DNA of 64,000 nt. Source: Oscillospiraceae bacterium (GTDB lineage: Bacteria > Bacillota > Clostridia > Oscillospirales > CAG-272). The notes below the pieces were generated by a model, which saw only the letters and a program-made list of their open reading frames with translations, was not told the origin of the DNA and did no database searches. The translations under genes and the position numbers were made by a program. Location: NCBI GenBank assembly GCA_015063305.1, contig SVUJ01000004.1, positions 1 through 64,000 on the forward strand, written 5' to 3'. Shown in pieces: positions 1 to 64,000 of this stretch (the first letter of the stretch is position 1; each line of letters opens with the position of its first letter).

Positions 1-456
1 GAAGTTTGACTTATTTTATAAATATCAAAGTTACAGGTAAATAAGGGGGAGAACTTCTTGAAAGAAGTTCTCCCCCTCCCCCTGGACCCCCACCCTCTTT
101 CAAGAACTTTCAAACGAAGAGGTTATTATTTGTTGAAGTGAGCGGGTTTACGTGAAGTTTGACTTATTTTATAAATATCAAAGTTACAGGTAAATAAGGG
201 GGAGAACTTCTTGAAAGAAGTTCTCCCCCTCCCCCTGGACCCCCACCCTCTTTCAAGAACTTTCAAACGAAGAGGTTATTTCTTGTTGAAGTGAGCGGGT
301 TTACGTGAAGTTTGACTTATTTTATAAATATCAAAGTTACAGGTAAATAAGGGGGAAAACTTCTTGAAAGAAGTTCTCCCCCTCCCCCTGGACCCCCACC
401 CCTTTTCAAGAACTTTCAAACTATGGAGTATTTTGATAAGATAAGCGGGTTTACGT
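1..456. repeat. Tandem array of three ~153-bp direct repeats, each containing a long hairpin (GGGGGAGAACTTCTTGAAAGAAGTTCTCCCCC)
   Basis: 'gaagtttgacttattttataaatatcaaagttacagg...' starts at 1, 154 and 307, nearly identical; the left end may be cut by the window edge. Confidence 0.93.
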
Positions 457-510
457 GAAGTTTGGATTGTTTTATTTATTTTATACAGTCATAAGAACCG
501 GATAAAGAAA

Positions 511-640
511 GGCTCCCTCCGGGAGGGAGCTGGCGCGAAGCGACTGAGGGAGAGTGCGTTACAATAAGATCAAACAAAGTTTAAAATTACGCAGGCTCCT
601 TCCACCGCTATGCGGTCCCCCTCCCTCTCGGAGGGAGGCT
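511..640 (+). repeat. Intergenic palindromic repeat family B, copy 1
   Basis: GGCTCCCTCCGGGAGGGAGCTGGCGCGAAGCGACTGAGGGAGA...CGGAGGGAGGCT. Confidence 0.85.
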
Positions 641-870
641 ATAAATGATTCTACGTTTGAATGCTTTTGGAGGGGGGGAGCGCGAGGGGGCGGAACACTT
701 TTCTCATGAAAAGATTCTGTCCTCTCGCATAAAACACATTCTAATCAATTTGCACCCTCTTTCAAGAACTTTCAAACGAAGAGGTTATTTTTTTGTTGAA
801 GTGAGCGGGTTTACGTGAAGTTTGGATTGTTTTATTTATTTTATACAGTCATAAGAACCGGATAAAGAAA

Positions 871-1000
871 GGCTCCCTCCGGGAGGGAGCTGGCGCGAAG
901 CGACTGAGGGAGAGTGCGTTACAATAAGATCAAACAAAGTTTAAAATTACGCAGGCTCCTTCCACCGCTATGCGGTCCCCCTCCCTCTCGGAGGGAGGCT
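871..1000 (+). repeat. Intergenic palindromic repeat family B, copy 2
   Basis: Same sequence as 511-640. Confidence 0.85.
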
Positions 1001-1106
1001 ATAAATGATTCTACGTTTGAATGCTTTTGGAGGTGGGGGAGCGCGAGGGGGCGGAACACTTTTCTCATGAAAAGGTTCCGCCCCCTCGCACAAAACACAA
1101 TCTAAT

Positions 1107-1892
1107 TTATCTCTTCTTCAACTTGCCGATGACTCTGCCGCAGCAGACGGCTTCGGTGAAGTTTTTGATAAGGATATCTGCGTATTCGGGATTGAGAGAT
1201 ATAAGTCTATCGCCGCCGAACTTTTTGAAAAATCCGTCGCCATCGAGCACGAAGATTCCAAGCTCACCCACCTCTACCGAGTCGCAGTCCTCGACGAGCA
1301 CGAGGTCGCCGCTGTGGTATATGGGCTCCATACTATTGCCGCTTACTCTGAGCGCGAAGTCGCAAGCGGCGGTCTTTTCGTTATCGGGAATACTTATCTC
1401 CTCGGCTGTGGTATCGTCAAGATAAACACCCACGCCTGCCGACACAGGCATAGCGTACACGGGTATAGTTCTGCGCGCGAGGCTTCCCGCGGCGTTCATA
1501 TAGCTTATCTTCTTCGCCACGCTTTCTCTGGGGATAATAACGGTGCTTCTTTCGGGAGCGCTGTGCTCGTTTCTTTCAAGCTCCTTCTTTACCACGAGCA
1601 TAGCGAGCTCGCGGCTATGCGAGTCAAGTGCTCTGAAGCTTTCAACGAGCTCGATCTCCTCGTTTGAAAGGGTATAATTATTGGTGTTTTCGCTGACACC
1701 GCTCACTATGTAATCGAGAGTACAACCGAGGGCGTCTGCAATAGCTACTATATTTACGAGTTTAGGGGAATCGCTGATGCCTGCAAGGATCTTACTGAGA
1801 GTACCCAGAGGGATACCCGTGAGCTCGGAAAGACGTTCGTTAGTTATCTTTCTTTCGTTTTTGAGCTTTTTGATGCGTTCAATGTAATCCAT
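1107..1892 (-). CDS. XRE-family transcriptional regulator with C-terminal S24/LexA-like peptidase domain
   Basis: N-terminal HTH (ERIKKLKNERKITNERLSELTGIPLGTLSKILAG); C-terminal 'ALRVSGNSMEPIYHSGDLVLVE'; GAGGA upstream of the ATG at 1892. Confidence 0.85.
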   Translation of the reverse strand: MDYIERIKKLKNERKITNERLSELTGIPLGTLSKILAGISDSPKLVNIVAIADALGCTLDYIVSGVSENTNNYTLSNEEIELVESFRALDSHSRELAMLVVKKELERNEHSAPERSTVIIPRESVAKKISYMNAAGSLARRTIPVYAMPVSAGVGVYLDDTTAEEISIPDNEKTAACDFALRVSGNSMEPIYHSGDLVLVEDCDSVEVGELGIFVLDGDGFFKKFGGDRLISLNPEYADILIKNFTEAVCCGRVIGKLKKR

Positions 1893-2010
1893 AACGTTCC
1901 TCACTATAATTCTTATTATGGAAACATTGTAACACACTTTTTTGTCTTTGTAAAGGGGTTTTTGTGATTTTTATTCCAAAAACGATATTTTTTCGGAATT
2001 TTATGCAAAA

Positions 2011-3264
2011 TCACATCATTTTTATCAGGGGTATCAGTTCTATCGCAACGAGCTCGGCGGCTCTTTTGGCTTCCTCAAGGCTGTTGCCGCACGCGCCTAT
2101 CTCAAGCAAAAGAGAGTAGGGCGCAAGCTCCTGATTATAGGTAGAGGTACGAAGATAGGTGGGACGGCAGAGGTTGCCGTATTTTGAATTCAGAGAATCT
2201 CGGAGCTTGAGCGCGAGCGCGAGATTGTTCTGCCACGAAGGACACGCCTCACCGCCCCAATCGCTTCCAACAACGCACATGACCTGTGCCGTCGGCTTTG
2301 AATCAACCGCCGTTACGGGGCGCACAAGCTCTCCCGAGCTTTTTATGATCGCATCTCTATGCAGGTCTATCACAAGCTTTATCGAGGGATATTTTTCGAG
2401 ATATTGCTTTATCGTTGCTTCGGCGCGGCTGTATGAATCTTTATATTGCAGTTGGTCGTGCATTATGGTGCAGTGCAGGGTGGGGATACCGTTTTGGGTA
2501 AGCACTTCAGCCATCACAGCGCCAACCGCCACCACGTTTTTGGAGGTATCCTCGGAGCGCGCGAGCTCGCCGCCGTTATCAAGGTAGGATATCGCGCCGT
2601 CCTTTGAATAGGCCTCTGTACCGTGGGTGTGAACTATGAGCACGAGCGGGGCTTTCGTATTTGATATGTATAAGGTATCGTTGCTCGGGGAGAGGTCAGA
2701 GGCGAGAAGCGCTTTGAGATCGGGAGAATACCCCGTTGAATTATATATGTAGGCGCTTCCCTCGCTGGAGAGCGATAGATCCATGGGGATTATCGGAGTT
2801 TCGCCCTCGGGTACTTGTGAATAATCAAAATCGTATATCGAGGCGGGTTCTTTTTGGGGGTCGTTTGGCGCGGTCGTTTGTGTATTATTGTCGGGAACAA
2901 TGACCGAGTTTGAGTCGTCGGGGTCTTTTGATGGGATCATAATTCCACCGGGGGTGTCGAATATATCGGCGTTGTCATCGGGGAGCTGCTCGGAGGGGGT
3001 CTTGCTTTGACCCGAAATGTCCATAAAAGTATTGGATAGAAATAGATCGGCGAGGGTATCGAATTTTGATGAGGTCACCTTTTCGGCTATTCCCACAGCC
3101 AAAAAAAGTACGGTCAGGGTAACAACCGCCAAAGTTGTGAGTATATATATTTTACGCCAACGTTCTATTTTGTTTCTCTGTATAGTTTCAAATCTTTGGG
3201 TATCATAGGGTGGGAGATATTGGGTGTCTTTTTTGGGTGGAAGCTTATTTTGATTTCCTGTCAT
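2011..3264 (-). CDS. spoIIP: Stage II sporulation protein P (SpoIIP)
   Basis: N-terminal TM; 'VLIVHTHGTEAYSKDG', 'KLVIDLHRDAI', 'SLLLEIGACGNSLEEAKRAAE'; adjacent to gpr. Confidence 0.9.
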   Translation of the reverse strand: MTGNQNKLPPKKDTQYLPPYDTQRFETIQRNKIERWRKIYILTTLAVVTLTVLFLAVGIAEKVTSSKFDTLADLFLSNTFMDISGQSKTPSEQLPDDNADIFDTPGGIMIPSKDPDDSNSVIVPDNNTQTTAPNDPQKEPASIYDFDYSQVPEGETPIIPMDLSLSSEGSAYIYNSTGYSPDLKALLASDLSPSNDTLYISNTKAPLVLIVHTHGTEAYSKDGAISYLDNGGELARSEDTSKNVVAVGAVMAEVLTQNGIPTLHCTIMHDQLQYKDSYSRAEATIKQYLEKYPSIKLVIDLHRDAIIKSSGELVRPVTAVDSKPTAQVMCVVGSDWGGEACPSWQNNLALALKLRDSLNSKYGNLCRPTYLRTSTYNQELAPYSLLLEIGACGNSLEEAKRAAELVAIELIPLIKMM

Positions 3265-3449
3265 ATTTATCACCATTCCTTTCTTGCGCGTCTTCAATAA
3301 ATGATATTCCGCGCCGTGGGAGAATATGACAGGGCTTGTCCTCTTGGATTTCATCTGAGCTGTTTCATCGTTGTTTGCAACGATTTCATTGTACAAACGG
3401 AAAGAGAGAACATTTCGGCTACGAACCGATTTGTTATTTTCTCTTCATT

Positions 3450-4337
3450 CTATATAACACAGAACGCCTCATCAAGGGCGCGGGAGAGGAGGAGGGAGAC
3501 GCTCTCGGATATTATGTCGCTCTCTTTTGGAGATACGAAAAAACCTCTGCCGTTATCAAGTATCTCCCTGAGGCTTGGCGGTGATTCGATCCCTGCCTTT
3601 TCGAGGGCATCGTAGACCAGAGTTGAGGAGTCCACCACGGTCGGGACGCCGATGGCGATGACGGGAACACCGAGATTTTCTTGATTTATCGCGCTTCTCA
3701 GATTTCCTATGCCCGAGCCGGGGGTGATGCCGCTGTCTGATATCTGCACGGTCGAGCCGAGCCTGTCACAGCTTCTTGCGGCGAGGGCATCTACGGCTAT
3801 CACGGCGTCGGGCGAGGTTCGTTCTACCGCTCCGCGTATTATTTCAAGGGCCTCGATGCCTGTTTGCGCAAGTACCCCGGGGGCTAATGCCGAGACGCTG
3901 CATTGACCGAGTTTATTGAAGATATCGCGGCTTATAGCTCCTATGTGTCTTGTCACGGTAAGTTTTGATACGGTAAGTGGGCCTATGGAATCGGGGGTTA
4001 TCTCGGCATTTCCGAGCCCGACCGCAAGGACACTGAAGTCTCTGTTTATTTTCTTATTAGTTATATCTTCAAGCATTTTTCTTATCTCACCTCCGATAAG
4101 TGATGATAAAGATATAAAGCTTTTTTCGGGTAGCCCCCATATCTGTCCGCATATTACCGTTATATAGCTTCCCGGGGCGCGTTTGTATTTTGCCGAGAGC
4201 TCGTCGGAGCTTATATCAAGTCGGCATATTTTGAAGCCGTCGCGCTCGGTCTCACTGTATCCGTCTGCCGCACCAAGATTTGAGCGCATGGCGTAATTTG
4301 ATTCGAGCGCGAGGTCGGAATATATACGGTCGTCCAT
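3450..4337 (-). CDS. gpr: GPR germination endopeptidase (spore protease)
   Basis: 'DDRIYSDLALESNYAM', 'VLAVGLGNAEITPDSIGPLTV', 'ALAPGVLAQTGIEALEIIRGAVE', 'DALAARSCDRLGSTVQISDSGITPGSGIGN'. Confidence 0.93.
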   Translation of the reverse strand: MDDRIYSDLALESNYAMRSNLGAADGYSETERDGFKICRLDISSDELSAKYKRAPGSYITVICGQIWGLPEKSFISLSSLIGGEIRKMLEDITNKKINRDFSVLAVGLGNAEITPDSIGPLTVSKLTVTRHIGAISRDIFNKLGQCSVSALAPGVLAQTGIEALEIIRGAVERTSPDAVIAVDALAARSCDRLGSTVQISDSGITPGSGIGNLRSAINQENLGVPVIAIGVPTVVDSSTLVYDALEKAGIESPPSLREILDNGRGFFVSPKESDIISESVSLLLSRALDEAFCVI

Positions 4338-4614
4338 ATCAAGAGCCCCCTTTTGAGCGGTTTTGTGTGCAATAAATCTTATTATTTGTAAAAAAGAGGG
4401 ATAATATCCGCCGCGGGCCGATTTGGGGCAAAAAGTTATGTCCAAAATGCACAAGTACAGTTTAAGTAAATTGTGCATATATCCGAAAGTTTTTTCGTTA
4501 ATATTATTGACATTGATTTTGAGGACGAGTAATGATATAATATAGTGAGTTGATAATCAATAAAATGGTTATTTGTAGTTACTTAGATCTGTAAACCAGA
4601 GGAGGTTTTTTAAA

Positions 4615-6543
4615 ATGGCAAAAAGAGCATTGGCACTGATACTCTGCTTCGTTATGCTGGCGCTTGCACTTGCAGGTTGCGCAAAGAAGGATGAGAACGA
4701 TCTCGGAGCATATGTATATATGTATCTCACCGATATGGTGTACGACCTTGATCCTGCCCACGCATACGAAAATGAGGCTAATCTGAGGGTAGTCAGCTTG
4801 CTTTTCGACAATCTCTTTGTTCTCGATGAGAACGGAAAGGTAAAGAAGTCGCTTGCTGAAAGCTATACTATCTCGGAAAATGAACAGGCCGGCGAATATA
4901 AAATGTCTATCGTGCTTAACGAGACTTGTTGGACCGACGGTGTTGCCGTTTCGGCAAACGACGTTGTTTACGCTTGGAAGAGAATACTTGAGATGGATCA
5001 CTCATCCGAGGCTGCTTCGCTTCTGTTTGATATCAAGAACGCAAGAGCCGTTACCGAGGGAGAGGCAAGTATAGATGACCTTGGCGTTTACGCGGTAAAC
5101 GAAAAGACTGTTGAGATACTCTTTGAGGGTAAGATAGATTACGATCAGTTCTTGCTCAACCTCACAAGCTATGCTCTCGTTCCGCTCCGTGAGGAGATAG
5201 TTTCCAAGTCTGAGGACTGGGCAAAGAAGCCTTCTACCATATCCACAAACGGCCCGTTCCGTCTCAGAGAGGTAGTATACGGAACTAAGTCCGACGAGAA
5301 GGCCGGAAAGACCCAGCGTATGGTGCTTGAGAGAAACGTTTACTACTACAGAGATATCCAGGAAGACAAGATAGATAAGTCTGTTACACCCTACAGAATA
5401 ATCATTGATTACTCCAAGACCGATGAAGAGATAATGCAACTTTACAACGAAGGCAAGCTCTTCTTCGTTGGAGATCTCCCCCTTTCTGTTCGCGGAATAT
5501 ACAGCGAGCTTGTAGAGGTAAAGGATGCTCTGAGTACACATACATATATACCCAACCAGGATGCTATAGTAAGATATTATAACAAGTCAGAATTCAAAAA
5601 GCTCACTACGAACGAAAGTCTCGTTATGGGTGCTGACGGTGCAAAGCACGTCGTATCCGCGCAGGAGCTTAAAGAGGGTGTTGACGGAGATAAGATATTC
5701 GCTAAGACTGAGGTCCGCAAGGCTCTCTCACTCGCTATCGACCGTAACGCTATAGCACAGGCCATAGTATTTGCAGATGCTGCCACGGCGGTTATCCCGA
5801 ACGGCGTGTTTGAGACGAGTTCCGCTAAGAAGACCTTCAGAGAGGTGGGCGGAGAGCTTATAAAGACTAACGCAAATCTTGACGAGGCAAAGGCGCTTCT
5901 TGAGTCGGTTAAAGTTGACGCTTCCAAGTATATGTTCACCATATCGGTTGCCGCGTATGACGACGTTCATATGAAGATAGCTGAGATGGTCAAGGCATCT
6001 TGGGAGGAGCTTGGATTCCACGTAGCTATAAACGCTATTGAAGTGGCAGAAAACTCGGAAGTATACAAGGTTACAGGCGAAGTTCCGAAGGATATATTGG
6101 ACGATATGTTTGCTGAGTATTACAGAGCGGGTGCGTTTGAGGTAGCGGCTGTGGATCAGGTTGCTTTCTCGGCAGACGCGTTCTCCTCTCTCGCAAAGTA
6201 TGCCCTTAAGTTCTCGGGTCAGGCATTGACTATGAAGCAGACCGACAAGGGAACCGAATATGAGTTCGCTCCCCACATCTCGGGATACAACAGCGAGGAC
6301 TACAACAAGAAGATAGAAGAGGCGTTCGCGCAGAAGGATATAGAGGCGAGAGCGGCTATACTCCACCAGGCAGAGCAGATGCTTGTTGACGACGCGGTTG
6401 TTATACCGATAATCTTCAACAAGACAGCAACTCTTCAGAACAAGGATCTCTCGAAGATCACAGAGACCTACTACGGCACGTTCAACTTCAAGAAGTCTAA
6501 GCTCAAGGACTACGAGCTCTACGTTCCTGTAGAAACACAGTAA
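4615..6543 (+). CDS. Peptide/oligopeptide ABC transporter substrate-binding lipoprotein (SBP_bac_5 type)
   Basis: Lipobox 'ALALAGCAKK'; OppA-like layout ('VRKALSLAIDRNAIAQAIVF'); GGAGG RBS. Confidence 0.88.
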   Translation: MAKRALALILCFVMLALALAGCAKKDENDLGAYVYMYLTDMVYDLDPAHAYENEANLRVVSLLFDNLFVLDENGKVKKSLAESYTISENEQAGEYKMSIVLNETCWTDGVAVSANDVVYAWKRILEMDHSSEAASLLFDIKNARAVTEGEASIDDLGVYAVNEKTVEILFEGKIDYDQFLLNLTSYALVPLREEIVSKSEDWAKKPSTISTNGPFRLREVVYGTKSDEKAGKTQRMVLERNVYYYRDIQEDKIDKSVTPYRIIIDYSKTDEEIMQLYNEGKLFFVGDLPLSVRGIYSELVEVKDALSTHTYIPNQDAIVRYYNKSEFKKLTTNESLVMGADGAKHVVSAQELKEGVDGDKIFAKTEVRKALSLAIDRNAIAQAIVFADAATAVIPNGVFETSSAKKTFREVGGELIKTNANLDEAKALLESVKVDASKYMFTISVAAYDDVHMKIAEMVKASWEELGFHVAINAIEVAENSEVYKVTGEVPKDILDDMFAEYYRAGAFEVAAVDQVAFSADAFSSLAKYALKFSGQALTMKQTDKGTEYEFAPHISGYNSEDYNKKIEEAFAQKDIEARAAILHQAEQMLVDDAVVIPIIFNKTATLQNKDLSKITETYYGTFNFKKSKLKDYELYVPVETQ

Positions 6544-6556
6544 AGTAAATAATTTT

Positions 6557-6594
6557 ATCGCCCTTGTGTGAAAGCACAAGGGCGATGTTTTTTT
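6557..6594 (+). terminator. Rho-independent terminator
   Basis: ATCGCCCTTGTG-TGAAAG-CACAAGGGCGAT followed by GTTTTTTT. Confidence 0.9.
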
Positions 6595-6655
6595 GCTTTG
6601 ATTATTTACACATATCTATAGCCAATAATGTTTTATTCTTTTGGGGAGGTAAGAT

Positions 6656-7792
6656 ATGAAGGTCATAGAGGTTATAAGCGATACTAACGTGGGGGGAGCG
6701 GGGAGATTACTGCTCACAAGGCTCTCGGCATCGAATAATCGGGAGATAGACACAACACTCTTAGTGCCGAGCGGCAGCGCGCTGGAGATCCGAGCACGGG
6801 AGCTTGGGATAAAGCTAAGAAGCTTTCGCGGCTGCTATGACAGCTCGTTTGATCTCGGCGCTGTGCGCAGACTTTGCAATATAATAAAGGAGACAGAGCC
6901 CGACCTGATAAACTGTCACGGCTGTATGAGCGCAAGGATAGCCGCGGCTATATGCCGCGTTCCCGTCAGGATATATACAAGGCATTGCGCTTATGACGTG
7001 CCGAGATATATGAGGTTATTTCCGATAAGACAGATAGTTTGTGCTACAGATAGAATACTCTCTGTCGGGTCTATAGCCGTTGCCGATGCGGCAAAGAAAA
7101 ATCTTACCGATATGGGGATAGCCGAGGACAGAATAAGGGTTATAATAAACGGCGTTGACGGTCTTAGAAAATACAGCTCTTCGGAAAGGGAAGCGGTGAG
7201 GGAGGAGCTTGGCGTCGGGGGTCGTTTCGTTGTGGGAATATGCGCAAGGCTTGAGAGCTGCAAAGGTCACGATGACTTTTTGAGGGCGGCGAGAATTCTT
7301 GCGCGCGATGATGAGAGGTATAGATTTATCATAGTCGGTGACGGCTCTATGATGCGTGAGCTCAGAGAACTTACATTGGCGCTCGGCATATCTGACAAGG
7401 TGATATTTACGGGATTTACCGATGACGTGGAGAAATATTTCAACTGCTTTGATATAAACGTGAACTGCTCGGTGGGGACAGAGACCTCATCTTTGGCGCT
7501 TTCCGAGGGAATGAGTATAGGGCTTCCGTCGGTGGCGAGCTCTTACGGCGGAAACCCTTATATGGTTCGTCACGGTGAGAACGGACTGATATATTCGGCA
7601 GGAGATTTCGTTGAACTTGCGCAGATGATAAAGCGTATAGCCGAGGATAGGCTCGCTTATGAGAGAATGTCGGCAAAGGCATATGAGCGATTTTTGACCG
7701 AGCTCAACAGCCGAAATATGACCGAGCAGACCGAGGCTTTCTATCTTGAGCTTTGTCACGCGGCTATGAAAGCCGAGGATCTAACAACGTGA
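6656..7792 (+). CDS. Glycosyltransferase family 4 (GT-B, GT1-like)
   Basis: 'VNVGGAGRLLL'-like N-terminus, 'VGICARLESCKGHDDFLRAARIL', 'LSEGMSIGLPSVASSYGGNPYMVRHGENGLIY'. Confidence 0.88.
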   Translation: MKVIEVISDTNVGGAGRLLLTRLSASNNREIDTTLLVPSGSALEIRARELGIKLRSFRGCYDSSFDLGAVRRLCNIIKETEPDLINCHGCMSARIAAAICRVPVRIYTRHCAYDVPRYMRLFPIRQIVCATDRILSVGSIAVADAAKKNLTDMGIAEDRIRVIINGVDGLRKYSSSEREAVREELGVGGRFVVGICARLESCKGHDDFLRAARILARDDERYRFIIVGDGSMMRELRELTLALGISDKVIFTGFTDDVEKYFNCFDINVNCSVGTETSSLALSEGMSIGLPSVASSYGGNPYMVRHGENGLIYSAGDFVELAQMIKRIAEDRLAYERMSAKAYERFLTELNSRNMTEQTEAFYLELCHAAMKAEDLTT

Positions 7793-8419
7793 AAGCAGCT
7801 CCACCGCGTCATTCTTTGCAATCAATTGTCCATATTCACCGAGGTAGCAGAAAGAGGTCTTCAGGTTTTGAGGTGCGCCAAACTCACAGATGAAGGAATA
7901 GATATCCAAGGGGATATAACCCGAGGTGTCTATTCCCTCCAAAAAGAGATAATAGCGCTTATCGGTGTCTATGTATGCCGAGCTTTGCGCATCATAGCCT
8001 AACGCCGCAAGGCGGCGGCAGACTGCAAGCAGGTCAGACAAGCTATCGAATAGAAAGACAGATGAGTCTGTTTTATCGTTTTGGGATTTTAGGCGGAGCT
8101 TGGCGCTTTTTTTTTCATTTCGGATATCGCCTGTCTTGGGGGATAGCGTACAGCCGTCCTCGGCGGGGCAGATATCTCCTATCTTGGTTACGAAGAGTTC
8201 ACAGCCGCCGTGGCGCGACGGATATAGCTGGACGAGCACCTTGTGCCCGTCGGTGTCAAATCCCGTGCTGTGCTTCGCGCGGCTGAGGATATCCCAGAAC
8301 ATTCTCTTTGTGTCGGTGTTGGAATAGTCGAGGTCTTCGGCATCTATCTCAAATTCTTTTAAGTCCTGCTCGGTGAGCATTACTTTTATCTTATTCTCGT
8401 TTATAAGTATGAATTCCAT
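7781..8419 (-). CDS. mecA: Adaptor protein MecA-like
   Basis: 'MEFILINENKIKVMLTEQDLKEFEIDAEDLDY', 'FWDILSRAKHSTGFDTDGHKVLVQLYPSRHGGCELFVTKI'. Confidence 0.88.
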   Translation of the reverse strand: MEFILINENKIKVMLTEQDLKEFEIDAEDLDYSNTDTKRMFWDILSRAKHSTGFDTDGHKVLVQLYPSRHGGCELFVTKIGDICPAEDGCTLSPKTGDIRNEKKSAKLRLKSQNDKTDSSVFLFDSLSDLLAVCRRLAALGYDAQSSAYIDTDKRYYLFLEGIDTSGYIPLDIYSFICEFGAPQNLKTSFCYLGEYGQLIAKNDAVELLSRC

Positions 8420-8586
8420 AGCTTCCTCCTCTATATTTTACAAGTACTCTCATTCTATTATAATCACCGAGAGAGAAAAATGTAACCCCTAAATTTATGG
8501 TAAAACTCAAGGTGAGTGTCGAAATGTGTTGACGGGGAGGGGCGGTGGTGTTATAATTATTTTAAAGAAAAATGCGGAGGGTGAGA

Positions 8587-10998
8587 ATGAAATATATTGA
8601 AAGTAACTGTTCTATAGAGCTTTCTGTGAGAGAGCTTTGCGCCCGCGCGTTTTTGAGCGGGGATCTCGATAAGCGTCCGCATAGTTCGCTTGACGCTATG
8701 AGGGTCGGCGCTGAGATACATAAAAAGATACAGAATGAAGCGGGAGCCACTTATAGCCCCGAGGTGCAGCTCGTAAACACTTTTTCCTATGACGGAATAT
8801 ATTATACTGTCAGCGGAAGGGCTGACGGTGTGATAAGGACGGCTGACGGATTTATCATAGACGAGATAAAGAGCGTTCGCGGATTTGATTTTCTCGCGCC
8901 GCCCAGAGATATATTTGTGGCCCAGATGAAGTGCTACGCCTATTTTCTGGCTTGCAGAGAAGAGCTTGGCACTATCGGCGGAAGGATAAGTTACGTAAAT
9001 TCCGAGAATGGCAAGATAAAATATTTCAATTACCGCTATAGCTTTGAGGAGCTTCGCCTTTGGTACCGTGACGTTATATCAAGGATAAGCACTACGGCAA
9101 AGTTTATAAAGCACAGGCAAGAGGAGCTTTTGCCCGTTGCTCGTAACGCCGTCTTCCCCTACGGAGAGCTCAGAGAGGGTCAGGAGCTTATGATAAGGGA
9201 ATGGTATGGCTCGATAAAAAGGGGAGAGCGCTTTTTTGCCTGCGCTCCCACGGGGATAGGAAAGACGATGTCGGCGCTCTATCCCGCGGTCCGCGCCCTT
9301 GGCGCGGATATGGCCGATAAGATATTTTATCTCACGGCAAAATCAAGCACAAGACGAGAGGCGTATCGCGCCGCGGGAATGATATTTGAGGCGGGAACGC
9401 ATCTGCGAACGGTGGTGCTCAGCGCAAAGGAGCAGGTATGTCTTTGCGCAGCGAGGATAAGCGGCAAGTCGGGAGATATCTGCAACGGTAGGGAGTGCGA
9501 GTTTGCGCGCGGATATTACGACAGGGCGCAGCAGGCGGTATTCGAGCTGCTTTCGCGTCAGGGCGGATTTACCCGCCGCATCATAAACGAGGTGGCGCTG
9601 AAATACAGAGTTTGCCCTTATGAGCTATCCCTCGACCTCTCCGAATACTGCGATATAATAATATGCGATTATAATTACGTATTCGACCCTACGGTATATC
9701 TGAGAAGATATTTTGGCGAGATGGGAGAGCGGGGAAGATATCTCTTCCTTGTTGACGAGGCGCACAATCTGCCCGATAGAGCGAGGGATATGTATTCGGC
9801 GACCTTGCGCCGTTCTCAGTTTGAGAGGATATACGCCCACATAGATCCCGAGCAAAAGGATATTGACCTTGTATTTGAAAGAATGATAATGGCGCTTCGC
9901 GCCTCAAGAAGGCTTTGCAAAGATAATCTTGTTAAGACCGAGCATGGAGAAGAGAGAGGCTTTTATATGAATTCCTCGCTCCCCGAGGGTATTATGAGTG
10001 AGCTTGAGAATTTCAGGCAGGAGTGCGACAAATGGCTCAGGAAAAACAAAGAGAGCCATCTTGCGCCCGAGATCGAGAATTTGCTCTCCGAGGTGCGGCG
10101 TTATCTCACGGTATGCGAATATTTTGATGAAAGATTTTTGTTCTATATCGAGATATCGGGTGGGGACACCCTGTTTAAGGTCTATTGCCTTGATCCGTCG
10201 TATATAATGGACGTTCTGCAGAACAGGGCGGTGGCGACCGCGCTCTTTTCGGCGACCCTTGCGCCGATGGATTATTTCACCGACGTTTTGGGCGGCGGTG
10301 ATAAGGCGAACGCCATATCTCTCCCCTCTCCATTTGACACCGATAATCTCTGTGTGGCGGTGGCTGGGTATCTGAGCACGAGATACGAGGACAGAAAGAA
10401 AAATATAAACAGATACGTGTCGGCGATAGCGGCGTCGATATGCGCGAGGGCGGGGAACTACATTGTGTATTTTCCGTCGTACGAGGTGCTCCGTGATGTG
10501 TCGGCGGCGTTTGTGAAGAAGTATCCCGATGTGAAGATCATAGCCCAAAGACGGGATATGAGCGCAAAGGAAAGAGAAGAATTTATAGATAGCTTCAAGG
10601 AAGACACGGGAAAGCTGAGGATAGGATTCTGCGTTTTGGGCGGTTCTTTTGGAGAGGGCATCGACCTTCCCGGAAGCAGACTTATAGGAACGGTGATATT
10701 CGGTGTTGGACTTCCCGGACTTTCAAACGAAAAGAACATAATAAAAGAGCATTTTGACACAAGGGACAACTGCGGATATGATTATGCCTACACCTTCCCC
10801 GGAATGAACAACGTGCTTCAGGCGGCGGGGCGAGTGATAAGGCGAGAAGAGGACAGGGGTATAGTTGTACTTGTTGACGACCGCTATACCGAGGAAAAAT
10901 ACAGGACCCTGTTTCCCGAGCATTGGAAAAACATAAAATATGCAACAAATGCAAGTTTTCTTGCAGAAAGCGTCAAAAACTTCTGGGAAAAAGTTTAA
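8587..10998 (+). CDS. Rad3/XPD/DinG-type ATP-dependent DNA helicase with N-terminal PD-(D/E)XK nuclease-like domain
   Basis: Walker A 'APTGIGKTMSALYP', DEAH 'LVDEAHNLPDRARD', Cys cluster in the N-terminal helicase half, 'QAAGRVIRREEDRGIVVLVDDRY'; N-terminal 'GRADGVIRTADGFIIDEIKSV...QMKCYAYFLA'. Confidence 0.85.
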   Translation: MKYIESNCSIELSVRELCARAFLSGDLDKRPHSSLDAMRVGAEIHKKIQNEAGATYSPEVQLVNTFSYDGIYYTVSGRADGVIRTADGFIIDEIKSVRGFDFLAPPRDIFVAQMKCYAYFLACREELGTIGGRISYVNSENGKIKYFNYRYSFEELRLWYRDVISRISTTAKFIKHRQEELLPVARNAVFPYGELREGQELMIREWYGSIKRGERFFACAPTGIGKTMSALYPAVRALGADMADKIFYLTAKSSTRREAYRAAGMIFEAGTHLRTVVLSAKEQVCLCAARISGKSGDICNGRECEFARGYYDRAQQAVFELLSRQGGFTRRIINEVALKYRVCPYELSLDLSEYCDIIICDYNYVFDPTVYLRRYFGEMGERGRYLFLVDEAHNLPDRARDMYSATLRRSQFERIYAHIDPEQKDIDLVFERMIMALRASRRLCKDNLVKTEHGEERGFYMNSSLPEGIMSELENFRQECDKWLRKNKESHLAPEIENLLSEVRRYLTVCEYFDERFLFYIEISGGDTLFKVYCLDPSYIMDVLQNRAVATALFSATLAPMDYFTDVLGGGDKANAISLPSPFDTDNLCVAVAGYLSTRYEDRKKNINRYVSAIAASICARAGNYIVYFPSYEVLRDVSAAFVKKYPDVKIIAQRRDMSAKEREEFIDSFKEDTGKLRIGFCVLGGSFGEGIDLPGSRLIGTVIFGVGLPGLSNEKNIIKEHFDTRDNCGYDYAYTFPGMNNVLQAAGRVIRREEDRGIVVLVDDRYTEEKYRTLFPEHWKNIKYATNASFLAESVKNFWEKV

Positions 10999-11146
10999 AA
11001 TGTGTATGAAATATTAATTTTCTGCATAATTGAAAAATAAATCTTGCTTTTCGGAAAGACCTGTGATATAATTCAACAAGCGCGTAAGTATGCGCTTTTT
11101 GAAGAAAAATAAGGATGTTACGTCTTTTTATACACAGGGGGAAACC

Positions 11147-12427
11147 ATGAATTATTTGCATACGACAAAGCGGGAACTTGCAAAAGAAAAAGCGCACGTT
11201 GAGGCGCAGTATGATATACTTAAAGGAAAAAATCTCTCTCTTGACCTCTCAAGAGGAAAGCCCAGCAAAAAGCAGACTGATACCGTTATGGGTATGCTCA
11301 CCTGTCTTTCGACGTCTGAGGACTGCAAGAGCGAGTCGGGTGTGGACTGCCTTAACTATGGCGTTCTTGACGGTATTCCCGAGGCGAAAAGGATTTTTTC
11401 TGAAATATTTGATATACCGATGAAAAATATAGTGATCGGCGGGAACTCGTCGCTGAATATGATGTACGATGCAGTTGCAAGAGCTATGCTCTACGGTGTT
11501 GTTGGCTCGGAGAAGCCTTGGGCGGCGCAGGGCAAGGTCAAATTCCTTTGCCCCGTTCCCGGATATGACCGACATTTCGCTGTAACTCAGTCGCTCGGCG
11601 TTGAGCTGATAAACGTTGATATGACTCCAACAGGCCCTGATATGGACACCGTTGAGAGGCTTGTTGCATCTGATCCTTTGATAAAGGGTATGTGGTGCTG
11701 TCCTAAATACTCTAACCCCGACGGATATACCTATTCCGATGAGACTGTCGAGCGCCTTGCGGCTATGAAGACCGCCGCTCCCGATTTCAGAATATTCTGG
11801 GATAACGCTTACGCTATACACGATATTTACGAGGACAGAGCCGACACTCTTGCCGATATCTTCAAGCTCTGCGAGAAGCACGGCACACAGAACAGAGTAT
11901 TCTATTTCGCGTCTACCTCGAAGATATCCTTCCCCGGTGCGGGAGTTGCTATGCTCGCGGCATCCGATGAGAACCTCGCGCAGATAAGACCCATAATGGC
12001 TATCCAGACTATCGGTTCGGATAAGATAAATCAGATAAGACACGCAAGATACTTCAAGAGCGCGGCGAATATACTCGAGCATATGAAGCTCCTTGCGGGT
12101 ATGATCAGACCGAAGTTTGAGATAGTTAACAGAGTTCTCACAGAAGAGCTTGGTGGAACGGGAGCTGCTAAGTGGACCGATCCCAACGGTGGATATTTTA
12201 TAAGCCTTTACGTTGAGAAGGGCTGTGCTAAGAGGACTTACCAGCTTTGTAAGGAGGCGGGTGTTGTGCTCACTCCCGTTGGAGCTACCTATCCTTACGG
12301 AAAAGACCCCGACGACAGCAACATAAGAATAGCGCCCACATTCCCCACAGAGGGAGAGCTTGAGGAGGCTATGAACGTACTTGCCGTTTGCGTAAAGCTT
12401 GCTGTGCTTGAAAAGCTTTTGGGCTGA
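11147..12427 (+). CDS. PLP-dependent class I/II aminotransferase
   Basis: '[14 protein letters not shown]', '[14 protein letters not shown]', '[22 protein letters not shown]'. Confidence 0.88.
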
Positions 12428-12513
12428 TTTTACAAAGAGGAAAACTCTTTTTGGGGGCTTGCAAAGCCCCCTTTTATCTACTTTCATATATAAGCTGAAA
12501 CGGAGGTGAGGCT

Positions 12514-13479
12514 GTGAAGCGCACACAGAGGAACACGAATCCCTATGAGTTTACCGATACGAATAAAAGATACTACACCTATGATTACTATCTCAGGCGT
12601 ACCTTTGGCGGTAAGTGCGCCAAGATACCGATAGACGCGGGATTTACCTGTCCGAATATAGACGGCAGGTGCGGCGTTGGCGGCTGTATATACTGCTCCT
12701 CGCGCGGAAGCGGAGATTTTGCCGAGAGGGCGGAGGTGTCGATAGCCGAGCAGTATGAGAGGGGGCGGGAGAGGATATCCTCAAAGTGGGACGTTACACG
12801 GTGTATCCCTTATTTTCAGGCGCACACCAACACCTACGCTCCGATAGAGGTGCTCAGAGAAAAGTACGAGGAAGCGTTAGCCCTTGACGGTGTGGTCGGT
12901 CTTAATATCGCGACGAGAGCCGATTGCATAGACCCCGAGATAGCCGAATATCTTGCTGATATCGCAAACAGAACTGTGCTTACCGTTGAGCTTGGACTTC
13001 AGACCTCTGACGATACGGTAGCCGACTTTATAAACAGGGGACACAGTTTTGCCGATTTTTGCCGTGGCTACAGGCTGCTTCGTGAGGCGTCCGAGAAGAT
13101 AAATATATGTGTTCACATCATTTTCGGTCTTCCGGGTGAGGACAGAGAGGGTATGATGAGGACTGTGCGCGACGTTGCGGCGCTTGAGCCCGATCAGGTG
13201 AAGATACATCTTTTGCACGTCATTCGAGGAACGCGTATGGCGGAAATATACGAGAGCGGAGAATATACCCCGCTTGGCAAGGAAGAATACGTCGCGCTTG
13301 TGGCTGACGCGATAGAGCTTCTGCCGCCCGAAACAGTGGTGGCGCGTGTTACGGGTGACGGTATGGCGGACGAGCTGTTAGCTCCCGAATGGAGCAGAAA
13401 AAAGGTGTCTGTGATAAACGATATCGATAAATTGCTCTTTGCGCGGGATAGCTTTCAGGGTAAATCTTATCTCAAATGA
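12514..13479 (+). CDS. TIGR01212-type radical SAM protein (YtqA-like)
   Basis: 'IPIDAGFTCPNIDGRCGVGGCIYCSSRGSGDF', 'LNIATRADCI', 'VHIIFGLPGEDREGMMRT'. Confidence 0.87.
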   Translation: MKRTQRNTNPYEFTDTNKRYYTYDYYLRRTFGGKCAKIPIDAGFTCPNIDGRCGVGGCIYCSSRGSGDFAERAEVSIAEQYERGRERISSKWDVTRCIPYFQAHTNTYAPIEVLREKYEEALALDGVVGLNIATRADCIDPEIAEYLADIANRTVLTVELGLQTSDDTVADFINRGHSFADFCRGYRLLREASEKINICVHIIFGLPGEDREGMMRTVRDVAALEPDQVKIHLLHVIRGTRMAEIYESGEYTPLGKEEYVALVADAIELLPPETVVARVTGDGMADELLAPEWSRKKVSVINDIDKLLFARDSFQGKSYLK

Positions 13480-13607
13480 GTATTAATAGTCCGTTATCGG
13501 TAAAAAATAGTGAGAAAGACAATTTTTTCACAAATAACTCTTGATATATTTTTTTATTTATGGTATAGTAATTAGGTAGAAAATTTTTGAAAGGTGGATA
13601 TATAACG

Positions 13608-14906
13608 ATGACCTATAACAAGAAAAACATTGAAGACGTTGAAGTTGCCGGCAAGAAAATACTTGTTCGCTGCGATTTTAACGTTCCGCTTAAGGATGGC
13701 AAGATAACCTCCGACAAGAGAATAGTTGAGGCTCTTCCCACAATTAAGTATCTTCTCTCAAAGGGCGCAAAGCTTATTCTTTGCTCTCATATGGGCAAGC
13801 CCCACGCTATCCTTACCGAGGGCTTCGGTCTTACAAAGAAGGAGAAGCAGAAGGTCGAGGCGCTTCCCGCAGAGGAGCAGGCAGCTGCAAAGGCAGAGCT
13901 TCTTAAGAAGGCTCTTGGCGATAAGCAGAAGTTTACTCTTAAGCCTGTTGCAGACAGACTTAACGAGCTTCTCGGCGATAAGGTCACCTTCGCTGAGGAT
14001 ATAATCGGTCCTGACGCTAAGGCTAAGGTTGCGGCTCTTAAGGAAGGCGAGGCTGTTCTTCTGGAGAACGTTCGCTTTGACGCAAGAGAAACAAAGAACG
14101 GCGCTGACTTCGCGAATGAGCTTGCTGATTACGCAGAGCTCTTCGTAAACGACGCGTTCGGTACTGCTCACCGCGCTCACGCATCTACCGCAGGTGTTGC
14201 TGATTATCTTCCCGCTGTCTGCGGATACCTCATTCAGAAGGAGATATCCGTTATGGGTAAGGCATTGGCTGATCCCGCTCGTCCCTTCGTTGCAATACTC
14301 GGAGGAGCTAAGGTCTCGGATAAGATAGGCGTTATCAACAACCTTATCGAAAAGGTAGATACCCTTATCATCGGCGGCGGTATGGCATACACATTCTTCA
14401 AGGCTCAGGGCCACAACATCGGTAACTCGCTCTGCGAGGAAGACAAGCTCGAGCTTGCTAACGAGATGGTTGCAAAGGCTCACGCAAAGGGTGTTAACTT
14501 CCTTCTCCCCGTTGACAATACCATCGGCAGAGAGTACAACGAGAACACCGAGCATATGGTTATCTACTCCGATAGCATTCCGGACGGTTGGATGGGACTT
14601 GATATAGGTCCTGTTACCCGTGAGCTCTTCGCTAAGACCATAAAGGGAGCCGGAACTGTTGTATGGAACGGACCGATGGGTGTTTCCGAGTGGAAGAACT
14701 TCGCTGCGGGAACTGAGGGTGTTGCGGCAGCAGTAGCTGAGAGCGGCGCTATATCTATAATCGGCGGCGGTGACTCGGCGGCGGCTGTAGAAAAGCTTGG
14801 ATACGCAGACAAGATGACCCACATCTCCACAGGTGGCGGCGCATCTCTTGAGTTCCTTGAGGGACTTGAGCTTCCCGGTATCGCATGCCTTATGGACAAG
14901 GAATAA
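13608..14906 (+). CDS. pgk: Phosphoglycerate kinase
   Basis: '[35 protein letters not shown]', '[15 protein letters not shown]', '[35 protein letters not shown]'. Confidence 0.97.
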
Positions 14907-14937
14907 TCAGGAAACGATTAAAGCATAAGCTAAACAG

Positions 14938-14968
14938 AATACCGCCAAAGGAAAGCTTTGGCGGTATT
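14938..14968. other. Intergenic hairpin between pgk and tpiA (possible attenuator or processing site)
   Basis: AATACCGCCAAAG-GAAAG-CTTTGGCGGTATT; no long T tract. Confidence 0.7.
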
Positions 14969-14999
14969 ATTAAGGAAGATAAAGAAAGGAATTTTGATT

Positions 15000-15767
15000 A
15001 TGAATCCCGCAAAAAGAAGAACAGTAATTGCCGGTAACTGGAAGATGAACTTCACTCCCGACGAGGCAACAGCATTCATCAATGAGATAAAGCCTATGGT
15101 AGCAGGAAAGGATAACTGCGACGTTATCTTCTGCGCTCCTTACGTAACTATATCCGCGGCTATGAAGGCTGCAGAGGGCTCTAACATAAAGATAGGAGCT
15201 GAGAACGTTCACTACGAGGAGAAGGGTGCTTACACAGGTGAGGTATCCGCAAAGATGCTCAAGGCTATCGGAGTTGAGTACGTTATAATCGGCCACAGCG
15301 AAAGACGTCAGTATTTCGGCGAGACCGACACAACGGTAAATCTTCGCACAAAGGCTGCGCTTGCAGCAGGTATGAAGGTTATCCTTTGCCTTGGTGAGGT
15401 CAAGGAGCAGAGACTTGCAGGTATCACCAACGAGGTAGTTGCTATGCAGACCAAGCTCGACCTTGCAGACGTTGACGCAGAGGCGCTCAAGAACGTTATC
15501 ATCGCATACGAGCCTGTATGGGCGATCGGAACGGGACTTACCGCAACTCCCGAGCAGGCAGAGGAGACCTGCGGCGAGATCCGCAAGGTCCTTGCTGATA
15601 TGTACGGAGCAGAGGCTGCAGAGGGTGTTACCATTCAGTACGGCGGTTCTATGAACGACGCAAACGCAGCAGAGCTTCTCGCAAAGCCCAACGTTGACGG
15701 CGGACTTATCGGCGGAGCATCTTTGGTTGCAAAGAAGTTCACAGCAATAGTTGACGCTGCTCAGTAA
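15000..15767 (+). CDS. tpiA: Triosephosphate isomerase
   Basis: 'VIAGNWKMN', 'GHSERRQYFGETD', 'AYEPVWAIGTGLTATPEQAEE', 'IQYGGSMNDANAAELLAKPNVDGGLIGGASL'. Confidence 0.97.
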   Translation: MNPAKRRTVIAGNWKMNFTPDEATAFINEIKPMVAGKDNCDVIFCAPYVTISAAMKAAEGSNIKIGAENVHYEEKGAYTGEVSAKMLKAIGVEYVIIGHSERRQYFGETDTTVNLRTKAALAAGMKVILCLGEVKEQRLAGITNEVVAMQTKLDLADVDAEALKNVIIAYEPVWAIGTGLTATPEQAEETCGEIRKVLADMYGAEAAEGVTIQYGGSMNDANAAELLAKPNVDGGLIGGASLVAKKFTAIVDAAQ

Positions 15768-15789
15768 TTAAAATTTAGTAATTATAAAA

Positions 15790-15821
15790 GAACAGCCGCA
15801 GATTTCTGCGGTTGTTTTTTC
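15790..15821 (+). terminator. Rho-independent terminator after tpiA
   Basis: GAACAGCCGCAGA-TT-TCTGCGGTTGTTTTTTC. Confidence 0.85.
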
Positions 15822-15871
15822 GCCGACGACCGATGTGTATGGTATAATAAAGAAGTATATTAGGAGAAGTT

Positions 15872-16813
15872 ATGTTAAAAAATAAATGGCTTATTATTTC
15901 GCTTTCGGTCACTCTTCTTTTGATTTTGGGGCTCGGCGTGTTTTTTGGAATTCGTGCAAAAAACAAAATCACCTTTACGGTGGGTGACTCGCTCCCGGAC
16001 GGCGGCGGAAGGGTAGCGCACGTTATCCTTCTCGGCGGACAGTCAAACGCCTCAGGGTGCAGCCACGACGAGTACCTACGCCAAAACGTGGGAGAAGAAA
16101 AGTATGCCGAATACGACGGCGGATACGAAAATGTTTATATCAACTATTACGTTTCCGACCACAATGTTTCGGGCGAATTTGTGAGGTGCAAAACAAATCA
16201 GGGTGAGCTTGGCTGTTGCTTTGGTCCGGAGCTCGGCATGGCTGAAAGGCTTCATAACGATTACCCTGAGGAGGAGTTCTTTATCATCAAATGCGCGTGG
16301 GGCGGCACTAACCTCTTTGAACAGTGGCTCTCGCCGTCAAGTAGCGGAAAAACGGGAGATCTTTATAAGAAATTCGCCGCGTTTGTCGATGCTAATATAA
16401 AGTATCTTGAATCAAAGAATTACGACGTAAAAATTGAGGGAATGTGCTGGATGCAGGGAGAGTCCGACTCTTTTGACGAAAACCATGCAACGGGCTATGC
16501 CGACAATCTCACAAATTTCATAAAGGATATTCGCAAAAGCTATGAAAAATATGCCTCCGACGACGGTATAATTTTCGTTGATGCGTATATTGCCGATCTC
16601 CCGAGTTTTTGGGTTTACGGCGCCCTTGTCAACGAATCAAAGCGTCAAGTGGCGGAATCCGACCCGAAAAACCTTCTTATTGATACGATCTCCCACGGAC
16701 TCGACACGACAAAGGAGCCAACCGACCAGCCTGACATCCCGCACTATGACTCGATGAGTCAAATAAAGCTCGGTCACCTTTTCGCCGCGGAGATTGGAAA
16801 ATTCATCGACTGA
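15872..16813 (+). CDS. Membrane-anchored SGNH/sialate O-acetylesterase-like carbohydrate esterase
   Basis: N-terminal TM; 'HVILLGGQSNASGCSHDEY', 'GMCWMQGESDS' as in SASA-type esterases. Confidence 0.75.
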   Translation: MLKNKWLIISLSVTLLLILGLGVFFGIRAKNKITFTVGDSLPDGGGRVAHVILLGGQSNASGCSHDEYLRQNVGEEKYAEYDGGYENVYINYYVSDHNVSGEFVRCKTNQGELGCCFGPELGMAERLHNDYPEEEFFIIKCAWGGTNLFEQWLSPSSSGKTGDLYKKFAAFVDANIKYLESKNYDVKIEGMCWMQGESDSFDENHATGYADNLTNFIKDIRKSYEKYASDDGIIFVDAYIADLPSFWVYGALVNESKRQVAESDPKNLLIDTISHGLDTTKEPTDQPDIPHYDSMSQIKLGHLFAAEIGKFID

Positions 16814-16863
16814 CCCAAAAGAGCAAGAACAGAGGATTTTGATCCTTCTATCCTTGCTCTTTT

Positions 16864-17337
16864 TTATTTTAATATCATAGTAAGTCTATCGTTACCTATG
16901 TTAAGCACCTTAACCCCTTTGCTCTGAGCATATTTCATAGCCTTGTATGCTCCGCCCGACTCATTTTGAACATAGGTGATAACAAGGTCGCTGTTTTCTA
17001 TCATCCATTCGTTTCTCTTAGTGATAGCCGCCTTAAAATGCTGTTTGCCCTCTACGGGAATGATGACTTCACCATAATATTTCTCGTAATATTCTATGTC
17101 TTTGACAACGTAAGGAAGTGTAAGTATAAGGGCGCAGGTTTCCTCACCCACGCGGTGTTGAACTCGTTTTATTACCGATGCGACCGAAATATCGAAGTCG
17201 CCGTTTCGTCCCACGTAGAACTCCACGAATTGGTGATTTCTTATAAGCGTGTCAACAATATCTTCAAGTTTTTTCTCTAAATCTCTTATTGAATACAAGG
17301 TTCTGTGACCGAAAAAAGAAACTCTGTAAGGGAACAT
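16864..17337 (-). CDS. SLOG/DUF1273-like Rossmann protein, paralogue 1
   Basis: 'MFPYRVSFFGHRTLY', 'FYVGRNGDFDISVASVIKRVQ', 'RNEWMIENSDLVITYVQNESGGAYKAMKYAQSKGVKVLNIG'. Confidence 0.75.
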   Translation of the reverse strand: MFPYRVSFFGHRTLYSIRDLEKKLEDIVDTLIRNHQFVEFYVGRNGDFDISVASVIKRVQHRVGEETCALILTLPYVVKDIEYYEKYYGEVIIPVEGKQHFKAAITKRNEWMIENSDLVITYVQNESGGAYKAMKYAQSKGVKVLNIGNDRLTMILK

Positions 17338-17407
17338 ATCCATCTCCAAAAATAAAAAAGTGCGCCAACCGAAGCCGACGCACCGAAAAACGCAAACCCC
17401 GATTGTC

Positions 17408-17555
17408 GCCAAACAAATCGAAATAAAATATGCATTATAGCACATATTTAAGTCGTGGAATTTGCATTTTTACCAAATTCGTATAACTTAAATATGCGCA
17501 TAAAAAAGTATAGTATTCCTAAAAATACCTCTATCTTTTATTCGATTTGTTTGGC
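17408..17555. promoter_or_regulatory. 14-bp perfect inverted repeat upstream of the SLOG-like gene (possible operator)
   Basis: GCCAAACAAATCGA at 17408-17421 and TCGATTTGTTTGGC at 17542-17555, with A/T-rich flanks also partly matching; minus-strand TATAAT near 17432. Confidence 0.4.
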
Positions 17556-17654
17556 AAATTTATTATATCACACAAAAATGTATTTGTAAACAAGAAAATA
17601 AAAATAGGGAATAAAAGTTTAATCTAAGTGGTACGTGCAAATAAGGCAAACTAA

Positions 17655-17776
17655 AAAAAGCCTTCTCCTGTGGGAGAAGGGGGACCACGAAGTGGTGGAT
17701 GAGGAGTTAGTTTAAGTTAAGAACACCTCATCCGTCGCCTGACGGCGCCACCTTCTCCCACTGGAGAAGGCTTTTT
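17655..17776 (+). repeat. Intergenic palindromic repeat family A, full-length copy
   Basis: AAAAAGCCTTCTCCTGTGGGAGAAGG...CACCTTCTCCCACTGGAGAAGGCTTTTT. Confidence 0.88.
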
Positions 17777-17780
17777 ATAA

Positions 17781-17912
17781 GGCTCCCTCCGGGAGGGAGC
17801 TGTCGCCGTAGGCGACTGAGGGAGAACGCGTCACAATAAAGTTAAGCAAAACTTAATATTACGCAGGCTCCTTCCACCGCTATGCGGTCCCCCTTCCTCC
17901 CGGAGGAAGGCT
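17781..17912 (+). repeat. Repeat family B, copy 3, joined to repeat A by ATAA
   Basis: GGCTCCCTCCGGGAGGGAGCTGTCGCCGTAGGCGACTGAGGGAGA...CGGAGGAAGGCT. Confidence 0.88.
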
Positions 17913-17967
17913 TATGTAGGGCATAATTTTGCTACCGCGGTGGCGTTTGTTTGTGTTGCTTGTAAAA

Positions 17968-17995
17968 CGGGTCGTCGAGGACGCCGCCCCCTACC
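17968..17995 (-). repeat. Intergenic REP-like element i1 (GTAG head plus palindrome)
   Basis: Minus strand: GGTAGGGGGCGGCGTCCTCGACGACCCG; close to the palindromes inside RAYT2. Confidence 0.75.
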
Positions 17996-18052
17996 AATTA
18001 TAGGGTAATGTTTGTCGTGCCGCGGTGGCGTTTGTTTGTGTTGTTTATAAAA

Positions 18053-18078
18053 CGGGAGGAGCAAGCCCCTCCCCTACC
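18053..18078 (-). repeat. Intergenic REP-like element i2
   Basis: Minus strand: GGTAGGGGAGGGGCTTGCTCCTCCCG. Confidence 0.78.
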
Positions 18079-18170
18079 AAGTTTTTTTATGTATGTAAAT
18101 TTGTTGCGGTGAAATTTTCAAAAAACAATTTATATAAACGACACCTACTTCAGAGCAAGCCCCCGTCTGC

Positions 18171-18196
18171 GGTAGGGGAGGGGCTTGCTCCTCCCG
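18171..18196 (+). repeat. Intergenic REP-like element i3, perfect 26-nt inverted partner of i2 (REPIN-like arrangement)
   Basis: GGTAGGGGAGGGGCTTGCTCCTCCCG, exact reverse complement of 18053-18078. Confidence 0.8.
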
Positions 18197-18306
18197 TTTC
18201 ATAAACATTACAATTCAATTTCAAGGCAACAATAAAAACATTATCTTACATAAAAAAGGGCAGATTTTATATCCGCCCTTTGATCTTTGTTTTACAAATT
18301 ACTATA

Positions 18307-18999
18307 TTACTCGCTGTCCTTTTCTACCGTGTCGGCAAATCTGAAGCCTGCGGTGGTCGCTACGGGCAGGGAGAATACAAGCGCGTGCGCTTCGGTATTT
18401 ATTCCCGCGTTCTGCATTATCGCGCGCATTATGTCCTTCTTCTTGTTCGTGTCGGACACTATAAACACCATTTCCTTTTCCTCGGCAAGGGATATCCCAA
18501 AGAATTTCTCGGCAGCCTTCGCTCCCGTTCCTCTTGCTCTGATGGTCGTTCCGCCTCCCGCTCCCGCAGAACGCGCCGCATCCATTACCATATCGGTAAA
18601 TCCTTTTTCGTATATAGCCACTATAAGCTCATAATCTGAGGTCATATTTTCGCTCTCCTTTTCAATTTCAGTCTGTTCGCCTGTAAAATACTCAAGGGTG
18701 TGAACTCCGCCTATGCTCGAAAGCGGTACTGCCATGGCAACTCCTCTGTCGGGAAGGTCTATCTTCATCTGCGTGGTAAGCCCACGGGTGAGTGAGTTCA
18801 ATGAATTTCCGTCGGTTATCGTAAAGAGCATCGTCTTCTCGGTCCGTTCTATACCGAGAAGGTCAAGGGTCTTGGCGTGTACCGTACCGTTACAGTTTAT
18901 GGCGTATAACACCTCAACCCCTCTGTCGGTATAAAATTTTTCATATTCTTCACTGTCCGAACGTCGGATTATCGTTATAAGAAAATATATATTTTTCAT
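18307..18999 (-). CDS. PII-like regulatory protein with two tandem PII-type modules
   Basis: Two ~95-aa modules beginning 'YFLITIIRRSDSEEYEKFYTDRGVEVLYAINCNGT' and 'YELIVAIYEKGFTDMVMDAARSAGAGGGTTIRARGTG'; next to the DUF1538 gene. Confidence 0.75.
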   Translation of the reverse strand: MKNIYFLITIIRRSDSEEYEKFYTDRGVEVLYAINCNGTVHAKTLDLLGIERTEKTMLFTITDGNSLNSLTRGLTTQMKIDLPDRGVAMAVPLSSIGGVHTLEYFTGEQTEIEKESENMTSDYELIVAIYEKGFTDMVMDAARSAGAGGGTTIRARGTGAKAAEKFFGISLAEEKEMVFIVSDTNKKKDIMRAIMQNAGINTEAHALVFSLPVATTAGFRFADTVEKDSE

Positions 19000-19011
19000 T
19001 ATGCGCCTCCA

Positions 19012-20580
19012 TTACAAATCGATAATGTCTTCATCGTCGAGGGAGATCTTTGCCGTCTCGGGGATATCAATAATAGTTTCTTCACTCTGAGCCGTAGCAG
19101 CTTCTGCCGAAACGCTTCTGTTATGCTTGATCTTATATATAAGACCGAGTATCTGAATGGTTATCAGGGGAGTCATAGCTACCATCGCCACAACTCCAAA
19201 GGCATCCTCAACGATATTGCCGCCAAGGGCGTCGCACGCGCCGACCGCAAAGGGGAGCAGGAAGGTCGCCGTCATAGGACCTGAGGCAACTCCGCCCGAG
19301 TCGAACGCTATAGAGGTGAATATATCGGGAACAAAGAATGTAAGTACAAGGGCTATCGCGTATCCGGGGATCAAAAACCACATTATAGATATTCCCGTGA
19401 GAACTCGTATCATAGCGAGCCCCACCGAAACGGCAACGCCGATAGAGAGTGACGTGCCGAGGAGCTTTCCGGGAATAGTCCCCGAAGTCGTTTCCTCGAC
19501 CTGCTTTGTAAGCACGTGAACCGCGGGCTCAGCCGACACGATAAAGTATCCTATTATCATTCCGAGGGGAATTATTAGAAAATCAAACTTTGACTCTCCC
19601 AAGGTCTGACCTATATAGTTACCTACAGACATAAATCCAACGTTTACGCCTGTGAGGAAGAGGACAAGACCGAGATATGTATAAACAAGACCTATAAGTA
19701 TTTTTATCAGGTTGTGCGTATTTATCCTTCCGCAGATAAACTGAAATACCAAGAAGAATACCGCCAAGGGGGCAACGGCTATAGCTACCTCTCCAAGATA
19801 GTGGGGAACAGATATAAGGAACATTCCTATTATGTCGCGCGAGGTGTCGACAAGCGGAAGCGAATAGTCGGTATACGCTTCGGCATCTACTCCGTAGACT
19901 AGAGAAAGTATCATAACGGCTATGATAGGGCCTATCGAGCAGAGGGCTACAAGACCGAAGCTGTCGTTCTCCGCAGAGTCGTCCGAACGTATTGCGGCAA
20001 CGCCCACGCCAAGCGCCATTATAAAGGGAACTGTCATAGGGCCTGTGGTAACTCCGCCCGAGTCGAACGCGAGCGAGAGGAAGTTTTCGGGAATCCATAT
20101 ACAAAGTATAAACAGTACCGTATAGAAGAACAAAAGCAGGTATTTGAGCTTTATTCTGAAGAGTATTCTGAGCATTGACACTACCAAGAAAAGTCCCACG
20201 CCAACGCCAACAGAAAGTATAAGTATAAAGTTGGGGATAGAGGATATCTGGTTGGCAAGAACCTGAAGGTCGGGCTCGGAGACCGTTATCAGTACTCCAA
20301 CGAAGAATGACACGAAGACTATGAGTGAGAGCTTGCGGGACTTTGTCATCTGAGTACCCACGTACTCTCCGATAGGTGTCATTGAGGTCTCAGCTCCCAT
20401 CGTAAACAGCGCCATTCCGAAGATTATCATCACCGCGCCGATTATAAACGCCAGAAGCATAGAGGCCGGAACGGGGATAAAGGTTGCCAACAAAAATAGC
20501 ACTATAAGTGTTACGGGAAGAACTGAGGACAGCGATTCCTTCAGCTTTTCCGAAAGCACCGTCTTATTTATTATATTCAA
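19012..20580 (-). CDS. DUF1538-type polytopic membrane protein (putative transporter), internally duplicated
   Basis: Many TM segments; 'LAFDSGGVTTGPMTVPFI' and 'IAFDSGGVASGPMTATFL'; 'TVSEPDLQVLANQI' and 'VSAEPAVHVLTKQV'. Confidence 0.82.
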   Translation of the reverse strand: MNIINKTVLSEKLKESLSSVLPVTLIVLFLLATFIPVPASMLLAFIIGAVMIIFGMALFTMGAETSMTPIGEYVGTQMTKSRKLSLIVFVSFFVGVLITVSEPDLQVLANQISSIPNFILILSVGVGVGLFLVVSMLRILFRIKLKYLLLFFYTVLFILCIWIPENFLSLAFDSGGVTTGPMTVPFIMALGVGVAAIRSDDSAENDSFGLVALCSIGPIIAVMILSLVYGVDAEAYTDYSLPLVDTSRDIIGMFLISVPHYLGEVAIAVAPLAVFFLVFQFICGRINTHNLIKILIGLVYTYLGLVLFLTGVNVGFMSVGNYIGQTLGESKFDFLIIPLGMIIGYFIVSAEPAVHVLTKQVEETTSGTIPGKLLGTSLSIGVAVSVGLAMIRVLTGISIMWFLIPGYAIALVLTFFVPDIFTSIAFDSGGVASGPMTATFLLPFAVGACDALGGNIVEDAFGVVAMVAMTPLITIQILGLIYKIKHNRSVSAEAATAQSEETIIDIPETAKISLDDEDIIDL

Positions 20581-20805
20581 AAGGACACCCCCTCACCATT
20601 TCAAGCTATACCGTTACATTATATCACAGAATCGCTATTTACGCAAGAGATATTCTAAACAACTAAAAGCATCTTGCTCATTGACAATGATATTGTTGTT
20701 ATGATATAATTAACCAAGGTAAATAAATGTTGTGTGATATATCTATCAAGGTTTGCATAATATGTATGAGGAAGCAAACTGTATTCGGAAAGGAACTCTG
20801 TTTCT

Positions 20806-21654
20806 ATGAAAAATCTGGGTTACTATAACGGTAAATACGATCTTATAGAGAATATGATGGTACCTATGAACGACCGCGCCTGCTATTTTGGCGACGGTGT
20901 TTATGAGGTTGCATATACGAGAAATTATATTATATACGCTCTTGACGAGCATCTTGACCGCTTCTATGACAGCGCGGCGGCGCTTGGTATAGTCATTCCT
21001 CACGAAAGAGGGGAGCTTGAGGAGATACTTAAGGAGATGGTCGGAAAGCTCGACGATGACGAGCTGCTGCTCTATTGGCAGGTGTCGCGCGGAACAGAGA
21101 TGAGAAGCCACGCCCCCTCAAAAGGTCTTGTGGGCAACATCTGGATAACGATAAAGCCGATGAAGCTGAGAAATATATATATTCCTATGAAGCTCATAAC
21201 TATGGAAGACACCCGATTTTTACATTGTAATATGAAGACACTCAATCTTCTTCCCACCGTTCTTGCCTCAAAAGCTGCCGACGAGGCGGGGGTTGACGAG
21301 GCGGTGTTCCACAGAGGAGATATCGTTACCGAGTGCGCTCACTCCAACATAGCTATCATAAGAGAGGACGGTGCGGTGCAGACCGCCCCCGCCGACAATA
21401 TGATACTTGCGGGGGTTGCGCGCGCACACTTCCTTGCGGCGTGCAGAGATATGGGAATACCCACCGTTGAAAAGCACTTCACGGTCGACGAGATGATGGC
21501 GGCGCGGGAGATAATAGTTACCGCATCGGGTACGCTTTGCCGTCCCGCGTGTGAGATCGATGGTAGAGCCGTCGGCGGCAGAGCACAGGATACGCTTAAG
21601 GCTTTGCAGGATAGGCTGATGGGAGATTTTATCTCATTTACCGACAAAAAATAA
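20806..21654 (+). CDS. dat: D-amino-acid transaminase (class IV aminotransferase)
   Basis: 'NDRACYFGDGVYEVAYTRNYIIYALDEHLDRFYDSA', 'DIVTECAHSNIAIIREDG', 'ITASGTLCRPACEIDG'-like C-terminus. Confidence 0.87.
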   Translation: MKNLGYYNGKYDLIENMMVPMNDRACYFGDGVYEVAYTRNYIIYALDEHLDRFYDSAAALGIVIPHERGELEEILKEMVGKLDDDELLLYWQVSRGTEMRSHAPSKGLVGNIWITIKPMKLRNIYIPMKLITMEDTRFLHCNMKTLNLLPTVLASKAADEAGVDEAVFHRGDIVTECAHSNIAIIREDGAVQTAPADNMILAGVARAHFLAACRDMGIPTVEKHFTVDEMMAAREIIVTASGTLCRPACEIDGRAVGGRAQDTLKALQDRLMGDFISFTDKK

Positions 21655-21666
21655 TTTTGCATATAA

Positions 21667-21706
21667 AAGATCGACCGCACACACCTTGGTGTGTACGGTC
21701 GATCTT
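21667..21706. terminator. Bidirectional terminator between the convergent dat and abrB-like genes
   Basis: AAGATCGACCGCACACACC-TT-GGTGTGTACGGTCGATCTT. Confidence 0.8.
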
Positions 21707-21719
21707 ATGTCAATAGGTC

Positions 21720-21965
21720 TCACATTTGCTGCTTAAGTTTCTCGATACAATCTGCACATACTCTTTTTCCGTTGAAATAGATGACGTTATCAGCATTTCC
21801 GCAGAAAATGCACGAGGGCTGATACTTCTGCAAAATGATCTGATCTGAATCGGTAAAGATCTCGATAGCGTCTTTTACTTTGATATCCATTACCTTACGG
21901 ATCTCAATGGGCAACACGATTCTTCCCAATTCGTCAACTTTACGAACGATACCTGTAGATTTCAT
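21720..21965 (-). CDS. AbrB/SpoVT-family regulator with C-terminal zinc-ribbon-like tail
   Basis: 'MKSTGIVRKVDELGRIVLPIEIRKVMDI' AbrB fold; C-terminal 'CIFCGNADNVIYFNGKRVCADCIEKLK'. Confidence 0.9.
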   Translation of the reverse strand: MKSTGIVRKVDELGRIVLPIEIRKVMDIKVKDAIEIFTDSDQIILQKYQPSCIFCGNADNVIYFNGKRVCADCIEKLKQQM

Positions 21966-22241
21966 TTTTTCCTCCTTTTTTTATTTTATTTTTTGGGAAA
22001 TTTGCTGCTATATTAGGGTTTTGCTTTGAATTAAAACGAGAAGTGTCGTTTTAGGACAAATATATTATATTAAATCAAATTCGGTTTGTCAAGAGCTTTT
22101 TTGTAATTTTTTGGATTTTTTTCAAGTTAATAGTGATTATATGTTTTTTTATTTCATAAAGTTAATAAAGTATCGATATATGGTTTAAATGAAGTTTGGG
22201 AGGATAATAATACAAATATTGTACGGCGGTAGGAGGTTTAA

Positions 22242-22523
22242 ATGATAAGAGGAGTAAACCGACAGGTGATAGTTCTAAGACCCGATAGGGATAGCGCATT
22301 TGAAACGGTATATTTTATGTTAAAAAGCGAACAGCAGAAACCAAGCGCTGCCGAGAAGGATATACTTCGTGAGGCAAACAAGATAATATCGGAGAATTAT
22401 CCCGAAAAGAGGGGGCGCGGAGAGAAAAAGCGAAGATGCTTTTTGAGAGGGGGCATTACCTTTATGCTTGGTGTCCTGCTTGGCGTAGCGCTGAGCGGTG
22501 CGATATGGATAATGACAGTATAA
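22242..22523 (+). CDS. Small hypothetical protein with C-terminal TM segment
   Basis: ORF with AGGAGG RBS; 'GGITFMLGVLLGVALSGAIWIM' at the C-terminus. Confidence 0.6.
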   Translation: MIRGVNRQVIVLRPDRDSAFETVYFMLKSEQQKPSAAEKDILREANKIISENYPEKRGRGEKKRRCFLRGGITFMLGVLLGVALSGAIWIMTV

Positions 22524-22675
22524 GGTGTATCCCTATTGACAAATCACAATAAAAAGTTTATAATATAAGATAGTTTTGATTTTATTGGTCTTTGGAAGAA
22601 GTGCAGGGAGCGGGACTGTATTTCGGAAGAAGCCGTATTTTCGCGCGTATGTAAATATTTTAGATAGGAGAAATT

Positions 22676-24352
22676 ATGCCCAAAAAAGCAAAAGGAAAGC
22701 TTCGCGTTATTCCTCTGGGGGGTCTTAACGAGATAGGAAAAAACCTCACAGTTCTGGAATACGGCGATGATATAATAATAATAGACTGCGGTCTTGGTTT
22801 CCCCGACGAGGATATGCTGGGGGTGGATCTCGTTATTCCCGATATATCCTACCTTGAGGCAAACAGTGATAAGATAAGGGGAATCGTTTTAACGCACGGT
22901 CACGAGGACCATATTGGCGCTATACCTTATCTGCTTCGTCAGATAAATCCGCCTATATACGGAACAAGACTTACACTCGGAATAATAAGAAATAAGCTCG
23001 AGGAGCACGTGCTGCCGAGCGAGCCTCAGCTCATATGCGTCAGCTCGGGCGACGTAGTTAAGCTCGGCGCGCTCTCGGTAGAATTTATCCACGTCAATCA
23101 CTCTATTGCAGACGCTTGCTGTCTGGCTATTTCCACGCCGCTCGGCACAGTCGTTCATTCGGGCGACTTCAAGCTCGACGTTACCCCCATAGACGGAGAA
23201 ATGATGGATATCACCCGTCTTGGTGAGATAGGCAGAAAGGGAGTTCTGCTTCTGATGTGCGAATCCACCAATGCCGAACGCCCCGGATTTACTATGTCTG
23301 AGAGAAAGGTCGGAAAATCTCTTGAATCTATATTTACCGCTAACCCTAACAAGAGAATAGTTATCGCGACCTTCTCCTCTAATGTTCACAGAGTTCAGCA
23401 GATAATAAATACAAGCGTTGCTCACGGTAGAAAGGTAGCTGTGACAGGTCGCAGTATGCTCAATATAATCGGCGCGGCGGTCGAGCTTGGATATATGACC
23501 GTTCCCGAGGGAGTGCTGGTTGACCTCAACGAGCTCAAGCGCTTCAGACCCGAGGAGATAACGATAATCACCACGGGAAGTCAGGGAGAGCCTATGTCGG
23601 CACTTTACAGAATGGCTTTTGCCGAGCACGCACAGGTAACGCTTGGTGCTAATGACCTTGTTGTGCTTTCATCAAGCCCGATACCCGGTAACGAAAAGCT
23701 GGTGGGGAGAATAATAAACGAATTGACAAAGAACGGTGTCAGCGTCTTCCACGACGCTGTCGTTGAGATACACGTTTCGGGACACGCTTGTCAGGAGGAG
23801 ATAAAGCTTATGCAGGCGCTCCTGAAGCCCAAATATTATATGCCCGTTCACGGTGAGCACCGCCATCTGGCGGCTAACCGCGAGCTTGCTATGGATATGG
23901 GCATCGACAGCTCGCGAATATTTATCTCGGATATAGGCAAGGTGCTTGAGATAGACACCAAGGGCGCAAGATTTGCGGGTACTGTTCCCTCAGGTAAGGT
24001 GCTGGTCGACGGATACGGAGTTGGCGACGTTGGAAATATCGTTTTGCGCGACAGACGCCATCTGGCGCAGGACGGTCTTATCGTGGTCGTTGCTTCTGTA
24101 GATACAGACGCGAAGCTGCTTCTCTCGGGTCCCGATATCGTTTCTCGCGGATTTGTGTACGTGCGAGAGTCGGAGGAGCTTATGGAGGAGGCAAGGCAGA
24201 TAGCTACCGATGCTATCAACAGATGTCTTGACAGAAGGGCGGCTATTGACCGAATGGAGCTTAAAACAGCGGTGAAGGACGATCTTTCAAAGTATCTCTA
24301 TTCTAAAACTAAGAGAAAGCCGATGGTGCTTCCCGTTATAATGAACTTATAA
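22676..24352 (+). CDS. rnj: Ribonuclease J
   Basis: 'RVIPLGGLNEIGKN', 'LTHGHEDHIGAIPYLL', 'HSGDFKLD', 'HVSGHACQEEIKLMQALLKPKYYMPVHGEHRH'. Confidence 0.95.
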   Translation: MPKKAKGKLRVIPLGGLNEIGKNLTVLEYGDDIIIIDCGLGFPDEDMLGVDLVIPDISYLEANSDKIRGIVLTHGHEDHIGAIPYLLRQINPPIYGTRLTLGIIRNKLEEHVLPSEPQLICVSSGDVVKLGALSVEFIHVNHSIADACCLAISTPLGTVVHSGDFKLDVTPIDGEMMDITRLGEIGRKGVLLLMCESTNAERPGFTMSERKVGKSLESIFTANPNKRIVIATFSSNVHRVQQIINTSVAHGRKVAVTGRSMLNIIGAAVELGYMTVPEGVLVDLNELKRFRPEEITIITTGSQGEPMSALYRMAFAEHAQVTLGANDLVVLSSSPIPGNEKLVGRIINELTKNGVSVFHDAVVEIHVSGHACQEEIKLMQALLKPKYYMPVHGEHRHLAANRELAMDMGIDSSRIFISDIGKVLEIDTKGARFAGTVPSGKVLVDGYGVGDVGNIVLRDRRHLAQDGLIVVVASVDTDAKLLLSGPDIVSRGFVYVRESEELMEEARQIATDAINRCLDRRAAIDRMELKTAVKDDLSKYLYSKTKRKPMVLPVIMNL

Positions 24353-24478
24353 TCAATGAATATTTTTTATAATTTCTTGAAAATATTAATATTTTGTTCA
24401 ACAATGAGCCGAAGAAAGAAGTTATAATATAGTATATTCTCACTTTACAAATAAAACAAAGGATTAAAGGTGAACCCT

Positions 24479-26323
24479 ATGGGAAAATCTAACAGAGTAA
24501 GGGCAGAACGCGCCCAGGAAAACGTTGCAAAAACGGTTAAGTACAAGAATACTAAAAAAGGCGGAGGTATGTCTTTGTGGCTCAAGACCACTATCGCGGC
24601 TGTAATAGCTGCAGCGGTGCTTTTGGTCTGTGTGCTTGGTATCCTCTCTGCAAACGGAATTTTTGCGCGCAATACTTACCCCATCAAAACAGAGAATTAT
24701 AAGATATCCTCAACTATGTTGTCTTATCTGTATAAGACAGAGGTAAATGAATTTGCTACCCAATATAAGGACTATCTGCAATATTTCAGTATAGATACCA
24801 CAAGATCGCTTAAAAATCAGAAATACGGTGATGCCAACGCAAAGGGATATGCTCTTGAGACCTCTTTCCTTGGAACTTTTGAGGGAACTTGGTTCGATTA
24901 CTTTATGGATCCTACCGTGGAGAGCGCAAAGCAGATGCTTGTATTCTGCGAGGAAGCTAATGCGAGAGGAATGACTCTGAGCGATGACGAGCTTAAGACT
25001 ATCGATGAAGCTATACAGGGCATAAAGGATGCCGCTAAGGAGCAGAACCTTTCTGTTGGCTCATATATTTCAAGCGCGTACGGTGCGGGAGTAAGACTTA
25101 AGGACATCCAGAAGATGGCTGAGCTTGAGGCTCTGGCAAGCAAGTGCGCAAATGCGATCAGCAAGGAAACTAACGACGCTATAACCGCTGACGATATCAA
25201 TGCCAAATACGACGCGGCTAAGATAGATTACGACGTTGTGGATTATTCTTATTATGCGGTTTCTGTTTCCTACGATTCTGTTGCGACCGAGGTTCTCGGA
25301 AGCGATTATACAGAGGCTGAGCTTAAGGAAAAGGCTGACGAGGTCCTTGCTAAGTATAAGGAAAAGATACTTGATGCAAAGGCTATCGCAACCGAGCTCA
25401 AGGAGAAGACCTCTGTGGCTGAATTTAACAAGGCGCTCTATACTTACCTTGCAAACAAGTATTATGACACCGAGTATGCAAAGATGTCTACAGACGTGAC
25501 CAAGCCCGATGATACCGTTGCGGCTGCTATCAAGACGGCTGTAGTTGACGCACTGGTTGCAGATATCATAGCAGACAAGGAAGCGACCGCTACCGCTTAC
25601 ACCAAGGACGGTGACAAATACGTTGTAGCTTCTCAGGAGCTTGCTGAAAAGCTGGCGCTTGAGATAGATAAGATCAAGCAGGCCGCATACAAATCTCTCT
25701 TGGCTGACAAGGTAACCTATCTTGTTGAAAAGAAGAGCTACGTTAAGGATGACGAGTTCTCCAAGTGGGCGTTTGAGAGCGGAAGAAAGGCTGACGACGT
25801 TAAGTTCAAGATAGACGGCGACGGAGCTGACACCGACGATATAACCAAGAAAACAGGAAGCTTCGCTGTTGAGGTATACATTATAAGCAAGGCTCAGTAT
25901 AAGAACACCGATATCACAAAGGACGTTGCGTATATGCTCTTTGCGACCGAATCCGAGGCAAAGGCTGCGATAGAGGCATTTGCTGCGGGAACTATATCCA
26001 AGGAAGCTTTTGAGGCGATAGCAGAGGAGAAGAATCCTACCGCTCACACCACTATTGAGGATTACGTTATCGGAACGTTTGCTATCGAGTCCTTTGATTC
26101 GTGGCTCGAGGCGGCGGCTGTAGGCGAGTATACCACAGCTCCTATCACTCTTGACGACGGAACTTATCTTGTTGCATACTACGTTGCCGAGGGCGCAGAG
26201 ACCTGGAACGTGAAGGTAAGAAGTACTATTCTCAACGAGAGATATACCGCGCAGGTCACAGCTCTTACAGAGAAGCATACCGTTACAGTTAACGAAAAGG
26301 CTGTAGACAATATCAACGGCTGA
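24479..26323 (+). CDS. Membrane-anchored SurA/PrsA-like foldase or peptidyl-prolyl isomerase-like protein
   Basis: N-terminal TM, long charged helical region, C-terminal parvulin-like stretch; assignment by overall architecture only. Confidence 0.55.
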   Translation: MGKSNRVRAERAQENVAKTVKYKNTKKGGGMSLWLKTTIAAVIAAAVLLVCVLGILSANGIFARNTYPIKTENYKISSTMLSYLYKTEVNEFATQYKDYLQYFSIDTTRSLKNQKYGDANAKGYALETSFLGTFEGTWFDYFMDPTVESAKQMLVFCEEANARGMTLSDDELKTIDEAIQGIKDAAKEQNLSVGSYISSAYGAGVRLKDIQKMAELEALASKCANAISKETNDAITADDINAKYDAAKIDYDVVDYSYYAVSVSYDSVATEVLGSDYTEAELKEKADEVLAKYKEKILDAKAIATELKEKTSVAEFNKALYTYLANKYYDTEYAKMSTDVTKPDDTVAAAIKTAVVDALVADIIADKEATATAYTKDGDKYVVASQELAEKLALEIDKIKQAAYKSLLADKVTYLVEKKSYVKDDEFSKWAFESGRKADDVKFKIDGDGADTDDITKKTGSFAVEVYIISKAQYKNTDITKDVAYMLFATESEAKAAIEAFAAGTISKEAFEAIAEEKNPTAHTTIEDYVIGTFAIESFDSWLEAAAVGEYTTAPITLDDGTYLVAYYVAEGAETWNVKVRSTILNERYTAQVTALTEKHTVTVNEKAVDNING

Positions 26324-26407
26324 TATTTTGACAAATAGAATACAAATGGCATGGAGCATTCCGTGCCATTTGTTGACTTTTAAAACTGATTATTTGGAAG
26401 GATTATT

Positions 26408-27061
26408 ATGGTACTTGACCCTAAGCAAACAACCGTAGCGTATCGCTGTCCGCATTGCGGCGCGGGCGTTATGAGTGTGGTTGGACTTTTTAGCCTCACG
26501 GCAGATATGATAAAGCTCAAATGCACCTGCGGACAGAGCGAAATGAGCATCGTGTATTCAAAGGACGGCAAGGTAAGACTTAACGTGCCCTGCATTTTGT
26601 GTCCCAATCCGCACAGCTTTACGGTTAATTCCTCTGTCTTTTTTAACAACGACCTCTTTCTTTTGCCCTGTCCCTATTCGGATATAAATATCTGTATGAC
26701 GGGAGAGCAGAACAAGGTCAAGGCAGAGCTTGCGAGAACAGAGCTTGAGCTTCTCGATATGCTCCAGGAGAACGGACTTGATAACTTCGATATATTCCAC
26801 GGTGAGCAGACGCTTACCGACCCTCAGATACTTGATATAATCCTATTTGTGATAAACGACCTTGATGCTGAGGGCAAGATATATTGCAAGTGCAAGACCG
26901 ACCCGTCGGCGGAGGGGGCAGAGGGGAACTATGAAGTCGAGATGACCCCCGAGGGAATAAAGGTGAGCTGCAAGAATTGCGGCGCGCAAAAGACCATACC
27001 CTCAAATTCACTCATAAACGCACACGAATTTCTGAATTGTGACAGCTTGACGCTTGAATAA
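26408..27061 (+). CDS. Hypothetical protein with several zinc-ribbon-like CxxC motifs
   Basis: 'YRCPHCGAGV', 'LKCTCGQS', 'VPCILCPNPH', 'VSCKNCGAQ'. Confidence 0.7.
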   Translation: MVLDPKQTTVAYRCPHCGAGVMSVVGLFSLTADMIKLKCTCGQSEMSIVYSKDGKVRLNVPCILCPNPHSFTVNSSVFFNNDLFLLPCPYSDINICMTGEQNKVKAELARTELELLDMLQENGLDNFDIFHGEQTLTDPQILDIILFVINDLDAEGKIYCKCKTDPSAEGAEGNYEVEMTPEGIKVSCKNCGAQKTIPSNSLINAHEFLNCDSLTLE

Positions 27062-27065
27062 AAAT

Positions 27066-27098
27066 AACCGACCGTCCGAATTTCGGACGGTCGGTTTT
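27066..27098. terminator. Bidirectional rho-independent terminator
   Basis: AACCGACCGTCCGAA-TT-TCGGACGGTCGGTTTT. Confidence 0.88.
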
Positions 27099-27107
27099 GC
27101 TTTTTAT

Positions 27108-28142
27108 TTATTTTTTATTTCGCGCTGTCATAGCTATGCGCTCACACAGCTCGTCATAGGATATACCAACGGCTGCGGCTTCCTGTGGGAAGAGGCTGGT
27201 GGGGGTCATACCCGGAAGGGTGTTGGCTTCAAGACACCAGAATACACCGTCGCTGTCCATAATGAAATCAAATCTCGAATATCCCGAAAGGCGCAGAGCA
27301 GAGAAGGCAAGGCGAGTTGCCTGTGATATATCCTCAAGCTCCTTCTCGGTCAGCGGAGCGGGGCATATCTCGGTGGTCGCGTCCTTCTGGTATTTGTTCT
27401 TATAGTCGTAAAATCCCTGCTTCGGGATTATCTCAACGGGCGGAAGCACCTGACCCTCAAGTATTCCGCAGGTGAACTCTCTTCCCGATATTTTTTTCTC
27501 AACTATGAGGTTGGCTTCGTATATTCCCGCTTCTGCAAATGCAGCCTCAAGCTGCTCTTTTGTGTCAACTATGGAAACGCCGACGCTCGAGCCGCCCGCC
27601 GCGGGCTTTACCACGCAGGGAAGTCCTATTTCGGAAATTATTTTGTCGACCTCGCAGCTCTTCGCGTCGCAGTATATCCACGGGGGAGTGGTAACTCCCG
27701 CGCCTATAAGCATCTTTTTGGATAGGTCTTTGTCCATAGCAAGCAGACTTCCCGCATATCCCGAGCCTGTATAAGTGATGCCAAAGCTATCAAGTGTCGC
27801 CTGAAGCTGTCCGTTCTCTCCCATAGCTCCGTGGAGAGCTATGAAGACCGCATCAGCCAGCGCGCAAAGCTGGAGCACGTTCTTTCCGATAAGCGCATCT
27901 CCGCCGCCGTTTTTGCGCTTCAGCTCTTCAAGGTCGGGGACTTCTTCGGATACAAAGAGCGCTTCCTGTTGCTCTGAGGTGAACATACTCAAGGGGTCGG
28001 TGCTCATGACCGTGCCCTCGTAAACGTCGAGCATCAGTACCTTATGTCCGCGTCGTCTGAGCGCGGCTGATATCAGGCTTCCCGAGGAAAGCGAAACGTT
28101 ACGCTCGGGGGAAAGTCCCCCTGCAAGTACTAAAATATTCAA
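27108..28142 (-). CDS. ddl: D-alanine--D-alanine ligase
   Basis: 'MNILVLAGGLSPERNVSLSSG', 'FIALHGAMGENGQLQATLDSFGITYTGSGYAGSLLAMDKDLSKK', 'CLEANTLPGMTPTSLFPQEAAAVGISY'. Confidence 0.94.
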   Translation of the reverse strand: MNILVLAGGLSPERNVSLSSGSLISAALRRRGHKVLMLDVYEGTVMSTDPLSMFTSEQQEALFVSEEVPDLEELKRKNGGGDALIGKNVLQLCALADAVFIALHGAMGENGQLQATLDSFGITYTGSGYAGSLLAMDKDLSKKMLIGAGVTTPPWIYCDAKSCEVDKIISEIGLPCVVKPAAGGSSVGVSIVDTKEQLEAAFAEAGIYEANLIVEKKISGREFTCGILEGQVLPPVEIIPKQGFYDYKNKYQKDATTEICPAPLTEKELEDISQATRLAFSALRLSGYSRFDFIMDSDGVFWCLEANTLPGMTPTSLFPQEAAAVGISYDELCERIAMTARNKK

Positions 28143-28202
28143 CTCTATATCTCCAATCGTGGGTGTTTCGGTAAATTATATGCGCCCATAGGGCGAAGTG
28201 TG

Positions 28203-29024
28203 TTATTTCGCGCTAAGATATGCAACTCTGTCGTTTCCGCCGTAATCCTTGAATATCTCGCAGGAGTATCCGTTCGCGTTTGCTATCTCGGACACACTCT
28301 CGGCTTGGTCAAAGCCTATCTCAAAGAGCATAGTACCGCCGTGGTTGAGGTATTTGCCGTAGGAGGATATTATCTGACGGTAAAAATCAAGTCCGTCAGC
28401 TCCGCCGTCAAGCGCGGCTCTGGGCTCAAAGGAGAGCTCCTCGTCAAGAAGCTCGAGCGCTTCGGTGGTGATATAGGGCGGATTTGATATGATGCAGTCA
28501 AACGTGCCCAGCTCTTCCATAAATGAGGGCTCAAAAACGTCGGCTCTCATAAGTCCAAGGCGTTCTCCCACGCCGTTTTGCTCGGCGTTCTCACCCGCTA
28601 TCTCAACGGTCTCGGGGAATATATCAACTGCCACCGCGCGGCAATCGGGACGCATCGCAAGTGTAGATATAGCCACACATCCGCTTCCTGTACAGAGGTC
28701 GATAAATCTCGCTTTTTCGGGCAGAAGCTTTGCGGCTGTCTCGACAAGCACCTCGGTATCCTGTCTTGGTATGAGTGTGTTTTCGGTTATTCTATAACTC
28801 TCGTGACAGAATTCCCATATACCAAGAATATATTGCAGGGGATAGTGAGAGCATCTTTTTATTACTGCCGCATCAAGCTCGTCAGAGATAAAATCCTCGT
28901 TCGATCTCTTGAAAAGCTCGACCTTGTCTATATTACAAAAACGGCATATCAGCATTGCCGCCTCGGTTCTGTTGTTTTCAATTCCCGCCTCAAAGAGCAG
29001 ATTGCAAAGCTCGTTATAAGTCAT
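28203..29024 (-). CDS. prmC: Peptide chain release factor N5-glutamine methyltransferase
   Basis: 'LIPRQDTEVLVETA', 'FIDLCTGSGCVAIS', 'FDCIISNPPYITTEAL', 'ALDGGADGLDFYRQII'. Confidence 0.94.
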   Translation of the reverse strand: MTYNELCNLLFEAGIENNRTEAAMLICRFCNIDKVELFKRSNEDFISDELDAAVIKRCSHYPLQYILGIWEFCHESYRITENTLIPRQDTEVLVETAAKLLPEKARFIDLCTGSGCVAISTLAMRPDCRAVAVDIFPETVEIAGENAEQNGVGERLGLMRADVFEPSFMEELGTFDCIISNPPYITTEALELLDEELSFEPRAALDGGADGLDFYRQIISSYGKYLNHGGTMLFEIGFDQAESVSEIANANGYSCEIFKDYGGNDRVAYLSAK

Positions 29025-29202
29025 AAAGCCCTCTCAAAAAATTTATACCACCATTATAACAGATTTGCTCCCCAAAATAAAGGGTTTATAAAATATTTAT
29101 CAGAAAAATTTATTGTAAAAAAATTATTTTCCTTATTGCATTTTCAAAAAAATATGGTATACTATAATCAGTAAGTAAAATTTTATTTGGGAGGATATAT
29201 AA

Positions 29203-29436
29203 ATGAAACTTTTTAACTTCAAGAAAAAGACTAACTACGGTAAGATAATCGCTATCACAGCTGCTGCTGTTGTTGGCGTATGCGCTGTTGCATTCGTTGT
29301 TTACAAGCTTATCAAGAAGTACACCGAGGATCTCGTTTACGAGTGTGACGATCTTCTCGATGAGTGCGAGGATTGCGATCTCGTATTGGATGAGGAAGAG
29401 GCAGAGGAGTGCTGCTGCGCAGCTGACGCTGAGTAA
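29203..29436 (+). CDS. Small single-TM protein with acidic, cysteine-rich tail
   Basis: GGGAGG RBS; 'IIAITAAAVVGVCAVAFVVYKLI' then 'CDDLLDECEDCDLVLDEEEAEECCCAADAE'. Confidence 0.7.
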   Translation: MKLFNFKKKTNYGKIIAITAAAVVGVCAVAFVVYKLIKKYTEDLVYECDDLLDECEDCDLVLDEEEAEECCCAADAE

Positions 29437-29527
29437 TCTTATTTGACATCTAAGAGATAACAGGGGTGCCGTCTGCGGTACCCCTGTTGCCTTTAAATTG
29501 AATTCTATTTAAGTGTTTGGAGTCTGT

Positions 29528-30922
29528 ATGAAGATTTTTGATACTATAGCCGCGATAAGCACACCTCAGGGCAAGGGCGGCGTGGCAATGATAAGGATAT
29601 CGGGCAGCGATGCCCTCTCTGTGGCGGAGGCGGTGTTTGAGCCTGTATCTGGCAAGAGCCTCTCTGAGATCGGCGTGGGCAGAATGGTCTACGGAAGGAT
29701 ATTCGAGCGCCTGCCGAACGGAGATAAGAGCTGTATCGATGACGGTATGGCGGTATATTTCAAAGCGCCCCACTCCTTTACTACCGAGGATACGGTTGAG
29801 ATAAGCTGTCACGGCGGAAGCTTTGTGAGCAGGTGCGTACTGTCTGCTGTGCTGTCGGCGGGCGCGAGACACGCGAGCGCGGGAGAATTTACCCGAAGAG
29901 CCTTTCTTGGCGGAAGGATAGACCTGAGCGAGGCAGAGGCTATCGGAAAGCTGCTTGAGGCGAAGAATATAAATCAGCTTCACCTTGCGAGGGGCGGAAT
30001 GAGCGGTATCCTTACCGATAAGACGGCGGCTATATACAACGCTCTGCGGGAGATGCTCGGAAGCATATACGCGAAGATAGATTTTCCCGACGAGGATCTC
30101 GCTCAAATGTCCGCAGACGAGATGCGCGAAAGGCTTGAGGATATTCTGTGCTCACTTGAAAAGCTTGCGGCTACGTACCGTACGGGGCGAGCTGTCAACG
30201 AGGGAATAAAGACAGTTATATGCGGCAGAACGAACGCGGGAAAGAGCTCGGTCTATAACCGTTTGACCGGAGATGACTCGGCGATAGTTACAGATATAGA
30301 GGGAACTACCCGCGATATACTTAAGGAAACTGTAACGCTCGGAAAGACCACTCTGAGGATATATGACACCGCGGGTCTTCGCGCGACAGCTGACACGGTC
30401 GAAAATATTGGAATAGAGCGCGCCCTCTCGGAGATATCCACGGCAGAGCTCGTTCTGGCTGTTTTTGATACATCGAGAGAGCTTTCGCAGGACGATATTG
30501 AGCTTGTAGAGAGGCTGAAGGCGCTTGAGTGTCCCACGATAGCGCTCTTGAACAAGTCTGATATAGGCTCGGCGATGGATACCAAGGTTTTATTTGAAAG
30601 CTTTGAGCACATCGTAAACGTGAGCGCAAAGGACGGAAGCGGCTTTCACGAGCTTGGGGCGCTTGTGGAGAGTATGTTTATCGATATCGATATCGACCTC
30701 TCAAACGACGCCGTGGTGGCAGATGCAAGGCAATATTCCTCTATAATCAGGGCATCGGAGTGTATAAGAAGCGCGCTCGGCGGTATGCTTGACGGTATGG
30801 CGCTTGATCTTTGTTGTATCGACATAGAGGGCGCTATGCAGTCCTTGGGCGAGCTTGAGGGCAGAGAAGTGGGAGAGGAGATAGTCTCCGAAATATTCTC
30901 GAAATTCTGTGTTGGAAAATAA
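29528..30922 (+). CDS. mnmE: tRNA modification GTPase MnmE
   Basis: 'DTIAAISTPQGKGGVAMIRISG', 'GRTNAGKSSVYNRLTGDDSAIVTDIEGTTRDIL', C-terminal 'EIFSKFCVGK'. Confidence 0.97.
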   Translation: MKIFDTIAAISTPQGKGGVAMIRISGSDALSVAEAVFEPVSGKSLSEIGVGRMVYGRIFERLPNGDKSCIDDGMAVYFKAPHSFTTEDTVEISCHGGSFVSRCVLSAVLSAGARHASAGEFTRRAFLGGRIDLSEAEAIGKLLEAKNINQLHLARGGMSGILTDKTAAIYNALREMLGSIYAKIDFPDEDLAQMSADEMRERLEDILCSLEKLAATYRTGRAVNEGIKTVICGRTNAGKSSVYNRLTGDDSAIVTDIEGTTRDILKETVTLGKTTLRIYDTAGLRATADTVENIGIERALSEISTAELVLAVFDTSRELSQDDIELVERLKALECPTIALLNKSDIGSAMDTKVLFESFEHIVNVSAKDGSGFHELGALVESMFIDIDIDLSNDAVVADARQYSSIIRASECIRSALGGMLDGMALDLCCIDIEGAMQSLGELEGREVGEEIVSEIFSKFCVGK

Positions 30923-30961
30923 AGAGCAGATTATCTATTTTAAGAGTGAAATTTATAAATT

Positions 30962-31001
30962 TCGGCAGAGGGTTGTACCTCTGCCGATTTTGTGATATAA
31001 T
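30962..31001 (+). promoter_or_regulatory. RAYT1 leader: hairpin with T run overlapping a putative promoter (-35 TTGTAC in the loop region, -10 TATAAT)
   Basis: TCGGCAGAGG/CCTCTGCCGA stem at 30962-30987; TTGTAC 30973-30978 and TATAAT 30996-31001, 17-bp spacer. Confidence 0.6.
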
Positions 31002-31017
31002 ATTGTGGGTGATGAAA

Positions 31018-31545
31018 ATGGATAAAACAAAAGGGTTGCCGGATAGAAAACATTTGCGGTTGCAGAATTTTGATTATGATACGCCGGGCGCATATTTTAT
31101 TACAATATGCACACATAACAGAAAATGTACGTTATCACATATCGTAGGGGCGATTCACGAATCGTCCGAAATTAAATTGACGGAATATGGGATGATTGTT
31201 GATGAAATCATAAATGATATTTCTAAGCGGTTTAAGATAGAGGTGGATAGATATGTTATAATGCCCAACCATATTCACCTTATTATCGTAATTACAGATA
31301 ACGAAGAACTACGGACGATTCGTGAATCGCCCCTACGAGGTCGTTCTATAATCTCAAAAATGATAGGATACGTTAAAATGAATGCATCTAAAGAAATTCA
31401 TAGAAAATTTGGCAATACTATTGTTTGGCAACGAGGATTTCACGATCACATCATACGCGATAAAGACGATTATGAAAAAATTTCCAAATATATTTATGAG
31501 AATCCAACCAAATGGCAATACGATTGTTTTTATACAGAAGAATAA
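31018..31545 (+). CDS. REP-associated tyrosine transposase (RAYT, Y1_Tnp family), copy 1
   Basis: 'LPDRKHLRLQNFDYDTPGAYFITICTHNRK', HUH-like 'MPNHIHLIIV', 'HDHIIRDKDDYEKISKYIYENPTKW'. Confidence 0.93.
   Translation: MDKTKGLPDRKHLRLQNFDYDTPGAYFITICTHNRKCTLSHIVGAIHESSEIKLTEYGMIVDEIINDISKRFKIEVDRYVIMPNHIHLIIVITDNEELRTIRESPLRGRSIISKMIGYVKMNASKEIHRKFGNTIVWQRGFHDHIIRDKDDYEKISKYIYENPTKWQYDCFYTEE
31142..31338. repeat. 27-nt perfect inverted repeat of REP-like palindromes inside RAYT1
   Basis: TCGTAGGGGCGATTCACGAATCGTCCG (31142-31168) and its exact reverse complement (31312-31338). Confidence 0.95.
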
Positions 31546-31581
31546 GGTGTATATAATTTAATAAATAAAATACAAAAAAAC

Positions 31582-31615
31582 AAGGCGCAGAGCTTGAAAA
31601 GTTCTGCGCTTTTTG
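31582..31615. terminator. Bidirectional terminator between RAYT1 and proA
   Basis: AAGGCGCAGAGCTTGAAAAGTTCTGCGCTTTTT. Confidence 0.7.
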
Positions 31616-31617
31616 CT

Positions 31618-32868
31618 TTATCTGATATTTCCGTTGCCTTTTATAAGGTATTTCTCGGTTGTGAGCGCGGGAAGACCCATAGGTCCTCTTACGTGGAGCT
31701 TTTGCGTTGATATTCCTATCTCCGCGCCAAAGCCAAACTCTCCGCCGTCGGTAAATCTCGTTGAGGCGTTTACGTATACCACCGCAGAGTTTACCTCGTC
31801 AAGGAATTTCTGTGCCGACTCCTCGGAGCTTGTTACTATCGCCTCACTGTGCGCGGTGCTGTGCTTATTGATATGGTCTATCGCCTCGGAGATGGTGTTC
31901 ACCACCTTTATTGCAAGGATATAGTCGTTATATTCGGTGTCAAAATCCTCGTCGGTGGCTTCCGCGGCGTTGGGTATGAGCACCTTGGTCTTCGCGCAGC
32001 CTCGTATCTCAAGGTTGAATTCCTCTGCTGCCTTTGCGAAGTCGGGCAGGAATTTCGGGGCTATGCTCGCGTGTACAAGCATAGTTTCTATAGCGTTGCA
32101 GACCGAGGGGCGGGAGCATTTTGCGTTTATGGCTATATCTATTGCCATTGCGATATCGGCGCTGTCGTCAACGTAAAGGTGACAGTTTCCCGCACCCGTT
32201 TCGATAACCGGAACCTTGGCGTTTTCGGTGACGTTTTTGATAAGTCCCTTTCCGCCGCGGGGGATCAGCACGTCAACGTATCCCCTCATATTCATAAGTA
32301 TATTCGCGCTCTCTCGCTCGGTGGACTGTATAAGCTCTACCGAATGGGGGTCAAAGCCCGAAGCCTCGAGCGCTCTTTTCATTGTCTTAACGAGAACGCT
32401 ATTTGTGTTTATAGCCTCTTTTCCGCCTCTGAGCACCACGGCGTTTCCTGTTTTAAGACAGAGCGCCGCCGAATCGACAGTTACGTTGGGGCGAGCCTCG
32501 TATATTATGGCGATAACACCGAGGGGAACGCGAACGCGCGAGATCTGTATGCCCGAGGGGCGCGACCAGCTCTCGCCCTTGCCAACGGGGTCTTCGAGCA
32601 AGGTAAGCTCCTGCAGGGAACTGCATATACCCTTTATTCTCGCTTCGGTGAGGGTCAGTCTGTCAAGCATAGTCGCGGGAACGCCGTTTTCCTCTGCCGC
32701 GGCGAGATCGCGCTCGTTTGCCTCTATTATCTCTACCTGGTCCTCCTGCAAAAACTCGGCTATTTTAAGCAGGAGCGCGTTTTTGCTTTCTGTACTCGCA
32801 AGTGCGAGCGCCGCTGAGGCTGATCTTGCACTTTCGCAGAGTATCTGTATATCCTCTTGTAATGACAT
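31618..32868 (-). CDS. proA: Glutamate-5-semialdehyde dehydrogenase (gamma-glutamyl phosphate reductase)
   Basis: 'VPLGVIAIIYEARPNVTVDSAALCLKTGNAVVLRGGKEA', 'DVLIPRGGKGLIKNV', 'AVVYVNASTRFTDGGEFGFGAEIGISTQKLHVRGPMGL'. Confidence 0.96.
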   Translation of the reverse strand: MSLQEDIQILCESARSASAALALASTESKNALLLKIAEFLQEDQVEIIEANERDLAAAEENGVPATMLDRLTLTEARIKGICSSLQELTLLEDPVGKGESWSRPSGIQISRVRVPLGVIAIIYEARPNVTVDSAALCLKTGNAVVLRGGKEAINTNSVLVKTMKRALEASGFDPHSVELIQSTERESANILMNMRGYVDVLIPRGGKGLIKNVTENAKVPVIETGAGNCHLYVDDSADIAMAIDIAINAKCSRPSVCNAIETMLVHASIAPKFLPDFAKAAEEFNLEIRGCAKTKVLIPNAAEATDEDFDTEYNDYILAIKVVNTISEAIDHINKHSTAHSEAIVTSSEESAQKFLDEVNSAVVYVNASTRFTDGGEFGFGAEIGISTQKLHVRGPMGLPALTTEKYLIKGNGNIR

Positions 32869-32898
32869 AATTTTTTCCTTCCTGATATTGTTTTATAA

Positions 32899-33405
32899 TT
32901 AATCTATTCGTTTGAGAACCTTTTCTATCTCGCAGATATAAAATCTGTGGAAATCGCCGCCGCTGTAATTGGAGAGCGGATCTTCTGCGGTGAATTTATC
33001 CTTGGCGATATCGTCGGCGTAGAGCTTACGGCATATAAACACCAGCTTTGCTTCGCAGATGACCGGCGCGCCGTCTATCATTGCGGTCGTCAGCGAGGTG
33101 TCCGAGAGCTTATCGCAATCGCGTCCGCTCTTTGTGCCGCAGTATTTTAGGGCGTCGCGGTATTTTTCATCGAAGAACGAAAGCGAGAGCTTTTCGGATC
33201 TTTCGGTAAATTCGTAGGTGTATCTTGAGGGGCGGATATATACCGTACACACGTTCTTGCCCCAAAGCACTCCCATACTGCCCCAGCTTGCGGTCATAGT
33301 ATTTACTTTTTCTCCGTCCGAGGCGGTTATCAACATCCAGTCTTTTCCTATAAGCTTCATAGAGTTTTCAACTTCATACGGAGTTATTTCTTTGAAACTG
33401 CTCAT
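32899..33405 (-). CDS. Flavin reductase-like FMN-binding protein
   Basis: 'KDWMLITASDGEKVNTMTASWGSMGVLWGKNVCTVYIRPSRYTYEF'. Confidence 0.82.
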   Translation of the reverse strand: MSSFKEITPYEVENSMKLIGKDWMLITASDGEKVNTMTASWGSMGVLWGKNVCTVYIRPSRYTYEFTERSEKLSLSFFDEKYRDALKYCGTKSGRDCDKLSDTSLTTAMIDGAPVICEAKLVFICRKLYADDIAKDKFTAEDPLSNYSGGDFHRFYICEIEKVLKRID

Positions 33406-33575
33406 AAAGACCTCCAAAAATATTATTCATATATTATTATATTATACCAAATATATATCAATTCGTCAACAAAAAATTGTTATATATAAAAATGAATAAA
33501 TTTATTGCAATCTATCGACTTTTTTACGCAATTGGTGTATAATTATCGGGTATAAACTTACACTGGAGATAAAAA

Positions 33576-34610
33576 ATGCAAAATAATCTTGATTTTATAA
33601 GAAAGCTGCCCATACCGAGGGATCTTAAAGAACAGTATCCGCTCAAGCCCGAATATGTCGAAAAGAAGATAAAAAGAGATGCTGAGATAGCCGACGTATT
33701 CACAGGGAAGGACAACAGACTCATACTCATAATAGGACCGTGTTCTGCCGACAGAGAGGACGCGGTGCTTGACTATATCTCGAGAATAGCCGAGCTTCAG
33801 GAAAAGGTGAAGGACAAGATACTTATTATACCTCGTATATATACCAACAAGCCCAGGACCACGGGCGACGGATATAAGGGAATGGTTCACCAGCCCAACC
33901 CCGACGGACGCGAGGATATGCTCGAGGGTATCATATCTATCAGAAGGCTGCACACGAGAGCAATAGAAGAAACAGGTCTTTTCTGCGCCGATGAGATGCT
34001 CTATCCCGAAAACTACAGATATCTTTCCGACCTTCTCGCTTACGTTGCCGTGGGCGCGAGGTCTGTTGAAAATCAGCAGCACAGACTTATATCAAGCGGT
34101 ATCGACGTTCCCGTGGGAATGAAGAATCCGACCTCGGGAGATATTTCGGTAATGCTTAACTCTATTACCGCCGCACAGCACTCGCACACCTTCCTTTATA
34201 GAGGTTGGGAGTGTGTGTCTAAGGGAAATCCCTTGGCTCACGCTATACTCAGAGGATATCTGAACAAGCACGGAGAGTCGCATCCCAATTATCACTTTGA
34301 GGATCTGATACACCTGTATGACGAATACAAGAAGCGCGAGCTTTCCAATATGTCGCTTATAGTGGATACCAACCACGCTAACTCGGGAAAGAAGTATCTC
34401 GAGCAGGAGCGTATATGCAAGGAAGTGCTTCACGCCTGCCGCCACTCGGAGAAGATAAAGAGCTACGTAAAGGGCTTTATGATAGAGAGCTATATCGAGG
34501 ACGGAGCGCAGAAGATAGGAGAGGGTGTATATGGAAAGTCTATAACCGACCCATGTCTTGGCTGGGCAAAAACAGAGAGGCTGGTATACGATCTCGCCGA
34601 CCTGATATGA
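33576..34610 (+). CDS. 3-deoxy-7-phosphoheptulonate synthase (AroG/F/H class)
   Basis: 'LILIIGPCSADREDAVLDYISRIA', 'YTNKPRTTGDGYKGM', 'GARSVENQQHR', 'VGMKNPTSGDI'. Confidence 0.93.
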   Translation: MQNNLDFIRKLPIPRDLKEQYPLKPEYVEKKIKRDAEIADVFTGKDNRLILIIGPCSADREDAVLDYISRIAELQEKVKDKILIIPRIYTNKPRTTGDGYKGMVHQPNPDGREDMLEGIISIRRLHTRAIEETGLFCADEMLYPENYRYLSDLLAYVAVGARSVENQQHRLISSGIDVPVGMKNPTSGDISVMLNSITAAQHSHTFLYRGWECVSKGNPLAHAILRGYLNKHGESHPNYHFEDLIHLYDEYKKRELSNMSLIVDTNHANSGKKYLEQERICKEVLHACRHSEKIKSYVKGFMIESYIEDGAQKIGEGVYGKSITDPCLGWAKTERLVYDLADLI

Positions 34611-34815
34611 CCTTTTTTGTCGATATTTTTGGCATTTGGAAAATCATTTTTGATATAAAAATAAAAAAGTTGGAAAAAACTATTTACAAATAGAAAAAAT
34701 AGTGTTATAATAACTACACATGTCATCGGCTCGGTTTGCGGATAAAAGACTGTTTTACAGTTGTTCACCCACCGTTTGCTGTGTCTGTGACAAATAATTT
34801 TAAGAGGTGAAAAAA

Positions 34816-35079
34816 ATGCTTAAAGACGAAAAGCAGGCAATTATTGAACAGTATGCCACCCACGAGGGTGACACAGGTTCGCCCGAGGTGCAGATCGCGC
34901 TTCTGACTTACAGAATCAACAATCTTACAGAGCACCTTAAGAGCAACCACAAGGACCATCACAGCCGTCGCGGACTTCTCAAGATGGTTGGTCACAGAAG
35001 AAACCTTCTGAACTACCTTCAGAAAACCGATATCGAGCGTTACCGCGCGATCATCGCTAAGCTGAACATCAGAAAGTAA
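34816..35079 (+). CDS. rpsO: 30S ribosomal protein S15
   Basis: '[54 protein letters not shown]'. Confidence 0.98.
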
Positions 35080-35093
35080 TCTCAATAATTGTC

Positions 35094-35144
35094 GGAGTGA
35101 AGGGTGGAGAAAGATCTCGACTCCTCACTCCGTGTTCTTTTGTA
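35094..35144 (+). terminator. Terminator-like hairpin after rpsO
   Basis: CGGAGTGA...TCACTCCG with inner GGAG/CTCC, then TGTTCTTTTG. Confidence 0.65.
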
Positions 35145-35153
35145 GCCCTGATA

Positions 35154-35345
35154 TCACAAAGAAATACTTTTTCTCGCACCGGATTAGCAGTTAATTGTTT
35201 GCCGCGCATATGGCACGGATGGTCTAACGAAGCGTTACCATCGTGTGATAAACTAAAAAATCAGCAGTTCCGCCCCCCGATCTTTGGGACCGGCACTGCC
35301 GGCGACTTGGGCGACACGCAATTAAGTGCTAAACCTTTGTGAGAA
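35154..35345 (+). ncRNA. Candidate structured RNA / cis-regulatory leader upstream of pnp (unidentified class)
   Basis: Nested long-range pairings: TCACAAAG(35154-35161)/CTTTGTGA(35335-35342); TAGCAGTTAATTG(35185-35197)/CAATTAAGTGCTA(35319-35331), 12 of 13 pairs; inner hairpins CACGGATGGT/ACCATCGTG (one bulge) and CCGGC-ACT-GCCGG. Confidence 0.65.
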
Positions 35346-35379
35346 AGTATAAATATATTATATTTTTTGGAGGTTTAAA

Positions 35380-37494
35380 ATGTCCAACGCTATAAGCTCA
35401 CAGATGGAATTTAAAAACTACAAGGTGTTTAATTACACCTATGCGGGCCGTCCCCTCGTTGTTGAAACAGGTAAAATGGCAGGCCTTGCAAACGGCTCGG
35501 TTCTCATTCGTTACGGTGAAACAGCGCTCCTTTGCTGCGCTACCGCGTCTGCAAAGCCCCGTGACGGTATCGATTTTCTCCCCCTCTCGGTAGACTATGA
35601 CGAGAGAATGTACGCTGCGGGAAAGATCCCCGGCGGTTACCTCAAGCGCGAGGGTAAGCCCTCTGAGAAGGCTGTTCTCACCTCTCGTGTTATCGACCGT
35701 CCTATCCGTCCCCTTTTCCCCAAGGATCTCCGCAACGACGTTGCGCTCACACTTACAGTTATGTCTGTAGACCCCGACTGCTCTCCTGAGATCACCGCTA
35801 TGATAGGTGCGTCTATAGCTCTTTCTATATCCGATATTCCGTGGAACGGACCGATCGGTGGCGCGTTCATAGGTCTTGTTGACGGCAAGTTCGTTGTCAA
35901 TCCCACCGAGGCTGAGCAGAAGAAGAGCGATCTCCAGCTCACCGTTGCCGCTTCTACCGAGAAGGTAGTTATGATAGAGGCAGGTGCTAACGAGGTCGAT
36001 GACGACACTATGTACGAGGCGATCATGCTCGCTCACAGAGAGATAAAGGATCTTCTTGAGTTCATCAACGCTATCGTTGACGAGATCGGTAAGCCCAAGT
36101 TTGCTTATCCCTCTTGCGAGCTTGACCACGATATGTTCGATAAGATCTTCGATTTCTGCGAAAAGGATATGATGGAAGCTCTCGACACCGACGATAAGAA
36201 TATCCGTGACGAGAAGGTAGTTCCGATAACCGACGCTATAATCGAGAAGTTCGGCGAGGAATATCCCGATCTTCCCACTATGATGGACGAGCTTATCTAC
36301 AAGATACAGAAGAAGATCGTTCGCCGTTGGTTGCTTGTTGACAAGAAGCGTGTTGACGGAAGAAGAATGGATCAGATAAGACCTCTCGGAAGCGAAGTAG
36401 GACTTCTGCCCCGCGCTCACGGTTCGGGTCTGTTTACAAGAGGTCAGACACAGGTCCTCACCGTTGCAACTCTCGGAACTCTCTCCGAGGCTCAGATGCT
36501 CGACGGTATAGACAGCGAGACCGAGAAGAGATATATGCACCACTACAATATGCCCGGCTTCTCCACAGGTGAGGCTAAGCCCACAAGAAGCCCCGGACGC
36601 AGAGAGATCGGTCACGGCGCGCTCGCAGAGCGTTCACTCGTTCCCGTTCTCCCCTCTGCTGAGGAATTCCCCTATGCTATCCGTCTTGTATCCGACGTTG
36701 TTTCCTCTAACGGTTCTACCTCTCAGGGTTCTGTATGCGGTTCTACACTTGCTCTTATGGACGCGGGTGTTCCGATAAAAGCCCCCGTTGCGGGTATCTC
36801 CTGCGGACTTATCACCGCTGAGGACGGAAGCTGGGATACTATGCTCGACATTCAGGGTCTTGAGGACTTTTACGGAGATATGGACTTCAAGGTAGCGGGA
36901 ACTCACAAGGGTATCACCTCTATCCAGATGGACCTTAAGATCGACGGTCTTACTCCCGAAATAATCAAGGCGGCTCTCGCTCAGACACACATCGGACGTG
37001 ACTATATAATTGATGAAGTAATTCTCAAGGCTATCCCCGCTCCCAGAGCAGAGGTATCCAAGTACGCGCCCAAGATGACCACCTTCAAGATAGACCCCGA
37101 CAAGATACGCGAGGTCATCGGTAAGGGCGGATCTGTTATCCAGAAGATCGTTGCAGAGTCCGGCGCTAAGGTCGATATAGACGACAACGGAACTATCTGC
37201 ATCGCGGCTGTAAACGGAGAGAGCGCTGCTATCGCTAAATCTATGATAGACGCTATCGTATTCGAGCCCGAGGTTGGCGCGGTATACACAGGTACTGTTA
37301 CAGGCATCAAGGAATTCGGATGCTTCGTTGAGTACGCTCCCGGAAAAGAGGGAATGGTTCACATCTCTAAGATCGCAAAGGCGAGAATAGAGAAGGTTGA
37401 GGACGTTCTCAAGCTTGGCGACGTAGTTAAGGTCAAGTATATGGGTCTTGATAAGAAGGGCCGTATGGACTTCTCTATAAAGGACGCAGAGTAA
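35380..37494 (+). CDS. pnp: Polyribonucleotide nucleotidyltransferase
   Basis: 'DFLPLSVDYDERMYAAGKIPGGYLKREGKPSEKAVLTSRVIDRPIRPLFPKDLRNDV', KH motif 'IREVIGKGGSVIQKI', S1 domain at the C-terminus. Confidence 0.98.
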   Translation: MSNAISSQMEFKNYKVFNYTYAGRPLVVETGKMAGLANGSVLIRYGETALLCCATASAKPRDGIDFLPLSVDYDERMYAAGKIPGGYLKREGKPSEKAVLTSRVIDRPIRPLFPKDLRNDVALTLTVMSVDPDCSPEITAMIGASIALSISDIPWNGPIGGAFIGLVDGKFVVNPTEAEQKKSDLQLTVAASTEKVVMIEAGANEVDDDTMYEAIMLAHREIKDLLEFINAIVDEIGKPKFAYPSCELDHDMFDKIFDFCEKDMMEALDTDDKNIRDEKVVPITDAIIEKFGEEYPDLPTMMDELIYKIQKKIVRRWLLVDKKRVDGRRMDQIRPLGSEVGLLPRAHGSGLFTRGQTQVLTVATLGTLSEAQMLDGIDSETEKRYMHHYNMPGFSTGEAKPTRSPGRREIGHGALAERSLVPVLPSAEEFPYAIRLVSDVVSSNGSTSQGSVCGSTLALMDAGVPIKAPVAGISCGLITAEDGSWDTMLDIQGLEDFYGDMDFKVAGTHKGITSIQMDLKIDGLTPEIIKAALAQTHIGRDYIIDEVILKAIPAPRAEVSKYAPKMTTFKIDPDKIREVIGKGGSVIQKIVAESGAKVDIDDNGTICIAAVNGESAAIAKSMIDAIVFEPEVGAVYTGTVTGIKEFGCFVEYAPGKEGMVHISKIAKARIEKVEDVLKLGDVVKVKYMGLDKKGRMDFSIKDAE

Positions 37495-37592
37495 TATTTA
37501 TATCGTAGAGGTGAAAAGCGAAGAGATAGCGGGGAACTGTTGTCGATTTGCTTTTCACTCTTGCTTATTAAGAGAAAACAGGAGGGACTGAG

Positions 37593-38522
37593 ATGAAAAA
37601 GATATTTGAGCTTTTGGGGCTTAGCGGAGCCAACCCCCAGAAGACAAAAAAGCTTGTAGTTATAAGTATTTTAGTTACAGCCGCGCTTATAGTTGCTCTA
37701 TTGGCGGCCTTTGTGATAGTGCAGATAGCCGAAAAAACTCAGGACGAGCCTGTTGATGACGGGGTCGATGAGCCTCAGAATTATATCTCGGTATCGGTTT
37801 CGGCTTCGGACGTATACAAGGGAGATCTTCTTGTGGTAAACAAGAACAACCATTATGCGTTTACCGAAGATAATCTTGTGGAGATACCCACTGCGGGGAA
37901 CAAGTACGGTCTTAAAACGAGCGGAATGAAGGCTGACAAGACAGCGCTTGAAGCGCTTAACAAGATGATGGACGCCCTTTATAAAAACGTTAGCGGCGCT
38001 AACGTTGTGGTGACTACCGCATATCGCTCTGCCGATGCTCAGACCGCGCTCAATTCCTCTACACCTGCGGGGGCGAGTGATTTCCACACAGGAAGACTGT
38101 TTGAGCTGAAGGACGGAGAAAAATATCAGGGCGTTGACGAATTGGAGAAGTACGAGTGGCTTTATAAGAACGCGCACACGTATGGATTTATCGTGAGATA
38201 TCCTGCCGATACAGAGGACAAGGCGTATTCCGAAAAAACAGGTGTTGGCGATTTTGCTTACGCGTTCAGATACGTTGGTGTGGCGCACGCTACCTATATG
38301 TATAACAATAAGCTCTGTCTTGAGGAGTATATCGAGCTTCTCAGAAGCTCGTATGAGTACGGAACGGCTGAGCTGAAGTTCAAGAATTACGAGATATATT
38401 ACGTAAAGTCGGCGGGTGAGGTCACAAATATTCAAGTACCCGAGAAATATAAGTACGAGATAAGTGGAAACAACGTTGACGGTTATATCGTTACGGTAAA
38501 CCGCTCGGCAAGAGCGAGTTGA
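37593..38522 (+). CDS. M15-family (VanY-like) D-alanyl-D-alanine carboxypeptidase, membrane-anchored
   Basis: N-terminal TM; 'VVTTAYRSADAQ', 'SDFHTGRLFEL', 'KNAHTYGFIVRYP', 'YVGVAHATYMYNNKLCLEEY'. Confidence 0.83.
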   Translation: MKKIFELLGLSGANPQKTKKLVVISILVTAALIVALLAAFVIVQIAEKTQDEPVDDGVDEPQNYISVSVSASDVYKGDLLVVNKNNHYAFTEDNLVEIPTAGNKYGLKTSGMKADKTALEALNKMMDALYKNVSGANVVVTTAYRSADAQTALNSSTPAGASDFHTGRLFELKDGEKYQGVDELEKYEWLYKNAHTYGFIVRYPADTEDKAYSEKTGVGDFAYAFRYVGVAHATYMYNNKLCLEEYIELLRSSYEYGTAELKFKNYEIYYVKSAGEVTNIQVPEKYKYEISGNNVDGYIVTVNRSARAS

Positions 38523-38539
38523 TATAAAATAATAGAAAC

Positions 38540-38570
38540 ATAGGAGAGCGCAGGCTCTCCTATGTTTTTT
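38540..38570 (+). terminator. Rho-independent terminator; its 3' arm is included in the downstream duplication
   Basis: CATAGGAGAGC-GCAG-GCTCTCCTATGTTTTTT. Confidence 0.88.
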
Positions 38571-38589
38571 AAAGCAAACTTACAATATC

Positions 38590-38716
38590 AAAAGCCTCCC
38601 TTGTGTAAAGGGAGGTGGCACGGCTTGCCGTGACGGAGGGATTGTAAATAGCAAAATAACGTTAAAACAATCCCTCAGTCAACTTCGTTGACAGCTCCCT
38701 TTACACAAGGGAGCCT
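38590..38716 (+). repeat. Intergenic palindromic repeat family C, copy 1
   Basis: AAAAGCCTCCCTTGTGTAAAGGGAGG...CTCCCTTTACACAAGGGAGCCT. Confidence 0.85.
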
Positions 38717-38821
38717 CTGGTTGTAGCCGTCAGTTTATCCGTCAAGTCATTTAGAAAACTGTGCTTAAGGACATGATACACAGGCTCTCCTATGTTTTTT
38801 GTAACGCAAACTTACAATATC

Positions 38822-38948
38822 AAAAGCCTCCCTTGTGTAAAGGGAGGTGGCACGGCTTGCCGTGACGGAGGGATTGTAAATAGCAAAATAACGTTAAAAC
38901 AATCCCTCAGTCAACTTCGTTGACAGCTCCCTTTACACAAGGGAGCCT
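38822..38948 (+). repeat. Repeat family C, copy 2
   Basis: Same as 38590-38716. Confidence 0.85.
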
Positions 38949-39053
38949 CTGGTTGTAGCCGTCAGTTTATCCGTTAAGTCATTTAGAAAACTGTGCTTAA
39001 AAACATAATACACAGGCTCTCCTATGTTTCTTTGTAAAGCAAACTTACAATAT

Positions 39054-39085
39054 AAAAAGCCTTCTCCCACAGGAGAAGGCTTTTT
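39054..39085 (+). repeat. Collapsed repeat A (termini only)
   Basis: AAAAAGCCTTCTCCCACAGGAGAAGGCTTTTT: the outer arms of A without its ~90-bp interior. Confidence 0.8.
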
Positions 39086-39089
39086 ATAA

Positions 39090-39219
39090 GGCTCCCTCTG
39101 GGAGGGAGCTGTCGCAAAGCGACTGAGGGAGAAGGCGTCACAATATAATTAGCCTAAATTTCACGTCACGCGGGCTCCTTCCACCGCTATGCGGTCCCCC
39201 TTCCTCCCGGAGGAAGGCT
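39090..39219 (+). repeat. Repeat family B, copy 4
   Basis: GGCTCCCTCTGGGAGGGAGCTGTCGCAAAGCGACTGAGGGAGA...CCCGGAGGAAGGCT. Confidence 0.85.
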
Positions 39220-39250
39220 TTTGAAAAGTTGTTTGCAGAGCATATTTTTT

Positions 39251-39595
39251 CTATTCTTCCTCGCTCCATAGAGCAAAGAGTGTCAGGCTCTTCTCGGCTT
39301 GGGTATTCTCAAAATCAAATTTCTGTTTTCCCTCGCTGTCATAGTACCAGCCGTCAAAAACGTAATTCTCGCGTGTGGGCGCTTCGGGCTCCGCTACGGC
39401 ATCGCCGTAGCGGAGCTTTTGAGAGGATACCTCAGTGCCGCCTGTGGAGTCAAAGGTTATCGTGAAACCGCCCTTGGCAGACAAAAAGGGAATAAGCAGA
39501 GCCATAGCGAGAATTCCAACTATTATCATTACGTCAAGCAATTTTATCGGAATGTGCGAGGCGGCGCTGCTGAATATACTGTTTTTTGAGGACAT
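39251..39595 (-). CDS. Small single-TM protein with one InlB B-repeat-like module
   Basis: TM 'VMIIVGILAMALLIPFLSA' then 'FTITFDSTGGTEVSSQKLRYGDAVAEPEAPTRENYVFDGWYYDSEGKQKFDF...LTLFALWSEEE'. Confidence 0.8.
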   Translation of the reverse strand: MSSKNSIFSSAASHIPIKLLDVMIIVGILAMALLIPFLSAKGGFTITFDSTGGTEVSSQKLRYGDAVAEPEAPTRENYVFDGWYYDSEGKQKFDFENTQAEKSLTLFALWSEEE

Positions 39596-39600
39596 TTTTA

Positions 39601-40650
39601 TTATTTCCTTACCAAATATTTTCTCATATCTATGGCGCACGCCACAAGGATTATAAGACCCTTGATGATATACTGCATATTCGCGTCGATGCTGAGAAAT
39701 GTCAGACCGACGAATATAAGTCTGAGAAGCACGACACCCATTATAACTCCGCGTATCTTACCGATACCGCCGACAAAGGACACGCCGCCGATAACGCTTG
39801 CCGCTATGGCGTCAAGCTCGTAGTTCAGTCCTGTTGCCGCGGAGTTCGAGCCTATTCTCGCCGCCTCAATAAATCCCGTGATACCGTACATAACACCCGC
39901 AAGAACGAACACAAGGGTTATAACTCTCTTTACGTTTACTCCCGAAACGTTTGCCGCGTCGGGATTAGAGCCGACCGCAAACATATTCTTACCGAAGGCG
40001 GTCTTGTTCCAGATGAACCACATTATTGCGGTTATTATAAGGGAATACCACACAAAGTTAGGTATGGGGGTATTTCCGAGGGATAAGACACTTCCCGTTA
40101 TAAATCCCGTGTATGACGGGTCAAGTCCCGATATCGACTGTCCGTTGTTGTTGCCTATGGTGAGGTACATAAGGAGCGCGCCGTAGACTATAAGCTGTGT
40201 GGAAAGTGTTACGATAAACGGGTGCAGGTGAAATTTAGCGGTACAGAAACCGTTTATAAATCCCACCAGCGCGCCTATCGCTATCGCTATAATGAAGACC
40301 ACAACGAGCGACATCGTGGGCATATTGGGGAACATCTTGTTGGGGTATCCCGTTGCCTGAAGCAGAGATGCCGAAACACAGGCAACAAAGCCGACTATTC
40401 GTCCTGCCGAGAGGTCTGTTCCCGAGAGGATTATCGCACCCGCGATACCCAGCGCTATCGGCAGATTTGCCGCCGAGAGCGATATTATATTAACTATGGA
40501 AGGCCCTGAGAGAAAATGCGGACTTATTATCTGTATCGCAAATACCGCCGCGATAAGGAAGATATAAAGCGAGTTGTTTATAAAAAATTCCTTGCGGTAA
40601 TTTGCTCTCTGAGCCTTATCCATCTCTTTGTATCTTTGGATAAATGACAT
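39601..40650 (-). CDS. mglC: Galactose/methylgalactoside-type ABC transporter permease
   Basis: BPD_transp_2 features: 'NLPIALGIAGAIILSGTDLSAGRIVG', 'AVGSNPDAANVSGVNVKR', 'LDAIAASVIGGVSFVGGIG'. Confidence 0.9.
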   Translation of the reverse strand: MSFIQRYKEMDKAQRANYRKEFFINNSLYIFLIAAVFAIQIISPHFLSGPSIVNIISLSAANLPIALGIAGAIILSGTDLSAGRIVGFVACVSASLLQATGYPNKMFPNMPTMSLVVVFIIAIAIGALVGFINGFCTAKFHLHPFIVTLSTQLIVYGALLMYLTIGNNNGQSISGLDPSYTGFITGSVLSLGNTPIPNFVWYSLIITAIMWFIWNKTAFGKNMFAVGSNPDAANVSGVNVKRVITLVFVLAGVMYGITGFIEAARIGSNSAATGLNYELDAIAASVIGGVSFVGGIGKIRGVIMGVVLLRLIFVGLTFLSIDANMQYIIKGLIILVACAIDMRKYLVRK

Positions 40651-40671
40651 TTATAAAACCGTACCTTTCTG

Positions 40672-42171
40672 TTATACGTTTTCCGCGGCAAGGGCGAGTA
40701 TCTCTTCCTGCGTGGTGTTTGCCGCGTCTACCTCGCCGACCAGCTTTCCACCCGACATAACGCATATCCTGTCGCAGACCCCGAGCAGCTCGGGGAGCTC
40801 GCTCGACACCATAATGATAGCCTTTCCCTTAGCGGCAAGGTCAACGATAAGCTGATATATCTCGAATTTCGCGCCTACGTCGATGCCTCGCGTGGGCTCG
40901 TCAAGCATAAGGATCTCGGGCTCGGTGAGAAGCCAGCGCCCAAGTATCACCTTTTGCTGATTTCCGCCCGAAAGCGAACGTATCTGCGTTCTCTGTGACG
41001 GCGTTTTTATACGCATAGACTTTATAGCCCATTCGGTGTCCTTACGGCGGGACTTGTCGCTTAGCACAAGTCTTGCCTTTTTATACTTTTTCAGATTGGA
41101 TATCGTGGTGTTGTCGCATATATTCAGTATTCCGAAGATGCCCGTGGAGCGGCGCTCCTCGGTCAACAGGGCAAAGCCGTTTTTGATGGCCTCACGCGCG
41201 CTTCGGTTGAGTACCTCTTTTCCGTGGAGCTTTATCGTACCGCCGCTTCGCTCGGAGATGCCGAATATATTTTCTATTACCTCTGTACGTCCCGCTCCCG
41301 CAAGACCCGCAAAGCCGACTATCTCGCCCTTTTTAACGTCAAAGCTCACGTCGTCTACTATATTGTGCTTAGAGGAGAGATTTTTGACCTCAAGTATCAC
41401 CTCAGCGGGTCTGTTGGTCTTTTCGGGGAAGCGGTTTGTCAGCTCTCGTCCGACCATAAGTCTTATTATCTTGTCCATCGTGAAGCTTGAGGCTCTGTCG
41501 GTGATAACGTGAGTTCCGTCACGCATAACGGTTATATCGTCGGATATTTTCAGTATCTCCTCCATCTTATGAGATATATAGATTATTCCGCAGCCGCGCG
41601 ATTTGAGCATATCTATTATTCTGAAAAGGTGTCCGACCTCCTGCTCGGTGAGTGACGAGGTGGGCTCGTCAAGCACGATGATACGCGCGTTGTAGGACAC
41701 CGCCTTCGCTATCTCTACCATCTGGCGCTCGGCTACCGACATCTTGCTCATCACCGTTCTCGGGTCGGTAGAGATGCCGAGCTCGTCGAATATCTTTTTG
41801 GTTTTTTGATACATCTCACTCTCAGAGGTGACAAATCCAAGCTTTTTGGGATATCTGCCGAGCCAGATGTTGTCCATAACGTTTCGCTTGAGTGCCTGAT
41901 TGAGCTCCTGATGTACCATAGCTACTCCGTGCTCGAGGGCGTCCTTGGGATTTTTGAAGGACACCTCTTTTCCGTCAAGGAATATTCTGCCCCCGTTCTT
42001 TTCGTAGATGCCGAAAAGACATTTCATAAGCGTGGATTTTCCCGCACCGTTCTCGCCCATAAGGGCGTGAACGGTGCCTTCTCTTACTTCAAGGGAAACG
42101 TTGTCAAGCGCTCGTACACCGGGGAACTCCTTGCTGATATTTTCCATTTTCAATAGTATTTTGTCAGACAT
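40672..42171 (-). CDS. mglA: Sugar ABC transporter ATP-binding protein (two ABC domains)
   Basis: '[16 protein letters not shown]', '[14 protein letters not shown]', '[36 protein letters not shown]'. Confidence 0.94.
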
Positions 42172-42214
42172 ATAATGATCCTTTCACTCGGTCCTCTGAC
42201 CTCGCTTTATATGA

Positions 42215-43288
42215 CTACTCGCCAAGATACTTGGAATAAGCTATTCTTACCTTGGCAACGTTCTGGTCGATAGTATAATCGCCCATATCGTCAAGTATCC
42301 CCTTATCGGCGCTGAGTCCGTTCTGCGCTATCTTGGTTATGGCGTCTGCCATACCCTGAGCGTCCTGCTTGATAGTACCTGTCATCTTGCCGTTTTTGAT
42401 AAGCTCACGCGCAGCGTCGGTGGCGTCTACACCGAACACGGGTATCATCTTGGAATCTCCTCCGAGGTTGTAGCCCGCAGTTCCAAGCGCCGATATCGCG
42501 CCCTCTGCCATTCCGTCGTTGTTACAGATGACCAGCTCTATCATATTTTTGTGCTTTTCGCTGTAAGATGTGAGCGCTGTGGTCATATATTCGTTTGCGG
42601 CAGAGGCAGACCACTGTCCGTTTCTGTCAACAAGATATTTGTTAGGGTTACTTGCGTCATAGAATTTGAGGGGCTTCTTGCCTGCGGCGGCGAGTACCTT
42701 GTTTGCTTCTTCCACGCTATACTGAGTTCTGTAGATAGCCTCGTTATTTCCTTCCTCTCCCTTGAAGAGTATATAGGATATCTCTCCGTCGCCGTTGAGG
42801 TCTACCTTGGAGAAATTATCGCGAAGGTATTCGCCTATCATCTCTCCCTGAAGTATTCCCGATTCCTCTGCCTTTGTTCCTACAAAGGCGCACTTATCAT
42901 AGCTGGAGATGACCGCGTCGGACACCTCACGGTTGAAGAAGATGACCGGGATATTCGCGTTCTTCGCCATTCCCACGATACCGTTCGCGGCGTCGTCAGA
43001 GCCTGTGTTTACTATATTTACTATGATGAGCTTAGCTCCCTTGGTTATAGCTGTCTGTATCTGCTCGGTCTGTGTGGTCTGGTTTCCGTTTGCGTCGTAG
43101 TTCTGGTATGAGATGCCGTTCTTGCCGAGGTCGGCATCAAGCGCACTCTTTACGCTTGAGATATAGGTGTCGCTGAAGGTGTAATAGAAAACGTGTACGT
43201 CAGCAGAGCCCTTCTGACGGTTGCAGGAAACGAAACAAGTGCAAAGCGTCAGAGTAGCCAAGATAAGGGCTATCAATTTTCTTTTCAT
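42215..43288 (-). CDS. mglB: Galactose-binding periplasmic-type lipoprotein
   Basis: Signal peptide with 'LCTCFVSC'; Peripla_BP features 'IPVIFFNREVSDAVISSYDKCAFVGTKAEESGILQGEMI'. Confidence 0.9.
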   Translation of the reverse strand: MKRKLIALILATLTLCTCFVSCNRQKGSADVHVFYYTFSDTYISSVKSALDADLGKNGISYQNYDANGNQTTQTEQIQTAITKGAKLIIVNIVNTGSDDAANGIVGMAKNANIPVIFFNREVSDAVISSYDKCAFVGTKAEESGILQGEMIGEYLRDNFSKVDLNGDGEISYILFKGEEGNNEAIYRTQYSVEEANKVLAAAGKKPLKFYDASNPNKYLVDRNGQWSASAANEYMTTALTSYSEKHKNMIELVICNNDGMAEGAISALGTAGYNLGGDSKMIPVFGVDATDAARELIKNGKMTGTIKQDAQGMADAITKIAQNGLSADKGILDDMGDYTIDQNVAKVRIAYSKYLGE

Positions 43289-43528
43289 AATAAATACTTC
43301 CTTTCCTTCCGCTTTTGCGGATATCAAAAATTTTACAGCTGTTTCAATAGATATTATTGCAGACTTCATACGCGTAAATAAGTGTGAAATTTTTACAGTT
43401 TTACTCGGCGCAAAATCGCTATTTTAATAATAATTGATATTTTTAGCACTGTTCACAAATAATTAACAAAAATAAGATAAAAAATCCTTGACAAAGGAGG
43501 GGAAAAGTGATAAATTTATATCAGTTAT

Positions 43529-43555
43529 TTAGCACTTGAAGTTGCAGAGTGCTAA
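43529..43555 (+). promoter_or_regulatory. CIRCE operator (HrcA binding site)
   Basis: TTAGCACTT-GAAGTTGCA-GAGTGCTAA, one mismatch to the TTAGCACTC-N9-GAGTGCTAA consensus; upstream of hrcA. Confidence 0.95.
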
Positions 43556-43622
43556 ATACGAGTCAAATTTATCCCTTGGCAAGGATTTTTAAACCAAGGA
43601 AAGTGCGAAAGGAGAGGCATTG

Positions 43623-44714
43623 ATGGGATCTTACGGTGACGTATTGAGCGAAAGAAAAAAGCTGATACTTAAGGCTGTTGTTGAGGCTCATATAGCGGGC
43701 GGAGAGCCTGTGGGTTCAAAGTATATAGTTCAGAATAATCTGCTTTCATGCTCATCGGCAACCATCAGAAATGAGATGGCAGAGCTTGAACAGCTCGGAT
43801 TTCTTGAGCAGCCTCACACTTCTGCGGGTCGAGTGCCAAGTGAGCTTGGATACAGATTTTACGTTGACACGCTCGTAGAGCAGTACGCCAACACCACAAG
43901 GGATATAGTTCGGATAAATCATCTGCTTAAGGCTAAGATGTCAGAGATAGACCAGATACTTGAAACGGCATCGAAGCTTGCTTCAAGCCTTACCAATTAC
44001 ACGGGTATCGCGATAAAGCCGAAGAGCACGTCGGTAACTATGGCAAAGTTTGAGCTCGTTTCTATTGACGAATTTAATTTTGCGATGGTTATGATAACTT
44101 CGGGCGGTACGGTCAAAACTAAAAAGGTAAAAAGCCCCATACCCTTTGGCGCAGAAGCGCTCACAAGGCTTTCCGAGCTGCTTAACCGAGAGGTCTGCGG
44201 CATAGGGGCGGAAATGATAAACCTTCCTATAATAATGCATCTTGAGGCAGAGATGGCGGATGATTCGTTCCTTGTAAATCCCGCGGTGAAGGCGATATAC
44301 GAGGTGATGAACGAGCTTGACGGCGGAGAGCTTAGATATTCGGGAATAAACAGGCTGCTTGATTATCCCGAGTATGCCGACACACAGCAGCTTAGCAATC
44401 TTCTCGGAACGCTTGAGGATCAGGAAGAGATACTTGAACTCGTTGCCGAGCCGCATAGGGACGATATAAACGTGCTTATCGGATCTGAAAGCCCTGTCAA
44501 GGTCATGAACAATTCGGCGTTTGTCTTTAAGCCGATAAAGAAGAATGGAAAGACGGTTGGAGTTATCGGAGTTCTTGGCCCGAGAAGAATGGATTACAAA
44601 AAGGTTCTGCGGACTATCGACGAGATAGGCGAGAGCATATCGGGAATGATAGACCCCGAAAGGGCTCTGGGCGAACCAAATAAGACGGAGGTTGATTCTG
44701 ATGGAAGAGATTAA
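43623..44714 (+). CDS. hrcA: Heat-inducible transcription repressor HrcA
   Basis: 'LSERKKLILKAVVEAHIAGGEPVGSKYI', 'SSATIRNEMAELEQLGFLEQPHTSAGRVPSELGYRFYVD'. Confidence 0.96.
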   Translation: MGSYGDVLSERKKLILKAVVEAHIAGGEPVGSKYIVQNNLLSCSSATIRNEMAELEQLGFLEQPHTSAGRVPSELGYRFYVDTLVEQYANTTRDIVRINHLLKAKMSEIDQILETASKLASSLTNYTGIAIKPKSTSVTMAKFELVSIDEFNFAMVMITSGGTVKTKKVKSPIPFGAEALTRLSELLNREVCGIGAEMINLPIIMHLEAEMADDSFLVNPAVKAIYEVMNELDGGELRYSGINRLLDYPEYADTQQLSNLLGTLEDQEEILELVAEPHRDDINVLIGSESPVKVMNNSAFVFKPIKKNGKTVGVIGVLGPRRMDYKKVLRTIDEIGESISGMIDPERALGEPNKTEVDSDGRD

Positions 44715-45318
44715 GAAGGAATTTACCGAGGATACGGCAGAGGTCGAGCAGACCGTACAGGAAGAGGCGCAGGAGAACGTGTCCGAGGAAAATACCGATG
44801 GCGCTGAGGAGCAGAAGTCCTCAAAGCAGGAAAAGAAAAAGATCAAAAAGCTTGAGTCTGAGATAGAGAAGCTCAGTGCTACTGTAGCCGAGCTTGAGGC
44901 TCAGATAGCAGAGGCTAATGATAAATATACAAGGCTCTTTGCCGAGTACGACAATTACCGCAAGAGAAGCGCAAAGGAGAGAGAGGGAATATACACCGAC
45001 GCGTACGTAGACGCCATCGGCGAGATACTTCCGATACTCGACAATATGGAAAGGGCGCTTCAATATAAGGATAACGACAGCGAGAACATAGCCCGCGGTC
45101 TTGAAATGATAATGAAGAGCTTTGTTGACACTCTCGGCAAAATGGGAGTTTCTGAGATAGAGGCTCTGGGAGCTGAGTTTGACCCCAATCTCCACAACGC
45201 GGTTATGCACGTTGATGACGAGGCATACGGCGAGAACGAGATAGTTGAGGTCTTTATGAAGGGCTACCGTAAGGGCGACAAGGTGTTAAGACACTCTATG
45301 GTAAAGGTCGCAAACTAA
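44701..45318 (+). CDS. grpE: Nucleotide exchange factor GrpE
   Basis: 'LFAEYDNYRKRSAKERE', 'ILPILDNMERAL', 'FDPNLHNAVMHVDDE', 'GYRKGDKVLRHSMVKVAN'. Confidence 0.95.
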   Translation: MEEIKKEFTEDTAEVEQTVQEEAQENVSEENTDGAEEQKSSKQEKKKIKKLESEIEKLSATVAELEAQIAEANDKYTRLFAEYDNYRKRSAKEREGIYTDAYVDAIGEILPILDNMERALQYKDNDSENIARGLEMIMKSFVDTLGKMGVSEIEALGAEFDPNLHNAVMHVDDEAYGENEIVEVFMKGYRKGDKVLRHSMVKVAN

Positions 45319-45400
45319 TAACAGTAATGATAGATAACGGTATAAACAAATGCCGTATCAAATAAAAATAATTAATAATATCCCAAAGGAGGAAATTATC

Positions 45401-47245
45401 ATGGGAAAAATAATAGGAATAGATTTAGGAACAACAAACTCTTGCGTGGCAGTTTTTGAAGGCGGCGAGCCTATAGTAATACCTAATCCCGAAGGAGCGA
45501 GAACAACTCCCTCGGTGCTTGCTTTTGCTAAGTCGGGCGAGAGAATGGTAGGTCAGGTCGCAAAGCGTCAGGCTATCACTAACCCTGACAGAACTATAAT
45601 CAGTATCAAGCGTGAGATGGGAACTAACTATAAGAAGGATATCGACGGAAAGTCGTATACCCCTCAGGAGATATCCGCAATGATACTCCAGAAGCTGAAG
45701 GCTGACGCCGAGGCTTATCTCGGAACACCCGTAACACAGGCGGTCATCACAGTTCCCGCATACTTCTCCGACGCGCAAAGACAGGCAACCAAGGACGCAG
45801 GTAAGATCGCGGGTCTTGAGGTCCTCAGAATTATAAACGAGCCTACCGCGGCTGCTCTTGCTTACGGTATGGATAAGGAAACAGACCAGAAGATAATGGT
45901 ATTCGACCTTGGCGGCGGTACTTTCGACGTATCTTTGCTTGAGATCTCCGACGGCGTTTTCGAGGTTCTCGCTACCGCAGGTAACAACCGTCTTGGCGGT
46001 GACGATTTCGACCAGAGAGTTATCGACTGGATGGCTGACAAGTTCAAGGCTGAGAACGGCGTTGACCTTCGCAACGACAAGATGGTAATGCAGCGCCTTA
46101 AGGAAGCTGCTGAGAAGGCAAAGATCGAGCTTTCGGGTATGACAAGCACAAATATCAATCTGCCCTTCATAACCGCTACAGCAAACGGTCCTCTCCACTT
46201 TGACGCGACACTTACACGCGCCGAGTTCGACAGAATAACCGCTGACCTCGTTGAGAAGACGATGGGCCCCTGCCAGCAGGTACTCAGAGATTCGGGGCTT
46301 TCCGCATCTCAGATAGATAAGGTGCTTCTCGTGGGTGGTTCTACAAGAATTCCCGCAGTTCAGGATGCTGTTAAGAAGTTTATCGGCAAAGAGCCCTTCA
46401 AGGGAATAAACCCCGATGAGTGCGTTGCTGTAGGCGCGGCTATTCAGGGCGGTGTTCTTGGCGGAGACGTTAAGGACCTTCTCCTTCTCGACGTAACACC
46501 CCTCTCGCTCGGTATAGAAACACTTGGCGGAGTTTTCAACAGAATAATCGACAGAAACACAACTATACCGGTTAAGAAGAGTCAGGTATATTCCACCGCG
46601 GCTGACGGTCAGACCTCGGTTGAGATACACGTTCTTCAGGGTGAGCGCGAGATGGCTGCATACAACACCACTCTCGGAAGATTCTCGCTCGACGGTATTC
46701 CTGCCGCTCCCCGCGGAATCCCTCAGATAGAGGTTACCTTTGATATCGACGCTAACGGTATAGTTAACGTTACCGCTATGGATAAGGGAACGGGCAAGGA
46801 GCAGCACATCACTATTACTTCTTCGACCAATATGTCGCAGGAGGAGATAGACAAGGCTGTTAAGGACGCTGAGAAGTTCGCTGAAGAGGACAAGAAGCAG
46901 AAGGAAGCGGTTGACACCAGGAACCGCGCTGATTCGATAATCTTCCAGAGCGAAAAGACTCTTGGCGAGATTGGCGATAAGCTTCCCGAGTCCGACAAGG
47001 AGGACGTAAAGGCGGCTATCGAGAAGCTCAAGGCAACTGTAAGCACAGGCGATACAGAGGCTATAAAGGCTGACACCGAGGCGCTTGAGAAGGCGTTCTA
47101 CGCGCTCTCCGAGAAGCTTTATGCTCAGCAGGGCGCGGCTCAGGGCGGCGCAGGCTTTGACGCGGGAGCTCAGGGTGACACAGCTCAGGGCGACGGAACT
47201 TACTACAACGCCGACTATGAAGATAAGACCGACGGAAATAACTGA
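45401..47245 (+). CDS. dnaK: Molecular chaperone DnaK
   Basis: '[24 protein letters not shown]', '[16 protein letters not shown]', '[13 protein letters not shown]'. Confidence 0.98.
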
Positions 47246-47358
47246 TCGGTAAAGCACAGGGGGAAAGGGATTTTATGCCCTTTCCCTCGTGGGCGTATAT
47301 TTTGACTTTAATTTTATCGATTTTTAGCGACCGCAAGGCGGTCTATGGGAGCTAATAT

Positions 47359-48504
47359 ATGGCGGATAAACGTGATTATTATGAGGTTCTCGGTGTTGCC
47401 CGTGAGTCTGACGACGACACGATAAAAAAGGCATACCGAAAGCTGGCTAAGAAATATCATCCCGATATGAACCCGGGCGACAAGGAAGCCGAGGCTAAGT
47501 TCAAGGAAGTGAACGAGGCATACGACGTGCTTTCCGACAGCGAAAAGAAGGCTAAATACGACCAGTTCGGTCACGCTGCCTTCGACCCTTCGGCGGGCGG
47601 CGGAGCGGGCTACGGCGGCTTTGGCGGTTTTGGTGATTTCGGGGACATAGGCGATATTTTCGGAAGCTTTTTCGGGGGCGGCTTTGGCGGCTCGTCCTCA
47701 AGACGCGCAAACGCGCCCACAAGGGGTGAGGACGTTTACGCGAGAGTGAACATAACCTTTGAGGAGGCGGTCTTCGGCGTAAAGAAGGACGTAACCTTTT
47801 CAAAGGTGCAGAAGTGTCCCGACTGCGGCGGTAACGGCGCGGCAAAGGGAACACAGCCGCAGACCTGTAAGGCGTGCGGCGGAAGCGGACAGAAGAGAGT
47901 TACTCAAAGACTTGGCGGTATGGCGTTTCAGTCTACGGTGACCTGTAACGAGTGCCGCGGAACGGGAAAGATAATAAAAGACCCCTGCCAGAATTGCCGT
48001 GGCACGGGATATATCAAGATAAACAAAAAGCTTGCCGTTTCCATACCTGCGGGTATTGATGACGGAGAGCGCATCGCGCTTCGCGCGCAGGGCTGTGACG
48101 GAAGAAACGGAGGTCCTGCGGGGGATCTTGTTATAACCGTTTCGGTCAGAAAGCACAATATTTTTGAGCGCGATGGGTATAATCTGTACTGTGAAGTGCC
48201 CTTGACTGTTGCCGAGGCAACGCTTGGCGCTGAGATAGACGTGCCCACGCTTGAGGGAAATCAGAAATTTACCATTCCCGAGGGAACACAGCAGGGAACG
48301 TCGTTTACTCTTCGTCAGAAGGGTGTTCCTTACGTGAACAATTCCTCGCGCCGCGGTGATATAATATTTACCGTAAACGTAGAGATACCGAGGGGACTTA
48401 ACGAAAAGCAACGAGAGAAGATGCGCGAGTTTGCCGACGCCTGCGGCGAGAGCAACTACTCCAAGAAGAGCGGATTTTTCAAGCGTATGTTTGACAAGAA
48501 ATAA
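47359..48504 (+). CDS. dnaJ: Molecular chaperone DnaJ
   Basis: '[38 protein letters not shown]', Gly-rich region, four CxxCxGxG zinc motifs. Confidence 0.98.
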
Positions 48505-48513
48505 GGTGGGATT

Positions 48514-49470
48514 ATGGACAAGGATTATATTTGTCAGGATTACGGCACACAGAGCGAGTGGACAAGAATAAAGGTGACAGTACCGCTTGCCCAGCTCGAC
48601 GAGCTGGTTGCCGTTATGAGTATGATAAACAATTATCTGCAGATAGAGGACTACAGCGATATAGACCTCAAGACCTGCTACGGCGATCTTATTGACGAGA
48701 GCATACTGAACGCGGACAAGACTATAGCCTCTGTATCGGTATACGTTCCCGCTGACGTGGGTGTTGCGGACAACCTTGCTTTTCTTAAGGAGCGACTTGC
48801 TACCTGCGGTATTGACGGAAAGATAGACATAAGCGGTGTTAATGAGGACGACTGGGCAAACTCCTGGAAGGCGTATTACAAGCCTATCAAGATAGGAGAA
48901 AAGATAGTTATAGTTCCCGCGTGGGAGAAGTACGATGCCGCAGAGGGAGAGATAATCGTTAAGATGGACCCCGGTATGGCGTTCGGAACGGGCTCTCACG
49001 AAACTACACGTCTTGTGATATCCTTGCTTGAGAAGTATATCGGCTCGGGTGAGCGTGTGCTTGACGTGGGTACGGGAAGCGGAATACTTGCTATCTGCGC
49101 TTCAAAGCTTGGCGCGGGACTTTGCCGAGCTTACGACATCGACCCTGTTGCCGTGAAGGTGGCGAGGGAGAATATCAAGGACAGCGGACAGACCAACATA
49201 AGTTGCGATCAGTCGGATCTTTTACGCCAGGTCAAGACAGATGACGGCGGATACGACGTAATATGCGCCAATATCGTTGCCGATATAATTATAAGAATGA
49301 CCCCCGACGTGGGCAGATATCTGAATGACGGCGGTGTTATCCTCGCTTCGGGTATTATAGACGAGCGCGCCGAGGACGTTGTTTCTTGCTTTGAATCAAA
49401 CGGATTTGAGATAGCCGAGCGTGTTACCGACAACGGTTGGTGCGCACTCGCGGTGAAAAAGAGAAAATGA
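48514..49470 (+). CDS. prmA: Ribosomal protein L11 methyltransferase
   Basis: 'DPGMAFGTGSHETTRLVISLLE', 'VLDVGTGSGILAICASKLGA', 'YDVICANIVADIII'. Confidence 0.95.
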   Translation: MDKDYICQDYGTQSEWTRIKVTVPLAQLDELVAVMSMINNYLQIEDYSDIDLKTCYGDLIDESILNADKTIASVSVYVPADVGVADNLAFLKERLATCGIDGKIDISGVNEDDWANSWKAYYKPIKIGEKIVIVPAWEKYDAAEGEIIVKMDPGMAFGTGSHETTRLVISLLEKYIGSGERVLDVGTGSGILAICASKLGAGLCRAYDIDPVAVKVARENIKDSGQTNISCDQSDLLRQVKTDDGGYDVICANIVADIIIRMTPDVGRYLNDGGVILASGIIDERAEDVVSCFESNGFEIAERVTDNGWCALAVKKRK

Positions 49471-49967
49471 AAAACAACGTAGTATTTATAGGTATGCCCG
49501 GCTGCGGGAAAAGCACTCTGGGTATAGTTGTTGCCAAGATGCTTTGTATGGACTTTCTTGACGTCGATCTGCTCATACAAAAAAGGATAGGAATGTCCTT
49601 GCAGGAGTATATAGACAGATACGGTGTTGACGCTTTTCTCCGCACCGAGGCTGACATCATACTCTCGCTTGATTGCGAAAACACACTTATATCAACGGGT
49701 GGCAGCGCGGTGCTCATAGAGAGCGCGGCACAGCATTTGTCAAATTTGGGCAGAGTGGTATATCTTCGTTTGCCTTACGAGGCTATCGAGAGGCGTGTTA
49801 CAAACCTTTCGCGCCGCGGAGTTGCTATGCGCGAGGGCGAGAGCCTGCGGGATATCTACGAATACCGCGCGCCGATATACGAAAAATATGCGTCGGTCAC
49901 GGTAGATCTTGAAAATAAGGATATTCAGTTGAATTGTCTTGCTCTTGCGGATATATTGAGAGCTTAG
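49467..49967 (+). CDS. aroK: Shikimate kinase
   Basis: 'NVVFIGMPGCGKSTLGIVVAKML', 'DVDLLIQKRIGMSLQEYIDRYG', 'ISTGGSAVL'; start overlaps the prmA stop. Confidence 0.88.
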   Translation: MKNNVVFIGMPGCGKSTLGIVVAKMLCMDFLDVDLLIQKRIGMSLQEYIDRYGVDAFLRTEADIILSLDCENTLISTGGSAVLIESAAQHLSNLGRVVYLRLPYEAIERRVTNLSRRGVAMREGESLRDIYEYRAPIYEKYASVTVDLENKDIQLNCLALADILRA

Positions 49968-50046
49968 ATTTTGGACGGGTTATTGACAAAGTATAACTAT
50001 AATGGTATAATTAAACGGTATTCAATATAAAGGAACGGTCACAGAT

Positions 50047-51441
50047 ATGAAAAGAGATTTTATAAAGTCGATCTATGAAGATCCCAAAGCCTACGAGGGT
50101 CGCGAGGTTGTCGTAGGAGGTTGGGTCAGAAATCTGCGTGACAGTAAGGCGTTCGGATTTATCGATCTTAACGACGGAAGCTGTTTTAAGTGCGTTCAGG
50201 TCGTTTTTGAACGCGAAAAGATCAACAATTACGATGAGATAGCTCATCAGAATATAGGAGCATCGCTTGTTATAAAGGGTACTGTAGAGCTTACCCCCGC
50301 TATGAAGCAGCCCTTTGAGATAAAGGCTACAGAGATTGCGGTGGAGGGAACTTCCACCCCCGAATATCCGCTCCAGCCTAAGCGCCACTCGGTAGAGTTC
50401 TTGCGTGAGCAGGCATATCTTCGTCCGAGAACTAATCTTTTCTCGGCGGCTTTCCGCGTGAGAAGTGAAGCGGCTTACGCTATCCACAAATTCTTCCACG
50501 ACCGCGGATTTGTTTACGTTCACACACCGATAATAACGGCGTCTGACTGTGAGGGCGCGGGCGAGATGTTCCGCGTTACCACGCTTGACGTGGCAGAGCC
50601 CCCTCGCACAGAGAACGGAGAGGTCGACTTCTCTCAGGACTTCTTTGGTAAGTCTGCAAACCTGACCGTTTCGGGTCAGCTTGAGGGTGAGACCTATGCT
50701 CTTGCTTACGGCAAGATATACACCTTTGGTCCTACCTTCCGTGCCGAGAACTCCAACACCGCAAGACACGCGGCTGAGTTCTGGATGATAGAGCCCGAGA
50801 TAGCTTTTGCTGACCTTGAGGACAATATGGAGCTTGCGTGGGATATGATAAAATTCATTATCCGTCACGTGCTTGAGAACTGCCGTCAGGAGATAGAATT
50901 CTTCAACAGCTTTGTTGAAAAGGGTCTTCTTGACCGTCTTAACACTCTTGCGAACAGCGAATACAAGAAGGTGACATATACCGAGGCTGTGGAGATACTC
51001 AAGAAGAGCGGCGCTGATTTCAAATATCCCGTTGAGTGGGGTATAGACCTTCAGACCGAGCACGAGAGATATCTTACCGAGCAGGTCTTCAAGTGCCCTG
51101 TGTTCGTTATAGACTACCCCAAGGAGATCAAGGCGTTCTATATGCGTCTTAACGACGACGGCAAGACCGTTGCGGCTATGGACCTTCTCGTTCCGGGTGT
51201 CGGAGAGATAATCGGCGGTTCGCAGCGTGAGGAGCGTATCGACGTTCTCACCGCGAGAATGGCAGAGTGCGGTCTTAGTGAAGAGGACTACTGGTGGTAT
51301 CTCAATCTTCGCCGCTTTGGCGGAACGAAGCACGCGGGATACGGACTTGGCTTTGAGCGCATAATCATGTATCTCACAGGCATATCGAATATAAGAGACG
51401 TTATACCTTACCCCAGAACGGTAGGAAACGCAGAATATTGA
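50047..51441 (+). CDS. asnS: Asparaginyl-tRNA synthetase
   Basis: '[24 protein letters not shown]', '[42 protein letters not shown]', '[28 protein letters not shown]'. Confidence 0.97.
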
Positions 51442-51487
51442 TAGACGGGTGGAAAGAACCCCCGACAGAGATAAAATATTACAAAAA

Positions 51488-51528
51488 TCGACAGAGGTAT
51501 TGTTCCTCTGTCGATTTTGTGTTATAAT
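51488..51528 (+). promoter_or_regulatory. RAYT2 leader: hairpin with T run overlapping a putative promoter
   Basis: TCGACAGAGG/CCTCTGTCGA stem; TTGTTC 51500-51505 and TATAAT 51523-51528, 17-bp spacer; same layout as RAYT1. Confidence 0.6.
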
Positions 51529-51544
51529 GAGTTTGGTGATGAAA

Positions 51545-52060
51545 ATGGATAAGAAAAAAGAATTGCCGAACAGAAAAGATATCCGATTAAAGCAGTACGA
51601 TTATAGCTCCGCAGGGGCGTATTTTGTTACGATATGTACCGAAAGCAGACGTCAAATTTTATCTTACATTGTAGGGGGCGACGTCCTCGACGCCCCGAAG
51701 AACGTAGAATTATCGCCATACGGAGAAATAGCAGAGAAATATATAAATCAATTAAATGATTTTTATGATGATGTCAAGATTGACAGATATGTAATTATGC
51801 CGAACCATATTCATATTATGTTGTTTGTGTCGGGGAACGGGGCGTCGAGGACGTCGCCCCCTACAAGGCAACACTCGGCGGTGTCGCAATTTGTTTCTAC
51901 GTTTAAAAGGTTTTGTAATAAAGAGTACGGAAAGAACATTTGGCAACGAAATTTTTACGACCACATTATCCGAAACCGAGAAGATTATGAAGAACATATA
52001 AAATACATTTACGAAAATCCAATGAAGTGGTACTATGACGAACTATACTCAGAAGAATAA
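51545..52060 (+). CDS. REP-associated tyrosine transposase (RAYT, Y1_Tnp family), copy 2
   Basis: 'LPNRKDIRLKQYDYSSAGAYFVTICTESRR', 'MPNHIHIMLF', 'YDHIIRNREDYEEHIKYIYENPMKW'. Confidence 0.93.
   Translation: MDKKKELPNRKDIRLKQYDYSSAGAYFVTICTESRRQILSYIVGGDVLDAPKNVELSPYGEIAEKYINQLNDFYDDVKIDRYVIMPNHIHIMLFVSGNGASRTSPPTRQHSAVSQFVSTFKRFCNKEYGKNIWQRNFYDHIIRNREDYEEHIKYIYENPMKWYYDELYSEE
51669..51866. repeat. 29-nt perfect inverted repeat of REP-like palindromes inside RAYT2
   Basis: TTGTAGGGGGCGACGTCCTCGACGCCCCG (51669-51697) and its exact reverse complement (51838-51866). Confidence 0.95.
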
Positions 52061-52078
52061 GATCACAAAGGAGAAACT

Positions 52079-52477
52079 ATGACAGACGTACAAATAGCTT
52101 TGCTTATCGTTGGTATTTTGATCGGGGCAATACTTGTAGTGATAATACCTAAAAGTATTGTTATTTTTAGAGAAAGAAACGGGAAATATTCTGTCGATGG
52201 CGACAAAAGAAGAGAGCTTGAGGACGAGCAGCTGAATGCCGAGCCTGAGGTAATTACGGTACACGCCGAGGTAATTGATATGGAATGCGGTGTGAAAGTC
52301 TTTGGTACTAAGCTTCCGCGGACGGTAAAATATTTTATTATCAAATTCAAAAAAGACGACCAAGATATCTTGAGTATTGATGTTCCCGAGGATTGTTACG
52401 ACGGATTTGAGGTTGGACTTTCGGGTGAGCTTACCTTGGTAGACGGTCAACTTAATAGCTTTGTGCCGGATAATTGA
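52079..52477 (+). CDS. Hypothetical membrane-anchored protein (DUF2500-like)
   Basis: N-terminal TM; beta-rich 'VITVHAEVIDMECGVKV...YFIIKFKKDDQDILSIDVPEDCYDGFEVGLSGELTL'. Confidence 0.65.
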   Translation: MTDVQIALLIVGILIGAILVVIIPKSIVIFRERNGKYSVDGDKRRELEDEQLNAEPEVITVHAEVIDMECGVKVFGTKLPRTVKYFIIKFKKDDQDILSIDVPEDCYDGFEVGLSGELTLVDGQLNSFVPDN

Positions 52478-52511
52478 TAACGTTTACATTTTGATAAAAG
52501 GAAGTTGAGAA

Positions 52512-52862
52512 ATGAAAAAGTTTTTGGCGGTTTGTTTGGTCTTAGCCTGCTTGTTCTCCTTCGTTGCCTGTAAGGACAAGAACGAGGAGCAAGAGCTTGA
52601 TACCACTAACCCATATTTTACGGGCAAGGTCATTGAGCTGGGAGAGGGCAGGTGTCTTATTGAGGTAACTCACACGGGAAGCGGCTGCTTCTTTGTTGGT
52701 GAACAGCTCTTCGTTAATACGAGTATCTCGGACTGTCCTGAATATAAGCTCGGAGATCATCTGAGAGTGTCCTTTGACGGAAAGGTAGCGCTATCCTATC
52801 CCGCTCAGGTGCTGGGCGTATTTTCTATCCTTAAAGCCGATAGCGAGGGAAATCCTATTTGA
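52512..52862 (+). CDS. Small hypothetical lipoprotein
   Basis: 'MKKFLAVCLVLACLFSFVACKDKNEE' lipobox; AGGAAG RBS. Confidence 0.75.
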   Translation: MKKFLAVCLVLACLFSFVACKDKNEEQELDTTNPYFTGKVIELGEGRCLIEVTHTGSGCFFVGEQLFVNTSISDCPEYKLGDHLRVSFDGKVALSYPAQVLGVFSILKADSEGNPI

Positions 52863-52986
52863 ATGATACATAAAGATCTCGCCGATGTGTTATTAGCACA
52901 AAACTCGCAAAATAAAACGTTCCCACAAACCAAGTCAAAACGGTTTGTGGGAACTTTATTTTATAGTTAAAGAAACGGATCATGCC

Positions 52987-53107
52987 AAGCCTTCTCCAGT
53001 GGGAGAAGGTGGCAGCCGAAGGCTGACGGATGAGGTGTCCTTAATGCAAGGTTACTCCTCATCCACCGCTGATGCGGTCCCCCTTCTCCCACAGGAGAAG
53101 GCTTTTT
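52987..53107 (-). repeat. Repeat family A, second full-length copy, opposite orientation to 17655-17776
   Basis: AAGCCTTCTCCAGTGGGAGAAGGTGGCAGCCGAAGGCTGACGGATGAGG...CCTTCTCCCACAGGAGAAGGCTTTTT. Confidence 0.87.
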
Positions 53108-53158
53108 ATCTACTCTGTTTTTTCAAATTATCTGTTAACAAGAAAGTTATCGTGTTTT

Positions 53159-53629
53159 TTACTGTATCATATTTTCTGTATTTATCACCTTTATGCCCTG
53201 ACCTCTTGCGTAGGAGCAGGTATAGGCGGTGCCGCCCGACTCGGAGGTACAATAGGTAAGGCAAAAATCAGAGCCGTTTACAAGGCGTCTGTTGCGCTCG
53301 TGCATACAGGTTGAGGTGTACTTATCAGACACGTATTCTACGCTGTCCGCCCTTGAGGCGATATATGCGTATATCTCTTTGTTTCTCGGGTTCCAGGCGT
53401 TTGTCTGGTCGCGGCAGGGGAGTATCAGCTCGAGCCTTAAAAAGTTGTATTTCTCCTTCTTTTCAAGCACCTTGAGCTCAGCCAAGGTGTCAAAGCCAAG
53501 CGCTCCGCCGCCTCTGAAAACGGTAACTCCTTTGGATATGAGCTTTTCTATCTCTCTATCAATAATATCGGGTAGCTGCGCCATATGATAGGGCGCTATG
53601 CTTCTATGTCCTGTAAAACAGCAGATCAT
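53159..53629 (-). CDS. SLOG/DUF1273-like Rossmann protein, paralogue 2
   Basis: 'MICCFTGHRSIAPYHM', 'VFRGGGALGFDTLAELKVLE', 'RNRRLVNGSDFCLTYCTSESGGTAYTCSYARGQGIKVINT'. Confidence 0.83.
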   Translation of the reverse strand: MICCFTGHRSIAPYHMAQLPDIIDREIEKLISKGVTVFRGGGALGFDTLAELKVLEKKEKYNFLRLELILPCRDQTNAWNPRNKEIYAYIASRADSVEYVSDKYTSTCMHERNRRLVNGSDFCLTYCTSESGGTAYTCSYARGQGIKVINTENMIQ

Positions 53630-53788
53630 CTTTTTCTCTTTTCGAAATGTATTTTATGTAATTATAGCATAAATTTCCTCAAAATGGAAGAGCAAAAAAA
53701 TATTTTTTCATTTTTTGTACAGGCATAAACAGAGATATATGATTATAGACTTGTGATGAGGAAATATTTTTTATTCGGAGGACAAAAA

Positions 53789-55093
53789 ATGAGAAAGAAT
53801 ATACTTTTTTCCTTCTGCTTTCTTATAATGATCATAATCGGCACGTCAACGGCGGCGCTTGCCGCGTCGGCGGCAGAGGGAGAGGTGATGCTATCCCCGG
53901 GACTTCAGGTGATAGCCGAGGAGAGCAGTATGGCTATGTCGGGTATAAAGGGAAACAAGATAAGCTTTGATTCCGACGATTTTGCAAGGGCGATGAACAT
54001 CTCAAAGTTCAGCAGTATCACGGTGACCGAAGTGCCGCCCGTGACTGACGGAGAGCTGCTGGTCGGCTCGACTGTGGTAAACCGCGGTCAGACTATAAGC
54101 GCGGCAAATCTGTCGCTTATGAGCTATAATGCAAAGTCGCAGGATATCGCCTCGTCATATTTCAGATTTAAGATAGGCGATTCGGCGTATGATATCAAAT
54201 GCGACCTTTATATGCTTGACAAGGAAAATCACGCCCCCACACTGAATATGACACCCACTCTGGCGCTTGAGGTAAGCACACACAGAAACGTTAGCTTTTA
54301 CGGTACGCTTGGAGCATACGACCCCGACGGAGATGAAACTATTATAGAGGTGGTGTCCTATCCCTCGAACGGAGTGCTCGTTATCACCGATCGCTATAGC
54401 GGAGAATATACCTACATACCCACGCAAAACTATACGGGCAAGGATTCCTTTACATACGTTGCGCGTGACAAATACGGCAATTACAGCGCATCAAAGACGG
54501 TAAATCTGAGTGTAAATAAGCCTACCACATCTGTGGTCTATACAGATATGAGTGACTCTCCGCTTTACAACGCGGCGCTGACTATGACAGAGGCGGGAAT
54601 AATGAGCGGAACTCAGGTGGGGGAGAGTTCTTATTTCTATCCCACAAGGACTGTCAGCCGCGCGGAATTTTTGGTGATGGCGATGAATACCATAGGAATA
54701 AAGGATATCCCCGATGCCTCAAGCACCGTATTTTATGACGATGCGGATATCCCCGGCTACACAAAGGGATACGTGTCGACGGCATACGAGCTTGGATATA
54801 TAAAGGGAGAGTACGTAGACGGAAAGCTTTGCTTCTCACCGAACGACCCGATAACTCGCGCCGAGGCTGCGGTTATAGTTTGCGCTATGATAGACGCGGC
54901 AACGCCTACCGTTACCCCCGTATTTAACGACTCGAGCGAAATACCCGCATTCGCTAAGAGCGCGGTCTGCTCTCTGAGCTATATGGGAATACTTAGCGAA
55001 CAGGACGGAAATATATCCGCCAACGCCGAGCTCACCAGAGGCGAGGCGGCGCAGATACTCTCTCTTGTGATGCAGACGGTGGAAAATAAATAA
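53789..55093 (+). CDS. Secreted protein with Ig/cadherin-like repeat and S-layer homology (SLH) domains
   Basis: Signal peptide; 'GAYDPDGDETIIEVVSYPSNGVLVITDRYSGEYTYIPTQNYTGKDSFTYVARDKYGN'; SLH-like 'MTEAGIMSGTQVG..FYPTRTVSRAEFLVMAMNTIGI' and 'FSPNDPITRAEAAVIVCAMI'. Confidence 0.87.
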   Translation: MRKNILFSFCFLIMIIIGTSTAALAASAAEGEVMLSPGLQVIAEESSMAMSGIKGNKISFDSDDFARAMNISKFSSITVTEVPPVTDGELLVGSTVVNRGQTISAANLSLMSYNAKSQDIASSYFRFKIGDSAYDIKCDLYMLDKENHAPTLNMTPTLALEVSTHRNVSFYGTLGAYDPDGDETIIEVVSYPSNGVLVITDRYSGEYTYIPTQNYTGKDSFTYVARDKYGNYSASKTVNLSVNKPTTSVVYTDMSDSPLYNAALTMTEAGIMSGTQVGESSYFYPTRTVSRAEFLVMAMNTIGIKDIPDASSTVFYDDADIPGYTKGYVSTAYELGYIKGEYVDGKLCFSPNDPITRAEAAVIVCAMIDAATPTVTPVFNDSSEIPAFAKSAVCSLSYMGILSEQDGNISANAELTRGEAAQILSLVMQTVENK

Positions 55094-55175
55094 AGTTTAT
55101 TTTCAATAGTTCTTGTAATATCCTCCCGCGAATGATATAATAAATAATGTATTATATTTTCGCGGGAGGTAGGTC

Positions 55176-56138
55176 TTGATATTCGTTGCCCAAGGTGAGC
55201 ATGACGGCTTGAGTGTCCTTCAGATATTGCGTAACACCCTCGGTCTTTCGGGCGGTATGATAAAGCATATAAAATTTCTTGACGACGGAATAATGCTCAA
55301 CGGCAGCAGGGTTACGGTGAGGGCTGTTGTACGAGAGGGGGATATCCTCTCGGTAAATACCTCGGATAACCACGCTGAAAATACGATTGAGGGGTATGAT
55401 ATTCCCCTCAGAATAGTTTACGAGGACGGGGATATCGTTATACCGGACAAGTCCGCGAATATGCCCACGCATCCCTCGCACGGACACTATGACGATACCG
55501 TGGCAAACGCCCTTGCTTTCAGATACAGGAATGCGGGTGAGCCCTATGTTTTCCGTCCGATAAACCGTCTTGACAGAGATACCACGGGGCTTCTGATAAT
55601 AGCGAGAAACCGTATCGCGGCGGCAAGACTTGCGGCGAGTATGAGTGAGCGCAGAATAAAAAAGGAATATATCGCGATCCTTGACGGCGTTCTTAAGGAC
55701 GACGCGGGGGTAATTGAGACATATATGCGCCGAACGCGCGAGAGCATTATAGTCAGAGAGGTATGCGGCAGGGAAGACGGAGCTGACTATGCGCTGACTC
55801 GCTACGAGGTCCTTCTGCGTTCGGATAAGAATACTGTTGTACGCGCTCAGCCTGTTACGGGGAGGACACATCAGCTAAGAGTCCATTTTGCGCATCTTGG
55901 GTGTCCGCTCGTCGGGGACGAGCTTTACGGCTCTGCAAGTGAGGATATATGCCGCCACGCGCTCCACGCGGCGTACATATCTTTCCCGCATCCGAGCACG
56001 GGTACGCAGATGTCGTTTCATGCCCCGCTCCACTCGGATATGAGGGATCTTATGAAAAAACTGTTTTCCGAAGAGGTTCTGAAAAATGAATTTGAAAAAG
56101 AGATCCGAGAACTCGGATTTGAGAATAGAAAAGAATAA
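55176..56138 (+). CDS. RluA-family pseudouridine synthase (TTG start)
   Basis: 'RPINRLDRDTTGLLIIARNRIAAARLAASM', 'VTGRTHQLRVHFAHLGCPLVGDELYG'; GGGAGGT RBS. Confidence 0.92.
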   Translation: MIFVAQGEHDGLSVLQILRNTLGLSGGMIKHIKFLDDGIMLNGSRVTVRAVVREGDILSVNTSDNHAENTIEGYDIPLRIVYEDGDIVIPDKSANMPTHPSHGHYDDTVANALAFRYRNAGEPYVFRPINRLDRDTTGLLIIARNRIAAARLAASMSERRIKKEYIAILDGVLKDDAGVIETYMRRTRESIIVREVCGREDGADYALTRYEVLLRSDKNTVVRAQPVTGRTHQLRVHFAHLGCPLVGDELYGSASEDICRHALHAAYISFPHPSTGTQMSFHAPLHSDMRDLMKKLFSEEVLKNEFEKEIRELGFENRKE

Positions 56139-57222
56139 AGGCAAAAAAAGATTACCAAAGTTCACGATAGCGCTGTATATTCTGGCGGCGATATCGGCAG
56201 TGCTTTACGTTATATTTCTTTGCAGCGAGGCTTTTTCCGACTTTTTTAACCGATATATAGCCTCGGTCCTGCGCGCAGTTCTGGCGTATCTTACTGGGTG
56301 GATACCCTTCTCGCTTGCCGAGATGTTTGTTATATTGGTGCCCCTTATAATTGTGGCACTTGTGATATATGCCAACAGGCGCTATGCTGACAGTTGGCGT
56401 GACGTATTTGTTTTTTGCGGAATAATTCTTTCCTTTGCGGGGCTTTTTTTCAGTCTTTTCACATTTGGCTTTGCCTCTGCCTACAGAGGAACGAGACTTA
56501 ACGAAAAGCTTGGGATCGACAGAAGCGACGTTTCTGCCGAGGAGCTTTACGAAACGGCAGTTATATTAGCCGAGAACGTAAACAGAGAGGCAGCCTCGGT
56601 GGCATTCCGAGAGGGCGGATTTTCGGTGATGCCCTATAGCTATTACGATATGAATGACAAGCTCATAGAGGCTTATGATATAGCTTGTGACAAGTATAGC
56701 TTCGTGCAAAGGCTTGACAGCAAACTCAAGCCCGTTATGCTCAGCGAGCTTATGTCCTATACGCATATAACCGGTGTTTACTCCTTCTTTACGGGAGAGG
56801 CGAATATAAACGTGGCATTTCCCGATTACACTATCCCCTACACGGCGGCTCACGAGTTTGCGCATCAGAGGGGAATAGCGAGAGAGGACGAAGCTAACTT
56901 TATGGCGTTTCTGGTCTGCATTGAGTCTGAGGACGCCTATATACGTTACTGTGGATATCTCAATCTTTACGAGTACGTAGCGTCGGCGCTCTATTCGGCG
57001 GATCAGCAGCTCTACCGAGAGGCAAGCGCCAAGCTGAATACCGAAGTCAAGTACGAGATGAGCGCATACTCCGAGTTCTACGAAAAATACCGCCACTCTG
57101 TTGCTGCCGACGTTTCGGGAGCCGTTAACAATACCTTTTTGACCATTCAGGGAACTGAGGGAACTAAAAGCTACGGTATGGTAGTCGATCTTGCGGTGGC
57201 GTATTATAAAAGTGTGCGCTGA
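56086..57222 (+). CDS. DUF3810-like membrane zinc-metallopeptidase-like protein
   Basis: N-terminal TMs; 'YTAAHEFAHQRGIAREDEANFMAFLVCIES'; start overlaps the RluA-family gene. Confidence 0.8.
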   Translation: MNLKKRSENSDLRIEKNKGKKRLPKFTIALYILAAISAVLYVIFLCSEAFSDFFNRYIASVLRAVLAYLTGWIPFSLAEMFVILVPLIIVALVIYANRRYADSWRDVFVFCGIILSFAGLFFSLFTFGFASAYRGTRLNEKLGIDRSDVSAEELYETAVILAENVNREAASVAFREGGFSVMPYSYYDMNDKLIEAYDIACDKYSFVQRLDSKLKPVMLSELMSYTHITGVYSFFTGEANINVAFPDYTIPYTAAHEFAHQRGIAREDEANFMAFLVCIESEDAYIRYCGYLNLYEYVASALYSADQQLYREASAKLNTEVKYEMSAYSEFYEKYRHSVAADVSGAVNNTFLTIQGTEGTKSYGMVVDLAVAYYKSVR

Positions 57223-57357
57223 TATATGTCGTTTTTTGTTTTTTTGAATATAATATTATAGCAGACTATTTATTTTTTGCTCGGTTTATGTTAAAATAAA
57301 GTAGATGGTTTAAATTATAACTCTTTTTAGTCTATAATGACCTTTGGGAGCTGAAAT

Positions 57358-58620
57358 ATGAAGAAGATCATAGTTCGGGGCGGAAATCCTCTTAACGGTG
57401 ACGTTTATATCTCGGGAATGAAGAATGCCGCTCTGCCGATAATTTTTGCATGTATACTTAACAGGGGAAAAAACGTGCTTTATAACGTCCCCGATGTCAG
57501 CGATATCGACCTCTCACTTGAAATACTCGAATCCCTTGGGGCAAAGCACCGTCGCCTTGCTGACGGAGCGCTTGAGCTTGACACCGAGGGGGTAAGATCC
57601 GAGACTGCGCCGTATGAGTTCGTCAGTAAGATGAGGGGCTCTACATATCTGATAGGTGCTATGCTCGGAAGATTCGGAGAGGCAAGAGTGGGACTTCCCG
57701 GCGGATGCGATTTCGGTGACAGACCGATAGACCAGCACGTCAAGGGATTTGGCGCACTCGGAGCTAAGGTGTCCTTTGAGGACGGAAGTCTGAGGGCTGA
57801 CGCGGGGAACGGTCTTCGCGGAAATTCGATATATCTTGACATAGCCTCGGTCGGCGCTACCGCCAATATGATGATAGCGGGAGTACTCGCCAATGGACTT
57901 ACCGTAGTAATGAACGCCGCGCGTGAGCCGCATATAGTTGATCTTGCGAACTTCCTTAACATGTGCGGAGCGGATATAAGGGGAGCGGGAACGAATACAG
58001 TTAAGATACGCGGTGTGGGTGGACTTCACCCTTGTACGTATACGATATCTCCCGATATGATAGAGGCGGGTACGTTTATGGTTGCTGCGGCAACGGCGGG
58101 TGGAAGTGTGAACGTGAGAAATATTATCCCCGAGCATCTGGACACCATAACCGCAAAGCTCAGGGAAACGGGGATATCGGTTGATGTCTTTGACGATTAC
58201 GTTACCGTTAGCTCGGATAAGAGATTCAGAGGTGTTACGATAAAGACCTGGCCTTATCCCGGCTTTGCCACCGATATGCACCCTCAGTTCAGCGCTATGC
58301 TTTGCTACGCCTCGGGAGTAAGTACCATAAGCGACGTTATATTTGATGGGCGCTTTAAATACGTAAATGAGCTTAAGAAGATGGGAGCTGATATATCGGT
58401 TTCGGGATATACCGCAAGTATAATGGGCGGTCTTCCGATGAGGGGCGCTGCGATGCACGCGACCGACCTGCGCGCGGGTGCGGCACTCGTGATAGCGGCA
58501 CTTGCCGCCAAGGGTGTATCCGAGATAAGCGGAGTTGAGTATATCGAAAGAGGATACTCCGAGCTTGACAAAAAGCTCCGAGCCCTTGGCGTGGATATAG
58601 AGATAGTTTCACTTGATTGA
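57358..58620 (+). CDS. murA: UDP-N-acetylglucosamine 1-carboxyvinyltransferase
   Basis: 'VRGGNPLNGDVYISGMKNAALPIIFA', 'GLPGGCDFGDRPIDQHVKGFGALGA', 'DLRAGAALVIAALAAKG'. Confidence 0.95.
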   Translation: MKKIIVRGGNPLNGDVYISGMKNAALPIIFACILNRGKNVLYNVPDVSDIDLSLEILESLGAKHRRLADGALELDTEGVRSETAPYEFVSKMRGSTYLIGAMLGRFGEARVGLPGGCDFGDRPIDQHVKGFGALGAKVSFEDGSLRADAGNGLRGNSIYLDIASVGATANMMIAGVLANGLTVVMNAAREPHIVDLANFLNMCGADIRGAGTNTVKIRGVGGLHPCTYTISPDMIEAGTFMVAAATAGGSVNVRNIIPEHLDTITAKLRETGISVDVFDDYVTVSSDKRFRGVTIKTWPYPGFATDMHPQFSAMLCYASGVSTISDVIFDGRFKYVNELKKMGADISVSGYTASIMGGLPMRGAAMHATDLRAGAALVIAALAAKGVSEISGVEYIERGYSELDKKLRALGVDIEIVSLD

Positions 58621-58668
58621 TTATTAATAAGCAAAACGGGAAGGTAGAGTTCTACCTTCCCGTTTTAT

Positions 58669-59412
58669 TTATTCACCGTGAGATGCGTCTATCTTGAGCG
58701 ACTCAAGCGACTTGTCGTCAAAGTATTCGAGGGGATCTACAGAGAGATCTGCAACCGTCATCTCAAAGTGCAGGTGGGGCTCTTCGGCAACCTCTATCAT
58801 AGCGCTCTCCCCAACCGAGCCGATGAGCTGTCCCGCTCTTACTCGGCTTCCCTCGCTGATGCCCTGGGGGATAGTTTCGGAGAGATTTTTATAGATGGTA
58901 TAGCAGTCGCCGCTGTGCTTTATTGCCACACAGTAGCCCATAAGGGTATCCTCCCATATCTTGGATACCGTTCCGTCTGCCGCCGCGTATACGGGGGCGT
59001 TAGCCTCGGTAACTATATCCACGCCAAGGTGCACTCTGTAGTCGTTCATCGTTGTGGAGTATACCTGAAGGCTGGGGTCGTGCTTTGCTGAAAGAACGCC
59101 GCTTACGGGAAGAATGAAAGAGGGAAGCTTATCCTCGACCTGAGCCGAGCCCGTGGTGCTTTCGGGAGCTTGTGTAGCGGGCGCGTCGGTAGAGGGAGCA
59201 ATACTCTCTTCGGGGGCGGTTGTAGTCACCTTTTGCGCTGTGCTGTCGGGAGTGTCGGGTGTATTATTCTTCTTTCTGTTGTTTGCAACTGTGACCGACA
59301 CGATAACGGCAAGCGCCGCGATGAGAACCACCGCGGTGAGTACCGTGGCTCTGTTTACCTTTGTATTTTTGAGCTTTTCTTTCAAACTTGTCTTTTTAGG
59401 TTTCTCTGACAT
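58669..59412 (-). CDS. M23-family peptidase, SpoIIQ-like, single N-terminal TM
   Basis: TM, Thr/Pro/Ser-rich linker, 'HLGVDIVTEANAPVYAAADGTVSKIWEDTLMGYCVAIKH', 'EPHLHFEMTVADLSVDPLEYF'. Confidence 0.85.
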   Translation of the reverse strand: MSEKPKKTSLKEKLKNTKVNRATVLTAVVLIAALAVIVSVTVANNRKKNNTPDTPDSTAQKVTTTAPEESIAPSTDAPATQAPESTTGSAQVEDKLPSFILPVSGVLSAKHDPSLQVYSTTMNDYRVHLGVDIVTEANAPVYAAADGTVSKIWEDTLMGYCVAIKHSGDCYTIYKNLSETIPQGISEGSRVRAGQLIGSVGESAMIEVAEEPHLHFEMTVADLSVDPLEYFDDKSLESLKIDASHGE

Positions 59413-59606
59413 TTTACTTACTCCTTTTGAAGTTTTTTACTGATAGTATTTTTGCCAATATAACGTGATTTATTCTTATTTGCAAAAAATCTTCATTCTG
59501 AGTGCCCGTATATTTTGATTGACTTTGAGGGGAGTATATGTTATAATATTACAGGTGTTTTGCCGACATCGTGAGATTTTAAATGGCAATAGAAAGATTT
59601 GAATTA

Positions 59607-60377
59607 ATGAAGATTTTGGCGATTGGAGATATTGTCGGCGGGAAGGCGGTCGACTATATCTCGGACAGACTTTTCAGAGTTCGGCGGGAGCTTGGCATCG
59701 ATATGGTCGTGGCAAACGGCGAGAATGCCGCCGAGATACACGGAATATCCGCAAAGGACGCCGAGGCTATATTCGAGGCGGGAGTTGACGTTATAACTCT
59801 GGGAAATCACACATTTGGGCGCAGGGATATCTGCGAGGTCTTGAGCGGGGACGCGAGTATCATACGCCCTGCCAACTACCCACCGCTCGCGCCGGGCGCG
59901 GGATATCTTATCAAACAGATATGCGGAAAGCGTATTCTTTGCATAAACATTCTCGGAGTGGCTCTTATGGAGGCGATGGCGTGTCCGTTTGCTACGGTAG
60001 ACCGAATTTTGCGAGAGGAGCAGGGAAAGTACGATCTCTCGATAATGGATATCCACGCCGAGGCTACATCGGAAAAGATAGCGCTTGCGAGGTATTTTGA
60101 CGGCAGGATAAACATTATATTCGGTACGCACACTCACGTTCCAACAGCAGACGAGCAGATACTTCCCGGCGGAACGGGCTATATCACCGACCTTGGAATG
60201 AGCGGCCCTGTGGGCGGAGTTATAGGCACTGACGCGGCTCTCGTTATAGAAAAGATGAGAACCAGAATGCCCGTGAGATTTACCGTGGCTGACGGTGAGA
60301 TAAAGGCTCACGGCGCGATATTCGATATAGATGCCGACACGGGGCGTGTTCTCAGTGTTCGCAGAGTTAAGTTTTAA
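59607..60377 (+). CDS. YmdB-family metallophosphoesterase (TIGR00282)
   Basis: 'MKILAIGDIVGGKAVDYI', 'VANGENAAEIHGISAKDAEAIFEAGVDVITLGNHTFGRRDI', 'FGTHTHVPTADEQILPGGTGYITDLGMSGP'. Confidence 0.94.
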   Translation: MKILAIGDIVGGKAVDYISDRLFRVRRELGIDMVVANGENAAEIHGISAKDAEAIFEAGVDVITLGNHTFGRRDICEVLSGDASIIRPANYPPLAPGAGYLIKQICGKRILCINILGVALMEAMACPFATVDRILREEQGKYDLSIMDIHAEATSEKIALARYFDGRINIIFGTHTHVPTADEQILPGGTGYITDLGMSGPVGGVIGTDAALVIEKMRTRMPVRFTVADGEIKAHGAIFDIDADTGRVLSVRRVKF

Positions 60378-60387
60378 GGGGGCGGAT

Positions 60388-60801
60388 ATGATGGATGAAA
60401 ATAAACTCAAGACCGTTTCCTCGGCGGCTCTGGCGTATCTCGGTGACAGTGTTATAGAGGTGTGTGTGAGGGAATACCTCGTTGGAGAGGGGTATTCGTC
60501 GTCCTCAAGGCTTAATGCGTTGGCGCTTGATTTTGTCCGCGCCTCGAAGCAGGCCGAGGCTATGAAAAATATAACTCCTCATCTGACCGAGGAGGAAGAG
60601 GCGGTATTCAGACGCGGAAGGAATATCGGTCACAGTTCAACGCCGCGCTCAGCTACCGTGGCGCAATACCGTATAGCCACGGGTATGGAGGCGCTTTTTG
60701 GCTATCTCAAGCTCTGCGGAAAAGAGGAAAGAATATCAGAGCTTTTCAGAATAGCATATAATATTGATAAAAATAATGAAAATATAAAAGAGGAGAAATA
60801 A
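60388..60801 (+). CDS. mrnC: Mini-ribonuclease 3
   Basis: 'SSAALAYLGDSVIEVCVREYLVGEG', 'RRGRNIGHSSTPRSATVAQYRIATGMEALFGYLKL'. Confidence 0.92.
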   Translation: MMDENKLKTVSSAALAYLGDSVIEVCVREYLVGEGYSSSSRLNALALDFVRASKQAEAMKNITPHLTEEEEAVFRRGRNIGHSSTPRSATVAQYRIATGMEALFGYLKLCGKEERISELFRIAYNIDKNNENIKEEK

Positions 60802-60802
60802 A

Positions 60803-61309
60803 ATGACAAATCCCGTAATTGAGATCAAGGTTAAAAATTTTGGAACTATGACAGCAGAGCTTTATCCTGAAAAAGCTCCCAAGACCGTGGCGAACTTTTT
60901 GAAGCTCGCTGAGGCTAATTTCTTTGAGGGACTTATATTCCACCGCATAATCAAGGGCTTTATGATACAGGGCGGCGGATATACCGAGGCTATGGAGCCC
61001 AAGGATACAGAGTCGATAAAGGGCGAGTTTAAGGCGAACGGATTTATGAACAACGACCTTAAGCACACAAGAGGAGTGCTTTCTATGGCTCGTACATCCG
61101 ATCCCGACTCGGCTTCCTCTCAGTTCTTCGTAATGCACATGGACGCGCCTCATCTTGACGCGCAGTACGCGGGCTTTGGCAAGCTGACCGACGGATTTGA
61201 CGTTCTCGATGCTATCGCATCTGTAAAGACGGGCAGCTACGGCTGGTATATGCAGGACGTTCCGAGAGAGCCTGTTGTTATTGAAAGTATTACAGTTATA
61301 AGCAAATAA
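60803..61309 (+). CDS. Cyclophilin-type peptidyl-prolyl cis-trans isomerase
   Basis: 'FGTMTAELYPEKAPKTVANFLKLAEANFFEGLIFHRIIKGFMIQGGGY', 'RGVLSMARTSDPDSASSQFFVMHMDAPHLDAQYAGFGKL'. Confidence 0.96.
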   Translation: MTNPVIEIKVKNFGTMTAELYPEKAPKTVANFLKLAEANFFEGLIFHRIIKGFMIQGGGYTEAMEPKDTESIKGEFKANGFMNNDLKHTRGVLSMARTSDPDSASSQFFVMHMDAPHLDAQYAGFGKLTDGFDVLDAIASVKTGSYGWYMQDVPREPVVIESITVISK

Positions 61310-61326
61310 CAACTAAAATAATGACT

Positions 61327-61413
61327 AATTAAGATACTGATGAAAATGTTTTTCGATAATACGGTGTTTTTTATCGTAATCGTGACATAATTTTATCAGT
61401 ATCTTAATTTTTT
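61327..61413. other. Long inverted repeat with nested hairpin after the cyclophilin gene (terminator or small structured element)
   Basis: AATTAAGATACTGAT (61327-61341) / ATCAGTATCTTAATT (61395-61409), perfect 15 bp, followed by a T run; CGATAA/TTATCG hairpin in the loop. Confidence 0.75.
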
Positions 61414-61451
61414 ATATGCGATGGAGTGTCGCATTTTATGTGGAGGAAGCG

Positions 61452-64000
61452 ATGGCAAAAAAGTGGCTCAGAGAGCGTGTCCGTCTTGCGCGGAATGCCA
61501 TAAGAAATAATAAGTCCTATTATTTGTTCGGGGCATTGACTGTCCTTGCGGCTTCGTTATTCGTCTATTTCACGCACGACAGGACGCTCCCGTTTGCCGA
61601 GGGGTGGTACACCTACTACGCCAAGTGTATAAACGAGGGACAGATGCCGTACCGCGACTTTGAATATCTTTATTCACCGATATATATCAGCTTCATTACG
61701 GTGTTTACGCGGATATTCGGTTACGATATAATACTTCTGCGCCGTTTGGGAATAGTCTTCTTCGCTTTGATAGCTTTGGGTCTTTACCTTTGCGTTACAG
61801 AGATAGTTGGCAAAAAACGCGCATATATTGCGCTTGTGGCGGCTACCTCGGCGGTATTTTATATGCAGTCCGAGGTGGTGCAGACCTTCTATGACTACGT
61901 GCGGCTGATGGATATTTTCTCTGTCTTCTCGCTTTTGCTCCTGCTTAAAACTCTCAAGGCTATGATAGGAAACTCGGATTACCGCAGATATGCTGTGATG
62001 TTTGGGGTACTGTCGTCTGTATTTATAAATATAAAGCAGAATATAGGGCTCATATTTTTTGTGTATGCGGTGATACTGTTTATCTATGTGAGCGTATGGC
62101 TGAGAAATGATTGGAAAAGGGTAATCAAAGACCTACTTTTCATATTCGTGCCATTTTCCGCCGTTATGGCGGCGGTAAATCTTCCTCTTGTTATCACGGG
62201 TTCTTTCTCGGATTATATATCTATGACAGGTCTTAGCGCGGCGGGCGCTAAGGGCGGTATGAGGGCAATACTTTTTGGCTGGATAGTGAATAACGTGGGG
62301 GCATTCCGCTCAGCTCTCCCCCTCTCAATTACTACCCTTGCTGTCATTTTAACGCTCTTCTTTCTCCGAAGACGGCGCAAAAAAGGCAAAGATATCGCCG
62401 AAGCGCCGACGACCGATGCGTGGCTTGGCGTTGCTTTTGCGGCGCTAGTTATTATCGGACTTGTCATTTTGAAATTTTCAAGCGGATTTGCGCACCTCAT
62501 ACTTCCGGATCATTTTCTAAGCCCTTACGCGCTCTTTCTTGTGGTATTTCCCATCTTTGTTGCGATGGGAGTATGGGGGATAGTTGATATCATAGGGCAT
62601 CGTGACACTTTGCGCGAAAATATGCTCATGTTCGCGCTTGCGGGCGCTTACTTTGCCATCTCCTATGGCTGTGGAAATTCGGGCGGACTTGCCGAGGGTC
62701 AGGCATCCTTTGGAATAATTTTTATAGTAACGGCTCTACTCGTTTTGCTTGAGCATTCCTATTTGCGCATCGCGCGAGGGGCGATAGCGGCGGTCTGCAT
62801 CCTGCTTATATTGCAGTTTGCCTCGAAGAAGATGGTATATCCTTATAATTGGTGGGGAATGGATGAGAGCGAGTATTGGTCGAACACCGAAACGATGGAT
62901 ATCCCCTTGCTTGACGGCATAAAGGTATCACCCGAAACTAAAGCGGTGTATGAGGGGATATATAGCGCGGTGGTCGAAAACACCTCACCCGAGGACACTA
63001 TCTTCTGCTTTCCGCAGATACCTCTGTTTTACAGTCTGTGCGAGAGAAACGACCCCGGAACGTTTACCAAGGTACAATGGTTCGACGTTGCCTCGGATGC
63101 GGCTGTTTTATCAGATATAAACCTTCTTAGGGAAAATCCGCCAAAGGCGATAATAATTTATAACACCTCTGACTACGCCTATCAGTCGCACGAAAACGCC
63201 TTTCGTAACGGAGGCGAATCGGGAACGCGTATTATGCGCGAATATCTTTATAATTTTGTTGCGGATAACGCTTACACCTGCTACGGTCGCTTCGTTGCCA
63301 ACTCCAATTCGCTCACGCTCTGGATAGCCGATGACAGCGCCGAAGCGTTTGCCGTAAACTTTGAGCGCGGACGGGGAACGGCTGAAGACCCTTACGTTAT
63401 CTCTACTCCCGAACAGCTACAGTTTTTCGCCCGAATGGTAAACGCGGGGCGCACCTTTGCGGGACAGTATATCAGACAGGAAAATGATATCGATATGACG
63501 GGATATGAATTTATCTCTATCGGAGAGGCTTCGGGCGGCGCTTATTTTAGCGGCACTTACGACGGCGCGGGTCACGTGATAAGGGGAATAGATATGGTGA
63601 GCGAGAAGGAGCAGGTCGCACTTTTTGGCGGACTTGCGGGTTCGGTCTACAATCTCGGCATTGAGGGCTCAAGGATATCGGGCGTTTGCTGCGGCGGGAT
63701 AGCCGCCCACTCGGTCTACGGAAGCGCAAGTATAATCAACTGTTACTCGGCGGCTGATATCTCAGGATACAGGGTCGGCGCTATTTCCGATGATTTCGGC
63801 GGAATAGTTGAAAACTGTTTTGGCGCGGGATCTCTTTTGGGAGAGGAAACGGGGGCTGTATCCTTGTATATTCCTGAAAATATCAGAAACCTTTATATTT
63901 CGGAAGATAATTTTAAAAGCAGTTCTGAGGCGAATGAGGCTATAAATACAGTGCCGAGCTATATGCTTAACACCCGTGAGCTGGTGTATATCTTCAATGC
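61452..64000 (+). CDS. Multi-TM GT-C/glycosyltransferase-like membrane protein with C-terminal GLUG-like repeats (partial, runs off the window)
   Basis: MAKKWLRERVRLARNAIRNNKSYYLFGALTVLAASLFVYF...; spot checks at 62859 and 63360 share the frame of 61452; 'GTAEDPYVISTPEQLQFFARMVNAGRTFAGQYIRQENDIDMTGYEF' and GLUG-like 'LFGGLAGSVYNLGIEGSRISG'; missing from the ORF track because there is no stop in the window. Confidence 0.8.
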   Translation, partial: MAKKWLRERVRLARNAIRNNKSYYLFGALTVLAASLFVYFTHDRTLPFAEGWYTYYAKCINEGQMPYRDFEYLYSPIYISFITVFTRIFGYDIILLRRLGIVFFALIALGLYLCVTEIVGKKRAYIALVAATSAVFYMQSEVVQTFYDYVRLMDIFSVFSLLLLLKTLKAMIGNSDYRRYAVMFGVLSSVFINIKQNIGLIFFVYAVILFIYVSVWLRNDWKRVIKDLLFIFVPFSAVMAAVNLPLVITGSFSDYISMTGLSAAGAKGGMRAILFGWIVNNVGAFRSALPLSITTLAVILTLFFLRRRRKKGKDIAEAPTTDAWLGVAFAALVIIGLVILKFSSGFAHLILPDHFLSPYALFLVVFPIFVAMGVWGIVDIIGHRDTLRENMLMFALAGAYFAISYGCGNSGGLAEGQASFGIIFIVTALLVLLEHSYLRIARGAIAAVCILLILQFASKKMVYPYNWWGMDESEYWSNTETMDIPLLDGIKVSPETKAVYEGIYSAVVENTSPEDTIFCFPQIPLFYSLCERNDPGTFTKVQWFDVASDAAVLSDINLLRENPPKAIIIYNTSDYAYQSHENAFRNGGESGTRIMREYLYNFVADNAYTCYGRFVANSNSLTLWIADDSAEAFAVNFERGRGTAEDPYVISTPEQLQFFARMVNAGRTFAGQYIRQENDIDMTGYEFISIGEASGGAYFSGTYDGAGHVIRGIDMVSEKEQVALFGGLAGSVYNLGIEGSRISGVCCGGIAAHSVYGSASIINCYSAADISGYRVGAISDDFGGIVENCFGAGSLLGEETGAVSLYIPENIRNLYISEDNFKSSSEANEAINTVPSYMLNTRELVYIFN

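Follow-up and report, generated by a model that had tools for sequence, protein, structure and literature searches.

GTAG palindromes between genes and inside RAYT genes of an Oscillospiraceae genome

The 64,000-nt stretch of Oscillospiraceae bacterium (CAG-272) DNA analysed here (the window; GCA_015063305.1, SVUJ01000004.1, positions 1-64,000, forward strand) holds palindromes with a GTAG foot both in an intergenic region, where we call them i1 to i3 (17968-18196), and within RAYT genes. What are the intergenic elements, and how are they related to the palindromes inside the genes? In the published model, RAYTs belong to the single-strand HUH enzymes; they recognise hairpins with a GTAG foot, cut at a CT close by and disperse REPINs in trans (PMC8266576, PMC6006769, PMC8049555). 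A REPIN here would be a non-autonomous single-strand mobile element consisting of a pair of inverted GTAG hairpins, with RAYT (TnpA_REP) HUH-tyrosine transposases acting in trans to spread it. We consider it likely that i1 to i3 are copies and remnants of REPINs spread by RAYTs; the RAYT genes themselves carry an internal REP pair. The published model is consistent with i1 to i3; the matched internal pair is less expected from it. Genome-wide counts were obtained by pattern, DNA and profile searches and from individual stretches of the host assembly (1.58 Mb, 22 contigs, completeness 94.6%).

Three intergenic palindromes and their genomic families

The elements i1 to i3 lie between the ORFs at 16864-17445 and 18307-18999 and, like the internal RAYT arms, are palindromes of about 20-40 nt with a GTAG foot and hairpin folds. 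Sequence comparison bore out the original observation that i2 (18053-18078, minus strand; CGGGAGGAGCAAGCCCCTCCCCTACC; CTAC inward) and i3 (18171-18196, plus strand; GGTAGGGGAGGGGCTTGCTCCTCCCG; GTAG inward) are exact 26-nt reverse complements with 92 nt between them, and that GTAG or CTAC stands at the foot of all three elements. The two form the left and right REPs of a family-B REPIN, the spacer of which (18079-18170) is partly conserved in further B copies. A lone GTAG REP without a partner, i1 (17968-17995, minus strand; GGTAGGGGGCGGCGTCCTCGACGACCCG on that strand) has the near-match to the RAYT2 arm that was first noted, GTCGAGGACGCCGCCCCCTAC (17974-17994) and GTCGAGGACGTCGCCCCCTAC (51844-51864) being identical at 20 of 21 positions, for which the chance expectation in the window is about 2e-6. 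Over 28 nt, i1 shows two differences to family A2 and three to the RAYT2 arm and family A1, and for this reason it is a half-element between A1 and A2 rather than a RAYT2-type copy. It is probably a decayed lone REP; the expected place of its missing right half is occupied by the B-type REPIN i2/i3. A 37-nt direct repeat stands just outside i1 (17935-17971) and, with a 95% match, just outside i2 (18020-18056), and tracts resembling it border other REPs of the genome. Other repeat families, unrelated to GTAG REPs, were seen at 17730-17915 and 52983-53105 (GGCTCCCTCCGGGAGGGAGCTGTCGCCGTAGGCGACTGAGGGAG; CCTTCTCCCACTGGAGAAGG). The P-II-like protein encoded at 18307-18999 adjoins a UmpA/UmpB-like antiporter subunit (19012-20580; under the NCBIfam cut-off).

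These palindromes are repeated across the genome. A DNA search with the whole i1-i3 region returned 81 matches, and the 20-nt core of i2/i3 (family B) occurs in 22 copies, 19 of them exact, with seven inverted pairs; its reversed control has no copy genome-wide. Singleton status is thereby refuted. Two more families, A1 (GTAGGGGGCGACGTCCTCGACGCCCC) and A2 (GGTAGGGGTCGGCGCCCTCGACGACCC), were read from the 81 matches, with about 10 and 8 inverted pairs respectively and partly conserved spacers; pairs of A1/A2 (about 18) and of B (seven) repeat as units with regular spacing. At least six families are present, in line with the prediction that several REP subfamilies coexist in one genome. Family C (GTAGGGACAGGCGTCCTCGACTGTCC) is represented by 10 exact copies, at 10 places; RAYTs with C arms occur in relatives and not among the RAYTs found in this assembly. 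An Rfam search of the i1-i3 region gave sub-threshold matches only.

Could i1 to i3 instead be ordinary intrinsic terminators of the adjoining genes? The minus-strand hairpin of i2, with GTTTTATAAA after it, does receive a terminator-like score. However, T-rich tails are not conserved across the family-B copies, the adjacent minus-strand gene has a separate terminator-like hairpin at 18255-18281, and 22 near-identical GTAG-tagged copies in inverted pairs, with a presence that tracks RAYT genes, are not what terminators would give. The terminator explanation is rejected for these elements on these grounds, and we regard what is left of its probability as negligible.

RAYT genes of this genome and their REPs

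A profile search of the genome recovered three full RAYTs and one truncated copy. RAYT1 (C10:31018-31545, plus strand; to 31542 in the profile search) contains an arm GTAGGGGCGATTCACGAATCGTCCG at 31144-31168 and its exact inverted copy on the minus strand at 31312-31336. RAYT2 (C10:51545-52060, plus strand, stop codon included; to 52057 in the profile search), a TnpA_REP-like HUH transposase, carries GTAGGGGGCGACGTCCTCGACGCCCCG at 51671-51697 and the exact inverted copy at 51838-51864 (minus strand), both in frame. RAYT3 lies at C7:90495-91007. Each of the three has two in-frame REP arms, exact reverse complements of each other, on either side of NHIH and with GTAG outward. In contrast, the inward orientation prevails among the A1 and B pairs of this genome. 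RAYT2 and RAYT3 are 69% identical as proteins, and their arm changes are the same in both arms, including a compensated stem change from G-C to T-A.

Alongside NHIH, these RAYTs have the catalytic motif YIYENP, at a HuH-Y distance of about 64 aa. Against the NCBIfam model REP_Tyr_transpos (NF047646; cut-off 80), RAYT3 scores just above the threshold (80.8 bits) and RAYT1 and RAYT2 just under it (73.0 and 71.9). The closest solved structure is 4er8, TnpA_REP with a REP hairpin, both by profile (6e-10) and by predicted fold (3.3e-8). The AlphaFold2 model of RAYT2 has a mean pLDDT of 79; away from the chain ends, confidence drops below 50 in just two stretches, residues 44-51 and 101-106, and these are the arm loops.

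Just upstream of the RAYT genes (window 51479-51530 and 30950-31012; L076) stands a hairpin, for example TCGGCAGAGG...CCTCTGCCGA, and after it come a T-rich run and TATAAT, an arrangement that resembles a terminator-plus-promoter module shielding the RAYT from read-through. Hairpins of 9 bp or more that end in a T-rich tail are present just upstream of 37 of 155 RAYTs, compared with one case in a stretch lying 400 nt farther upstream, taken as control.

The palindromes within the RAYT genes had been proposed to be linked to free-standing elements, and exact copies of the arms do occur outside the genes: 13 for RAYT1, 25 for RAYT2, whose arms are of A1 type, and 8 for RAYT3. The further expectation that each RAYT's arms match one REP cluster held for RAYT1 to RAYT3, each of which matches one genomic family. 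The elements i2 and i3 match the RAYTs of relatives only. Neither for B-type arms (19 exact copies of this REP) nor for C-type arms (10 exact) was a RAYT found in this 94.6%-complete assembly. The origin of i2/i3 is probably a RAYT with B-type arms that has been lost or is encoded in the unassembled portion of the genome. The truncated RAYT copy (C21:60387-60791; L078) is a mixed-arm intermediate, with a first arm of A1 type and a second of A2 type. As for the intergenic spacers, derivation from the HUH segment of a RAYT was considered and set aside; no similarity to RAYTs was noticed in them by eye.

The RAYT1 arms carry the variant ATCGTCCG (GTCC), while other genomes usually have ATCGCCCG. 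This variant is found in 13 of the 23 copies outside RAYT1 in this genome, as against 3 of about 130 among the copies listed from other genomes (Fisher p = 3e-10 to 3e-9 when the comparison set is taken as 100 to 125 copies, the count being approximate and limited to listed copies). For loci of up to 20 kb, the density of exact arms in a RAYT's own locus is about 20 times that in the loci of other genomes. Across genomes, the association between A1 REPs and A1-armed RAYTs is weak (p = 0.045), and several genomes have A1-armed RAYTs yet no other exact A1 copy. Strict one-to-one cognacy of RAYTs and REPs was therefore not upheld for A1. Genome-wide RAYT/REP cognacy is incomplete, because families B and C are without a matching RAYT in this assembly and the A1 association is weak. 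The relative G159 (L088, L193) has 56 exact A1 copies, many in outward pairs, and its RAYT matches contain stop codons, which amounts to a large REP population beside decayed RAYTs.

The presence of REPs in a genome follows that of RAYTs. At the threshold used, 100 of the 198 genomes of the family contain a RAYT. Genomes with REPs are RAYT-positive in 17/17 cases for family A1, 40/43 for B, 43/43 for C and 31/34 for D; together, 131 of 137 genome-by-family REP occurrences fall in RAYT-positive genomes (Fisher p between 4e-6 and 6e-16 per family). We are highly confident that the REPINs here are tied to RAYTs. Mobilisation by the RAYT would take the form of binding, nicking and copying these REPs, in the manner seen in vitro with TnpA_REP of E. 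coli.

The internal pair among related RAYTs

Relatives were collected as 157 RAYT genes with HUH, chosen by similarity to the RAYTs of the window from genome searches and a GTDB genome scan; they come mostly from uncultured gut Clostridia and Oscillospiraceae, with Christensenella intestinihominis and Chakrabartyella piscis in addition. An inverted pair flanking the HUH with a score of at least 15 is present in 146/157 of them, and in 145/156 after removal of near-identical genes. Shuffled sequences reach a score of 12 at most, and arms re-paired across genes reach 15 in 11% of cases. GTAG points outward in 141 of the 145 paired non-redundant genes and is in frame 0 in 142/143, at a median of 43 codons before the HUH and with a median span of 194 nt. 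Arms occupy two fixed sites, match within a gene and differ between genes: identity is 96% within a gene and 90% to the same arm of the nearest relative, for a core protein identity of 72%. On a FastTree phylogeny built without the arms, the arm family switches at least 16 times. Both arms belong to one cluster in 142/142 genes of the tree, a figure that arises partly by construction since genes were picked for matching arms (the unconditioned value is 145/156). In a phylum-wide sample, the internal pair is absent from most RAYTs and present in L268; the REP pairs of L265, L271 and L273 appear outside the gene. The internal pair is probably a derived state, since most RAYTs of that sample are without it.

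One way to account for the arms is that they are conserved for the protein, with the VG...P and ...PT loops as functional motifs and the DNA palindrome as incidental. In its favour, V43, G44 and P106 hardly vary and GTAG keeps one reading frame; yet GTAGGG and its complement, read in this frame, yield exactly these residues. Elsewhere in the arm loops variability is higher, at 2.10 bits, than in the protein beyond the arms, at 1.78 bits, and the arm DNA, so nearly identical within a gene, recurs outside coding RAYT genes. We consider a protein motif very unlikely. Arm-encoded peptides are of 79 kinds in 143 genes, and this diversity, together with the position of the arm loops as the lowest-confidence parts of the model, points to a constraint on the arm DNA rather than on the arm peptide.

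The internal REPs could also be passive, having inserted into tolerant RAYT loops without any role and remaining identical only through template switching during replication. In-frame REPs are known in many unrelated genes (PMC3733652), the same proposal has been made for the loops of subclass 2.4 (PMC6006769), and the arm loops are poorly ordered in the model and variable in peptide. Passive insertion would nevertheless have to explain a pair that is nearly universal in the clade, with two fixed sites, outward orientation and a constant frame, and an arm sequence that tracks the REP families of its own genome. We see it as a real possibility that falls somewhat short of probable.

The reading that we prefer is that the internal pair would be the enzyme's own substrate, kept inside its gene. 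One arm lies between strand 1 and the first helix and the other just past the HUH strand, and the pair is translated as two tolerated loops. Template switching or gene conversion between the inverted copies may keep the arms identical, as may an exchange with REPINs of the genome. The pair might persist since the RAYT acts on it, as a cis target, as a template for new REPINs or as a self-regulatory site, although any particular role of this kind is advanced only tentatively. Somewhat less likely is the stronger version, in which the pair is a functional record of specificity, both arms switch together upon a change in the enzyme's REP specificity, and the gene, as template or cis target, seeds the REPIN family of its genome and keeps it uniform.

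Comparison with known REP systems and meaning

REPs within tnpA_REP genes and REP/RAYT cognacy were previously known. In subclass 2.4, tnpA_REP genes contain in-frame REPs, of which most lie between HuH and Y (Quentin et al., 2018; PMC6006769). The RAYTs described here resemble that subclass in their in-frame REPs in peripheral loops, the GTAG tag and the class 2 Y---NP motif. They differ in that the arms stand on both sides of the HUH in nearly all genes, whereas the insertions of subclass 2.4 are generally between HuH and Y and are accompanied by REPs flanking the gene. Own-type REPs near the gene are uncommon here (21/143 within 600 nt outside it), so that the flanking inverted REPs of the Nunvar definition do not characterise these genes. 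In a further difference from subclass 2.4, the arms of individual RAYTs correspond to individual, exact REP families of the genome, and the HuH-Y distance is shorter than the median of 88 aa given for that subclass (PMC6006769). In the parts of the RAYT/REP literature available to us, including PMC6006769, we found no statement of a matched pair around the HUH, of which an earlier mention is possible; exact cognacy of internal arms for each RAYT was likewise not found in this limited coverage.

As with the REPINs and RAYTs of Pseudomonas (Bertels and Rainey, 2011, PMC3116915; PMC8049555), the elements consist of two inverted REPs with a short spacer, are multi-copy with several families per genome, and are restricted to RAYT-bearing genomes. 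In contrast to these, copy numbers are lower (tens), the hosts are gut Clostridia and the RAYT gene itself houses the cognate REP pair. In REPtrons (Nunvar et al., 2010; PMC2817692), too, a RAYT occurs together with two inverted REPs from the family that belongs to it, located at the gene ends rather than inside the gene around the HUH codons. The accessible part of the survey of the GTAG REP superfamily (Di Nocera et al., 2013; PMC3733652) describes the same GTAG foot, 20-40 nt palindromes, dimers and some in-frame copies, and records GTAG repeats from Proteobacteria, Cyanobacteria, Chloroflexi and other groups; that part contains no report that we noted of such repeats in Clostridia or inside RAYT genes. 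Rickettsia palindromic elements, as covered there, are likewise in-frame palindromic repeats tolerated in proteins, but they have a CGTC tag and no known dedicated transposase (PMC3733652), while the host gene here is the presumed cognate transposase.

The literature found offers no settled account of what keeps a RAYT matched to its REP family, or of the origin of new REP families. The clade described here offers many natural arm switches as well as mixed-arm intermediates. The variable VG... and ...PT peptides of its RAYTs are probably REP DNA read in frame and not protein motifs. With a REP in the reading frame of most of its RAYTs, the clade allows a prediction of each enzyme's substrate that can be read from sequence, and the internal pair may record which repeat goes with each RAYT.
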